A DNA stretch of 64,000 nucleotides, taken from contig OX387203.1 of assembly GCA_947561715.1 (NCBI GenBank), positions 3,906,001 through 3,970,000 of the forward strand, in the 5' to 3' direction. Every line of letters begins with the position of its first letter. Positions within the stretch are counted from its first letter, which is position 1. Under the pieces are notes generated by a model that worked only from the letters and a program-made list of their open reading frames with translations, ran no database searches and was not told the origin of the DNA. Position numbers and translations under genes: made by a program. Shown piece by piece: positions 1 through 64,000 of this stretch. This DNA comes from Ascidia mentula (lineage: Eukaryota; Chordata; Ascidiacea; Phlebobranchia; Ascidiidae).

Positions 1-2669
1 CTAGCCTCTTTTCTACACCTTGCTCTAAGTTTTTTCTTTGTGTTTACAATATCTGACTATACATTTTCCCATGCTTAAAAGTCTGTTAGTAATGCATCCT
101 GCAGCTACCCTTCCCTGTTAAGAAACAAACACAATGATTTTGCACGAGCTAAATGCAATGTATGCTGGATGTACCTTGACTTCAATTGGGGACATTCTGA
201 TTCTTAATTTTATTTCTTTACCTCCTAGACCCTTAGTTATGCTGCTGCGTTCTAAAACAGGCCATACACATTCTTACTTCCTCAAGTTTCTAAACTATAG
301 TCTGTTGGCATGCGACACCACGTTTTAATTACTGCTGCGTTCTGATAATGTCATACAACGTATGCAGCATGACCACTGTTTATTTTCCTGTTCCGCGCGA
401 CATCTAAAACCAGCGAAACCGGTTTAAGAAGAATATCCGCTCGACGGCAGCATGGGGCATTGCAGAACATAGATGTAAGTATTTGTAAAATGTTTTTAAA
501 ACGCACATTCTCAAAAGACCGAAAGAGGTGTTTTAATTATTTTGCCTGAAATGTTTTTGTGTGCTGTATTGTTTCCACGGCTCCGCTTCATTGGCTTATA
601 TTTTTGTCTAGGGAACTGTTTGAGGAAGGAAGTATTGCGATTTAGGTGTTTAACAAAATTGGTTCCTAAAGTGGGGGGGAACAACATTATAGTGGACAAT
701 AAGAGGTTTAAGGCATTGCAAAGAAAATTCGAAGCATGCCCATCACCAATACAGCATTTTATTTAAAATTGAGTCTGAATAATAACTACAAATGTTAGTT
801 GCAAGCACTGGAATCTGGCCGTACCTGTGATATTCTGGTGGACAAAACAAATACCTTGGTCAACCATGTTTAATAATCTCCGGTCTACAATAAATATTAT
901 TGCTATACAAAAAATATATTACACTATAGGACCCGGGCCACTTCATAGTTTGTTCAATGCTCCACTCCCAGACTTGTTTTTCTTCCACTTAAATACATGA
1001 CAGACAAAACCGCATGCTATTAATGTCTTGGATTTACTTGAATGTCGAAGTGCCTGTGAGCGTTTTGTTTTGCCAACAACAAAAAAGAAATCCATGGTTT
1101 TACATCGGAGTGAGCGAAAACTTTGCCTTTGTGTTTTTTTTACCATAGTTGGCAGTAGTTTGATGTACAATGTATAGACTTGAATAAGATCAACAATGAT
1201 CTCGTTGGCGAGTTTTATCATATAACCTGCATTAGGAACGGGTGCACAAAAAGTCCCGGTTTCAAACACTTTTCACAAACTACCTTCATGCCCCATGACG
1301 TCACCAATTCATGCGTAAAGGTGACACGTGACACCTTAAAGCTGGGCTTGTTGTCGAGCCGACAGACCGTGACCTTTAATCTAATCTTGAGCCCAGACGG
1401 TGTAACGCAACTCTTTTAATCAGTCAGGAGAATAACATGTTGTGTTTGCCACTGGCTTTTACCCTTTGTTCCACTTTTTCAACCGGACGAGGCCTCATTT
1501 CTCAAGTCACAATCAGCCTGATGCAACATCCACCATCGAGAGTCGGGCAAAGTTCGACGACCGCGAGGTCATTCACCCCGTCGGGCGAAACGAGGGCCAG
1601 TGACTCGCTCTCGATTCTCATAACGCAACACATGTACGCAAATGTTTACCAAAAGCCAGTTGACAAGCAAATACACTCATCCAAGAGGTTTCGAAAAGTA
1701 ACGAAAGGGTATGGCCTCCATTGCACTGTATATAAAGGGATGTTGTCTCCAAAACGCCCATTTAAGCACAACAGGAAGTCATTCGCTCAGAAACCGTGGT
1801 CGCTTAAAGTCCACTCGTGGAACAGTTCAAACCTCAGCTCGTAATTGGTTCGGCTTATTAATGAATGGCCGGAAAGCGTGCCATAGTTCGCAATGCAGAC
1901 TGTTTGCCAAGGGTATTACCTTCAGTTAGTCTTACAACGTCACACGCAGAGTGATGCCTGCTCTATTTAATATTGCTAAATACACGGTTAGGTAAATGTT
2001 GCGAAGACATACAGTGCGGATCGCGCCGTCGCAAATCATCGCCATAAGCCTACAAGCTAAATGCTTGCGCTTCAATAACGAGTGAATGTTTAACTACAGG
2101 TCATTGGCCCGCGTATGGTAACCGTAATATTTATATTGTTGAAGAGACCCAAAACGCCCAACTGATTGCGTTATAGCACGCTAGTGGCTTTGTAAGCAGC
2201 AGCAAAGCGAAAACCTCGCTGAGATTGGTTTAACTCATGTGGTCTGGTTCAGGGTTTTGCCCGAGGTAGAATACTGGATGAAGTTTCGCAGATATAACTG
2301 AAGGCCAATGTACGTTTCTTTTAACTGACAAAACCAAGACATCTTGTTGACTTTTGCAGGGCCGGCTGCTTTCTATCAGAAATAACTACTTTAGATGGAC
2401 AACCTGTACTAGTAGAACAAAGCGCTTGTTTTATGTAATTGCGAGAACTATTGAACCGAAAGTGAAACGTGACAAAATTAAGCAGTATGAAGTACACTGT
2501 GCAGGATGAAGGTACGGACTTCAGCAACGGGCAATACAGACACGAAAGTTCATTCAGAAATGAAGCATACATCCAAGAGACAGGTGCCTGAACTGAACCT
2601 TTTTTAAATTAGGCCCTACATGCTTTTGTTTATGGCAAACGCATAGCATATTTATACGGTTTCTTGCAG
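1..2669. other. Upstream intergenic DNA
   Basis: I see no gene I can support here. The stretch from about 1290 to 1620 is richer in CpG than its surroundings. It holds a palindromic CRE-type site (TGACGTCA, 1296-1303), an E-box-like CACGTG at about 1324 and nuclear-receptor-type half sites, so it could be the promoter region of the ABC transporter that follows. Reading frames of 100-135 codons occur on both strands (for example 1437-1844 plus, 943-1269 minus) but show no recognisable domain. The true first exon of the transporter may be hidden here. Confidence 0.5.
1566..1578. promoter_or_regulatory. Candidate inverted-repeat (IR-1) nuclear receptor site
   Basis: AGGTCA, a one-base spacer and TCACCC form an inverted repeat of nuclear-receptor half sites. 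On the other strand it reads GGGTGA-A-TGACCT. The second half is perfect and the first differs by one base from GGGTCA. IR-1 sites are the known binding class of FXR/RXR, which drives the vertebrate bile salt export pump gene. The gene that follows is BSEP-like, which is the only reason to single this site out. A short site like this can arise by chance. Confidence 0.25.
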
Positions 2670-5600
2670 AATTCAATGATGTCTACCAAACTCCTGGGCC
2701 AAAAGCCGATAAAGGGTAAGTCGTCCTTCGTAATTGCAACCATGTATCCTATGTCTTTAGCACGAACCACGCGCTTTTTTGCCATTTAACGGTCCTGTCT
2801 GAGTCACGACTTTTCAATAGCTTGCATTATAATTAGTCAACTGGCTGAATGTTTAAGCGAAGGATGGTTTAGTATTTGCCTGTATTCTGTGCAAATTTGA
2901 TCTAGGCGCTGTAAAACGATAAAGGCCGTCGTTTATTGATGGGAAGCTACAGTTTCAGCGCCATAAAGAACTTATACGACCTGTCAATTGACTGAAGTTT
3001 GTTGCAAAATCAGCAGACTTGTAAGTGTAGGCCATGCACGATTTCAGTGAGCTGCATACAGATGGCCACTGTTTCATATATTATTGGCTCCACTTGCTTA
3101 TATGTAGGGTATGCACTGTTAAGCAATAAAGGGGGAAGACAAAATGGTTTTGCTATTGTACCTTTATTAGCCAAAATATGTTTGTTATAGCCCTGTCATG
3201 TTGTTTGTGTTTGCTAAACACGCGGTTAATGTCTACACAGGCAAAAATCGTTGGAAGAAGTAATGGCAAGACAAAAGAAATACAGTGACTCCAAGTAAGA
3301 TTGTGTTCTTTTTTAAGTATCCCTTACGTTAAATTTACACCTGAGTGAGATCACCTGATACTATAACAATTTGAAAAATTAAAATATTGTCACAATCTAA
3401 AATAGGCCGTGATCTTTTTTTTCAGAAAAGACAAAAAGAAAAAGAAGAAAAGTAAGAAGAAGAAAAAGAAAAAGAAGGAACGAATGAAAGTCGAACAAGT
3501 GTCGTTTTTTAAACTGGTATGAATTCACCTGAACATAAATTGTACGGCTACACATAAACCTAATCACCGTCACACCTCACACAACTGCTTTATTACAGCA
3601 GTTCAGGCGTGCCATTGCAAATAGAAATGAATCCAAAAGAATTCCTCCAACAAAACTATTAGGCGCCCATAGCTCATCCGACAAATTTTGTGATTTGGTG
3701 CTGGTTGGAAAACCTATTCTTTTAGTTTAATTCAACGGGATCGGTTGCAAAATAAACTTGTGGTGGTTTAACTTTATATTATGACTTAAGTTGCATAGAG
3801 CTACGAGTAAAATGTAAATAAAAGTATCGGTTGTATCATTATTTGCTGTTTACTTGCCCACATAGAGAGTCTAGTGGGTAAATAAGACTGACACTAATAT
3901 ATGTATTTCAATTCCTTACATGTTAACAATAATTTTTCCAGTTCACGTACGCCAGTAGAGTCGACTACATCCTAATGTTTTTTGGAACACTGGGAGCGAT
4001 TGTTCATGGCTCCGCCTTCCCGTATATGATGACAAGTACGTTAATAGTTTTTCCTAATGTAATGTAAAGGGCACGCACTCACAAAAATTCTCTGTGATGT
4101 TTAAGGGTTACCTTATGTTTCTTGTTTTTTATGTATTGCTACAATTTCTCTTGTTAAATATGACTTTTCACTAATAGGTTACAGTAAACGCATTCGTAAC
4201 TTAAGTGTCAGAAGAACAATTCCTATTAATTACTATGTCTGGATGCAAGAAAAGCATTATATCTCTTTTCTCCTTTACCTCGGTTGAAAACTTTGTGCGG
4301 ATGTTTAAACCATTATAACATCGACGAAATACGCCTTCTTGCTTGGAGCAGAATGCGTTGCAACAAAGCTATCAGGCTGATTGTAAAAAACGTGCTTCGT
4401 GAAATCAAAACAGACGTCCACTGTATCTCACTATCCAGTGTGTAGTGGTTTGAACAGAAGTGGTAATGTAGTATGGTAAATGTACTGGATTGCATTACTC
4501 TTACGACCACGAAACTAAATATGTATTGCTGTGTATCGAAGGCAATATTCGAAGTTTCTAACCACAAACGCAAGAAAAAACGGTTGCACATGGTAGTGGG
4601 TGGTAAAAACTGCTTTCCCTTCCAGTTTTCGGCCAAATGATTGACACCTTCATCAACTACAGTGTCTGCACTCAGCAAACCAATACCACATGCACAGCAG
4701 AAGAAATTAACCGAACCTACGAATCCCTTGGAATTGACCCCGACAACTTGACAGAAGAAGAACTACTTGTGTAAGTGCTGTAAACCTATGTACTTGATTT
4801 GTATTTATGGAATTGTGTGGAACTTTTGAAAATATATGCTACAAACTGTCAGTTGCCATTTCTTTGACTGAAATACCTATACCACTTTAAATGTTAAATT
4901 AACGCCTTTCCTTTAAACTTTAAAGGTAACTGTTACGTATTTATCCTTTCAGTCCTATCGATGTCGAAGGAGAGCTGGAAGTCTTCAGTTACTACTATGT
5001 AGCTATAGCGTGCATGGTGATCGTTTGTGGCTACCTGCAGGTAATTCTAGGCAACTTTATAACTCCATATGTCTAATAATAGCGAGGCATCAAACTGCTT
5101 TCGCTGGCCAACTTCAGAAAAAAGGCATCTATGTTTAGGTTCGATTATAAAATCAACCGCCATATATAAATAACTTTTTTCTTTTTAATTTTTTAATCCC
5201 TTGCTAGGTCGGCAACTGGGTTCTGGCCTCCACAAGACAAACAAGGCAGATCCGACAACTTTTTTTTCGGTCGATCATGAAAATGGAAATCGGGTGGTTT
5301 GATGTTCACCACATGGGGGAGCTAAACACCCGAATGAACGAGTAAGTTTAGATTTTTTGAAGTGTTTTTGACCACATCGGGATTCGAACCAAGGGTATTC
5401 TGGACACTAATCCTGATCAGGTTTTTTCCTTGGTGTACGGTTTGGGTGCCTTATGTTGCCAATTACCACCTCATTTATCGAGGATTAATATACTAGCGCG
5501 GTTTACAAATAAAAAACTTTAACCCAATATTTCAGATGTTTGCAAGAAAAAGCGTTTCAGACCAAACACTCTTGTAAGCTATACTTTTATGTGTAAAATG

Positions 5601-8600
5601 AGATGCAGTGAGTTTGTATTTTTCTCTAATCGGTAAGAAGTTATGTTCGCCTCCAACACCATGCAACGTATGTAAACAAAAACACTTCCAGAATTTACGC
5701 TGATTTTTTTACGGCAGTGACGTCAACAAAATCAGCGACGCGATTGCCGACAAATTCAGCGTCTTCATCCAACGTATAACCACGTTCGTCGGTGGAATTG
5801 TCGTCGGTTTTATCAACGGGTGGCAGTTGACGCTCGTTATCATGGCCATAAGTCCGTTGCTCGGAATTGGTGCTGCGCTCATGGGACGGGTAAGTTGGGG
5901 ACCGACCTGGGTACAGTCGTTGCTAAACTTGCTTTGGTGGCGAATTTGGTATTTTATTTGATGAAACAACAGGTGTAACAAAATGATGTATTTTTCAAAA
6001 ATATTTATGCCGTTGGCTACGTTTAAACGTTCGAGTTGCAAAAAAATACATAATTTAAAAAAATATATATGCAGATATATACTTTTTTTCATGACAAATC
6101 CATCGTTTTCGTGAAGTACAATTTGCAAGTATGTTGCTGCGTCACTGTTGCTCCTTATAGTTAAATTAAATCCCTGAAAAGAACATTACTCGTTAGCATT
6201 CCTCTTTATGACAATTTTTCGTAACAGTTTATTGCCAACATGACAAGCAAAGAGCTGAGAGCTTATGCGGCTGCGGGTTCGGTGGCGGAAGAAGTTCTCT
6301 CTTCCATTCGAACAGTTGCGGCTTTCGGGGGCGAACACAGAGAAGTAGAAAGGTGAGCAAAATATCCAACACTGCACATAGTCGTAAAGAGTGTCCGCGT
6401 ATCACTGAAAACTCTTTTCTAAACGTTCTGGAACAACTAACGCATTTAATTTTTTACAATGCGTTGAAATCACGTAGAAATCATAAGGATCAGAAAATTT
6501 CGCATTAATTCATTTGTTTTGTGTGTTAAAGCAAATCACTTTCATTATATTAAAAGCATTCTTAACTGGGTGCTATCGGCTCCAATGAAAGCCAAACAAC
6601 AGTTTTAAAGTTTTCAAAAAAACTATAAAAGAACCAACAGCGCCACTAGATTACAGTTTTTAGTTCTGAATAAGTCAAACGACAGGTTTTAATAAAATTA
6701 AGAAACAAAAACGCAAGAATTGTAATATCCGGTTGTAATATCATATTTCAACGCAGATACGGAAAGAAGCTGGAGGCGGCGGAGAAACAAGGCATAAAGA
6801 AGGGAATGACACAAGGATTTTTTACAGGCTACATGTGGTGCCTTATATTCCTGAGCTACGCCCTTGCCTTCTGGTATGGCTCCACCCTAGTCCACGACCC
6901 CAACATTGACTTTTCGCCTGGGCGTCTGATGACTGTAAGTGTAATTTGGGTCACTTTTATAAGAACACAATTTGTTGTAAGGTGTGGGGCTTTTGTATGA
7001 CAGAGGGTAATTGTTAAGTTCGTCGTTGGAATTGGTGAGGATGAATTGTTAAAGTATTGTAGAGTTTCTAGATACAAGAATATGAAAAAATCTTTTTTGA
7101 CAAATGTTTATTATGGAGTGTCATATATGGTACATAGCTTTTTATACGTCACACCAAATCTTATACGTAACAATTGTTACTTTCATGGAGACTTAAATTA
7201 AATCAGAGAAAACTTCATTTGTTGTTAAGGTCGTTCTTTTTCTGATGCACATATTTCGCCTACTCTATTTTTTCCTATACAACTCACATAGTCTTTGTTG
7301 CCCCCAAGACTGTTTGGTGATTCTGATACTTTACGAAATAGGGTACGCAACTTTTTATACGTCACACCAAATCACATAAAACCTTATATGTAAGAATTAT
7401 TGAACAACGAAAACTCCAATTATATTAGTAAATAAGACATTTGTCGTCAAGTCGTCCTTTTTTATATTTCGCCTGTTTTTCTCATACAACTTAACATGTC
7501 TTTGTTGCCCCTAAGACTGTTTGGTAATTCTGATACTTTATGTAAGAGTTTATTCCATGGAGACTCAAATATAATTATTTGCTGAGCGCTAGTTGAATCA
7601 ATTGAACGTACATGTGTAGGTGTTCTTCGCCGTGCTGGTTGGAGCCATTAACCTCGGTCAGGCAGCTCCCAATCTCGAAGCCTTCTCAGTTGGAAGAAGC
7701 GCGGCCGCACTTGTGTTTCAAATCATCGAAAGGGTAAAGTTTGTGAACTTCATACATGAGTTGCTATCTATCCTAAGTTTGAAAAAGTCAACACAAAACC
7801 GCTGATTTTTATTTAACGTTTCAATTGTCATGGAACAACCTTTATTAGGATGTACTTCATGCAATATAAACCTATAGCATGGTTAAACTCCAATGTGCAT
7901 TAAATCCACGACATACGCGAGAACAGAAAAAAAGGACACGGCAACGCATAAAAGACTATACGCACCTCAATATATACTTTAATAGAGACAACGAAAATCG
8001 TGTAACTTACATTGCCACAACTTAATTCCAATTGTACCGTTAATGTTAAATTCTCGTTTTATTTTGTTAAAACGACATTTGAATCAAGTTTTTTTTACAG
8101 GAATCCCGGATTGATCCATTTTCCACTGAAGGTCACATTCCTGACCACGTGGTTGGAGACATCGAGTTCCATGATGTTGATTTCTCTTATCCGAGTCGTG
8201 ACGACCAACAGGTGCCTGTTATATTATGCAAGCATTCTCTGCTTTAAGTCTCTGCTATTAACACATCACCCGGGTTTAAACGAAAAAGTCAAGTGTTTAA
8301 TGTTCGAAGTTTTTGTTTTTTGAATAGTTAGCATTAAAGTTCACGCACAAAAAAGTGAATTACGAAAAATCGTGACGTAAGACAAAAAAACGGAATAAAT
8401 TGACCCAAAAGGACAGCTGTTTTTGCTTAAAGTGATTGCTAGGACTGGTCTAGATTACTGCACAATCATTCAAGATACTGGTTCACAGAATGTATTTCGC
8501 CCATACGGTGGTATCATCACTTATTCAAATAAACTTAAAATTTAAAACCCTGCAGCACATGTTGACCCGTGCTTTCAAGGCATGTTGAACTTTAACCGAC

Positions 8601-11600
8601 AACTCCACCTTTCAGATACTGGATAACCTGAGGTTAACTTTCAAGGCGGGTGAAACCACAGCGGTCGTGGGCCCGAGCGGCATGGGTAAAAGTACGATTC
8701 TCCAACTCGCTCAACGGTTCTACGACCCCGACAAGGGCGTGGTATGTGGCTTACTCGTTTACCCGTTTTACTCATGTTACTCTAATCGCAAACATGAGTC
8801 GCTTCTTATCACTAACACGAAAACTATACCATTGATCGGAAGATGTTTTGACCTGCCGATCGATTGCTGTCGGGCTGTGTACGTTGCAAAGTTTGTCCTG
8901 CGGCGGCTGTATGTTGTGGTTGACGGCCACAAGACAGTTAGTTACTATAAATGTTATTGGTATTCGATATTGCAAGGTTAAACCAGTTTAGTTTAATTGC
9001 GAAAATAACCAGAAGTATGGGTTTGAACCGAACATTATGTTATACCCACTGGTACACCCAATGGGAAACCACAATTCTCTAAGATATTGTTTCGTTGTTT
9101 CGGTAGCTGATTTATGATAAGTACCTAGGGTCAATTCTATAGTTTGCCCACAGTAAAGATTTCAATAATACTAAAGTAATGGTAATTTTTAGCCTTTTCT
9201 AAAATTTCAATACTTCGAGTGATGGACGATCAGTGTCAGTGCAATCTTTTTTTTGAAATTTTACAGAAAAATTAATTTCGCCTTGACTGCCTTGTCAGTT
9301 TCTGTGCTAAAGAAAGAATAAAAAAAACCACCAAGCTAACAAGCTGATTACTGTTGTCCTCATGATATTTCTTACTTCATTTCTTCTGCAAATAATTTAC
9401 CAATCGCTCTTACGAGCCGAGTGATCCCAAAACCACAACATTTCGTTTTTTTTTTCCTTGCATTGTTGCTCACAGGTAACTCTGGATGGCCATGACCTGC
9501 GCACTCTTAACACCCAGTGGTTGAGACAATTAATCGGGGTCGTACAACAAGAACCGAGTCTCTTTGCCACCAGCATTGAAGAAAATATCAGATTTGGGAG
9601 AGACGGGGTCACGGACGAAGAGATTATAAAAGCCGCCAAAGCTGCCAACGCTTACAACTTCATCATGGATTTGCCTGATGTAAGTTGATGATGAAGCTTT
9701 GTTGGATATTTGAGTGGCTGTTGACACTTTAAAATAAATTATATTGATTACGCCGTAGTGAAAGGGTTGTTCTGCCTCTTGTCAGTTATATTTGAATTTG
9801 AAAACGTGTTATCACCATCAACAATATTTTAAAAGATTCATTTTTTGATATTTTTTTGTAAAATGCATTAGTGGACGAGAAAAAAACGACCAAACATGGA
9901 AGAAATCAAATAAAATGTTTTTTTTTTAAATTTTTTTTGTTGTATAAAGAACGAAATTGTGCACCACTATAACGTCTAAAATTTTTATTTGGCATTTTCC
10001 AGAAATTCAAGACCGATGTAGGAACAGGTGGGGGACATCTTAGTGGTGGCCAGAAGCAGAGAATTGCCATCGCTCGAGCTCTTGTAAGAAACCCCAAAAT
10101 CTTGCTGCTAGATCAAGCTTGTTCTGCCCTTGATATGACAAGCGAAGCAATGGTATTACAAGAGTTAGACAAGGTATGTAAACCGTACAGACTTTTCGGC
10201 GGATCGATACGGAGAAAAATATGTAATATATTACACATACTGCAACATACCTTGGGGACCATACAGTGTCAATATACTCATGGTCATCCAAGTGTGTATG
10301 TTAGATCTTTAGCTCCAACCAGCGAGAATGTAAAATTTTGATAAAAAATGTATGTGTGCAAAAAAGCCATCATCATGCCATGTAGTTGTTTGGCCATAGT
10401 GCGCTCCACTGTGGTTCGTCTCTGTTGTTTGGTACCAGTTTGGTACCCAACGGATCGACGTTGACCGAACGGTACCACAAAGTGGAAACCTGTGTGCCTG
10501 CTAGTGTAAAAGCTAGCACAGTGCCATTGTGAACAGCTGCACTGATAAGACCTTATAGAAATAGTGTGTACACCCTGTCATACAGTTCTCAATAAACTGA
10601 ATGAATTCTGCATCTTATTTCGGAGTTACTCCGTTTCTATTATGAGGAAATTTTCACTTACCAAAATGCAATGGTTTTTGAATACCTCTGCGGACATTTA
10701 ATTTTGGCATGCTTCCACGTACAGGTAAGGCGAGGCCGCACAACAGTCATCGTTGCCCACCGCCTGTCAACCATTCGTGACGCTGACGTCATCGTTGGAG
10801 TCGAGCACGGAAAAGCAGTGGAGCGTGGCACGCACGCAGAACTGATGAAAAACAACGGCGTTTACTTTACACTGGTCACTCTCCAGGTATGAAACACTGT
10901 GTTTGTAAAAGTTGCAATGAAATGCAGTTACGAAAGAAATTTACTGATATATGTTTGCGTGTCTACGTACCTCCGCACACTCCTAACTGCAACACATTCT
11001 TACTTAGCACTGATGATGAACACAGCGGTGTTTGAAACGTCTGCTCCATGACAATCATAATAACTTTGGCTTTTCTCCAAGTTTACCTCAAAGTTTTTTT
11101 GCACTTTATCATATTCTCATGCCCGTTATTTGCAGACAACCAAGAAGAAGAAGGGAGGGGAAGGAAATGGCGGAAGTTCCTCAGATGACGGAAGTGACGG
11201 CGAAGGTAGAGACGGCTCAGGTAAAAGGAAATGAGAAATAAGTTTTATAGGACTCTTGAAGCCTAAAGTGGTGCAAAACTTTCAACTTACGCGTTGTTAT
11301 TGGACAATTTTTAACCCTATTTAAAAGGAAAGTCAAAAAATAACATATGTGAAAACAGAAGACTTGCTTGAAAACGGACCGGAAGTGGCGTTGGAACACG
11401 TGACCGACTTTGCACACGGACACCGCAGAAGCCTTAGGTCAGTTGTTGTTTAGATTCAAATTATTGTTTTGACTCAAATATTGTTGTTTTGGTTCAATTT
11501 TTGTTGTTTTGAATCAAATGTTGTTGTTTTAAATTCAAATGTTGTTGTTTTGGTTTAAATATTGTTGTTTTGATTCAAATATTGTTGTTTTGATTAAAAT

Positions 11601-14600
11601 TTTGTCGTTTCGACTAAAAAAATAGCATGTTTTGGGATTTCCACATTTCATGTTACGAGCTTACATAGAAGCCAACCAACTAATTGCATTGTCTCAATGT
11701 CTCACATTTTGCTTGGTCGGCAGGAGGAGTTTAAGAAAACGAACGACGTCACAAATATCAGGAACGGATATGACCCCCATGGGCATCACGACACCGAATC
11801 CACCCAAGAAGTTCAGCCGCACGTTCAAGTCGAAAAGTGATTCTGACTCAAGCGATAGTGACGTAAGTTTGTATAAGTGGAATACAAATAGTACTTTCTC
11901 ATTGAATGTATAAGAATGAGGCCCTCGCTTGGGCATAGTCTTTTTCTCTGCCACAGCAAATTACTGCAATGCTTAAATAAGCAAAATCGACTTGTCTAAA
12001 TACATCTGTTGACATCACGTTTAAAAGATTTGAAATACAAACAGATAGATACTGAAGTATTTTGATGAAGTAGTGCTAAATTAGGTTTAATGTGATAAGG
12101 ATACGGTTTGAAGATGTGTTAAAAAAACTCGTTGCTTTTTTAATTTTCAGATTTTGAGATCACAAATTAAAAAACGAAAAGCATTCAAAATTGCAGATTT
12201 ATTTACTCAATATCACGATCCAATTAGCTTTGTCATCTCTAAACCTCAGCTACTTAGAAGCTAAAGAGATGTCCACCTTTTAAACTTATATTTTGCTGCA
12301 CAATTGTGCTATACTCACCTCGTTCGTGTTATTCAAAAGTCATCAGACAGTGATGATGGTGACACAGATGAGGAGGAGGAAATCGAACCGGCTCCACTCA
12401 AACGAATCATGAAACTCAACTCAACGGAATGGCCTTACATAACCGGTGGAACGATTGGATCAGCAGTTAACGGAGCCATTCAACCCGTATTTGCCATCCT
12501 GTTTTCTGGTCTTTTAGGGGTAAGCATTCTGCTTCTTGGTTGCGGGAAGTTGAAAACAATGTTGTTTATTGTGTATTACAACGGGTACATGGGTATATGT
12601 GTGTTACTGCTGATGTTAAACCATACCTGCAGACCTTATCTCAATATTTAAATCACTGGATCCAACTTAGTACACACATTAAAAGGAAAAGCAAATAGAT
12701 CTTTAAAGTAAAGTCAAACAAACACATTCAAAGTGATAGGTAAGGTTAAAAATACCTTTTCGGCACTGTAAATTGTAAATGTTTTTTGATGGATTGAAGG
12801 TTTTCTCTCTTCCAACCATTGAAGAACAACAGGCTGGAGTGAATTTCTACTCTCTTCTGTTCGTTGGAATCGCAATCGTTTCCTTCGTCACCTATTTCTT
12901 ACAGGTGAGATGGTTCTTCTATCTTGTTATGCTGCATATGTGGCAGGAACACTGTCCCATCTTTTTCTATATTATAGTGCAGGTCTTGTTTACTGTGGTA
13001 GTGAAATGCTGTATCTTCTGTCTGAATTTTACTGTAGATTTATACCACGTGATTTTCTTAGTCTGTATCATAAAATAATTGTGTAAAATCTGCTCTGGAT
13101 AAATTGGTCACCAATTTGGCGGAACAAAATGATGCATAAAATACACCACATACACACAAGACGATGCTCAATAACAATAAAAATCTCTTTTCGTTTCTTT
13201 GTTTACAGAACTACATGTTTGCCAAATCGGGTGAGATTCTTACCCGTCGAGTGAGGAAAATGGGATTTGAAGCGATGTTGAGGCAAGATATTGGTTGGTA
13301 TGACGACCACAAGAACAATCCGGGAGCTTTATCGGCCCGACTTGCCACTGACGCCGCTATGGTTAAAGGGGTAAGACTATAACACGTTCGGTTTTGTGTG
13401 AAACATTCTGTTTTAAAGACAAGAAAATATGACTACACTAAAGCTATAACTTCAACGTGACATAAACTTATCGAAGATTAGACTTCATCTGATTTTCATA
13501 TGAATTAAAAATTATCACTAAAAGTAATTTATTCGCACAAAAAATGATTTTGCCAATACCATTCTCATCGAATACAGGCAACGGGAAGTCAAATCGGGAT
13601 CATCGTGTCTGCAATTGCAAGCATCGGTAGTGCTCTAATCATCGCCTTCTATTTCGGCTGGATGTTGGCCTTTGTGGTCACCGCCTTCCTTCCTCTGATC
13701 GTCTTGTCCGGGCTCATCCAAGCTCGTTTAATGACTGGGAGTGCGAGGAGGGATAAAGACTCCCTCGAGGAGGCGTCAAAGGTTTTAATATTTTAGTATT
13801 AAATTACGTGCATTGGAGTTTGTTTAATTAACAGCAACGCAAGTTTGTGACTTTTAATATTTGTATTAAAATTTAATATTTGTTTGAACAAAAGTTTCGG
13901 CCACGAGATGGCGCTATGTGTGCTATTTTCCCAATCACGGCATTTTCACGTAATTTAAACAAGATTACAGCCTGAAAACGAACACATTATCTTTGTATCA
14001 CGTTATTCGTGCAATGCATATACTATAAGGTATAAAACAGTATTAAGGCATGTTTGAAAATAAACCAAGTCGTGGCAGCAACAGCGATTAAAGGCAAGTC
14101 AACTAATCCATGTCGACAAAAGAATGCGACCAGCGTTGTCCTTGTGACACGCACTTAAATGTGTCATCGTGTTTTTGTTGTTTTGCATTATAACAATATA
14201 ATTAAATATACATTTACTTAGGTTGTTTCCGAGGCAATTGAGAGCATTCGAACAGTGGCATCGTTGAACAAGGAACTGTTCTTTACCGAGGAATACAACC
14301 ATGTATTGGAAGGTCCTTACAAGTAAGAAACCTAAAAATGTAAAAAACTATAGGTGAAAACAAAAAGTGTTGGTTTTCTTTGGACAATAGTTTGACCCAA
14401 TGTTTTATTGCAATCGTCATAAAAACAAAGGGAATGTTTTTGTGACTTAACGAGTGTTTTTGCAGGGAAGGCAAGTACAACGCTATGGTGTACGGCATAA
14501 CATTCGGCATTGCAAATTCCATCATATTTTTCGCTTACGCCGCATCATTCCGTTTTGGAGGTTACCTGGTCGCCATTGGAGAAATGGAGTTTCAGTACGT

Positions 14601-17511
14601 GTTCAGGTAAAAATCTGATGATAAACATGATATCCTAACGTTAAAAATTACTCTGTATGACGTAAAGTCATCAGGTCAAAAGCTAGTCTTGTTGAAACCT
14701 TTGCATTTGCTTGTGTTACAAATTCCAAACTTTACTTGTTGATCATTGGCATAAGTAATCCATGAAGTGTATTGTATGCGGGCTTGTTCTACAATAATAA
14801 CGCAAGAAATGGTAACATTATCAGAAGCTTGGGTAAAATTGTCTGAAGATGAAAGATAAAAAATCTTATTCCACAATTTCTATTACATTCCTGCGTTAAT
14901 ATTGCCAAAAGATATGGTCATATTCGGTTTTGATTTTTTTGCGTCGCAGAGTATTTTCTGCAATCGTGTTTGGTGGAACAGCCCTTGGAAGAGCTTCCAA
15001 TTACGCCCCAGACTACGCAAAGGCCAAGACGTCGGCAGCTCGCATTTTCAAACTACTTGATCGGATTCCTGCCATAGACTCCTACAGTCCAGATGGAGAC
15101 CAATGGGTAAAAGTTTGTCGATATATAAATTATATTAAAAAATCGAAATTGATAAAATAGAGGAAATTATTGCATGGTTCACAAAACCTTTCGTAGCCTA
15201 AAATCGCGATGCAATTATTTTTTGTTGCTCATACAAAGTTAAATAATCTGAACAAAAATTCCTTCCTAAATTTCAAACATTATGGACCCTGACTGTAACT
15301 CCTGAGGTGCCAATTATCTCATTGCGATGGTCTCTTGCACATACGTACATTATATGTTGCAGAGTAACTTCATTGGGGACATTGTATTCCGCGATTGCCT
15401 CTTCACTTACCCCACAAGACCTGATATCACAGTGTTGCGAGGTCTGAATGTTTCGATAAAAGCAGGACAGACTCTCGCCTTGGTGGGCCAGAGCGGGTGC
15501 GGTAAAAGTACGAGCGTGCAGCTTTTGGAACGCTTTTACGATCCCGACGAAGGCACAGTAGTAAGTCATAGCAATGGTTTGGTAAACGATCGAGAAAGTT
15601 AAACGATTGAATTTTATACGTTTCAAATAATGTAGGGTTGTTAGGAATATTATTGAAATGTTTCATTTTGAAAACTTCTGCTTCGATTTGCGTGTATTGT
15701 TCCCTAAGCTTCAGGTTAAAACCATTGGGAATAAATTTCATTGCGTACAATTATCGCGTATTTCCATTTAGAAGAAAAAATTACCCCAAAAAATATCTCT
15801 TCGTGTGGATTTAGTTTGTTGATGGTCACGACACAAAACAGACAAACGTCTCTTATCTACGAAGCAAGATAGGTATCGTATCGCAGGAACCGGTGCTGTT
15901 TGGTGGATCGGTTCGCGATAATATCGTGTACGGCGATAATTCGCGTGTTGTGCCGGACGAGGACGTGGAAAGGGCGGCCAAACTTGCCAACATGCACGAG
16001 TTCATTCTGGCACTTAAGGACGTAAGTTGCTTCATGAAAGGTGTTCTTTTGCGCTATATTCTCACTTCCTAAATTAATATTTCTCAACAAGTACCAGGGG
16101 AGTGTTATCCGGGGAACCACAAGTGGATTCTACACTGATAACGTTATATAGAAATTCATGAAAAGGGATTTCGTGTGGCTGTTTTTTTGCTTTCCTCTCT
16201 TGATTTTTACAGATGGACAGGGGAAGGTTATTTTAGCCCAGCGAATCGTAAAAGGTTAAACCACTGACCTAAATCAATCGAACACTGGTTTTTATACTGT
16301 GTCTATCACTGGGCCATATAAGAGTATAAACAGAACCAAATTAAATTCACTTGAAATAATAGAAGTAATCGTTTAAAAAAGGTTTATATGTGATGGAGAA
16401 TACTGCAACCCCCTGAAAGACTGTATGCTTGTATTCAACTATAAAACCACAGCATATACCTTTTCTTCAACATGTCTACTATAGTGATCTTGCTTTATGT
16501 ATAGGCCTTACAAAATATTCCTAATCCATAAATACCTGCCTATACTTTCAGGGTTATAAGACAAGCGTCGGTGACAAAGGAGACCAGCTATCACGTGGTC
16601 AGAAGCAAAGAGTGGCGATCGCGAGGGCGCTGGTTCGAAACCCGAGAATTCTCCTCCTGGACGAAGCAACTTCAGCACTCGACACAGGTATGTCTTAACC
16701 AAAACAAAACACTTTTTCGACGAATATGATATTGTAAACCATGCAAAATAAGGCAGTCTATCTTGTGCAGCAGTGTTTCATAAACTTTTCACAAGCTTGC
16801 GAATTATAACAACATAAAGAAAGGAAAACCATTTATTGGTTTTTGTACATGTTATATGCAAAGCTAATGTCTTTCCGAAATAATAATCAAAGAAAATACT
16901 TACAACATAAAAACGTGGCTTTCGTAAGCGCTTTTACTCCGACCCAAAATACAACAATGTTCCTTAAACCTCTCGTAAAAACTGGGATAACTGACATTTA
17001 GCTGTTGCTCTGTTTGGCAGAGAGCGAGCAGATTGTGCAAGAGGCTCTTGATCGTGCTCGTGAAGGAAGAACTTGCGTCGTGATTGCTCACAGACTTTCC
17101 ACTATCCGCAATGCAAACAAGATCGCAGTGATATCACAAGGTGCCAAGCAGGCTTTATCTAGGGATATCTAGGTTTTGTTTTTTATGACTTACGTATAAT
17201 ACGTTACACGTGGTATTTCAAACGCAGTTTGTGTTCTGCGCTATTTTTTTGCAACTTACGAATCAATTTTAACCATTAAATTGATTAAAATTGTGAACAC
17301 TCCAGTCATAATCGCGAAGACTTGGCTACTTCGTAAGAACTATGTTGTTTTGATGCCTCTTCGTATGGAGCTGGAATGTATCTTTACCAGATTTTCTGAA
17401 GTTTTCTTTTAATGTGCAGGCCAGGTGATCGAGCAAGGCACGCACGAAGAACTGATGGATTTGGAAGGAGCATATTACAAGCTCATAACGACCAACGCCT
17501 CGCTTAGTTAA
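2670..17511 (+). CDS. ABCB11-like: ABCB11/BSEP-like full ABC transporter, 31 exons
   Basis: Plasma-membrane ATP-driven exporter of the ABCB family with order TMD1-NBD1-linker-TMD2-NBD2. Exons: 2670-2715, 3241-3294, 3426-3516, 3942-4035, 4626-4770, 4953-5040, 5208-5341, 5718-5889, 6228-6352, 6757-6934, 7620-7733, 8101-8211, 8616-8741, 9476-9679, 10003-10173, 10725-10886, 11136-11220, 11359-11437, 11724-11862, 12340-12519, 12800-12904, 13209-13370, 13578-13781, 14222-14322, 14466-14606, 14950-15106, 15363-15560, 15815-16021, 16552-16687, 17021-17140, 17420-17511. All junction phases match. From the ATG at 3263 the product is 1350 residues (human BSEP about 1321). Exon 2670-2715 is open in the same frame but has no in-frame ATG, so an earlier start exon is possible. 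A poly-lysine tract precedes TMD1. NBD1 has Walker [10 protein letters not shown] (447-455), LSGGQ, and LLLDQA instead of LLLDEA. NBD2 has GQSGCGKST (1142-1150), LSRGQ and LLLDEA. The LSRG signature, the AVERGTH stretch and the degenerate NBD1 point to the BSEP branch rather than MDR1. A poly(A) signal lies at 18164-18169. The substrate is unknown. Confidence 0.93.
5353..5427 (-). mobile_element. Small tRNA-derived SINE fragment (family shared with 53.8 kb)
   Basis: Read on the minus strand this intronic segment contains GGTTCGAATCCCGATGTGGT, a tRNA T-arm (pol III B box) plus acceptor end, followed by an A-rich tail. It matches the element at 53810-53889 over about 55 bases at close to 80% identity by eye, and both copies begin at nearly the same point (CCTGAYC). 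It lies about 12 bases after the donor of the transporter exon ending at 5341. No clear target-site duplication is visible. Confidence 0.6.
7120..7550. repeat. Intronic tandem duplication, unit about 210 bp
   Basis: Two diverged direct copies lie in the intron between transporter exons 6757-6934 and 7620-7733. Shared blocks include TTTTTATACGTCACACCAAA (7139 and 7352) and GTCTTTGTTGCCCC (7291 and 7499), giving a period of 208-213 bases. No coding potential or mobile-element ends are visible. Confidence 0.8.
10476..10600 (+). mobile_element. Decayed copy of the hammerhead-bearing short element
   Basis: The copy starts with CACAAAGTGGAA, like the intact element at 44913, and has the same overall length and order. 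It keeps the helix I strand AGCTGCA (10535-10541) followed by CTGATAA and GACCTTATAG, where the intact element has CTGATGA and a full stem II. One core base is changed and the 3' strand of stem II with the following G is lost, so it cannot be an active ribozyme. An internal hairpin (GCTAG/CTAGC) occupies the place of a different hairpin in the intact copy. It sits in the intron before transporter exon 10725-10886. Confidence 0.65.
11006..11085 (+). repeat. Dispersed repeat, family 2 (GATGAACACAG...GAAACGT)
   Basis: AGCACTGATGATGAACACAG, then a short hairpin closing on GTGTT, GAAACGT and further on CTTTGGCTTTTC. A relative at about 55115 has the same order of blocks (GATGAACACAG, GTGT, CGAAACGT, CTTTGCCTTTTC). 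The core recalls a hammerhead (CTGATGA ... GAAAC) but the helices do not close properly. It lies in the intron before transporter exon 11136-11220. Confidence 0.5.
11442..11617. repeat. Minisatellite, about 20-bp unit, about 8 copies
   Basis: Imperfect tandem copies of a unit close to TTGTTGTTTTGATTCAAATA. It starts directly after the donor of exon 11359-11437 in the transporter linker region and ends about 100 bases before the next acceptor, so it fills most of that intron. Confidence 0.9.
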
Positions 17512-18631
17512 AGCAAATGCTCCGCTAACAAAAAAGATAATGCATTCACCAGACTTTTTCAAACCATGCGTTGAATACGAGTTCGTTTAAAATTATGCAT
17601 TGGCTGTGACCTGTAAGGTGCCAAATTTACCATTGCTTTGGTTTTTGCGCCAAATCATTTGTCAGTATTTAAATTGTGTAAATTTATTTTATTTTTGCTT
17701 TATGTGTAAGTTTCGTTTCAAGAGGTATAACTGGATGGAATGACCTGAGCTATGAGTTTTATTGGTATATAGTTCTAAAATTTATGTCACGTAAAAATCA
17801 AATAAGTTATTTTATTGTCGTATTGATCGACACACTAATAACTGTTCCTCGAATCAAAATTTTTCCTAACCACAAGGGTTTCTTATTTCCTTTGACTTTT
17901 CAGGGCCCACGTGGGGGTGCAACCGGTGTGGCGTATTAAGCCATAATCGACTTTGGGGCCCATGAGTATCATTGTTTGCCACAAAACTTTCTATCGCATG
18001 TCTTGGCGCCCTCTACATCCTCATGTGTTCTTTAATAGGGTGCGTGCACCACGTCTTGTATTTATTGTAGTTCCCTTTAATCAAACAAGATATTTATTGT
18101 TGCAATTTTTGTCGTTAATTATTGTGCTGTGAACTTGTACCTCTGTTTGTCTTTGATACGAAAAATAAACAAACAATTGACAAGGACAAAAGTTATCGCA
18201 GAAAAAAATTAGACCTATTGCTACAGGTGTAGCTATAGACCAACTATTGAAATACCAGAACGCTAGAGTGGATGGTAGACTTTCGTCAAGATTTGTAAAA
18301 CAATACTGAGATTTTCACAGGCAATGAATTACAGTAAATCCACACTACTCGCCTTTTTCTCCCACTTCCTGTCAGTCATATTTGCCCATGCGGCCACAAA
18401 ACAGCTGACTGCCTTGCAAGGCAAGTCGCACGTGGAGCCACTGTAATTGATTGATACAGTAGTTTGGCCATAAATAATAGCCAGCATTACGGAGTTAGAT
18501 AGAAATGTTTATCAAAGAAAGCAATGCACCGAATGTGCAGAATATGTTCTGATTTTGTGCTCGCAGCAAACGCACATTACTTTGCACAAACTTGAAGTTT
18601 ATTTGTCTGTTAAGGTCTAGCAAAAGCAAAG
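17512..18631. other. Transporter 3' UTR and intergenic gap
   Basis: This is the 3' untranslated region of the ABC transporter up to the AATAAA at 18164-18169. About 460 bases of intergenic DNA follow, before the next gene in the same direction. A TATA-like ATAAATA lies near 18471. No coding exon is seen. Confidence 0.6.
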
Positions 18632-21600
18632 ATGTACTTGTTGGCTGTCTTGTGCGCTGCCATGTGCTTTCTGGTCCAGGGAAAGATGGTACTGAAAGAC
18701 AACGTTGCGTATTTCTCCAAGGAAATGCTGAATCCAGAGAATGTGCAAGGCCATCTCACCAAGACGTACATATCTAACTCCGGTAGAAAGGTATTTTTTG
18801 CAGCCGTACACTTGCTGTTTGGCGTTCTTCGAAAACGTCCAAATGCAAATAAATTGTATTTTCGAACTCAGGTGTACATTTTTGACGATGTGCTGCCGTT
18901 TTCGCTGGTTGTTGCCAATCGCATGTACTTCAGTGCTAACGACAATTGGAGGTACGTGCTCTTCGACAAGTTTGTCGTGGATGAAAAAGGAAAATTCGAT
19001 GGTGGCAATGGCATTCCTTGGAAATCATGGCAAAATCCGACCACCTTTACAAAATCACGCACTGCAGCGTTGTTAAAGTCGATGGTCGATTGTGCAGCGC
19101 ATAATGCAACAACTTCCGATGAAAATGAAAAGTAAGTGTAAACGAACTTCAACACCGCAGCTATTTATAAATAATATGTACATAAGAGCCAACAGTGTTA
19201 TATTTCATTGTTGTGTTATCTCTGATGCGTGACCGGATCCAGAAATTTTCTCTTCAGGGAGTTACTAACTTACTATACAAAATTAATTGTGACGCATCAA
19301 TGACGAGTATGGTCATTGCACGAGTACATAGGAATACATGCGGCAGACCATAGTCCTGGAACTGCCCCTGGCGAGATTAACATATCAAAAGTACAATACA
19401 ATTATTTTAGAAACTATCAGCTCACTGAAATATACTCTGCCATACTTCGCCGAGGTGACCAAACCCAACTGCACAAGGACATAACCTCGGAGCCAGGCTC
19501 CATAGATGGCTATTCCATGGTTATTTACACAAACACCTTATGGCTTAAAAACAGCTATGGTGAAATGCTGTTTTATGAGGACAATGACGATATGGATATT
19601 TTTGGAGTTGTGTCACCGAGAATGGGAAGAGTCGTAATTTGGGACTCTGCTATCCCATACCTTGCTCGTCCACCAAGTATTGCTGAGCTTGCAGGCCAAT
19701 ACATGATATTTGCCAAGTTTAACTCACAGCCTGCAGTTGTGTATGAAAAGAGAGCCTACTTCTTCAACTTTTTGGAAAACCTCAAGGTATTAGTGGTGAC
19801 AAGTTATCAGTACATACGAGTTAACCGAATAAAAATTTTGTTTTGGTTAGGATTCATATTTTCATAAGTTTGTTTGCACTGATAATGTAGACAAGGTTGG
19901 AAAGATTGATTTGGATAAACATCTGACAATGCGAAGGCACAACAAAGCTGGTGACTTTGTGAGTACAAATTTACAACATTATCCCAATTTTATCTATATG
20001 TAAATTTAAATGTGTTGTCATGGTATTTGGTTGTACAAGTTATTTCCTTTTACAGGTTGCTGTATTTGATGGACTTTTTGAAAAGGACGACCTTGACCAG
20101 CTGAGAACGCACACTGTGAAAAATGGAAAGTATTTCTATGATGACTCTTTGGATTTGTCAAGCGACAATGTGCAATGGATTGCCGGGTTCAATGTGGACA
20201 ATTTTGTCAAAAGTCGTTTCTGGCCTGTTATTAAACAAATGGCAACCTATGTTACAGGTTACTTAAAAATTATTATTTAAACATTATTGGTATATGTGGC
20301 AAGCAATAAAATTGTTAAATCGTTTTTGTGGTTTCCAGGTATTGATACTTGGTATCCGTACGACGTTGCATGTAATCTAATTAGAAGTGCTGACCACACC
20401 AGGTTTCACCTTGACACAAGTGAACCAAATGAACAAGAAACAACTTTTCTACTGTACCTCAGTCCAAACTGGACTGCTGCTGACTATGGTGAGAAAAATA
20501 TCATATGATAACAATGTTTCTTTCATATGAAGTGTTCTTTCTGTCTTTATGATTGCACATTTCCATTGAGTTTATTTTAAGAATTACAAATTTTGTTTAC
20601 CAACTGCAGTAATACAGCATTTTAACAATACACTAAATTAGCCACCATGTTAAAAACGTTTTTGTTCAGTTGTTCCTTTTTTATTTGCAACTTTGTAAAC
20701 CTGCATCCACACATGGACATTGTTTATTTTCATGCAATTTTCTTTGTTTTTAGGTGAAACTGCCTTTATGGAGTATAATGAAGATTCCCCTGACAATGAT
20801 TATGTGGCAGAAGTGGTGCCAATGTATGGCCGAGCTGTTATTTTTGCTGGCGCCTTTCCACATTCTGCACACCCCCCTGCACCAAGCTATGGAGGCCCCA
20901 GATACACTTTTGCTGTAAAGCTTTCAATCACAAAGCAAGTGGCTTTAATAAAAACTCACCATGAGGAGTCACGTCACAGTTACTTTGGCCTACAGGAGCA
21001 AGTAAAGTAAGTGTGTATATATACTATTTACTCAGACCATAATGTATCTTGTGCTGTTTGTATTTCCAACCAAATTAAACATATCAGTATGTTACAAAAA
21101 TATGTGGACCTTATGATTTATAATAGCAAAAACACCCCAAAATTTCAAAATGTTTCAAAACATATTTCAATTTTTTGAAATTTTAAAATTACAAAAACTT
21201 ATAGAAAACTGTGCATCACATTGTTTGATTTATGGTAATAAATTGTCACAGGCAAAGAAAAGTATGCTAAACGTTAGCTACACAAAAACACTCTAAACCC
21301 CAAATGTTAATTCCAGGGACATTGCAAGCAACCCGGAAATGTATGCGGCCAGGCAAAAAATTAGCACTGTTGTCAATTTCCTGTCAATCAGAGCAGTTCA
21401 ACAACAGTTGGAATATGTTTCAACCGAGGTGCATGGTGGCCCACCTCAACAAGAAATGCCTGATCTTTCACAAATGGAACAGCAACAATCGTCACAAAAA
21501 CCCCAGATGCATTCAAGGGAGGAAATGGACGAAGGTGATGATGAAGAAAATATGATGAATGAGGTAACAATATTGGTGTACAAGTAACTGATAGCATTTC

Positions 21601-22257
21601 TATGTGTTGTGGCTTATACGCCCAATTGACTTTGATACTTGCCAGTGAAGTTAAAAGGGTTTTGATTGGCCTCATGCTAAACCTGTTTCCAGTTGTCCAA
21701 ACTCTTAGTTTTAAACTCTTAGTACACAATTCATGTTTACATGTTGTCAAATTTGACAACTTCCATGCCAAAGCAATGGTGTAATTGCATGAATAAGAGA
21801 ACCAGTTTAAAATTGCCAATGACCAAACTTTTGCCTGCTTACAATGAATACTATCCGCACGAAATGGAACTGTTCATTTCATATCAAGGGTGAATTTGCT
21901 GACGGTGAAAATAACTATGGCATTACTGAAAACGATTACGAGACACTGGAAAATGTCATTGGAGAGGAAAATATGGAGAGCCTTATGGAAAACCCACAGT
22001 CTCTGCATCAAATTCTTGCCATGGCACGTCACTATGGTTTGGATAAAGTCAACCCAGAATCTATGCAGCAAGCTAAATTAGATTTTAGCTCTATTGTGGC
22101 CAATGTAACTGAAAACTCTCGAGAAAAAGTTATGGTGAAATGGGGAAAATTATGTGGCACAGATGACAACTGCTTGCAAGATTACCTAAGGTTGTTCTTG
22201 CGACAGCATTTCCTGCTCCGAGAGCAAAATATCAGGGCACTGTTTTCATCACTTTGA
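18632..22257 (+). CDS. Secreted double 2-oxoglutarate/Fe(II) oxygenase-domain protein
   Basis: Nine exons: 18632-18790, 18872-19131, 19411-19786, 19851-19958, 20057-20257 (acceptor AG at 20054-20055, so the first base may be 20056), 20339-20488, 20754-21006, 21317-21563, 21889-22257. The predicted product is 707 residues. It starts with a signal peptide (MYLLAVLCAAMCFLVQG), so it should act in the secretory pathway or outside the cell. Two related oxygenase-type domains follow. Domain 2 (about 302-480) has the full iron/2OG set: H392 and D394 (HLD), H458 (HSAHPP) and R468. Domain 1 (about 54-260) keeps H161-K-D163 but has R226 where the distal His should be and Q236 where the 2OG-binding Arg should be. 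An acidic, Gln-rich stretch and a helical C-terminal region follow. The fold resembles prolyl-hydroxylase-type enzymes, but I do not recognise the exact family and do not assign a substrate. The exon 2-3 junction is the least certain: the acceptor at 19409-19410 was chosen because it keeps the frame and aligns the two domains. A poly(A) signal is at 22679-22684. Confidence 0.85.
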
Positions 22258-24639
22258 GGTAGGTTTAATGAAATTTTCAGTGCACAAACAAAACACGGTT
22301 TTTAATATCTTTATGCATCTTGTAACACAAACACCAATTAAAGACTGCCATTTCATTTTATACCACTACAGGTTTGTAACAAAATATAACTGTATTGTTA
22401 AAGATTGCAGAAATTTTCAATCGCCAAGCTCTGTTTGTTTTGTTTCTGGCAGAAAAGCGTATTTTAATCGTAATTTTTTATACTTCCAGCTGAGATTGAT
22501 AGCTTCAAACATCAATTTTAAGGTTGCCTAAGTGTTGTCTTGTGCTTTTGTGGAGATTAGAATCTCGTCACTGTACTACTTGTATACATTCACTGACCAT
22601 TTACTTTTACTTCGCCGTGAGAGATTTCCGTGGAAAAACGTGCAATGTGTGGAATGATATTGTGTGGCAATTGCAGAGAATAAACTGTTGATAACGCATC
22701 AACACTTCTTGTCGCCAAGCGGGCGTATGGCATCCGTTTTCCTGCCAAACAATTCGGATGGCAGGCATCGAACTGCTTGCGTGTATAATGTCACGTCGGC
22801 ACTACACCATATGGCTTCCAGTGCTTCGGGCCTGGAATTACGCATTACGAACTTCATGCGTGAAGTTTTCTTTCATTGACACGACGAAAATGTTATTGTG
22901 TCAAAGCAGTTGAAAGTAGACTAAGTATATTATAAAACTGTTTAAACCTGTTTGTACATCAACTTGCGTGAACTATATGACTTTGGTTTTTAAATGCTTT
23001 AAAATATTTGGTTGCTACGGTTAGTAAAAACTGCAACATCTGCTTGAAACAAAAAATTACGGTTAGTAAAAGCTGCTTCATCAACATGAAAACAAAGAAT
23101 AACAAAAAACCTGTGGTCTAGTAAATGTATTATTAGAAGTAAATGGACTTGTGTTAAACGGCATCCACGAACATAAGATTCAATAGGCGCGCGCAAGTGA
23201 ACTGCGACATCGAGTGGCGAAAATGTATAACGGCTTTTATGTACAAGCACGAAATTGGGGTATCCGCATAATCAATGGAGACAAACAGAACTATATAACA
23301 ACAGTGCGCTTCAGAGACGTACGAAATGGTCGCGCCTCTGTGGCATTTTGCATTGTGTGGCTACTGATTTATAAGCCAGGGAGAAGTGTTTTTTTTGCGA
23401 AATATAGAAAAAAAAAGGATATTTTAGTGCATTGAAATCCTGGCAATGGTGAATGTGCATTCAATTTGAAGTGGAAAGGGACTGCAAAAGCGTTATTTAT
23501 TGGGTACAGGAAAACAGAAACAGACACGGCTGACCGTTTCATTCCCAATGGGGGCGCAACAATTATGTACACAGTTAAACAGCTGGCCAAGGAGAGGCGT
23601 AAAAAGCAAACACCTTGACTTTCAAAGATAAACTATGAAAAGCTCTTCTGACTCTTGAGGTCCAAACCACACAAGAACACACACACACGGCGCATACTAG
23701 AACGCAAATGAACGAAATGGGAGCACGGAAAGCAAGAACGTAAAGAAGAGAACGTGTACCGACGTTACGTAAGTACTGGTTAGGTTGCTGCAGTGGTTGG
23801 CAGTCTCAGCAAGTTAGAACCCCCGACGAGTATTCTCATTTACACACATAGAAATCTACACACAGCGAATAGAAATCATACAAAAACCGTGCCATGCTCT
23901 GGGAGTAAAGGCTACAGTATTAACACCAGGCGTCACATTTACAAGCAGTGTGATTTTACAATCAAGCTTCAATGTAAAAAAGATAGTATAGTTTACCCAA
24001 CATAACCCTACGTTTAGAACTATTTACAAATCCAACTATCGTTTCAAGCAAGAATATTTAAGTCACAAAAAGCAGTTTCTTCAATAAATTACGGAAAACA
24101 ACAAGCAAAAGGTCGCCTTTCCGCATGGTGGCGATGTTAGTGCGTTTCCACGACCAAGGATGACGTGTGGCGTGACGTAGTTCGAAAGAACATAGCGGCG
24201 TTTCTCGTTTATTTTTGTCATGTTAAATGTGAGATCTGGGATTGTTTTCACTGTCGCGCAGTTTCGCGAGCATAAGTTTTTCTCTTCTCTCATCCGTTTC
24301 TCAAATGATCCTTAGGATTCTGTAGAAAAAAAGAAATGCCGAAAGGCGGGTGTTAAAACGAGCGAAAAGCGATGGCTTTGTGAGCAATAACAATGGAGGC
24401 TGCAATGTGACGTCGAGATCAATACAAAACGACGATGGCGCACTGGTTAGTTGGTAGTAGCGCTGCATGCAACATTAACACCCGTTACACATGACAGTTT
24501 AAAACACGGCAAGGTGAAACATGGCTTGTTGGAGTACAGAAAATATTCGCACAGTCCGGCTTATTTCACTGCGACTTGGAGGGTCGCTAGCCGGACGAAG
24601 CTTCGTTAAAAATACCGTCAGTGACTAAGGATGGCACTA
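22258..24639. other. 3' UTR and convergent intergenic region
   Basis: This stretch lies between two genes that converge. It holds the 3' UTR of the oxygenase-like gene and, on the other strand, the 3' UTR of the acidic scaffold gene, with a possible minus-strand AATAAA at 24208-24213. A short CA-rich run lies near 23671-23690. I see no further gene. Confidence 0.5.
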
Positions 24640-27600
24640 TTACACCACCGCAAAGCTCATGTATCCGACAGATGCTTGCTGTTCAGGTTGCTCTTCATCT
24701 TGTTCTTGTGGCACAGTGTCACTCGGGCTGGCTTGGGCTGATTCTTCCGCCGGTTTATCATCAACGGTTTCAGGCTTTAAGTCAGTTTGTGGCTCTTCTG
24801 TATTTTTCGACGTCTCCTGTTCAGGAGTTGCTGGCGGGATTGCGGATTCCTCCTGAGCGGATTGGTCAGGTTCTTGAGGTTTCACATCCGCCGCTTGTTC
24901 CTCTGGAACTGCCGGTTCTTCCTTCTCTTGTACAGCGGCTGCTTCTTCATTTACCACCACTTGCTTTTGTTCTTCCGGTTTATTTTCGGCCTTCTCGGGA
25001 ACAACATCTTCTGTTTGCTCTTCTTGGACATTTTTTTCAGCATCCTCGTCTTTTGGTTCTTCTTCAGGAGCAGGGGTGTCTTCCTGGACGCTTTCAACAG
25101 CGGCAGATTCTTCTAGAGGAGAATCTTCACTTTTGGATGTTTCGTCTTTGGGCACATTCGCATCACCACTATCCTCCTCCTGTTGCTGAACCTCCGCGGG
25201 TTCTTGCTCAACAGAAGCTTCATCCGACACTTCCTCTGCTACTGGCACCTTTTCCGTGGCAACCTCTTTGGGAACTTCATCAGTAGAAGCCCCCACGTTT
25301 TCTGCTGGCTCTTCTTTTTGCTCCTCTTCCGTGGATTGGCCAGTAGGTGCAACTTCTATTTCTTCAGGTTGCTCCTGCACAGCATCGTCTACCGGAGTGT
25401 CTTTGCTTTCCTCCTGGATTTGCTGCTCGACTGCGTCAGCAACCTCTTCAGACGGCTCTTGTTCTGCTGGTACAGACACTGGTGCTGGGGCACTTTCTTC
25501 TTTTACAGCCTCTGCATCATCTTTGGTTTCTTCAGAAGACACAGGAGCTCCACTGTCCTCCGGTGCATCATTTACAACAGGAGCCGTTTCTTCTTCTTGC
25601 TCCTGTTTCTCCGGTTCTGGTTGCTCCGATTGAGGAGCGTCTTCCTCTTTGGTTTGCAATTGCTCTGGCTCGGTATCCTTGCTTTCAGTCACTTCCGCAA
25701 CATCTTCGGTTTCCGCAGGAGCAGAAACAACAACATCAGTTTCGATTGAAGGTTCTGGAATTTCGGGAGTACTAGTTAGAAACGAACAAGACTTAGTCTT
25801 ATAACAACTGGCTACTGTAGGATTGCAACTGATGAAAACGACTTTTTATCTAAGCCAGACAGCTAGGCATGCTTGTTTGAAGTGATTGATTGCGAACGCC
25901 AAAGCTGTTTTCGTTCAACTAAAAACGGCGCTGTGGCCACAGTGTGGGAAAATCAAGCGATTGATTAGTCTCAAGCCTCAGGGGCCTTGTGTTTTCAATA
26001 TGCGGCGGTCATTCGTCATATTGAAGTGAGGGTAATGCAAAAACAAAAAATAACACAGCAAACTCTGAAAACGCAGGCAGAAAGTCCTCGAAAAATTGCC
26101 GAGAAAGCATAAATTAAAAAAGACGGCCTTGGCCAGGCAAATCAAATAGATGGCGCAACATCCGTCAACAAGCGAATTTTAAATCCAGCTACAAAAAGAC
26201 TCACGCCCACTCAGAAAAGGAAAAGTGGCTCAAAGCAAGGAGGATCACAACCCTTACCTGTGTGATTTTTGTCTTGTCCTCGAATTACGCGCCAGCTTGC
26301 GCTTTGTGGATTAACGTTTCCGATTGGATAGGAAAAGCATTGTGTCCAATTGTATGTCTCGGGTAATATTACATGTTATTTGGTCAATATTACGTGTGGC
26401 TGTTAATGCTTTTGTTTACGTGTTGTCAATGTCTTGCGGTAGAGTACGTTTGTGTCATTCGATTTCGGTTTGATAATCACAAGAAAAGAGAGATTGGGCA
26501 AAAAGTAAGTGAAGCAATGACAAACATCGATAAAATAGAAATAGAAAGCGTCAATTATGAGGTCATAAAGGATTGGAAATCAACGCATGCAAGGCAAGGA
26601 ATCTATATAATATATCATGCCAATATACATGCTTGAAATTATGAGATGGTAAATTGCATACTGCTATTAAATAAACATTCGAACATGCAAATCTATTGAG
26701 AACAATTTAGCGAATGATGCAAAACAACAAAATTCTGACAGAGTTTCCAGTTGCATTACGAAAAACTGCATTACGGTAATGAATGTATATTGTAAATACG
26801 GAAGCTTGCATGATAAACAGATTTTACACACGTTGTTTGAAACTGTGGCTTTCAACTCTATTGCGTAATTGCAGTTTTGCTATAGTTTTCATTGAATTGT
26901 CAAAAAGTAAGCGTTTTTAGATTTCCTTAGTTTCCCAAAAGTTACTAAACAGGCTGAAAACCACTGTTTCAAATGTCTTTACTAAAGCCACCACTTTAAA
27001 TACTTGCTCTTACCTTGCGATTGCTCAACCTGCTCCGTTTGCTCCTTTGGTGGTTCAGCGGCATCTTCTGCAGGAACAGATTTCTGCTCCTCAGCTGGGG
27101 CGGGAGTGGAATCCTCCTTGGGGGCCTCCGGCTCCGTTTGAGCAGGCTCCTCGGCTGCAGGTTCGGATGCACATTGCTCCTCCTTAGGAGCATCGGCTGC
27201 GGGTGCTTCTTCCTTCTCTTCTGCTGCTGGGGCCTGCGAACAAAGAGTTTTAGAATGGAAAACACCATGATAAATAGATTTCTTTCGGAAAGCGTTTAGA
27301 ATAATCTTTTAAAAAACAGCAAATGCATTTACAACCACTCCTTGACAAGGCAGTAACCATAGCAAATACAAACATTCATATTCCAACGTTTTTTTACTCT
27401 ATGGTGACCTTAAATTGCATAAGCATTTATCAAACAAGCACGAATTCGTGCACGGTTCAACGCAACACCTAAATTTACCTCCGGTTCGGGCTCAGCAACT
27501 GTTTGCTGCTCTGGTGTGTCCTCTTGTGGTGCGGGCGTTTTCTCAGGCTCTGTCGCTGGAGGCTCTGTGGAGTAAATGAAGTAAAAACTACCTGCTTATA

Positions 27601-30600
27601 TAATCGTCACAACTTAAAAACCAGTGGATCCTCACCTGGGGCAACTTCTTCTTGCTTCTCCGGTTCTTCCGTCTTTTCTTCAGTTTGTTCCTCTTGTTCT
27701 GCAAAGAAAGGCGAATGTTTAACGAGAATATTACCATGCCGTTTGACGAACGAATTACAGATCTCCCAATGCTGGTCTAACATATGACGATGTCCACACA
27801 TATACGTCATTTATAAAGAATTGCATGGTTTCCGTTAACATGAAGATACACGCTTGTGATGAACCCATACATCGATATCATACATTTAATTGATGCCATA
27901 AAACGTATTGCTAGCTAGGTCACTTTAAACAGTTTTAGACCTTTCTTAGCAGTTCGCTTTACTGTTTGTTTTGTTTTCAATATAACAAGGAAGTGGCTAA
28001 TACTGCGGTTATGGAACGGACGCTGCCTCGGAACTCTCAATAACGCAGCATTAAGCATTGAGCATTGAGCAACGCTTATAGCTTGAAGCGATTACCGCCA
28101 GTGCGACAAGCCGATAAGGCTCGAATTAGCCGCACATTCCAAGGCTTTCGTGTTGACAATATCTCTCGTGCGAAGGTGGCAGAGAATTTCTCCGTTACAA
28201 TTTGCGCTGCACCGGCATTCAAACTTGCGCCCTGGGCTATGGGCAAAGGACCGAGAGAGCTAATTGCGCTAATGTTGTTATGCGCGCTCTGCTCTACAAC
28301 AGTTTTGCCCGGCGAAGCACAACACAACCTGGCATTCACTTTAACGTTGTTAAATAAAATAAATTTTAGTAGTATTTATTTGTTGTTACTTATATGACTA
28401 CTATCCGGAGACAAAATGACGAAAAGTTTTGCGCAATTCATGTACAAAATGTGCAGCATATCTCCCCAACTAGCGGCATACTTCAAATTCTGCCTGCAAG
28501 GGCCTAGTTTTCACTGCACAGCAAACGTAGTTACATGACCATAAGGTTCGTGCTTGTGGTAACGGGACATTATTTCTTGCCCAGGCGTGTTTGGGAGGCG
28601 GTTTGTTTACGCAAGCTAACTTGACGATGTTACGCTTCGAAGCACTGGAATGCAGGACTGGATGATTGGGCCTGTGAGCTGTATAGGCGTTTGGCACAAC
28701 CGCTTGCGCCAATTACCCAGTTGTCCTGTATCTTATCGGCCACAGAAGAGTGAGTGTTTCATCTCCCACGAGAAAGCGAACGCCCTGCTTTCAAAACGTC
28801 CCAGGCCATTCGTGCATTCCTGCGTTTTGAAGTGGATTAAACCACCACAGAGGGAGTGTGGGCTTTCTAATTAACGCCACGCGCTTACATTCGATTTGAA
28901 AAGTTCAGTCAACTCGCACCAGTGAACCATGAAGTGCCCACGCTTGGCGTTGTGCATTAATGCGGGAAAAGGATTCCACAGTTTCACAGAGGAATGCGTG
29001 GGCAAGCAAAAGTTTTAAATGTTGTGTGTTTGAAGGCCTGCAGGATGACAGGCAATGGTCGCTGTTTGTCAATTTTTCCTTTTTACGTTTTGATGAAACA
29101 TATCAGTCTTGATTGTATTTTTATGCATAGTCTAGGTTTTCTTTTTTTTAATCAGTAGTTGCCAATCAGCGCTTGACCAAAGTTGCCAATCTTCCTACCT
29201 GGAGCAGCTGGCGTTTCCTCAGCGGCAGCGTCAGCTGGTGCAGCCTCCTGGGTTGCTTCTTCCGCTGGTTTATTCTCCTCCTGCTTGGGAGTTTCCTCAG
29301 CAGGCTTCTCTTCCTCCTGTTGCTCTTGTTCAGCTGGCTTCACATCGTCAGTCGCCTCCTCTTTGGGAGCTTCCTCGGATGGTTTCTCCTCTTCTTGGGC
29401 CTGCTCCTCCTGTGCTGCTGGCTCTTCTGGTGCAGCTTCTTCGGCAGCAGGCTCCTCCTGGAAGATATTATTTTGATTAACTGGTGTAAAATGTGTAAGA
29501 ACAATAAAGTGTACCTTTGCTTCCTCCTCTGGTTTGACTTCCTCCTCTGGTTTGGCTTCCTCCTCTGGTTTGGCTTCCTCTTCTGGTTTGGCTTCCTCTT
29601 TAGGCTCCTCGTCTTCGTTCTGTAAAAACAAAATGAGGAATTTCATTTCCTGTCTATGACGTTTCTCCACACAAAGCCGAGCCATTATACTCCCCTCAAT
29701 CAAAAACAACGTCGCTTTCTGAACTTATGAAAAGTACACAAGGGCGTGTAGGACGTGGTAATAGGTTGCGGGGAGGCACTGAAAATCAAAACCCATAAAG
29801 TCGGTCTCTACAGGCGAGCTAGTCGAGCGTGAACGCACGACAACAGGGTTTTTGTTTTCGCCAACCTGACCAGAACGCGAGGTGCACTTGCCCAAAAACA
29901 AAAAGTGCTGCTTACTCAAACACAAGCGACACGTTAGGCACGTGCTCTAGTGGTTTCGAGTTTAAGGCTTGACTCGTATGATTTCGTGTATTACGGTTCA
30001 AATCGCAGTTTGAGTACACTTTTAATACACAACTGTCGCTCAAAACAAATAAACCGTACGTCTCTTGCAGTGATATGTTTTGGCATTTGTTAACAGTTGG
30101 AGACTCAGCAATTTGTGTGATTCTATGTACGTGAATAAATGGGGGTGCTATGCAAATAAGTGTTAGAAAATCTTTAAAAAAATTTCCACTGCATTTCTAC
30201 CACAAAGGTTGAACAAAGAAATAAAGAGGTGATTTTTATACATTCACATGCCGCTGGAATTTGTAAATCTCAAAGAGAATGTGTCATATACACCTTACAC
30301 TTCCTTCCTTCAAATCTTGCATAGCCGCAAATTTTTGCGGTTGAAAAACGAAAGCTTATGTGAACACGACTCCCACGGCAAAATTCCTATGTGGCGAATC
30401 ACAAGCGATTGCAATATGACCGTGGCACTAACAACGAATAACAGCCGCATAGCAAGCATTCCAGGCGTATTTTCGCTGCAACGGTAACGCTTAAATCCAT
30501 TGCGAAGACACGAGTATGCGTCATATTATTATTCGACCCTGTAGTCTAATGACAGTCACCCTGTTAGCACGGTCGTGCCAAAAGGAGTGAAGACGAACAC

Positions 30601-33600
30601 GAGAAAAAGCCCTTGAGGCTCGAAAAGTTTAGGGCGAGCAGGGGCTAAAAAGCGTGACGTCATTGGGACAATTGACAAGTCACTGAACTGTTCGTAGATG
30701 CGATAACTTGAGACCAAAATACGTCCCACGCGCACGCCTCCACTGGTCAGTCTCAATGGACAGCCCTGTGAGATAAACAAAGATGACACTTCTGCAACAG
30801 CTACAACGTATAATAATAGACTTGCGCCGCGGAAAGCTAATCAGGAAGCCGGGCTTTGAGATAAGGATTAAAGAAGTTTGGTAGGGGCAATAGAGGAGTT
30901 TGCTGGTACCACGCAACGCCGTGGGCATTTAAATCGCCTTATGTCAACACCCACGTCACTGGCAGAAGCTCGTTGCATATACGAAGGAATGCGCTTGAAT
31001 CTGCTTGTTTATTTTCCAAGCTGTTTTTTTTCTATGGGACAAAAATGTTAATAATGGATTCGATTGGTAACCTTACCGAACAAAATTATACATTACATCA
31101 TTCTTATACGTGGTAATATCGACACCAGAAATATATGTCACTCTATCGTATCCAAAATGACACAATTTTTGGTTTTGAAATACATATTGCTTTTCTATTA
31201 CACAACCATTAAACTTTCCGCAGGGAAACAATAAAGCAGAAATAAAGAAATAAATTTGCCTGTTTGAAAATCCCATATTCAGCCACAAACCGAAACAAGA
31301 ACGATACTAAGTAATTTGGTGAAAGGATTTCTACAAATCACTTCCTCTTCTCAGCGGTCGTCCTATTGACCCTAGCGTCATTAACGCTAGAAAACAAACA
31401 CCAGAGACAACAAGTTATTTGCTCCGGCCAGATTTTGGACCTAAAGACCTGTGGCTTATTGACCCACTTCGTTTGTGAGTCTCGTTAGGACTCTCAGTTT
31501 TACTGCAGACATTTCTTTTACGACCAAGTGTCGGATTCGCACAAACAGTTTCATTTACTGGTATATTTATAACTAGGCATCAAAACTTAGCGTTAAATTA
31601 ATCGCATTTTCCGTTGCCCATACGTCAAGTGTAATCCGGACCATTAGTTGGACGTGTATTTTAAATATGCTATTCTCACGCACGTAGTAATTTCCTACGT
31701 TTAAAATAAGATTTACACCTTTTATAAAAAAAATTCATCATTCATCATGTGATAATTATGATAAGTTAGTTGAGTGGTGCTTATCGAGTTGCAAACCACG
31801 AACAAGAGGTCGAAACGTTCTCTTTACAATTATCACCAACACAGCAGCGCCTGTTTAACCTTTGTGGTCGCAGGTTATCTGATGCAGTCGTAACTACTTG
31901 ACATTCTATTTTGGGGAGTGCAGCAAAACAACCAGCTCAAATGACCTTTAACCCCCAGCGTTGGTGGTTTTTAGAAAAATTAAGGATACACGAAAAGCTG
32001 CAAACTTGTCCGGAGCAAAGATGTAGGGGTTTGGTTACGTGTGATTAAGCGGCAGTCATCCATAGCGATGCGTTTTCAGTTGTTTTGCCAACGTATTTTC
32101 ATACAACGTGTAGGCTATGGTCCTATGGGTTCTGCCGTAAATTATGCAACAATGCTAATTTAAGACCCCCAAAAATCTTCATACATTCGGATTGTGGTGA
32201 AGTTTGGAAATAAAAGCAAGACAGGAATGGAGAAATTCGAGATAGCAGTGACGTCAGGCTCCAGTATTACTTATATTGTTAAGGCGAATACCCACGAACA
32301 TCAAACTTAACGTATTCCCTCATTTTTACGACAATAACCAACATTTTGCCATAGTGAATTTTTCAACAGAAAATTAGGAAATCGTAGCAAAAAGTAATGA
32401 AGGTAAATTGTTAATTGGTGGACATACCAACACGAAGCATTCCGATTTAAAGAAATTATTAAAATTGTGAGTAACAGTAAGTTTCGCCAACGAAATATTA
32501 CAACCAACTATTTTTTTTGAGGTACTGATTTCTGCAACAATACCAAATCACTTCGGTTACGTCAGACAACAGGTATGCGGCACACAAAGAAGATGTAGCA
32601 GTTCGGAAATTCCACGCAGGATTTCAACCATGCTGAGGAATGGTCTTCTCTACGTCACATAGTTTCGTAGGTACAACGAAGAGAACGTAATCTTAGCTTA
32701 CCACTGACTTCGAATAACTGGGCGGACTTTGGCGAGCTGTGAAATGGGCAATTTTGAGATTACATCTAGTTGCCCATTAGTTGAGCTTCACGGCGTGATA
32801 CAAATTTGCTTAAAAATTATAAATCTCGTCGCACTGAGCGTCATTAGTGTGGTACTATTCAAGAAAGGTAACGAAATTTCCTATTAAGAATACGCAATCC
32901 TATGTTATACGTGATCTTGCAGCTTGTTTTTTTTTATTCTACAAAATTACATTTATATAAATTACTCAGAATTTACTATTTCCAAACTCAACAAAATCGG
33001 ATTACTGATTTTTCGAGTATTTTTGTTGGCGTATTGCGCACACGTTAACATTTACACAAAACGCAGAAGCGTTACACATAATCGCAGTGACTAATGAACA
33101 CTTCCAGAACTAACGAAATTGAGAACATTGCGTTAATTGCAACCGTACGTCTATTCATATCCCAAAAAGACGCGTATGTAATAAAAATATTACACAGAAA
33201 CTACCTTTTTGGTGCCTAGAATTGAACCCATATCCATTTCCATTCAAAAATCCGTTTGCAGATACGCTAATGCAACTTAACTTCACAGTCTTTTTATAGC
33301 ACTCCTAAATAAACTTAGCCTAGTCGAATTAACGTTCTGCAGTGAGCGCTAAGAAAGTGTAACTGTGATATGGAATAAGCATTCGGGAGTACGATTGGGC
33401 CCCAATGGGCCTCGTCCCCCCACAGGGGGTGACGTCACACAGCTGGAATAGTATCCGGCACTGCAAGTTGTCTAGACTATCTCACATATAGATAAGATTA
33501 CGCAATTTTGACAACAGGCGAGAGGTTTTTGAAATGCGAGATGAGATCGGTTGACTTCTGGTGGTGACGAGATACGAACGAGATAAGACAGTTGAACCTG

Positions 33601-36600
33601 CGTGGACACCGAACTTTCGCGAATCAAGAAATTATAGAGGGGGGGTGCGCTGCGGTATTGGATACATCGCATTGCTGTATGAATTACAAAAGAAAAACCG
33701 AATCCATTCCACCAGACTAGGGTCACCTAACATAGAGCTACGACGCTTGAACCAAGATTACGATCTTCGGGATGGTATTCAATTAAGTTTTCTTTTACAT
33801 ACGCGCAATTACAATATGCAATGCGTTGCAATCCACACACTCTAAATCACAGTTAAATATCAAGCACGAGCAAAAATTACACCAACAATGATTAATATGC
33901 TGGTATTTTACCGCAAACATAGTAGTAATACTGCTTAGGCCAGCACTCGTACCCGTATTGGATAATCTAATTTCCTTCACAAACGTCGCGAGGTCCCATC
34001 CGAAGACTAAGCGTTGATAGATAGCAAGCAGTCAAATCTAATGGGACTTCTAATGACTCACTGTGTTGTACGCCAAGAATGCGATATGAAGCAAACAAAT
34101 CGTTCCCATATAGGTACTTGTTGATGGCTGGCTTTGAATTGAACTACGTGGCAAGGAACGTTGTGCAATAGGGAAACGGTTTTTAGCGGAACGGGTTTAC
34201 TTTTCAAAAGCGAGTGCGTGCATGGATTTTAGCTTATCGAAAGTTTGTCCGTTGCGTTTCCCTTTAAAAGTACACGCAGAAGTAATGCCATGCTTACGTG
34301 CCTATTCAGGCCCATGAACGCAGCCATAAAGATTTGTTTTTGTCAACCGTAAGTTGCCCAACTGCGTCAAAAAACAAATCTTCCCATGAGGATTAAATCA
34401 GCTTCAATCAAGTCAAATATATAATCGTGTCATCTTGTACTTAGCACATGACGTAACGTAAAAGATTCATTTCAGAACTATTCTCAGCATCCCACGCCAA
34501 TGGCCACGAATTCCTTTTGGCCACGTAAACAAAACCGCAATCTCTTCAACAAGACTCATAACTGCCATGGGAATGTAATAAACATGTGTGTGACTGCAGT
34601 TACAGCGGATTATAAAATAGCATGCGTGCCATACTGGGAAAATATTCTGTTGCAATCAGGATTCGGAAAAGTTCTTGAGCTTCTAAATTGCCGAACGTGG
34701 CGTAAAATTCAGAAGTTTGTAAACCCTTTGGGGCAGTGGTTCGTAATCTCTTCCTTGCTGGTTCCCGTTTAAAATCATAATCATGAGAATTATATTACTT
34801 ATATAAACTGATGCTGCCGGGCATATTTTATTCTTGAAGCAATATATTACTTATATATACAACTCTGATGCGGAAGAGTTATAAAGACCCTACTTCCGGG
34901 TCAAAAACAGTCAATTTAGACAGGCCCGTTGTGCACTAATTGTTCGAAGGATTGGAAACAACACGTTACCTTTTCTTTCTTACTGCTTTTCCTGGTTATG
35001 TTGCCGAAGAAATTACGGATGGAGCCGACAAAGCCTGGTGAGCGGGATCCTTGGCTTGCTGTTAAAATAAAAGAAATGCGTATTACAACATGTGCAGAAT
35101 AGATCTTAACTAAGGGTTTGGCCTGTGTTAAAAGCGTAGCGCAGCAGCGGTTTTTGTGGAGTTATTCGGGCGCACTGGCTTGCGTAGACGACGCGTTTGG
35201 CTCGTGACACAGCTGTTCGCGGTGTCTGCGTTCGAGTCTGGTGAACTTGAAATGAACCGTCGCCTTTTTAGAACTAATTCAAAACCCTTACTTCACTCGT
35301 AAACAATGGCGACGGCAAAGGTTTTTACTCTAATTGGCGTTACTTACTTTCAGCGGCAGGTTCTTCCTTCTTTTCCTCTTCCTCGGCCGCCGGCTCTTCT
35401 TTAGCAGGCTCCTCCTCTGCAGGTGCGGCTTCTGCAGCGGGTGCCTCCTCTTCAGCCTTGGCTTCTTCCTGGACCTCTTCGATTTGTTCTTTTTCTTCTT
35501 GTTTTGCAGGTTCTTCATCTTCGGCTTTGGGAGCCTCTTCGTCTGCGGGTTTTTCTTCGATTTCCTTCTCTTCTGCCGGCTTCTCACCGTCCGGCTTTTC
35601 CTCTGCTTTCACTTCTTCGACCTTTTCTTCGGCATTGTCTTTGTTTGGTTTCTTACTGGAGGTGCGACGCTTCAGGGAGGCAAATGTGCCGCTGAGAATC
35701 TTCTTTATGCTCTTTCCAGATTTTTTTGGTGCCTCTGCGGCTTTCTCTTCCTCCTTTGGAGCTTCCTGGATTTCTTCCTCTTTAGGGGCTTCTTCCTGCT
35801 CCTCAGGTGCAGCTGCGGGTTCTTCCGCTTTCACCTCTGTTTCTGTAGGTGCAGCCTCTTCCGTAGTTTCAGGAGCTGCTTCCACTGCTGGGGCCTCTTC
35901 CTTGGGGGCTTCAGGCTGATCCTCAGCCTTAGCTGGCTCCTCCTCAGTCTGTTGAGGAACTTCCTCTTTTGACTCTTCTGCTACTGGTGCCGCATCAGTT
36001 TTTTCTTCCTCTTGCTGCGGAGCGTCCTCCTGGACTTCTTCTACCTTGGCATCCGCCTCGCCTTCTTCCGTCTTCTCAGCTGGTTTTTCTTCTTCTGGTT
36101 TTTCTTCCACAACCTTATCCTGTGCTGTTTCTTCTACTGGAGGAGTTGTGGGGCTCTTTTTGCCGAACGACAGAACTTTAGGGAGTTTTAACTTGATGGG
36201 TGACTTGGCCTTCTTGCTTTGGCCGTTTTTCGCACTGGTTCCGTTACCGTTTACGTGAACTTCAACATCAGTGTGGGTATCTTTGGCTCCATTCTCGCCA
36301 ACAGCTCCGTTTTGTTTCTGCTCGTTTTCCTGGAAACAAAACTTCCGTTTAATAGTTGTTGGATGTCCAACAAAACTACGCGTACATTATCACAGAAAAT
36401 TGTCGCAAGAATCAATTCTGTACTTCACAGGAATTTATGTATTTAAAACAACTTTGGGTGCATTAATCTCTTGATATAATCGTATTTGTTTTGCTTGGTA
36501 GTTTTAAAATGAGCATGAAAGGTATACACACTCGGGGAAGCTTTTTCAACGACTTTAAAAAAATACGGGAGTTTTTATTCGCGTTGGTGAAAGGCAATTA

Positions 36601-37668
36601 CATTTCAGATTGGTGTAATTACGCACTGTTGCACAAATTGCAGTTTCTGTCCTAAACTTATAAAAGACAATAGACCCCCCGCCGCCTGGCACTTGTTGGA
36701 TGAAAGACGCAACCTCAGTGGAATGCGCTCTTATGATTACTGCGTCATCACAGACAGATGCACGATTCCTATTCCCATAGGACAGAGCGTTCGATTGAAA
36801 ATCCCAAGTCTCTGGGCGGTGCGATGCGCTGGTGTTTTGCAGGATTAACGCAACGCCGGCCATCTGCTTGGCTTTGAAGGATCGTCGTTCGCTTCTTGCG
36901 CAGTCCATCTGTTAGACGCCGGTCATACAGCAGGTACCGTGCCGCCGCGCAATCATTAATTCGTAATGAACCAGCGACGCCGACATGGCCGATAATTTAT
37001 AGTCAATTTAAGATCGAGCGCCATTGGTCGGACGGGTCTGTCATGTACATGATGCGTTGACCTTGGAGTATCGTAAACACGTTTACTGCGTAATCTTTTG
37101 CTTTACTGTGGCTATTTGGTGGACACTCAATCGCAGTTTTGGTTTTCATTGGTTTTTGTGACCTAATGGTGATGTATGCACACGTATATGCCAGTTTGAC
37201 ACTGTTGGTCTAATTACTTTGAAACGATTGTCCATTACTTCAGGTAACACTTTGACCTTTTAGTCCATTCCTCAATGTTAAAAACGAACTTTTAACGAAT
37301 GTTAAAAGTATGAGGTTACAAAATTCTTTTGTGTCTCAACTTCACAATAGGAAAATAAGTATGTCATAGACGCCTAAAATTATAGACAAGATATATAGTA
37401 TGCCATTCAATGGTTTTATTGCTAAGGTTCCCCATACGATCACAATACCCAAGAATTTGTATTTTGATATCACCACAAAGCCGAACTTTACTTTTTTGCC
37501 CTTTTAATTTTTTTTCCCGCCCAGTTTACATTGAAATCAATCAAGTTGAACCTGTTACTATATTTTGCTACTTACCACTGGTTTTATCTGTCCTTCGGCA
37601 ACGGCAGGTGCTTCCTTCGCAGGTCCCTCGTTTATGCTGTACTTCTTCTTACTTCCTACGTTCCCCAT
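24640..37668 (-). CDS. Myristoylated Glu-rich scaffold with AKAP12/MARCKS-like basic patches
   Basis: Nine coding exons, read from high to low: 37576-37668, 35348-36329, 34970-35058, 29515-29619, 29199-29457, 27636-27698, 27479-27564, 27014-27233, 24640-25754. Phases all match and give 1003 residues. The N-terminus MGNVGSKKKYSINEG is a myristoylation signal followed by lysines and resembles the start of BASP1. Three basic, Ser- and hydrophobic-containing patches follow: about 70-89, about 233-263 (SGKSIKKILSGTFASLKRR) and about 367-388 (GFVGSIRNFFGNITRK). They look like the phospholipid/calmodulin-binding patches of AKAP12 (gravin) and MARCKS. Nearly all the rest is low-complexity E/P/A/K sequence, expected to be disordered. 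I infer a membrane-tethered, kinase-regulated cortical scaffold. Orthology to AKAP12 or BASP1 is not proven and I see no clear PKA-binding helix. The last acceptor was chosen by phase (AG at 25755-25756). Confidence 0.85.
26373..26636 (+). CDS. Candidate small secreted protein, single exon, nested in an intron
   Basis: An 87-codon frame starts with a clear signal peptide (about residues 1-22, LLMLLFTCCQCLAVEY). The mature part alternates in a way that suggests strand-helix-strand-strand: a VCVIRFRF strand, a charged helix (KKREIGQKVSEAMTNIDKI), then IEIESVNYEVI and GIYIIYHANI strands. An AATAAA lies at 26670-26675, only 34 bases after the stop, as expected for a compact real gene. It lies within the intron between exons 25754 and 27014 of the minus-strand scaffold gene, on the opposite strand. 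A possible donor (GTAAGT after GQKVS codons begin, about 26504) means a spliced form cannot be excluded. No known family is recognised. Confidence 0.5.
   Translation: MLFGQYYVWLLMLLFTCCQCLAVEYVCVIRFRFDNHKKREIGQKVSEAMTNIDKIEIESVNYEVIKDWKSTHARQGIYIIYHANIHA
26670..26675 (+). terminator. Poly(A) signal AATAAA of the nested small gene
   Basis: Canonical AATAAA 34 bases after the stop codon of the 87-residue secreted protein frame and on the same strand. Confidence 0.5.
29152..29198 (-). other. Possible alternative C-terminus by intron retention
   Basis: If the donor at 29197-29198 (CCAG/GTAGGA) of scaffold exon 29199-29457 is not used, the frame runs on for 14 codons to a stop (RKIGNFGQALIGNY). 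That would give a form ending about 330 residues into the minus-strand downstream exons. The extension is not Glu-rich like the exon. Splicing is the default model because the next exon fits in phase. Confidence 0.3.
29518..29601 (-). repeat. Coding 18-bp tandem repeat (EAKPEE units)
   Basis: Within scaffold exon 29515-29619, four to five near-identical 18-bp units encode repeats of KPEEEA, one of them with V in place of A. This is a coding minisatellite and a likely site of length variation between alleles. Confidence 0.9.
29936..30013 (+). repeat. tRNA-like sequence (possible SINE head or tRNA pseudogene)
   Basis: An A-box-like GCTCTAGTGGTTTCGAG is followed about 50 bases later by GGTTCAAATCG, close to a B box (GGTTCAAATCC). 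The arms do not fold into a full cloverleaf, so this is at best a decayed tRNA-derived element. It lies in the 5.3-kb intron of the scaffold gene. Confidence 0.3.
30014..34969 (-). other. Large intron of the scaffold gene
   Basis: Remainder of the intron between exons 29619 and 34970. No gene is seen on either strand. It contains two palindromic CRE-type TGACGTCA sites (30655-30662 and 33430-33437). The second sits next to a GC hairpin (CCCCCCACAGGGGG, near 33414-33428). These could be enhancer sites, but short motifs alone do not show that. Confidence 0.4.
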
Positions 37669-37794
37669 GGTTGATAGAAAATGTGCAAAACCGGTGCAAC
37701 GAATCGAAAACTTGCTTCTCGCAAAATGCAGAAGTGATTAAAACTTTAATTTATCTGGCACGAAATTAGAAAGATGAAGACATGCGCAGCAAAC
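37669..37794 (-). other. 5' UTR segment with splice acceptor before the scaffold start
   Basis: On the minus strand CTATTTTCAG at about 37795-37804 is a good 3' splice site 126 bases before the start codon. It joins either an upstream noncoding exon (a strong donor, TTTAG/GTGAGT, sits at 38557-38560) or a trans-spliced leader, as is common in tunicates. The segment contains one 5-codon upstream reading frame (MSSSF). Confidence 0.45.
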
Positions 37795-39900
37795 CTGAAA
37801 ATAGTAGACGGTTAGGAATGGAAATGCAATAATTTTAAACATGAACTAGCAGTGAAATCATCACTAATATTAACCACAATCCATCCATAAACTACACATC
37901 TAGCTTTCCAGTCGAGACGACCTGTCATAATACATAACAAACCTCTCCATATTAAAACAACAAGGTCTAGGCTAAATCCCGGTGGCAAAAAAACGCTTTT
38001 TCATAGAACTGACAGCGCTGATTTTTTCGTACGTAGCGAAACAAGCGATTACGTGACTGGGAAACACAACGGGCGGGGCTAACTAGCTGACGGATAATCG
38101 TCTTGTGTTTCCAACCCTTGCTTGCAAGCAAATCGCCGAATAAGCTGATGTAATAAGCGCTGATTACAGCGTCTTAATCTTCACAAGTAAGGGATTATGG
38201 TGGACGTCGAAGCAGGGATAAGTTAGAGATTGCAGAATCGGTCCATTGTCTGGGCCCAACCCGAACCCGTAATTAGCTGTGCACTGCAGCACTATAGCAC
38301 GAAAGACCTCGGAAATCTTTCTTTTTCTGCAAAACTCGGGCGTTGGTATCATCGTCAATGGTTACCATCATATTAAACTTGGCCGATTCATTATATTCGA
38401 ACAAATAATTTCGAAGCCTGCCAAACTTACAAATAACAGAAAATCTCGTCAATTTACTTGCGAACAAGTGGGTCTCTATGGTTAGTAAAAAATGCTTTAA
38501 TGCTGGGAGTGGGACCCAAATGTACTAAACCCGCTGCACCGAACATCTATAAACTCACCTAAATCCTTGTCATATCACACAAAACACACACTGAAGTCCC
38601 ACTCGAAGCAACGCCCACGTTCGCCAAATTGGTGTGACTCACGAACTGGGTCCGGAAAAGCTGGAGATAAGCGACTTAATCTGACTGGCAAAAACGGTGC
38701 AACTAGAGCACCGATGGATGGTGCTCCACCTGGCCCTCTGCATTACGTCATAGTTATTGTGGGTCGGGCGGGAGAAACGAAATACGAGAGAGAGAGTGTT
38801 GAGTGCGAAAGCCGCGAGATGCGGTGACTTGCGTCACGTTCGATGTTCCACCTTTTTGACTGAGGCTCGATGCAGTGTTACGGTAATTTTCGCCTTTTAA
38901 ATGAGAATACCCACTTTTTGCAACTGTTTGCTTGCATGGAGTTTACGCTAGTTTGTGCGTTGCGTGTCCAAGCAAAATACATACCCGTGCTAATTATGAG
39001 TTTAGAAAGGCGCCATGACGGTTAAACTACTTGTTAGCCCAGGAAAATAAACTTCGTACTAACAAAGTATTTGAACATAATGCTTGCTCTTAAAGTTGCC
39101 ATATCGGAAAATGCAAAGCACATTGAACTATATATGGCAGCTGTTATCGTGTTATCGTACACTAGCTGATATTCCTATTTGTCAGGATGGGCGGTACAAG
39201 CTTGTCAATATCATTTGAATGTTGGACAGGAAACTTCACTGTTGTCAAATTATCTTCCTGCTTACCATTAAAATCCTCACTGCACTGTAAGCATAAATGT
39301 TAATCACAACACCATTATCTTTGTAGGTGTAAAGATTCGGGGATTTCTGATATAAATTGCACGGGTAGTGTCAGTCCAGGCGTTTATATTTACTAACAAA
39401 ACCAAACAATTTCACAAAATATACTTTGGCTGCACTGATACAGCCCTGCATTTGCGTGTAACATTCCGCTACATTACTCATTGAGTGCAGAAAAACAACA
39501 CTAAAACCTACTTCCACTATTCAGCTAACACCAGTTTGTCGGTGGATGAAAAAGCGTTGCGACAAACCGCGTCAAAGCGCCGTTGTTTCGATTAATTAAA
39601 CAGAACAAAACGCGTTTGAATCGGACAGCGACGCGCGCGAAAAAACACCGCCTCTGGAACAGACCAACGCCCTGGCAGCCAAGTTTTTCTGGAGCCATTT
39701 AATTGTTCAGGCGACGGCGGCGTTGAGCTTCGCGCTCGCGGCTGCCTTTTTCCCTACGGCCGCGGACGAGAGAGGCGAGAAAGAAAGAGAGAAGGACTAA
39801 AAAAAAACGAGAGAGAAGAAAAAGAGAAAAAAGTTTTTCGGCTGACCTACTTTCCCTCCTTCCTCTGTGGGTGTTTATGCGCCTGCGCAGCGCCGCTCAA
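37795..39900 (-). promoter_or_regulatory. Probable promoter region of the scaffold gene
   Basis: Upstream of the scaffold gene. It includes a GC- and CpG-rich block (about 39595-39760) flanked by a long polypurine run (39767-39837) of GA and A stretches. No coding exon is supported. The promoter role is inferred only from position and base composition. Confidence 0.3.
39767..39837. repeat. Polypurine (GA/A-rich) tract
   Basis: About 70 bases with almost only purines on the plus strand (GAGAGAGGCGAGAAAGAAAG and similar), ending at a TTTTTCGG. It could form non-B DNA or act as a GAGA-type element. Confidence 0.7.
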
Positions 39901-42900
39901 GCGTGAAATTTTCATAGTACTACTACAGAAAACGCAACATTCCGCAAATAGCTGTGTGGGAGAGAATCTTCTTTTGTGAAACTTTGCTCCTCTTCTGTTC
40001 AAGCAGCGCCAACGAAGCCTGCGGCTACGGGCAGTGTTTAATCCCAGGTATCGGAGAAAGAAGCGTCTTTGTTTTGCACATTGGACTGAAAAGGTGCGGC
40101 GTAACTCACGCGCGCATGTATGTTGGCAATTCAGAACGAATGGATGGTATTTCATTTTGAAAAAGCGCACCAAAACTTCAATAATCGTTTTGAGAAAAAG
40201 AACTGCTTTGGTTCTAGTCGCTGTCGCATTCTCACACTTTTCAGCAATTTTTTGACCTCAATTTTTAGGCTCGTAGGAAACATTGCCCTCAGGAATTCAA
40301 TTCTAAACTTTATTATCGGAATAAAAACCGAATTGCCAATCTAGCAAAACATTCTCCTTTAAACCATAAAAGAATAATGAATCGAAGGTTTCAAAGAATG
40401 GAAAGTGTTTGCGGCAGTAAGAACTTCGATCAACCTTGTTGGAAATGACCTAAAAACGAATAAACGCGAAGGTCGTTTAAACGAAATCATCTACAAAATT
40501 CCCAATATCATAATGAAATGTCACAAGGTTAAATTCGGAGCATGTACAAAACATTTTGCACCAGATTTTGACATATTTAGGCAACAAATCACAAGGTTTA
40601 ACGGCACCCGTATAAGCCTGTAAGTATCATGTTTACAAACACTAGCCCGTATTTCTTTTAATTCCGCTATTTGCCGTTCTGTTGCCTGTCAGGCTGTAAT
40701 CCTTTACTAATGTCGTGACGTGCATAAGCGAGCGCTCGACCGTGACCGATGATGAGCAACAACAACAGGTGTCGTCAGTGACGACTCGTCACTCTCATGC
40801 TTTGTCAAATATTTTATTCTCAAGTAACCGTTCCAAGTCGCTACAGCCGCACCTGTGTTCCATATTGCCTTAAAAAAGACTAAGTGCGACAAAATAACAC
40901 ATCTACCAAGCCAATCAATGGCAATTGATAACCACAAACCGTCAAAAAATGGTAACGTTTGTAACGAATTGGGCTTCGGTGTTTATGGTGGCCCAATTTT
41001 GTCTAAGCGAACCCCACTACCGCCTTGCTTGTTATAGTAGTCTTCCAATTTATAAAAAGTCATAAATACTCTAGCATAGTAATAAACAGTCTGCACTACA
41101 GTATTGAATAACATATACTTATATATGTATATATGTGTGTGTGTGAAAGAGTACTCTACTATTGCACCTATACTGCAACGAGAGGATTCTACTGTATTGT
41201 TGTTCTGTGCTGTACGCCAAAATAATCTCACAAAACACTCAAATAAGTCACAAGCTGTTTATCTGACTAAACTAAACGGTAACTTTAATCAAGACTTCAT
41301 GCAGAACACGAGTTCTGGCTCTTTCCTTTGTTGTGAATCCACCATCAATCAATAAGATCGTCTCGCCGGGGAGTCGCTCCCAAGCCGTTTTACGATGCCT
41401 CGGGCTCACAGTGGGGCGCCTGAGTCACTGGGAAATTGAATGTTGCCACTTTTGCAAGTTGTCGTTGGATTGGACAGAACAACGTAATATTGACAGAGCG
41501 AGTCTACGCAACAAAAATGTCCACTCGGAAAGACAATTTGATATATCGCGAGTACAAGCAAACTATCTGCATCAACAGTGCGACCAGACATCATTGCAGT
41601 GATTCTGATCTAATCATTCAAATTTTATCATTGAAATTGGAAATACACTTTTTCCTATATCGCTGCTAAGCAACGGGATGTCAAGTTGTTCGATCTTTTA
41701 CAAACTCTTAGTGTTACTTTGAACTGAACGGTTTATAGGATAAGAGCCTACATACATTTCACAGTTAAATTCCCATTATTTAGGTTATTGTAAGTAATGA
41801 AACGATACGCACAGTAACCCTCGCCAAGACTTGAAAGGTAACCAACACCCATACGCCAGACCGTAAGTTGGACAAATCAGGTCCAACATGACATGTACGC
41901 GCGTGCCATTGATTAAAAGAGCTGGCTTGTAAAACCCGTCGTCTTGGTGTTTTACCTGAGTACAGATATGATAAACACAAGACCATTGACCGCGTCGGTA
42001 CAGACGGTTTCTGTGTACCCAAGTCCCTCGGGAACGCGACAAGCCAAGCGCATCACTGCAGCGATACTCGGAATTGTACACCGCAGCCACCAACGTACGA
42101 CATTCAAACAAGTGTGTTTTCATCACCTATAGCCATGAAAAGGAAGAAGCGCCCGGCCCAACTCTCGACAAAGGAGAATCTGCCAATATAAAAGCGCCTT
42201 CGCATCATCACCGAGCAGCCCGTTATGCGTAGCGGAGGTAATGTGTCGCCTAAAAAGACACTTTGACAGGAAGAGTAAACATCCTTATTGAATCACTTGT
42301 GTGCGCTCTCGACAAGATGCCCTATTGGGGATGGATTGTCGATTCAGGCAACTCGAAACCCACTTGGGAATCACCGGCCGACGCCCATTCACTCTTGAGG
42401 GTTTTTCGCCGTTCTGCTACAAGCGATCTGTAGTTTAAACCGACTTTGCCCACTCAGTGAAATTGATTAAATTTTTTTTTTGTTGCTGTTACTTTTTCAA
42501 ACATGGCTTTTTCAATATGTTACGGTTTTCTTCATTGTTTTGTTATAGCCAATGTTTATCTCAAATGCAGCTACAGATGGATCGATATATTCATGACCGG
42601 TCTTGAGTCTTTAAACAAAACTTTATGTTAACAACCACAAACATGCAGTAATACAAGAAACCCTTTCAGTGTCATGCGAGGTGTCGTGGCAAAAAAAAAC
42701 ATTGAATAGTTTGGTTCTCAAAAAGACACGAAAACAAGACGCACTGAATTGATGAGGATACAGGCGAATCCTATGCTTGGTTACGTTCTGGCAACTTCCA
42801 AGAGCCAATTTCCGCAATATTACTATTAAAAAACACCCACTCGAAACGCTCTTTACACTGCGCTGCCCAATGTAAATATCTCGTTAATACTTGTTCGTAC

Positions 42901-44633
42901 AGTAGGGGAAAACTGGCCACTGACATAACATTGAAACAAACTAAACATTAAAGGCAATATATGCGGCTTCCACTTGGCGCCAAAGCCTGTGGTTTTGTAT
43001 CCTTGTCAGCACTGGCAACGAAACATGTGTATGAGAAATAAAAAGGCTTGAGGAGAACATGTCATGGTTTACCTCAACTAGTAATTTGCGATATAATCCG
43101 TGGGATGCCAACCACAAGCATAAAAATTATCGGACAAGTGGCGTATCGATATGATTGTACGCTCGTCGTCGTTTGAACCAGGTATCCTGTTGGCATGTTG
43201 AATTTTCGACGGTTTACTGCGGCAATTATAAACATAAGTGCGGAGCTGTTTCGCCAGCACCCAGAAGTAACATTATAAGAACTAGCGCGAATTTATAAAT
43301 GATAAAGCATTGACATTCCAAAAACAATACGTGCATTTTACCAAAACAAACTTTAACAGGACAAACTGTAACTGTTCGTTGTTCGTTACATTAACAATAC
43401 ACTATCCATGAAACTAAGCAAAAAACTGTTCCCCAACACAATCGCAATAACTGCAATGCAGCAGATTTAGAAGCTTGTAGTTCACTGACGAAAACACTGT
43501 TTACGCCGCGCGCTTCAGCAGATTGAGGTCAACGATAAGCAGCGATTCTCCAGCGCAGCGCCACAGGAATGCAAGCGCTGTAAACGCCGCTTAGACCAAG
43601 CCCTTCGTTCATTTGCTCTCAGTCTAAGTTTACTTCACGATTCAACCGGGTCTGGTTGTCTTACGTCATTAGAACCATGTAAGTGGATCAGCGCTCACTC
43701 ATGCCTTGAAGAAATGCTCACCGATTTCTGGTTTCTCTCTTTTTGCATTGACTCATGCACATTGGGGGTGTAGTTAAAAATAGAATTTTTAAGCTGTAAT
43801 TATTTTATTTTAAGGGATGTCGTTTCGTGCATGAGTACATGTCATTTAATGTGACTTTGGGCAGAAGGGAAGTTGAATCTTAATCTTAAAAACCACTTGG
43901 TACAAAAATACAGCAAAATACAAACACGTTGTCCACGTCTAATGCCGTTTAAAACCACTGAATATAATGACGAAAAAAATGGCGTTAAACGTAGTTGCAA
44001 ACATAGACCCTTAAACAAGACGATCACAACCAGTGTTGCGATTCGCAAAGTGGGTTCTGCGAAACCCAATTGATTTCCATAAGTAAACATGAAGGGATCT
44101 ATGAGCTACTATAATAGGGTAAAATACAACAATTTTAACCTAAAACGCTCAAGTTTACTTTTAAACGTTTTTGGATTTCCACCTCACAATGATCTTGCCG
44201 GGTTTCGCGAACAAAAAAAATTCGGAAACACTGGGTTAGTAATTGGAACACTGCTGTGACACAAGACAACACTCGCCGCAGAAGAGGGTGACGACACCGG
44301 GCTACTAGGCAGCAAGTGCTTTAAAACAGCAACAAACCACCCTTCTCACACAAGGAGGAATTCCGGCGCAAAACCGAAGCAAGAAAAAATCCCTAGCGCG
44401 CAGATGAGACTCGCTTGGTTAATTTCTGTGTTGTTTTGTGTCGAGCGCCAACATGGGACGAGCGTAGTTTCGTCGTTTCTTTGCGCCTTGGGCGACCGCG
44501 GACCAGCGCGGTTGCGTTGATGCGTCCGAGCCGTGTGGTGAGCAACCAGCAGAGGAATTTGTGCGGAATGCTTTAAATGCCCTGTGCTATGTCCGGGCGT
44601 ACGACTGGCCCGTCACGGCTGGGTGTAGCTAAG
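39901..44633. other. Gene-poor intergenic region
   Basis: No frame here shows a recognisable domain, signal peptide with good context, or paired splice sites. Notable only: a perfect 15-base inverted repeat GTCGTCAGTGACGAC (40771-40785) and a TA/TG microsatellite (41112-41145). Confidence 0.4.
41112..41145. repeat. TA/TG microsatellite
   Basis: Alternating purine-pyrimidine run: TATA repeats passing into six TG units. Confidence 0.8.
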
Positions 44634-44912
44634 GGCCCGGCTGTGCTAAAAACAAGTAGGGATTTGTTTGATATTGTGTCGGGAGCGTGATCAGCGGCCG
44701 CACGTTTGGTCGATTGACATTGACATACGCCAACTGATAGTTGGTTCATTCAAATTTAAACGAAACAAGAAGTTTTGGGGTTTTAATACATGCTGCACTG
44801 GAGTCTGTTTTGTGGTTCACACATGTTTGGGCCTTACTAAAGTTGCGGATTGCAAAATTATAAATTTAATAGCATGCTGTAGCCCACTTATATGCTCATG
44901 TGCAATTTAATT

Positions 44913-45030
44913 CACAAAGTGGAAGTCTTTGCTTGGCCGTTTGGTCAGCAAAGTCGTCTTATAGTCACACCAGCTGCACTGATGAGACCTTTTAGGTCGA
45001 AACAGTGGCCATCTGTCTGCAGCTTATACA
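44913..45030 (+). mobile_element. Hammerhead-bearing short retroelement, 118 bp, with target-site duplication
   Basis: The insertion is bounded by direct repeats CAATTTAATT at 44903-44912 and 45031-45040. It starts CACAAAGTGGAAG, contains a 7-bp hairpin (CTTTGCT/AGCAAAG), and then a full hammerhead ribozyme. The paralogous position in duplication unit 2 (about 47110) reads straight from GTGCAGTT into CTGGTTG with no insertion, i.e. an empty site. There is no coding capacity, so it must be nonautonomous. Small hammerhead-bearing elements are known in animals (for example the schistosome Sm-alpha family and newt satellite 2). Confidence 0.8.
44972..45024 (+). ncRNA. Type I hammerhead self-cleaving ribozyme
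   Basis: All parts are visible in order. Helix I strand AGCTGCA (44972-44978). Core CTGATGA (44979-44985). Helix II GACCT-TTT-AGGTC (44986-44998), closed by the usual G-C pair. Core GAA (44999-45001). Helix III ACAG/CTGT (45002-45005 with 45013-45016, 7-base loop), including the A15.1-U16.1 pair. Cleavage triplet GTC (45015-45017). The second helix I strand TGCAGCT (45018-45024) is a perfect complement of the first. Cleavage is expected 3' of C45017. The short helix III is typical of animal retroelement hammerheads, which often work best as dimers. No core position departs from consensus. Confidence 0.93.
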
Positions 45031-45719
45031 CAATTTAATTTATGATTGGTTGTTCTGTTGTTATTGTAAAACATAGCAAATAGTATAAAAATCCTCAAAC
45101 AACCCAGCTGCGCAACACACCTAGATTTCAAACTACGATATCTGTGTATATTTGCTCACTGGGTTACTGCCGGTGAAACCTAATGCTTCCGCTTACAAGT
45201 TAAACATTAACTTGCAGAAGTACCCACTTTGTGTCTAGCAATGCATTCAGCAATTTCCTGTGATGTTGTCTGAATTTAAATTGGTTAGATTCGTTTCAGT
45301 GCCACCATGCAAGCTGAACGCAGTTGCAAGATTTAAGCTCGAATGATTAGGGATATAAACTCTAACCCAACCCAGTTACAAGGCTATAGTTTATTATAGT
45401 TTAGGCCTGGCAGGTTTACATTTTTATGGTATTTTGGAAAAGTGAGCGTTATTGCGATTACAATAGAACCCGGTCTAGATTCGATTTGTGCGACAACTTC
45501 GTTGCATTGCACGTTGCTTTGTTATTGCTTCGTTAATAATACTGAAGTCGTATGTTAGACTATAACATACAAATGTTTTACAGAGTTTAAGTGGTTTGTA
45601 GGCAGTTAATTTATATTTCAGTTTTGTCACATAAGAATTAAGCATTGCGTATGAAGAACAGCGACGCTATATCTTACTAACAAAGTACAAGGCTTTCATC
45701 AAAAAATTTCAACTGTTTT

Positions 45720-45732
45720 TTTGAGAATTTAG
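45720..45732 (+). other. 3' splice site just before GNAT-like gene 1
   Basis: A pyrimidine run (CTGTTTTTTTG) and AG at 45731-45732 lie 11 bases before the start codon. The equivalent site is kept in copy 2. It fits either a 5' UTR intron or a trans-splicing (spliced leader) acceptor. Confidence 0.55.
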
Positions 45733-45743
45733 GATATATACAA

Positions 45744-46532
45744 ATGTTTTCGACTGTTCGAAATTGTGGCAGGTGCTACAGATTTGCCTGGAACAGGTTT
45801 GCGAGTGATTTATACGTGACAAAATGTGGAACACATCCCAACAAATCGGAGTTTGATAACAAACGAAAACACGTGCTTTCTCAAATCGAATGCAGGCGCC
45901 TCACCGAAAACGATCTGCCTCAGGGAATCGAGTTTGTAGAGAAGTTTTTCACAATGCAAAATCCGATACGGAAAATTTTTAAACTGTCGATGGAAGACAT
46001 TAGCCATTACGATGAGATGCGCGTGTCCAAAATAAAAGAAAATCTTTCCTTTGGCCTCTTTCATAAAGTCAACAAGCAACTGGTAAACATAATGATATGT
46101 ACCGTGCAGAAAAAGGGTGCATTGTCAACGGGCGAAATTGCCACATCCACACCCAAATTCCACACCCTTCAAAGATTTATGGAGTCACTGGAAGGCGACC
46201 TGTTCAAATACCTCAAAACCGAAAAGTACTTGCTATTTTTACTTGGAGCTACAGATCCACAATACACGAGGATAAGACTTTGGGAGCATTTTGATATTTC
46301 GGGCGTACACAACAAACTGGCCGAGGAGAACGGCTGCGAACACGTGGTCACCGTTTCGGTATCGGAGTTTTCCCGTCGACACGCGCTAAGAACTGGGGGG
46401 TTTTCAGTACTGAGGGAGGTTAAATATGAAGGCTACGTGGATCCCATTACAGGGAAAAAGCCGGATTTGGATTTGTCCCCGACGCACACAACTGCAACTG
46501 TGCTCGTCAAACGAGTGACCCCATCTGCATAA
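45744..46532 (+). CDS. GNAT-fold acetyltransferase-like protein, copy 1 (intronless)
   Basis: One uninterrupted 262-residue coding exon. The C-terminal half resembles arylalkylamine N-acetyltransferase-like GNAT proteins: ENGCEHVVTVSVSEFSRRHA, a RTGGFSVLREVKYEGY segment like the usual LGF...REVRYEDY, then VDPITG and a closing strand (TTATVLVKRV). The acetyl-CoA loop motif (R/Q-x-x-G-x-G/A) expected before it is not seen: the segment reads TDPQYTRIRLWEHF, without the glycines. Activity is therefore doubtful. The N-terminal about 20 residues are basic and could be a targeting sequence. Upstream in-frame codons are interrupted by stops, which supports this start. Poly(A) signal AATAAA at 46546-46551. 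Confidence 0.8.
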   Translation: MFSTVRNCGRCYRFAWNRFASDLYVTKCGTHPNKSEFDNKRKHVLSQIECRRLTENDLPQGIEFVEKFFTMQNPIRKIFKLSMEDISHYDEMRVSKIKENLSFGLFHKVNKQLVNIMICTVQKKGALSTGEIATSTPKFHTLQRFMESLEGDLFKYLKTEKYLLFLLGATDPQYTRIRLWEHFDISGVHNKLAEENGCEHVVTVSVSEFSRRHALRTGGFSVLREVKYEGYVDPITGKKPDLDLSPTHTTATVLVKRVTPSA

Positions 46533-47988
46533 CAGCTCAACTTGTAATAAATGCAATAAGTTTTAGATGCAACGCTACTATTTGGACGATGTGCTAAAAT
46601 TAGCGTTTTTAAGCCTACCGAGACCCCAACCACACACCGTCCGCAATATTGCAATAAAATACGTGAATTTCACTCTGTTACCAAATGTTTTGCGATAATA
46701 ACTCTAAGCGTTTTTGAATGCAATCTATCAATACTACCCACGAATATAAACGTCCTTAAGAAGGAAATTTTCCAGCAAGGAATCCTCATTGCAATACTTC
46801 TATAATACACAAACTATAAGCATTGTTCTCTCGATTGAGGCCCGGCTGTGCCAAAAACAAGTAGGAATTTGTTTGATATTGTGTCGGGAGAGTGATCAGA
46901 GGGCGCACGTTCGGTCGATTGAATCAACTATGACACTGATAGTTGGTTCAGGCAATTCATATTTAAACGAAACAAGAAGTTTTGGGGTTTCAATACACGA
47001 GTTATTGAGTTTGTTTTTTGTTCCACACACGTTTGGGTCTAATTGAAGTAATGCATTGCAAAATGAAAATTTTTGAAGCAAGCTGTATAGCCTATACTTA
47101 TCTACCTAAAAGTGCAGTTCTGGTTGGGCGTTCGGAGGTTATTGCAAAACAGAAAATAGTGTAATTGAACAAAACAAACCAACTTACTATATGTTTAACG
47201 CCATAAGGTTCACAGGCTTCGCAGCCAAGGCATTGCGGCCAAGCCTGATCTACGCCATGTTTATTTTAACATCATCTTCGATGGTCTAGCCGGGGTGAAC
47301 ATTGACCAGCTAAAACACACAATAATTTTGAACTATGATATACGGACATGTTTACACCCCGAGGTCCTGGCAGTTAAACCTGCAATTGTCCCACTTACGT
47401 GTTCGTAGTAGAACATTAACTTGCACTAACGTGTTCGTCTGCAGACCACATAACCAGTGATAAAAATCTATAGCAAAATGATCCAGTTTGTGTCTGGTAA
47501 TGACAATTTCGTATATATTTTGTTACGCTTATTTGGAGTCGGACTGTTAGTATATGAAGGTTCGATTTTTGTCACTTTACTAGCATTGGAATTCTTGTTA
47601 GTGAGATAGCGCATTGATAATATTAAGGCTTAAAAAATCAAACGCTTCAAGTCTGTTCGATATAGACGAGGTTTGGTTTGGTGTATGAATGTATATGACA
47701 GAAGTAGAAAAATCGATGTACCCCTAACTTCGTACGAATTAGACAAAGTTTTAAAATTGACAACACTTTATATTGCATGTTGCTTCCGAAGATGCAGTCT
47801 AGGTAATGATATTATAGCTTAGTCAATGATACTGTTGGAAACACACGAAGACGAGTTTTATACAATAACATACAAATGTTTTACAGAGCTAAAGTGGTTT
47901 GTAGGCAGTCAATTTATGCTGCAATTTCGTCCGATTTCTATCAAGCCTCACCACAAAGTACAAGGCTTTCATCACAAAGTTTGCAACC

Positions 47989-48005
47989 TGTTTTTAATAA
48001 TTTAG
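47989..48005 (+). other. 3' splice site just before GNAT-like gene 2
   Basis: CCTGTTTTTAATAATTTAG ends at 48005, five bases before the start codon at 48011, at the same relative place as in copy 1. Because of it, the longer in-frame extension up to an ATG at 47876 is probably intron or outron rather than protein. Confidence 0.55.
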
Positions 48006-48010
48006 GACAA

Positions 48011-48814
48011 ATGTTTTCGATAGTTCAAAATGGTGGCAAGTGCCACAGATTGGCCTGGAACAGGTTTGCAAGTTATTTTAACGTGAAAAATATGGGGCAC
48101 AAATGTGTAACACATCGCAATAAGACGGAGCTTGAAACCCAGCGAAAACAAGTGGTTGCTCAAATCGAATGCAGGCGCCTCACCGAAAACGATCTGCCTC
48201 AAGGATTAGAGTTCATAGAGAAGTTTTTCACGATGCAAAATCCAATTCGGAAAATTTTTAAACTCTCAACGGAAGACATCAGCCAATACGATGAGATGCG
48301 CGTGTCAAAAATGAAAGAAAGCCTGTCCTTTGGCCTGTTTCATAAAGTCAACAAGAAACCAGTAAGCATAACGATATACACTGTTCAGAAAAAAGAGACA
48401 TTATCTGAAGATGAAAAAATTGCCACATCCACACCCAAATTTGACACCCTTCAACGATTTATGGAGTCACTGGAAGGCGACTTGTTTAAAGACCTCAAAA
48501 CCGAAAAGTACTTGCTATTTTCATTTGGAGCTACAGATCCCCAATACACGAGAATAAGACTTTGGGAGCATTTTGATATTTCGGGCATACAGAACAGACT
48601 GGCCGAGGAGAACGGCTGCGAACACGTGGTCGCCGTTACAGTATCAGAGTTTTCCCGCAGATACGCGCAAAGAACTGGGGGGTTTTCAGTACTGAGGGAG
48701 GTTAAATATGAAGACTACGTGGATCCCATTACAGGGGAAAAGCCGGATTTGGATTTGTCCCCGACGCACACAACTGCAACTGTGCTCGTCAAACGAGTGA
48801 CCCCATCTGCATAA
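48011..48814 (+). CDS. GNAT-fold acetyltransferase-like protein, copy 2 (intronless)
   Basis: A 267-residue paralogue of the gene at 45744-46532, roughly 85% identical by eye, with small indels near the N-terminus and around KKETLSEDEKI. The same GNAT-like C-terminal half is present, and the same loss of the glycine loop (TDPQYTRIRLWEHF). The start at 48011 is chosen because it aligns with copy 1 and follows the conserved splice acceptor. An upstream ATG at 47876 is open in frame and would add 45 residues, but the matching DNA in copy 1 has a stop. Poly(A) signal at 48827-48832. Both copies keep intact frames, so both appear to be under selection. Confidence 0.8.
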   Translation: MFSIVQNGGKCHRLAWNRFASYFNVKNMGHKCVTHRNKTELETQRKQVVAQIECRRLTENDLPQGLEFIEKFFTMQNPIRKIFKLSTEDISQYDEMRVSKMKESLSFGLFHKVNKKPVSITIYTVQKKETLSEDEKIATSTPKFDTLQRFMESLEGDLFKDLKTEKYLLFSFGATDPQYTRIRLWEHFDISGIQNRLAEENGCEHVVAVTVSEFSRRYAQRTGGFSVLREVKYEDYVDPITGEKPDLDLSPTHTTATVLVKRVTPSA

Positions 48815-49085
48815 CAGCCAACTTGTAATAAATGCAATAAGTTTTATATAAATTTTAAAAAATCACACACCTTCCGCAATATTGCAATGAAATGCGTGAA
48901 TTTGACTCTGTTCCTAAATGTTTTGCGATGATACGTTTTTGTTTTTGCGACCTGAGCGTTTTTAAATGCAATCAACAAATACTACCCACGATTATAATGT
49001 CCTTTAAGAAGGAATTTTTCCAGCAAAGAATCCTTATTTGAAATACTTCGACACAAATTTCAAGCATGGTACTCTCGATTGGGGC

Positions 49086-51851
49086 CAGTACCATAAAGAT
49101 GTGAATATATTCAGTGGCTATGCTGATTTGCGTTTTCATGGTGACGATTATATTATCTACATAAACCATATCGGTTATATACACTAAACCACACCAAAAT
49201 ATCTAAGAAAATAGAATATGGTGCCCTGTATATGCAAGCTGAACCACACAACCTTAAGTTAAACTAAACACCAACAGCGATATTAAACTAAACTGACCTT
49301 TACGTGAATGTCTATGCTTTCCAACTGCTTTGCATCCAAAAGGCGCTGCTCATCAGATTAAAACGGGGAAGACGAGCTTATTGTACGACGTCACATGTCA
49401 AATGACGTAACGCCTCTTTTGGCGCTGCGATAATTGCAGGCAAAAATTTCAGGCTCGCTAATTCTCCGTTTGCTGCTATGTAACGGTGCATTGCCGAAAT
49501 ACCTCAGGAGTTAGTACTTGAACACTAGAGCCCGAGGCTTGAAATAGCTTTTAGTTGGCGGTTTGTTGTTATTCATTGTGGTATTTTCCGGTCGAAATCG
49601 CCCTGGTTTAAAGCAATTGCGCAATTTCTCTGGGAGGCATTTGTATGAATCACAGCGTTTTGTGTCAATTGCGCTCGGGCTTAGGTTTTAATATAGTCCA
49701 GACTGGATGTAGCACTGGGGCTCTACTGTCTCGATCTACATTATATTTACAGTTTATTTACGAGAACCGTGACATTTATACTACATATTTGCGTTGGACA
49801 GCGTTTACTGATTTTCCAAACAAAGAGCTATGATAATAAAACAAGCCAATTGTTTCATCATCCTTTTGTTGCGATGGTTGTAATGGTGTTCACTTCATTT
49901 CCATGCACTACTAATAGGAACATCTGGCTTCATGGTGTGTGATGACACATTTCTATATTCCTGGTGTCTCTGCAGTTTTGTGTTATTTGAAGAAGTGGTG
50001 AACATTCTTAAACAAACGCATTAAAGCTCAGTTACGACAGACTCGTGGTGCTTCTAGTTGTCATTAACCAGTGCTGAAAGTAAGCCAGAACGATAAACGA
50101 ATTCTTGCCGGTTTACACCGTTCCGATAAGATTTCAACGGCTGGTGTACCCCAAGTAGTTAAATTTAGTGAATTTATTCACTTTTTCAAGAGATTTCACC
50201 TTGTTATACGAAAACACAATCGTTAATATTTTCCTGTAGCTTCAATCGTTCCGGTAAGATTTTTTTTTTACTTTTTGACCTTGTCATTAACACTTAGTGT
50301 CAGGACTAATAAAGGCGCAACCGGCAACCCGCAATCCAATATATCTGTTATTGTGATGTTGCACTCCAAGAACGATTCAGCGGTCTAACCGCAGGCTATT
50401 GCACCGACCACACTATGGGTTTCCGTAATAAAAGGCCAGTTGCGTTAAGGATTCTGGAATCTTCCGAACCTGTCTGTGCGCAGTTGCCTGGCAACGAATT
50501 TGACCGCAGGGCTATTGGTGAGACAGAAAAACCTCTCCGACTGTATACTGTCCTTACATTCACTTCCAAAACATTTGCCCTTCGACGTCAACTGGAAATT
50601 TTTAGAATTATGATAGCTTCTCGTTCTGCTGTGTCACGCAAAAAAGTGGGGACACTAAAATATTGGCACAAGTTGAGCCCCATACAATTTTGTGGCTCTG
50701 CTGTGCCGGACTTATTGAAACCCCTCTCGTTTTGCATTTTTTTGGCAGAAATTTTAGTTTTCTATGTTTTGGGTTCAACGCTTAACGCCTTCAATTCAAT
50801 CTCAAGTGTTCTTAATTAGACGCGTTTACAAGTTCATATGGAGCTCTGATTAATAGTGTTGGAAAGTACATACTCTAAGGTCAAAAAAATCAAAACAGCT
50901 TTAACTTAACTCGATGAACTGAACCTCTCTTTCGCGGAAGGAAGTATACATCCTGAAAAAGTATTTTAAACCGTGAATGCTGTGGTTTCAACTGAATCTG
51001 AAATCAGACAAAAAATAAAATTCCACAAATTTTCCCGGTTTTATTAATATGTTGTTTATCCTTTATATCTAACAAATTATAATAAAATTCACAAACTAAC
51101 CAACTGCTATAGGCGAATGAATACTGGAAAATATAAGGGGCATATGAAATTACAACTAATTTTAAATGCTAAGTTTCTATCTGTGTCACGCACAACAACT
51201 AACGTTGGAAAAAAGTTGATTTCAGGAAGAAAATATTAAATATTGTTAATATTGTAGCGATTTTGTGCGTCATTATGCGGATGTAGTCATGTGTGTCCGT
51301 GTGTCTGGTGATGCATGTCGGTGTGTGTCTCGCTGATAATTAAGATCGGCCGGGGCGCAGTTAAATAAAAAGTGGCGGGCTGTTGCAAGGAGTGTTGGAG
51401 AGCCGTTATTGGCTGCACTATATTGGGCACTTTTAACGCACAGATAGTTATTTAAAAGCACATTTCAAAGTAACCATAAGAAGCACATAATAAAGATTTA
51501 CATAAGGCTGTTATGTAGGGCAAATGCTGAATCCCTGGAGGGGAATTACAATCGTGATAAAACCGCTTCTCGGAATCGAAGAAGAATGTCTTCAAACGGG
51601 TCCCAAGTGGAACCAAGAAAAAGATCGCATTCAGAAACCGGGACTGGTGAAAAACACGCCAGTTGCTTGAGCGCTGGAAAATAGAATGATTCAAACAAAA
51701 GTGGGGCGTGGAATTTAGCTAGAGAAAGGCGTACGTGGGGAATTGATTGCGCTGATTTTTGAGGTTTTATACAACGTTGTGCTGATTTAAACGTAAAATT
51801 TACCAGTGGTTACATTGCATCCAAGGCAAGTTCTCTGCGTTTTGTAAAGTT
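49086..51851. other. Intergenic region with repeat debris
   Basis: No supported gene. It holds two CRE-like sites (GACGTCAC 49387-49394, TGACGTAA 49403-49410) beside a short inverted repeat CGCC/GGCG. It also holds one copy of a dispersed repeat (50624-50733). A 134-codon frame at 50415-50819 runs through that repeat and is not considered a gene. Confidence 0.4.
50624..50733 (+). repeat. Dispersed direct repeat, copy A
   Basis: Shares blocks TGTGTCACGCAAAA, GTGGGGA, AATATTG, GAGCCC, CTGCTGT and CCCCTCTCGTT in the same order with 52371-52487. A third fragment (AATATTGGCACA) lies near 52091. Probably remains of a transposon. Confidence 0.6.
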
Positions 51852-51990
51852 ATGGTAAAGTTTTTACTATTAGCGGTGTTATTCCATTCCTCTGCAGTGA
51901 CCTCGGCAGGATTCAGGTGGCTGATCATAAAGAGATGGGTGTTGTTTCCCAGGAGGGGCGAAATCAACATAGGAAATGCCTGTTTTGCTG
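51852..51990 (+). CDS. Candidate first exon of a secreted protein
   Basis: The ATG at 51852 opens a strong signal peptide (MVKFLLLAVLFHSSAVTSA) followed by a cationic, aromatic stretch (GFRWLIIKRWVLFPRRG) and INIGNACFA. It runs directly into a consensus donor GTAAGTAAAG after a one-base partial codon. The only plausible next exon I can find (from 52213, after TATTTGCAG) adds 13 residues before a stop, which would give a basic secreted peptide of about 59 residues. That join is weakly supported. The gene would converge on the thrombospondin-repeat gene. No family recognised. Confidence 0.4.
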
Positions 51991-52370
51991 GTAAGTAAAG
52001 AAATTACATTGTGTCACGTACTACGCAATACGTAACTTTAATGAGGAATCCCCTTATTCATGATCCGTGCAACCTTTACCCAATCACAATATTGGCACAG
52101 AGGTGTCATAGATGGCGACTTTCCCCAGCATTTGAGAAAAATTTACCTCCCCTTATGAGTAGCAATGGTTAGAATTTGACTCAGTCATGGGGAATTCTAT
52201 GCGTATTTGCAGCCAAATACGTTTTTCTGCATGTATTGTCGATGTACGAATAAGCGTATATCCTCACAAAACTGTTTGCTGCTGATGATGGCAGGCATGC
52301 TGTGCTACGTAAAAGTTGCCCCCGACATTAATAGTATTTTCATGAAAAACCTATTGAAAAAGAAACCCCA

Positions 52371-52487
52371 TCTGTTGTGTCACGCAAAATGTGGGGATGC
52401 CAATATATTGAGCCCATTTTGACACTCCCTCTTTCCTACAATCGTGTGGGACCTGCTGTACCGCACAAAGGTTGCACCCCTCTCGTT
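52371..52487 (+). repeat. Dispersed direct repeat, copy B
   Basis: Second copy of the repeat at 50624-50733, in the same orientation and diverged, with small indels. Confidence 0.6.
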
Positions 52488-53677
52488 GGGTCTGGATGAT
52501 ACCGACTGTTAAGGGCCTTATTCGCCAAAAACATTGCTTTGTACACTTACTGATTGTTAGAAAAATCCCGGAAAGGTTTGGTGTAACCATGATGATAAAA
52601 TTTTTCTTGTCGGCCCTATCGCCCTTGTCGGCAACGAACACCTGCTCAATGCTGCACTTTGCCGTGTCGATTATGTTTGGGGAGTCGCATGTATACGGAT
52701 ATTGCAATACCTGCGCAATAATAACAGATAAGTTTTTGAAAACAAAATGTAGATGTAAAACCATTATAAAACGTAGCGTTGCTTTCATCGTTGTGATATT
52801 ATCTTTTACTTAATAAAGCGTTGCTTTTTCTTAATAATTTGAGCACATTAGAGCAAAAAAAATGATTTTTTGGCGAACCTGCATTTGGCGCAATCCTGGG
52901 TCGTTCAGGTAATGAAGGTTGTCCGTGTTGCAGCTCGATGTCGAATCTTTTCCGGCAAGCTTTAGTCCTACACGCGTATCTGAGTCTATGACCTCTTTCC
53001 ACTCGTTAATGAAACTGTAAAGGGATATTTGAATATTCTTGGGCCCCAACACTTCAACCTTTTTTCAGGGTATATATGACGAAGTGTGAAATTTCTAAAT
53101 GCCAAGGTACAAAAAACCGTTTCGGAGTTCCAAAAAGTCCTTGCTACCACGCGATTAACAAAATATCTCAAACGATCTTATGACTTTTTGCGCTCACTTG
53201 ACGGCGAATAGTTTTTGCCGAAAAAAGCTGGGAAAGTTGGCGGGGCTAAATAAAGGATTCCCAGTAAGAAAAGGTCCGGTCTGAAACAATTCCCGCTCCT
53301 TTGTAGAGCAATTGTCAACTTGTATGGATGGCTCCAGCACGAGTAATAGATCAATGTCAGGATCGTCGCAGCTCTCTATGATTTAAAAAAATACTAAAAT
53401 TGCAAATCCATGGGAAAAGTCAAGAGGAAATTTGCAATACTGATTGCTGCATTATTTGGCAAGCAATGGCATTCAAGTGCAGACACGAACACATATTGCA
53501 GAAAATGAAATCAAGAGGAATGTTGATGACAAAAGTTTGCAAATATCAAAACTGTTTCCCACTAAAAACGAATAGAACAAAAAAAAACACAGAGACGTAA
53601 TAATAATGTTTAATTGCTGGTATCTTTTTCGTATCAAAGATTATGCAGAGTTTTGATCTGTATTCTTAAAAAAATTA

Positions 53678-56063
53678 TTAAACCCTCGTAACATTTGCAA
53701 TAGTTCTATTTAAACAAATCTTGAACCCACTCGAGAATAAAACTGTGCCCACAAGCCAAAACCAACAATGTACATTTTATTTGGTTTAATAAATTAAATA
53801 CACACCTGACCGGGATTCGTGCCCAGGATATCCCGGGTTCAAATCCCGGTGTGGTCAAAAAAGATTTAAAAAAAAAAAAAAACACACCTCGATCAGTAAT
53901 ATCTTCACAAGGCGTCTCAATGGGTTGTTTGGTGCAATCTGGGAGAGCGTAGCCCGAATCCTGACAACTTCTCAAATTAAAGTATGACCCATTGCACACA
54001 TTGTCACACACCACTACCGACTCCGTATAAGAATTGCAAAGTTGCTCGTTACAAGGAATGTACTGTTGATAAATAAGAAAAAACGTGACTATATAAAAAG
54101 CAGTATTACATCAAAGCAATTATAGCAATAATCTATGGAGTGACAATTTGCTAAACACCTCCAGTCAAATAGACGCGCGGTCAAAATGGCATCACAAAAG
54201 CCTTTATTTGGTCTACTTAGACCAACATAATAAATGCAAAAGGGCTGGTTTAACATTTTCGGGATTTTTGGAAGGCAAGTTGTCGAAGATATTGGGTTTA
54301 CACACAACTTTTCCACTTTCATTGGGTCAATACCTCAAAGTAAGAGTTTTCCGTACACATGCTGTTGTTGACAACAGTTCTGTTCTGGAACATACAAGGC
54401 CTCGTTCGGTACTGAACTCCAGGACTGCAAGGGTTGGAACAGTTTCCAAAATCACCCCATCTACCCCAATGCACTGGGTCTGCCCCAACAGCTGTTGTAA
54501 ATATGAAATTTTCACAGACGTTTGTGAACATGTATTCAGGCAAAAATGATCACTTTATATGGTTTACAGCAGTAAACAAACATTTTTTTTTGGACTCTCT
54601 GGTTAACTGCAGAGACCTTGCCAAGCGCGCGGGGCAACTGAAATAATATAACTAATATTTATTATTGTCGTTTTACGAAATTATTTTTGCGTTCACAGGT
54701 GATGAAGTGCTATATTTCAAATCAAAAGAAAGCAAATGTATTTTTACAGTCGTCTTACCACAGTCTGACACGTTGCAATACTCGAGTATTTCCAAACACT
54801 CAGGTAAAATGGGCGAGGAATTATTGCACGTTTTCGTCACGATCTGATATCCGTTGCCACAAGTTTCAGAACAGTTCGAAACGTCACTAACGGTCAACGC
54901 GGCGCATTCGGAAAAGGTGCAGTCCTGGATCTATAAAGGTGGCATTTCTACATTTATCGTCACAACATCTATAGGTATATGTTTAAAACCAATAAACAAA
55001 AAACCCTAGCTGTTATCCCGTAATAGTTAAGCCTTGCTATTATTTTTCCTGTCTTTGCATTTGCTTGTTCGCCTTAGTGTGCGCTTATTCGCAACTAAGT
55101 CAGTTAGTTCACAGCATGATGAACACAGTAGTGTACGAAACGTTTGCTTATAACGATTAGCACGTTAGCTTTGCCTTTTCTATTCCGTGTAATCCACTCT
55201 AAGTTTTTCGAACCTAGCAAACCCTATTCCGCAACGTCCGCAAGTTATAGTTGTCAGCACTATATGGACATTACTTTCTTCTGAAGGTTTTTACAAAAAA
55301 TTAAAATAAGATTACACATTTACAAAGTGGCAGAAAAACAGAAGTTATTATTTTTTGCGAGTTTTACAGCCAAATTTCTACGTTAGAAAACCTTCCTACC
55401 AATGTGGCAGCAGCAGTTCCGCCAGGACAGTTCTCAGCAGGGACTTTCGTGTAGGGCGGACCCGCTATTTGACACGAACGGGTATGAACTCGATCCCCAG
55501 TCAGACAGCCACGAGATGGATTAGCTCTACAATCCCCGTATATATATTCCGACCAAGTGACGTTAAATGGACATGGAACCAAACACTCCATTGATTCGAA
55601 ATCGTTCCCGGGACAAATTCCGCCTCTGCGATTATGTAGAAATACAACTACAAAACGGGGTCACCAGTAAAGTAATCGCGTTGCTTATGAGGTGTGCCTT
55701 TTGAATATATTTAGGAGGAAAGACCAATGAATGGTTTTCACAAATTGTAATTGCCAACAAATAGCAACCAGTACCAGCCAACCACTATATGTTGGTTAAA
55801 TTGTTGTTACCCCACTTTAAAACAATGGGCATTTTAGTCGTAAAACTTACTGGCATTCCCTAATTCTAAACATGGATCCAGTTGTGCAAGCGTTTCCAAG
55901 ACAAGCGGACTGCATCCAGCCTGACCATTCTGCAATACACAAAAGCATTGCGTTCTGACAGAAACATTGTCCATATAAGGAGTCTCTTACGTGCGTATGT
56001 CGGAGTTCCAATGTAAATCACAACGACCAGGTAGAAAAAGAGAGATATCTTCCGTAACATCAC
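53678..56063 (-). CDS. Secreted thrombospondin type-1 repeat protein, 7 exons
   Basis: Exons from high to low: 55991-56063, 55851-55929, 55400-55625, 54759-54930, 54334-54491, 53888-54062, 53678-53742. All phases match, giving 315 residues. Exon 1 is a signal peptide (MMLRKISLFFYLVVVIYIGT) cut before QWSGW. About five TSR-like modules follow, with the usual tryptophan and cysteine pattern: WSGWMQSAC...C, TWSEYIYGDC...RTRSC-type, SNCSETCGNGYQ, HWGRWGDFGNCSNPCSPGVQ and VCDNVCNGSYFNLRSC. W-x-x-W motifs suggest C-mannosylation, and several N-x-S/T sites are present. There is no transmembrane segment or other domain, so it is probably an extracellular matrix or secreted factor built only of TSRs. 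The last exon (21 codons, ending NVTRV) is the least certain. Confidence 0.82.
53810..53889 (+). mobile_element. Short tRNA-derived SINE inserted at a splice donor
   Basis: The element body (about 53817-53867) ends GGTTCAAATCCCGGTGTGGT, a tRNA T-arm and acceptor end, followed by a poly(A) tail of about 15. It is flanked by target-site duplications ACACACCT at 53810-53817 and 53882-53889. On the minus strand the duplicated 8 bases read AGGTGTGT and include the exon end and donor (AG/GTGTGT) of the thrombospondin-repeat exon ending at 53888. The insertion therefore doubled a splice donor. Confidence 0.8.
55060..55190 (+). repeat. Dispersed repeat, family 2, second copy
   Basis: Related to 11006-11085: AGCATGATGAACACAG, GTGTACGAAACGT, TTGCT and CTTTGCCTTTTC occur in the same order. 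It lies in an intron of the thrombospondin-repeat gene. Confidence 0.5.
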
Positions 56064-56981
56064 TTGAGATTTTGCTCTTTAACTGTCCAACGTTACAATT
56101 TGTATCTTTACGTTACTACAATTATACGCTTATGAGACACCCTTGTTTTGTTGCAATGGTTATTATACGTGTGCTGTTATGTTTTGCGCCCGCTGCTCTG
56201 CTGAAAACGCCTCGAAGACGGAAACGACTAACGGAAAACAATGTTATTATTGTTAATATTGCGCGCGACGCCACACAACCAAAAAGCATTCGCCAACAAA
56301 CAATTTTTAGATATGGAGGTAGTATTCTAGCCTATAACCTAACCCATTTCGTAAATTCAATTCCTTTTGATATTCCAATGTAAAATCTAAATATGTTTTG
56401 CCGACGCGTCAAAATTACAATACTATCATTAAAGCTAGTTAAAAGAAGAAATGTAATTTAGGTTTAACGGCACTTGAAGTCCACGAGTCAAAAGAACGTG
56501 AAAAAATTGAATTAACATTTATTTGAAGCGAAGTTAAAAAATGTGAAATACACTTTAAGTTCGGTTAGAAAACTATTCACGGCAAAATAAGATCGTTGCA
56601 GCCTCATGGCAAAAAAATCGACATTTTTGTGTTTGGTAAAGCATTATTCTTTCCAAACCAACACACGTAAGTCGAATTAACAAACGAATTGACGAATTTT
56701 AAACGTTTAATACAGTGAGAAGTAAGTTTGGTAAATAGTAACACTTTACCACCATGCGTGGCCGGTAACAATTAGCTGGATAAATTACCACTGTTTAAAG
56801 GTGAAACAGTTTGTAAAAATGTGATCGTATAGAACAGATATTTCCTTCCGTTGCTGCTGGGTCGGCGAGTTCCAAGGACAAGCACTTTTGCCCGTGAAGC
56901 TGATATAGCCACAATCGCGCTGTATACGCCCCGGTTTTCGCTTGCTCTACGTCAACAACATACAGAATCTATCGGCTTCCT
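56064..56981. other. Gap between the TSR gene start and the MIOS 3' end
   Basis: Holds the promoter of the thrombospondin-repeat gene and the 3' UTR of MIOS (both genes on the minus strand). A possible minus-strand ATTAAA lies at 56706-56711. An 84-codon plus-strand frame (56132-56383) is not supported further. Confidence 0.45.
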
Positions 56982-59900
56982 TCAGCCTGTACACTGCGGA
57001 GAGCTTATATTGCAATTGCACTTGCAGTCGCTGACTGGACATTGCTTGAATTGCCTGGTGAAATGTGAATAGTATTTCACGTTAAATGTTGTGAATTGCT
57101 TCGTGTCTTCCAATTCGCCTGTTCTTCTGGCACAATTAAACATCTACTTCTATGAAGCCGACTCTAGTTAAACAGCAGGTAAAAAGTATGCGTTTAATTT
57201 TGCCAGAAGAGCAGATTAATTGAAATACAATATGCCTGGAAGCAATATGCATGTTGACTGACTTAAACCATTCCTGAAGGTGCCCGTGGTGGCCTCCGTG
57301 CTTGCACTTCATACACCATGATGACCAGCTGTCAAAATCTAAACAAAATAACTGTGTTTGGGGGTACTGGAAAAATGTTTGGAAATCTGTATGGTGGATG
57401 ACACTAGAAGTGTGAGAGCATGCGCTTCAGACCAAACGAGTTGCGCGTTTTGGCGAGAAGTTTATGCTGTGAGACGAAATGAATTTTTTTACTACTTGAA
57501 ATTGCGGAATGGGCACAGTATCGATCCACAATATAAAGATTGCTTTATGGCATTTAGGCTGTGTTATTGGTTGGTACAATTGTTTCAATTACAAATCGCT
57601 AAAATTCTATTTTAAGCAGATTCGAAATCTAGGCTAGCAACAGCATCCCTTTCTTAACTAACCTGTTTCCAGGGGTCTGGTGCCTGCATGTAGGGAACAT
57701 ACAGAACACCGTGGCAAAGGTTTTCGACAAGAGGGACAACTGGTTATCTGTGTAAATTGGAGGTATTGGTTGATTGAGTGTTGAGTTAAAAGCATAGTTG
57801 TTTTTTTACTACTCACGGGGCTCTGTGTCGCTAGGTTTCCGCTGAGCATGTAGCGACCTCTAGAGGATGGAACTGAGAAATAGGTTTTCGAATTAGCGCT
57901 ATGTGACAAAGGTTTAAAAATTCTAAACAGAATGCAATATAGCGGGCTGAACAATAACATGAACGCTTGACGTGAAACAGTTATACAATATATGAACAGT
58001 ATTGGGTTTTTCAGTACTCTGATTTAAAGGAGCTGCACGACATACGCTATATACATTGATGAGTAAAGTATACATTGAAAACGTACAACCTTCGCTCTTT
58101 GGAGTCAAAGCCTCCGGAACTTTTTCCCTGCTTTGCGCTTTACTTTGAACTGCGTCCATTAAACTGAAATCTGGTTCTGAACCTGTGTTCACACAACGTT
58201 TGTCGTAATCTACAATTCTCCCTTCGAAATACTACCTTTCTGCACATCTTTTTTTCGCTTTTACGGTTTATATAATGTACTAAATAACTTGTACAAAATG
58301 GAATTAGTGACGTATCATATGATAGTACTCTACACTATGTGTACGCCTTGCAGGCAATTTTTACTGCGTCATATTGAACGCTAATTCCAAGATAACTGAG
58401 TTTAAAGGATTTCACAACTTCAATTGTTTTTTCTTTTTTAACTGATAATATAAGCAATAGAACCAATGTTTTTTACAGTGAGATGAACACAGAGGGCCGC
58501 TGTTTCGACCTAGCTATGGTGTGACTATTTAGGTGTCTAGCCAGCTATTTAGCTGATAAGATCGTTAAAAGTCAAACTGTAACTGCACTAATAAGACCCG
58601 TTAGGTCGAAACAGTGGACCTGTCTGCAGCTCACTATAACTTTTAATGATTTGCCCATCTCCTCATATGCTACATGTCTAACTTTACGTAAGACCTTACG
58701 GGCTCAACTTACGGCGCTGCACTGGTGAGAACAACATAGCACATTTCTGCAAAATACGAGGACTTCGTTTAGGTGTGTTGAACACTTGTGGTGGCTTCCT
58801 GGGTGTACTGATAGACTGCTGTGATTGCTGACACTTCCTGGATGTAGATCTAAGATCACTTGAAGAGCTGTGTGAACGTGGACGAATACATTTCCCCGCT
58901 TCTGTGGTTTTAGCGGTTTAGAAAATAACCATTGTACAATGAAACTGTCTGAATGTTTGCAAACTGCGCCTGTTGTTGCAACAATTGTTGCTATAGTTTG
59001 CTTGCTACTGCAAGGCAGTAATACGACTTTAGGACTGAACTGTGCGGTGAGTTATATAAGTAATTGCACAACCAAAAGTTGTAAAACCAATCTAATTTCC
59101 AAAGGATATAATATCTTACGTTATTTAAAAACTTCAAAGCTCTTCTGCTAAAATTTAATTTGTCGACGTTTTAGCTTTGAATTTTTTGAATATTATGCCT
59201 GGTAGCGTTAGCAACAAAATATCTTACATCATGTTTGTTTCTGGCACAACAATCGAAGAATCCAGCAGTCATATCGTTGTCATACCGTATACTTTTTATC
59301 ACATGTAAGTCCCTTATTCGGATTAATGACACAGCACAACGATAAACAGAATAAAAGCATTTTAGATTGATCGTTGTCCAGTCATTAATAATTGAACAAT
59401 AATGCTAATTATTCCAACGTAGCAGCGTGGAAGCCAACAACCTTACCGACTACTTTGCTTGCGTTAATGATGCTCTTGTTGCAGTAATTACAGAAAACCA
59501 ATATCTGGGAATTGGGTTTGCGGGATCCAAGTGCTTTTGCCCATGCCATGTCAAATTTAACTCTTTCGTTGTAAAGCATCCAGCGATTTAACAACAGCGT
59601 GTAACTGCAACACACAAGGGTTTTTAATTAAGTGCCGGTACACGATATTTACAATAAGTTTGCGAAACGGCGACGGTGCGTTATCACTTGAAACAAAAGA
59701 TAGTTGTTTTGGTGAAATGGTTTGAAGTACGTTTTTCTCAGCTGTAACTAAAACATGTTGATGTGTGTCATGTTTACCAAGAAGACAACATACATAAATT
59801 ATTACGATAACGCGCATTCAGCCAAAAGGCTTTAACAAATCATTGCGTAATACCTTTCTTTCCAATGTAAAACAGGAACAGAGTTGAGCCGCATTCTATC

Positions 59901-62900
59901 TCCAGTCTGCATGATCACACACAACGCTGTCTGACAGTCCAGAGTCTGCGAAGAATCAACATAACATTCACTACAAATGGATTTAACTACACAAAAAACA
60001 AAAGGAGAATTAGGACTTGATTAAACGAATCCATCATTCTGAGGAAAACAACCTGGGTTAACAAAACCAAATTAACCATGCTGATTTGTCTTTTACCATT
60101 ATGGTTCGTAGCAACAAACTTTGCTTTCATAAAGTCTGGTAAACTCCTTGTATACAATGGCTTATGAAACTTTTGTTCGGAATAACAATCAATAGTAAGC
60201 TACAACGCGTCAAATTAAATACTGTGCAAAGTGTTGTTATTGAAAACACCAAGAAAATAGTGCTATAAGAACATGTCAACCTTTTCAATGTAGGATTGCA
60301 GAAGATCAGTGCCAGCTTCTGTAGCTGCGCCACATACGAGTAAGCCGTCCAACGAACCCCTTTCAACTACGTCCTCACATAGCTTGGTAAGGTATGATAT
60401 GAGGTGGCTATCAGAGAGAAACAGACAAGCGAAAGCAACTCGATCCTGAATGAGGATTTCCTGCGGGAGAGGGGCAAATGAGAATTGTAACCAAAAAGTC
60501 TTTGAAAACTTTGATAGCCACCGCAATGAAAATCATTTTTTGTTGTTTTTTTTCGCAAAAATATGGTGCGATTTGAATTTGAACATTGAAGATAGATAGC
60601 ATATGCAACCTTTTATGTCATATTATGGAGCCCTATACAGTTCAGCGGAACCCAAGTTAAGGAATCGCTGGTCTAAAGTAACGAATGCATCAACGCTACT
60701 AAAATTTACATTGACAGACCTTGTTATCCAGGATGGTATCGAATTTCAACGTCTTTTCTTCCGCTTTCGGTTCATCCACGTTTGCCAACAGAAAAGCGAA
60801 AGCAGCTTTGAGGTACGAACTTTTCAACGAGTTTAGTAAAGAACGACACGTCTGGAGCCATAATTCTGAACTGTTGATTCCCATGTACCCGCTTAATGCC
60901 ATAGCAACCGTTGCCAGGCTGCGACTATCGTCTGCAGGAAAGCGAAAAATGGTGTGTGTGGTAAAAAGGTTACAAAATCTTACCCAAAACAGCATTCACG
61001 TGCGAAGAATTGAGGATTTCAATCGCCAGTTTCATGTCCATATGCCACAGGGCGACTGCGCATGCGCGAAGGGTTTGTCCCGTTAGGTGAAGTTTTCGAG
61101 CTAGGTTTTCGCCAATTCCTTTGGGACCGAAGCGTTTTTCAGTGATCACAGCAATGGCTGTTGCATTGGCAAGGTCGCACCATCCACACATAGCAAGTGC
61201 GAGGTCTCTGAAAGTAGAATTTGCTCTTGTAGAAATAGTTTATTTTGTGCCAGGCTCCCTTGCAGCATTGTAGGCATAACTACAAGTGTGGAAGTTACCG
61301 TTTCTTGCTTCTGTACACAGTTGATTTAGTGGCATTCACTCCGATCCATTCCACAGCATCGGCGGTAGATCTGTTCGCGTTGGGTTCGCCACTAGATTTT
61401 GGAGCATCTGAAACCATGTGTTCAATGCAAGTTGAATAACAGCTATTGGTACAAATGGCCCAGGACTTCTTTATATATTTTGATGTGCGCCCTCATCAAA
61501 AAAATATGCGACTCCTTGGTTTTAGAAATTCGTATTACTAAACTACAAAAACTTGAATATTAATCATCGTATGCCTTACAAACTACATTCTTACCTATAA
61601 ACAAGTCCTCTATCCCTGACATGTAAATGTTCTTCTGCTGGGGCCTGGGACGGCTTGGGTTTCGCACCAACGGTTGCCTGTGCCCCCCACGATGAGCCAA
61701 CTCCTGGTTAGACGTCGATTGCGAATCCAAATTTTGCAATTTCTTTGACAGTTCTATCAGCTTCCACATGTTACAAAGTGCGACGTTGTTTGGTTGCAGA
61801 CCCAGTTCGATGTTGTGATCAGCGTCGGCTTAAACAAAACAATACACACGTTCCAGATGAAAGTTTAAGTGAGTTGTCCCGTTAGCATAAAGTGTAATTT
61901 GTTTTGCGTTATCTTCGATTGCTTCTGGTGGGTAAATAAAATTACGGTTATTTCCGGCTCTCCTGTTAGTTTTGTGACCAACGAAGACTTTTTTCCTCAA
62001 CTTTAGTTGCAAATTCTAATTCGCTTGTCTTACAATGTTGTTTAATACATGGGTGGAAATTCCGTGGGGCGCATGGGACTAGTCCCCCGAATATTTTTGT
62101 TGGTAGGGTCACGATGTGATTTGTCCCCCCAAAATCCATAATTTTAGGCATCCTTGCTGCCTTGTTGGTATCTCTTATTCAACACACGTTTCCAATAAGG
62201 GAAAATATCGACAAGACCACAGGGGCTGCCTGTGTAGCTTGGTGATGACGTACAGATCGTCCGCCTCTCTTCTATTATTCATTTATAATTTTTTCCCTCG
62301 TGGAACCAAACAACAATGGAGACATATTGGACGAAATGGAATTCTAGCCTGTTTTGGGGTATTTTGTTTCAGAACTTAAAAATGTGATTCACCTGATAGT
62401 CCGTACTGGTTTTTCGCGCGCTTTTTTATGAGGTCGGTGAGGTTTACAAATTCTTTTGGTTTCTGCAAGAAAAATTAATGTCTAAGTGTTTAGGAACATA
62501 ACTTACGGCTTTGTAAATCGTTAGCCCAAATGACTGCTCTAAAATTCAGTAGCACACGTTTCGATTGCGTTTTTGCATCAACAGTGTATGTGGATACAAT
62601 CAGAGCGTTTGCCTATTGGTTTCAGAGCAAACATTTGGGTTAAATTGTTGGTCTTAACGTCTTGGCACTTGTGCGCTTCCATCAACAGACCAAAAGAACC
62701 CACGTTGTGCATTATCTTTTCCTCCATGTTGGAACCAGTGAAGGTTGCCTCGCCGCATACCAGAGCTACGTTTTTGCTGCCACGCCAACACGCATACGTT
62801 CTTTCCGTTATGTTTGACATCTGAAAGCAACAGGTCTTACTTGAATGAATTAGGGTGCAAAATACGAAACTATTGCAATGCAATGACCTAGAAACGTGCT

Positions 62901-64000
62901 TTGACACGACAAATAAAAATTCGTAACTTATGTAAATTTGGCTACGTACGAATTTTTAAAGAAACGGAGACTTTAATTTTCATCACCAATAATAACAGTT
63001 GGTTGCTTTGCACCTGAACGTTAACGTACGCACAGATTTCAATGTTAAACTGACTTATGTGTGGATCGGAAATGCCGACCTGCCTGTGAGGTGGTGTTTT
63101 AGCATATACCAACACCAACACGTGAGTCAGAGCTAAGGTACCGTGCGAGCTCCCACAGCGGTTTTGGACCGCCACGAGCCCGTAACAGAACACGGTACTG
63201 ATATTGAAATACATGATAACTTACGTAAAACGAATGGGCACTACTTGAAACCAACAGCGAACTTTGATGCAACGGATCCCAAGCAAACCCAGTCACCCAA
63301 TCACCTTCCTGCAAAATTAAACCATTTAAACAAATGCAAGTGAATGAGGCATGCAGAAAATGTTGCAAATTGGCAGCTGAAAGGTACAGTGATAAAAAGA
63401 ATGGCCCATAATACAGATAACGTTGACAAGTACTGATTCAAATGAATAACGTTTTTAATCCAAAAGAAAAACGTCATAAATTTGGCTATTGACAAACATT
63501 CAACAGCTTAACAGTGAACAAAATATCAGGTGCACTTACTGGAAATTTGAGTGGGACATTTCTTATCGTTGGTGGACCAGAATCCTGCTTAATAGACTTA
63601 AGGATGTCATATACAAGCACTGAAGATGTCTGTGCTACGGAGTTGTCCGAAGCACTAAATAAAGCAGCAAGCATTCCAAACCTAGTTGAACTCCATTGTA
63701 TCTAAATATAATTGCAAGGATGTGTCGCTGGTGGTTACCATGGTGATAAGTAATTATATCTTATTAGACAGAAAAAAATAATTACTAGAAAGATATTAGG
63801 TAGTGCTGTCATGTAAGATCTCACGAACAAAATGAGTTTAAAAAATTCTCAACTTATCCAGAAGAAAGTTAAAAAGAAATAATGTGTTGACATTTTGTTT
63901 TCTTGCAAAGGTAGTATGCTTCATCCTACTTTTCTTATGTTGTGAGGTGCATCCACAGTGATAACAGGCTTGCTAAACGACCTCAAGTCCCAAAAGGCAA
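56982..64000 (-). CDS. MIOS: MIOS, GATOR2 complex subunit (5' part beyond window)
   Basis: Exons from high to low: 63930-64000 (cut by the window), 63540-63701, 63225-63308, 62704-62820, 62393-62462, 61595-61828, 61299-61407, 60984-61207, 60720-60931, 60281-60460, 59854-59945, 59454-59604, 57663-57747, 57263-57338, 56982-57054. About 645 residues are visible, matching roughly residues 250-875 of human MIOS. The end of the WD40 propeller is seen (AFWDLRSFSKPV, GDWVTGFAWDP), then the helical solenoid (VAMALSGY, QDRVAFACLFLSD). The C-terminal zinc-binding part has CNYC, CPSCRKPLPRCSVC, WCMKCKHGGHHGH and CPVSDCKCNC. MIOS acts at the lysosome in GATOR2, upstream of mTORC1 amino-acid sensing. The linker between KSIINASK and ITSCPSC is much shorter than in human; the donor at 59452-59453 was chosen by phase, and an extra small exon is possible. 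Confidence 0.92.
58455..58631. mobile_element. Two decayed hammerhead-element copies in inverted orientation
   Basis: On the plus strand 58581-58631 has AACTGCA, CTAATAA, GACC...GGTC, GAA, ACAG/CTGT, GTC and TGCAGCT. This is the whole hammerhead layout, with two essential core bases changed (CTGATGA to CTAATAA) and one helix I mismatch. On the minus strand 58455-58545 contains AGTCACACCA, AGGTCGAAACAG, GGCC and CTGT, again as in the intact element but with the CTGATGA segment deleted. Both lie in the MIOS intron between 57747 and 59454. Confidence 0.7.
58939..59046 (+). CDS. Candidate signal-peptide exon nested in a MIOS intron
   Basis: The ATG opens MKLSECLQTAPVVATIVAIV, a hydrophobic signal or anchor, continuing to LGLNCA and a good donor (GCG/GTGAGT). 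An upstream TTTTAG resembles a splice or spliced-leader acceptor about 30 bases before the ATG. A possible second exon, 59212-59304 (phase 0, donor GTAAGT), adds 31 Cys- and His-containing residues, but no end to the gene is found before the MIOS exon on the other strand. No family recognised. Confidence 0.35.

What the first reader, a model, noticed from the sequence alone, without database searches (positions are those of the whole stretch)
44972..45024. Complete type I hammerhead ribozyme with a perfect core
Seen directly: CTGATGA, helix II GACCT/AGGTC, GAA, helix III ACAG/CTGT with A15.1-U16.1, a GTC cleavage triplet, and two fully complementary 7-base helix I strands (AGCTGCA and TGCAGCT) in the correct order. 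From knowledge of the hammerhead family, every invariant base is present. The RNA should cleave itself 3' of C45017. It lies about 700 bases upstream of a GNAT-like gene.
Basis: partly seen in the sequence, partly recalled or inferred. Interest (0 to 1): 0.92.

Follow-up and report, generated by a model that had tools for sequence, protein, structure and literature searches.

The report
Self-cutting RNA element in a tunicate
The hammerhead ribozyme is real but is one cut-down copy of an abundant jumping RNA element (a retrozyme) in a sea-squirt-like animal, and the way its copies sit in the genome carries the fingerprint of Penelope-type reverse transcriptase, which bears on the open question of what moves these elements.

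Summary
The motif is confirmed at 44972-45024: a type I hammerhead with all core bases, predicted cleavage after C45017. No Rfam model passes threshold, so the case rests on comparison. It lies in a 118-bp insert (44913-45030) between 10-bp target duplications. The insert is a 5'-truncated copy of a ~285-bp tandem unit. A hammerhead core pattern matches 2255 places genome-wide, against 22 for the reversed pattern. The host is a tunicate, by its mitochondrial code. This is a metazoan non-LTR retrozyme, a known kind.

The insertion pattern looks new. Among the best-matching copies, 33 of 43 insertions are head-to-head pairs with both 3' ends outward; 32 of the 33 have one 'short' and one 'long' end, about 29 nt apart. 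A second family shows 10 of 12, and resident Penelope-like elements 10 pairs, one other set aside. The two halves share one template sequence (170 of 180 sites). Transmitted variants avoid the ribozyme; later ones do not. I infer that Penelope-type machinery copies uncut or circular retrozyme RNA from both target strands. No Penelope locus compared shares the retrozyme tail, so the partner is unnamed.

The parts
44903..44912 (.). left target-site duplication CAATTTAATT
   Evidence: on the + strand this 10-mer occurs exactly twice in the 64-kb window, at 44903 and 45031, on the two edges of the insert
44913..45030 (+). 5'-truncated retrozyme insert, unit positions 1-118, with a 'short' 3' end; about 41% of the 285-bp unit
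   Evidence: right edge set by eye from the target-site duplication; the script did not find this duplication because chance similarity carried its right edge to 45049
44972..45024 (+). type I hammerhead ribozyme
   Evidence: sequence; each of the 7 other loci L002-L008 holds at least one copy matching 53/53
44972..44978 (+). helix I, 5' strand AGCTGCA
44979..44985 (+). core CTGATGA (C3-A9)
   Evidence: position numbers recalled
44986..44998 (+). helix II GACCT-TTT-AGGTC
   Evidence: loop varies between copies
44999..45001 (+). core GAA (G12-A14)
   Evidence: position numbers recalled
45002..45016 (+). helix III ACAG-TGGCCAT-CTGT, with self-complementary TGGCCA in the loop; many copies of a second family have GTGTATACAC or GTGTACAC there instead
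45017..45018 (+). predicted cleavage between C45017 (C17) and T45018
   Evidence: by hammerhead rules (recalled); not tested
45018..45024 (+). helix I, 3' strand TGCAGCT
45031..45040 (.). right target-site duplication CAATTTAATT

Best explanation
The feature is a truncated genomic copy of a non-autonomous, non-LTR retrozyme of a tunicate. Proposed cycle: (1) tandem copies are transcribed (inferred). (2) Type I hammerheads cut the RNA after unit position 105, probably best as dimers through the self-complementary loop III (cleavage inferred; dimer fold computed). (3) The monomers are ligated into ~285-nt circles (inferred from published animal retrozymes). (4) A Penelope-type RT/GIY-YIG protein nicks both strands of an AT-rich target and uses both 3' ends as primers on one retrozyme RNA. 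One strand starts at the 'short' site (unit ~119-121), the other at the 'long' site (unit ~147-151), 14-16 and 42-46 nt downstream of the cleavage point, at the base and in the 3' arm of a predicted hairpin (the two sites are shown by the insertions; the enzyme is inferred). (5) Each cDNA runs upstream for a fraction of a lap up to nearly six laps, and the two meet head-to-head, mostly with a few bases of overlap (shown). Because both start sites lie just downstream of the cleavage point yet copies run through it, the template must be uncut or re-closed there; a circle explains this most simply. The window copy is a one-sided insertion that stopped after 118 nt, so it may cut itself if transcribed but cannot by itself yield a full circle.
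For: Tandem unit of period 285, 99% matches, in L006. Genome-wide copies. Of 43 insertions analysed, 33 are head-to-head, 32 of them with one short and one long end, none with two of the same. Second family (291-bp unit): 10 of 12 head-to-head insertions short+long. Autonomous Penelope family A (RVT_1 + GIY-YIG on a 617-aa stretch): the outer ends in 44 rows lie at query 177-187 or 213-222 (three rows run through to 276 inside arrays and one ending at 174 is a junction piece), and 10 pairs are short+long (9, 1). A target-site duplication of at least 10 bp is found in 36 of 43 insertions (32 of the 33 head-to-head ones), against 1.7% of 1806 mismatched left/right pairs; the 36 are all different and 80% A+T, against 62% in the flanks. 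One template per insertion: 12 of 314 insertion-site cases mixed, against 145 expected and a minimum of 120 in 2000 draws; the two halves agree at 170 of 180 informative sites. No stretch over 24 bp of other DNA lies between the pieces of a family-1 insertion. The ribozyme is protected in transmission: 2 of 24 distinct transmitted variants fall in it, both in the outermost pair of helix I, against 35 of 99 post-insertion cases (p = 0.012). A circular unit folds more stably than 60 of 60 shuffles (z -2.85).
Against: No Rfam hammerhead model passes threshold. No Penelope locus in hand shares the retrozyme tail beyond reversed controls, so the partner is not named. Exceptions to the end rule: L078 in family 1, L090 (long+long) and L101 (unclear) in family 2. 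An 11th Penelope A pair (C67:6425556/6429393) is short+short; I set it aside because its two flanks are an inverted duplication of each other. The copies were taken from the best matches, not at random. The circle is not shown: an uncut multimer transcript would also read through the cleavage site. No expression or cleavage data.
Confidence: 0.8

Rival explanations
1. The template is an uncut multimeric transcript of a genomic array rather than a circle; Penelope-type machinery is used all the same.
For: Arrays are internally uniform, so a transcript of one would be uniform too. In PMC11167929 ribozyme mutants did not affect Penelope insertion in vitro.
Against: No family-1 insertion analysed carries host flanks or over 24 bp of other DNA between its pieces, although run-off into flanks would be expected from short source arrays. 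Transmitted variants avoid the ribozyme, which suggests that cleavage matters.
Confidence: 0.25
2. It is a shrunken non-autonomous Penelope derivative (a pLTR-like deletion product) rather than a retrozyme proper.
For: Same insertion anatomy as Penelope family A, and both have a hammerhead upstream of the two start sites.
Against: No sequence in common with the Penelope loci compared, apart from separate retrozyme copies lying near some of them. The ribozyme has a 4-bp helix III, unlike the minimal Penelope type. Unit size, G+C and tandem form fit published retrozymes.
Confidence: 0.15
3. A LINE moves it, with inversion by twin priming, as for SINEs.
For: Target-site duplications of about 10-16 bp and 5' truncation also fit LINE-type target-primed reverse transcription.
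Against: Twin priming (recalled) puts the outer edge of the inverted part anywhere inside the element; here it lies at one of the two 3' sites in 32 of 33 pairs. The 3' edges that I read by eye show no shared poly-A or simple-repeat tail.
Confidence: 0.05
4. A lone regulatory ribozyme in the leader of the downstream gene.
For: It lies 720 bp upstream of a 262-aa ORF on the same strand.
Against: Dispersed copies genome-wide, clean target-site duplication, no counterpart beside the tandem-duplicated gene at 47876.
Confidence: 0.02
5. Chance occurrence of a hammerhead-like sequence.
For: Core-only pattern reached by 15 of 100 shuffles; sub-threshold Rfam scores.
Against: 2255 against 22 genome-wide; ribozyme protected in transmitted copies.
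Confidence: 0.01

Closest known systems
Metazoan non-LTR retrozymes (Cervera and de la Pena 2020, PMC7229834)
   Same: type I hammerhead, ~170-400-nt units in small tandem arrays, G+C under 50%, no LTR, target duplications longer than 4 bp, self-paired predicted circle, coexistence with Penelope-like elements
   Different: a tunicate family that I did not find in the papers seen; its insertions show head-to-head pairing with a near-strict short+long end rule, which is not in the parts of that paper that I read
Newt/axolotl hammerhead repeats (PMC7229834)
   Same: weak monomer fold and self-complementary loop III, pointing to dimer cleavage
   Different: helix III has 4 bp here rather than 1-2
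Penelope/Poseidon elements (PMC11167929; PMC3846280)
   Same: cut and extend both strands, internal RT start at two sites, optional ~30-40-bp tail on one of the inverted repeats, head-to-head copies, AT-rich target
   Different: retrozyme has no ORF and shares no sequence with the Penelope loci in hand; its start sites are ~29 nt apart, ~38 in family A
Schistosoma Sma-type hammerhead SINE-like repeats (recalled)
   Same: small non-coding repeat with a type I hammerhead
   Different: no sequence comparison made; loop-loop contacts of that ribozyme are not evident here (recalled)

Membership tests
Hammerhead ribozyme, type I | conserved core CUGANGA...GAA, A15.1-U16.1, H17, three helices, helix I open | tested here: met
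   read directly
Hammerhead ribozyme, type I | Rfam covariance score at or above the gathering cut-off | tested here: not met
   no hammerhead model over its cut-off in 5 related loci either
Hammerhead ribozyme, type I | constraint on the motif in propagating copies | tested here: met
   2 of 24 distinct transmitted variants against 35 of 99 private cases in the motif
Hammerhead ribozyme, type I | loop 1-loop 2 tertiary contact | tested here: inconclusive
   loop II is 3 nt and helix I has no bulge within 7 bp; contact not evident by eye
Hammerhead ribozyme, type I | self-cleavage | not testable with these tools
   no bench data
Metazoan non-LTR retrozyme | unit of ~170-400 bp in tandem copies carrying a type I hammerhead | tested here: met
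   285-bp unit; 291-bp second family. The window copy itself is a partial monomer.
Metazoan non-LTR retrozyme | G+C below 50%, no coding region | tested here: met
   47.4% G+C; lack of a sizeable coding region follows from the 285-bp size, no separate coding test made
Metazoan non-LTR retrozyme | target-site duplication longer than 4 bp | tested here: met
   10 bp or more in 36 of 43, control 1.7%; window copy 10 bp
Metazoan non-LTR retrozyme | expressed as circular RNA | not testable with these tools
   no RNA data
Moved by Penelope-type machinery | head-to-head copies, two 3' ends 30-40 nt apart, one of each per pair | tested here: met
   32 of 33, spacing ~29 nt; 10 of 12; Penelope A 10 of 11 pairs, the 11th explained by flank duplication
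Moved by Penelope-type machinery | tail sequence shared with an autonomous Penelope family of the genome | tested here: not met
   best scores not above reversed controls over the 46 Penelope-side loci compared (48 held, L058 and L062 left out because retrozymes lie in them); families not fetched remain open

The most novel reading that the evidence does not exclude
Animal retrozyme circles are copied in trans by Penelope-type enzyme through coupled dual priming: one RNA is held with two start sites about 29 nt apart on a hairpin, each target strand takes one site, and both polymerases run round the same circle. The genome record of head-to-head, one-short-one-long, single-template insertions would then be the missing evidence for which machinery moves animal retrozymes, and for the circle as template.
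Probability: 0.55. Interest if true: 0.75.

Novelty: new member of a known kind. Interest (0 to 1): 0.6.

Why it matters
A 2020 review states that animal retrozymes show no conserved motif from which the partner retrotransposon could be deduced (PMC7761336, passages), and the 2020 paper calls Penelope-like elements a strong candidate (PMC7229834, discussion). Here the anatomy of the insertions supplies such a clue, shared by two retrozyme families and a resident Penelope family. It makes the question testable with one purified protein and one RNA. The single-template result and the protection of the ribozyme in transmitted copies also bear on whether the circle is the real template.

Tried and rejected
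Regulatory role for the downstream gene: rejected (repeat, target duplication; no Pfam hit). Rfam as arbiter: uninformative; family 2 also stays under threshold. Shared tail with a Penelope family: none found among the loci compared. Empty site in the tandem duplicate of the gene (46947-47870): no ribozyme there, but the alignment is too diverged to place the site. Unit homogeneity alone as proof of a circle: rejected, since a transcript of a uniform array would look the same. The p-value of 4.8e-8 counts related insertions as independent, so I rely on the distinct-variant value 0.012; even there the 99 private cases are counted per insertion and site, and one deletion spans several of them. 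A second family-1 query returned nearly the same places as and added nothing. Rows dropped before counting: single hits under 60 bits and lone hits under 85% identity (old relics). The loci are best matches, not a random sample. One short+short pair of Penelope family A was set aside for the reason given.

Full report
WHAT IS THERE. The sequence at 44972-45024 is exactly as described. All hammerhead core bases are present and helix I is the open helix, so it is type I, with predicted cleavage after C45017. Rfam finds no family above threshold in the window; its best sub-threshold hits, at 21.6 and 19.8 bits, are a type III model with a shifted alignment and RAGATH-1-hammerhead. Chance could produce the bare core (15 of 100 shuffles), so the identification must rest on comparison.

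IT IS A REPEAT. A search of the window's own 196-Mb genome with 44880-45060 gave 52 listed matches, 92-100% identical, from 1805 first-look candidates of which 40 were scored. One locus, L006, is a tandem array of period 285. With that unit as query, 165 matches came back from 2097 candidates, 40 scored. A hammerhead pattern matches 1141 + 1114 places genome-wide; the reversed pattern matches 14 + 8. About 100 places were listed there, most retrozyme-like, a few of other kinds. The mitochondrial COX1 gene reads sensibly at its conserved glycines only if AGA/AGG mean glycine. That is the ascidian code (recalled), so the host is a tunicate; the species is not identified.

THE WINDOW COPY. It is unit positions 1-118 (44913-45030), flanked by CAATTTAATT at 44903 and 45031. 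On the + strand that 10-mer occurs nowhere else in the 64 kb. Three further relics of such elements lie in the window. The neighbouring gene is tandemly duplicated, and the second copy's upstream region has no such element.

THE INSERTION RULE. I analysed 43 family-1 insertions, taken from the best matches and so not a random sample. 33 are head-to-head pairs with both 3' ends outward, 9 are one-sided (the window copy among them) and 1 is complex. The 3' ends fall in two groups, unit 116-124 and 145-154 after correction by target duplication, plus one at 84; the ribozyme cuts after unit 105. Of the 33 pairs, 32 have one short and one long end, none has two alike, and one (L078) has an odd end. 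If the two halves were independent and the sites equally used, 32 discordant pairs would have probability 2^-32. The script found some target duplication in 38 of 43. With a floor of 10 bp it is 36 of 43, and 32 of the 33 pairs; 1806 mismatched left/right combinations give 1.7%. The lengths (mostly 12-16) allow one mismatch from 12 bp up and some overlap with the element. The 36 are all different, so the insertions are separate events, and they are 80% A+T against 62% in the flanks. A second family (unit 291 bp, same helices, different loops) was looked at in 19 loci, 12 of them head-to-head: 10 short+long (L100 assigned by hand from its 13-bp target duplication), one long+long (L090) and one unclear (L101).

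THE SAME RULE IN PENELOPE ELEMENTS. A GIY-YIG search shows many open Penelope-like frames, up to 892 aa, and family A carries RVT_1 and GIY-YIG. A 3'-end query of family A gave 44 rows from 326 candidates, 40 scored. The outer ends lie at 177-187 or 213-222 only; three rows run to 276 inside arrays and one ending at 174 is an inner junction piece. Nine opposed pairs in that call plus the L057 pair are short+long. An eleventh, C67:6425556/6429393, is short+short, but its two flanks are inverted copies of each other, so I set it aside. I read target duplications by eye for three of the ten; the other seven were paired by position only. Family A carries a minimal hammerhead upstream of its two ends. 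The literature describes head-to-head Penelope copies with an optional 31-bp tail on one of the inverted repeats (PMC3846280, passages), and a purified Penelope protein that cuts and extends both strands and starts internally at two sites; it reports no start-site difference between strands (PMC11167929, parts 1 and 2 of 4). The rule seen here is stricter than those statements.

ONE TEMPLATE PER INSERTION. At 11 sites that differ between insertions, 314 insertion-site cases had two or more copies; 12 were mixed, against 145 expected if copies were independent (minimum 120 in 2000 draws). The two halves agreed at 170 of 180 sites in 21 insertions. No piece of other DNA over 24 bp lies between the pieces of an insertion. 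One half reaches nearly six laps (C1_3331186). Since both start sites lie just downstream of the cleavage point, a cut linear monomer could give only ~14-46 nt of cDNA; the copies run far past it, so the RNA was uncut or re-closed.

THE RIBOZYME MATTERS FOR SPREADING. Variants shared by all copies of an insertion came in with the template; variants in some copies only arose later or in copying. Of 24 distinct shared variants, 2 lie in the ribozyme, both in the outermost pair of helix I; of 99 private cases, 35 do (p = 0.012; unit 113-165 and 10 nt at piece ends were left out; private cases are not fully independent). The ribozyme makes up 2061 of 6790 compared insertion-sites, so private variants hit it at about the neutral rate.

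FOLDS. The 53-mer alone folds best in a non-hammerhead form by 1.4 kcal/mol; two copies fold best as a double hammerhead. Many listed copies of the second family have a self-complementary loop III of different sequence. The circular unit folds at -90.1 kcal/mol, z -2.85. In both families the two start sites lie at or in a predicted hairpin.

LIMITS. No RNA data, no cleavage test, no named Penelope partner: the tail does not match the Penelope loci compared better than reversed controls. My statement that I did not find this in print rests on searches of an open-access library without preprints, of which I saw only the listed top papers; no search named the short+long rule itself. One tunicate paper (PMC8704543, passages) lists 9 type I hammerhead loci in Didemnum vexillum without linking them to retrozymes in the passages seen. 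Of PMC7229834 I read parts 1-3 of 6 and the discussion; PMC7761336 and PMC6431247 in passages.

VERDICT. The element is ordinary in kind (a new tunicate member of the metazoan retrozymes). The insertion pattern is the part worth attention.

Noticed in passing
window 3025-3110, 10380-10610, 58480-58640: Three decayed retrozyme relics; those at 3025-3110 and 58480-58640 look like head-to-head pairs.
   Followed up: partly
window 44634-46790 and 46839-49038: Tandem duplication of a ~2.2-kb unit carrying a long open frame (262 and 312 aa) with no Pfam match; the retrozyme is found only upstream of the first copy.
   Followed up: partly
L051-L055 (G000:C67:6133700-6147200): Penelope-like array of five units of 2870-bp period, two in one and three in the other orientation, without stop codons; four frames of 885-892 aa and one of 559 aa at the head-to-head junction. 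A likely recently active family.
   Followed up: partly
L040-L067 and L108-L127, 3' of the GIY-YIG domain: Several Penelope families carry a CTGANGA..GAAA hammerhead-like core near the 3' end, with a helix II of different sequence in each; in 9 of the 20 loci L108-L127 none was found.
   Followed up: partly
family 1 and 2 unit, just after the ribozyme: The two otherwise diverged retrozyme families keep a similar tail (TATTAT.GGCTC), perhaps the enzyme's recognition site.
   Followed up: partly
G000:C67:6425300-6429850 (L088, L089): A Penelope copy whose two flanks are an inverted duplication of each other.
   Followed up: no
inner (5') ends of the halves of the 33 head-to-head insertions: 17 of 66 inner ends, counted by hand, lie at unit 56-74, the 5' side of the ribozyme (about 4 expected if even), as if its fold stalls the enzyme.
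   Followed up: no
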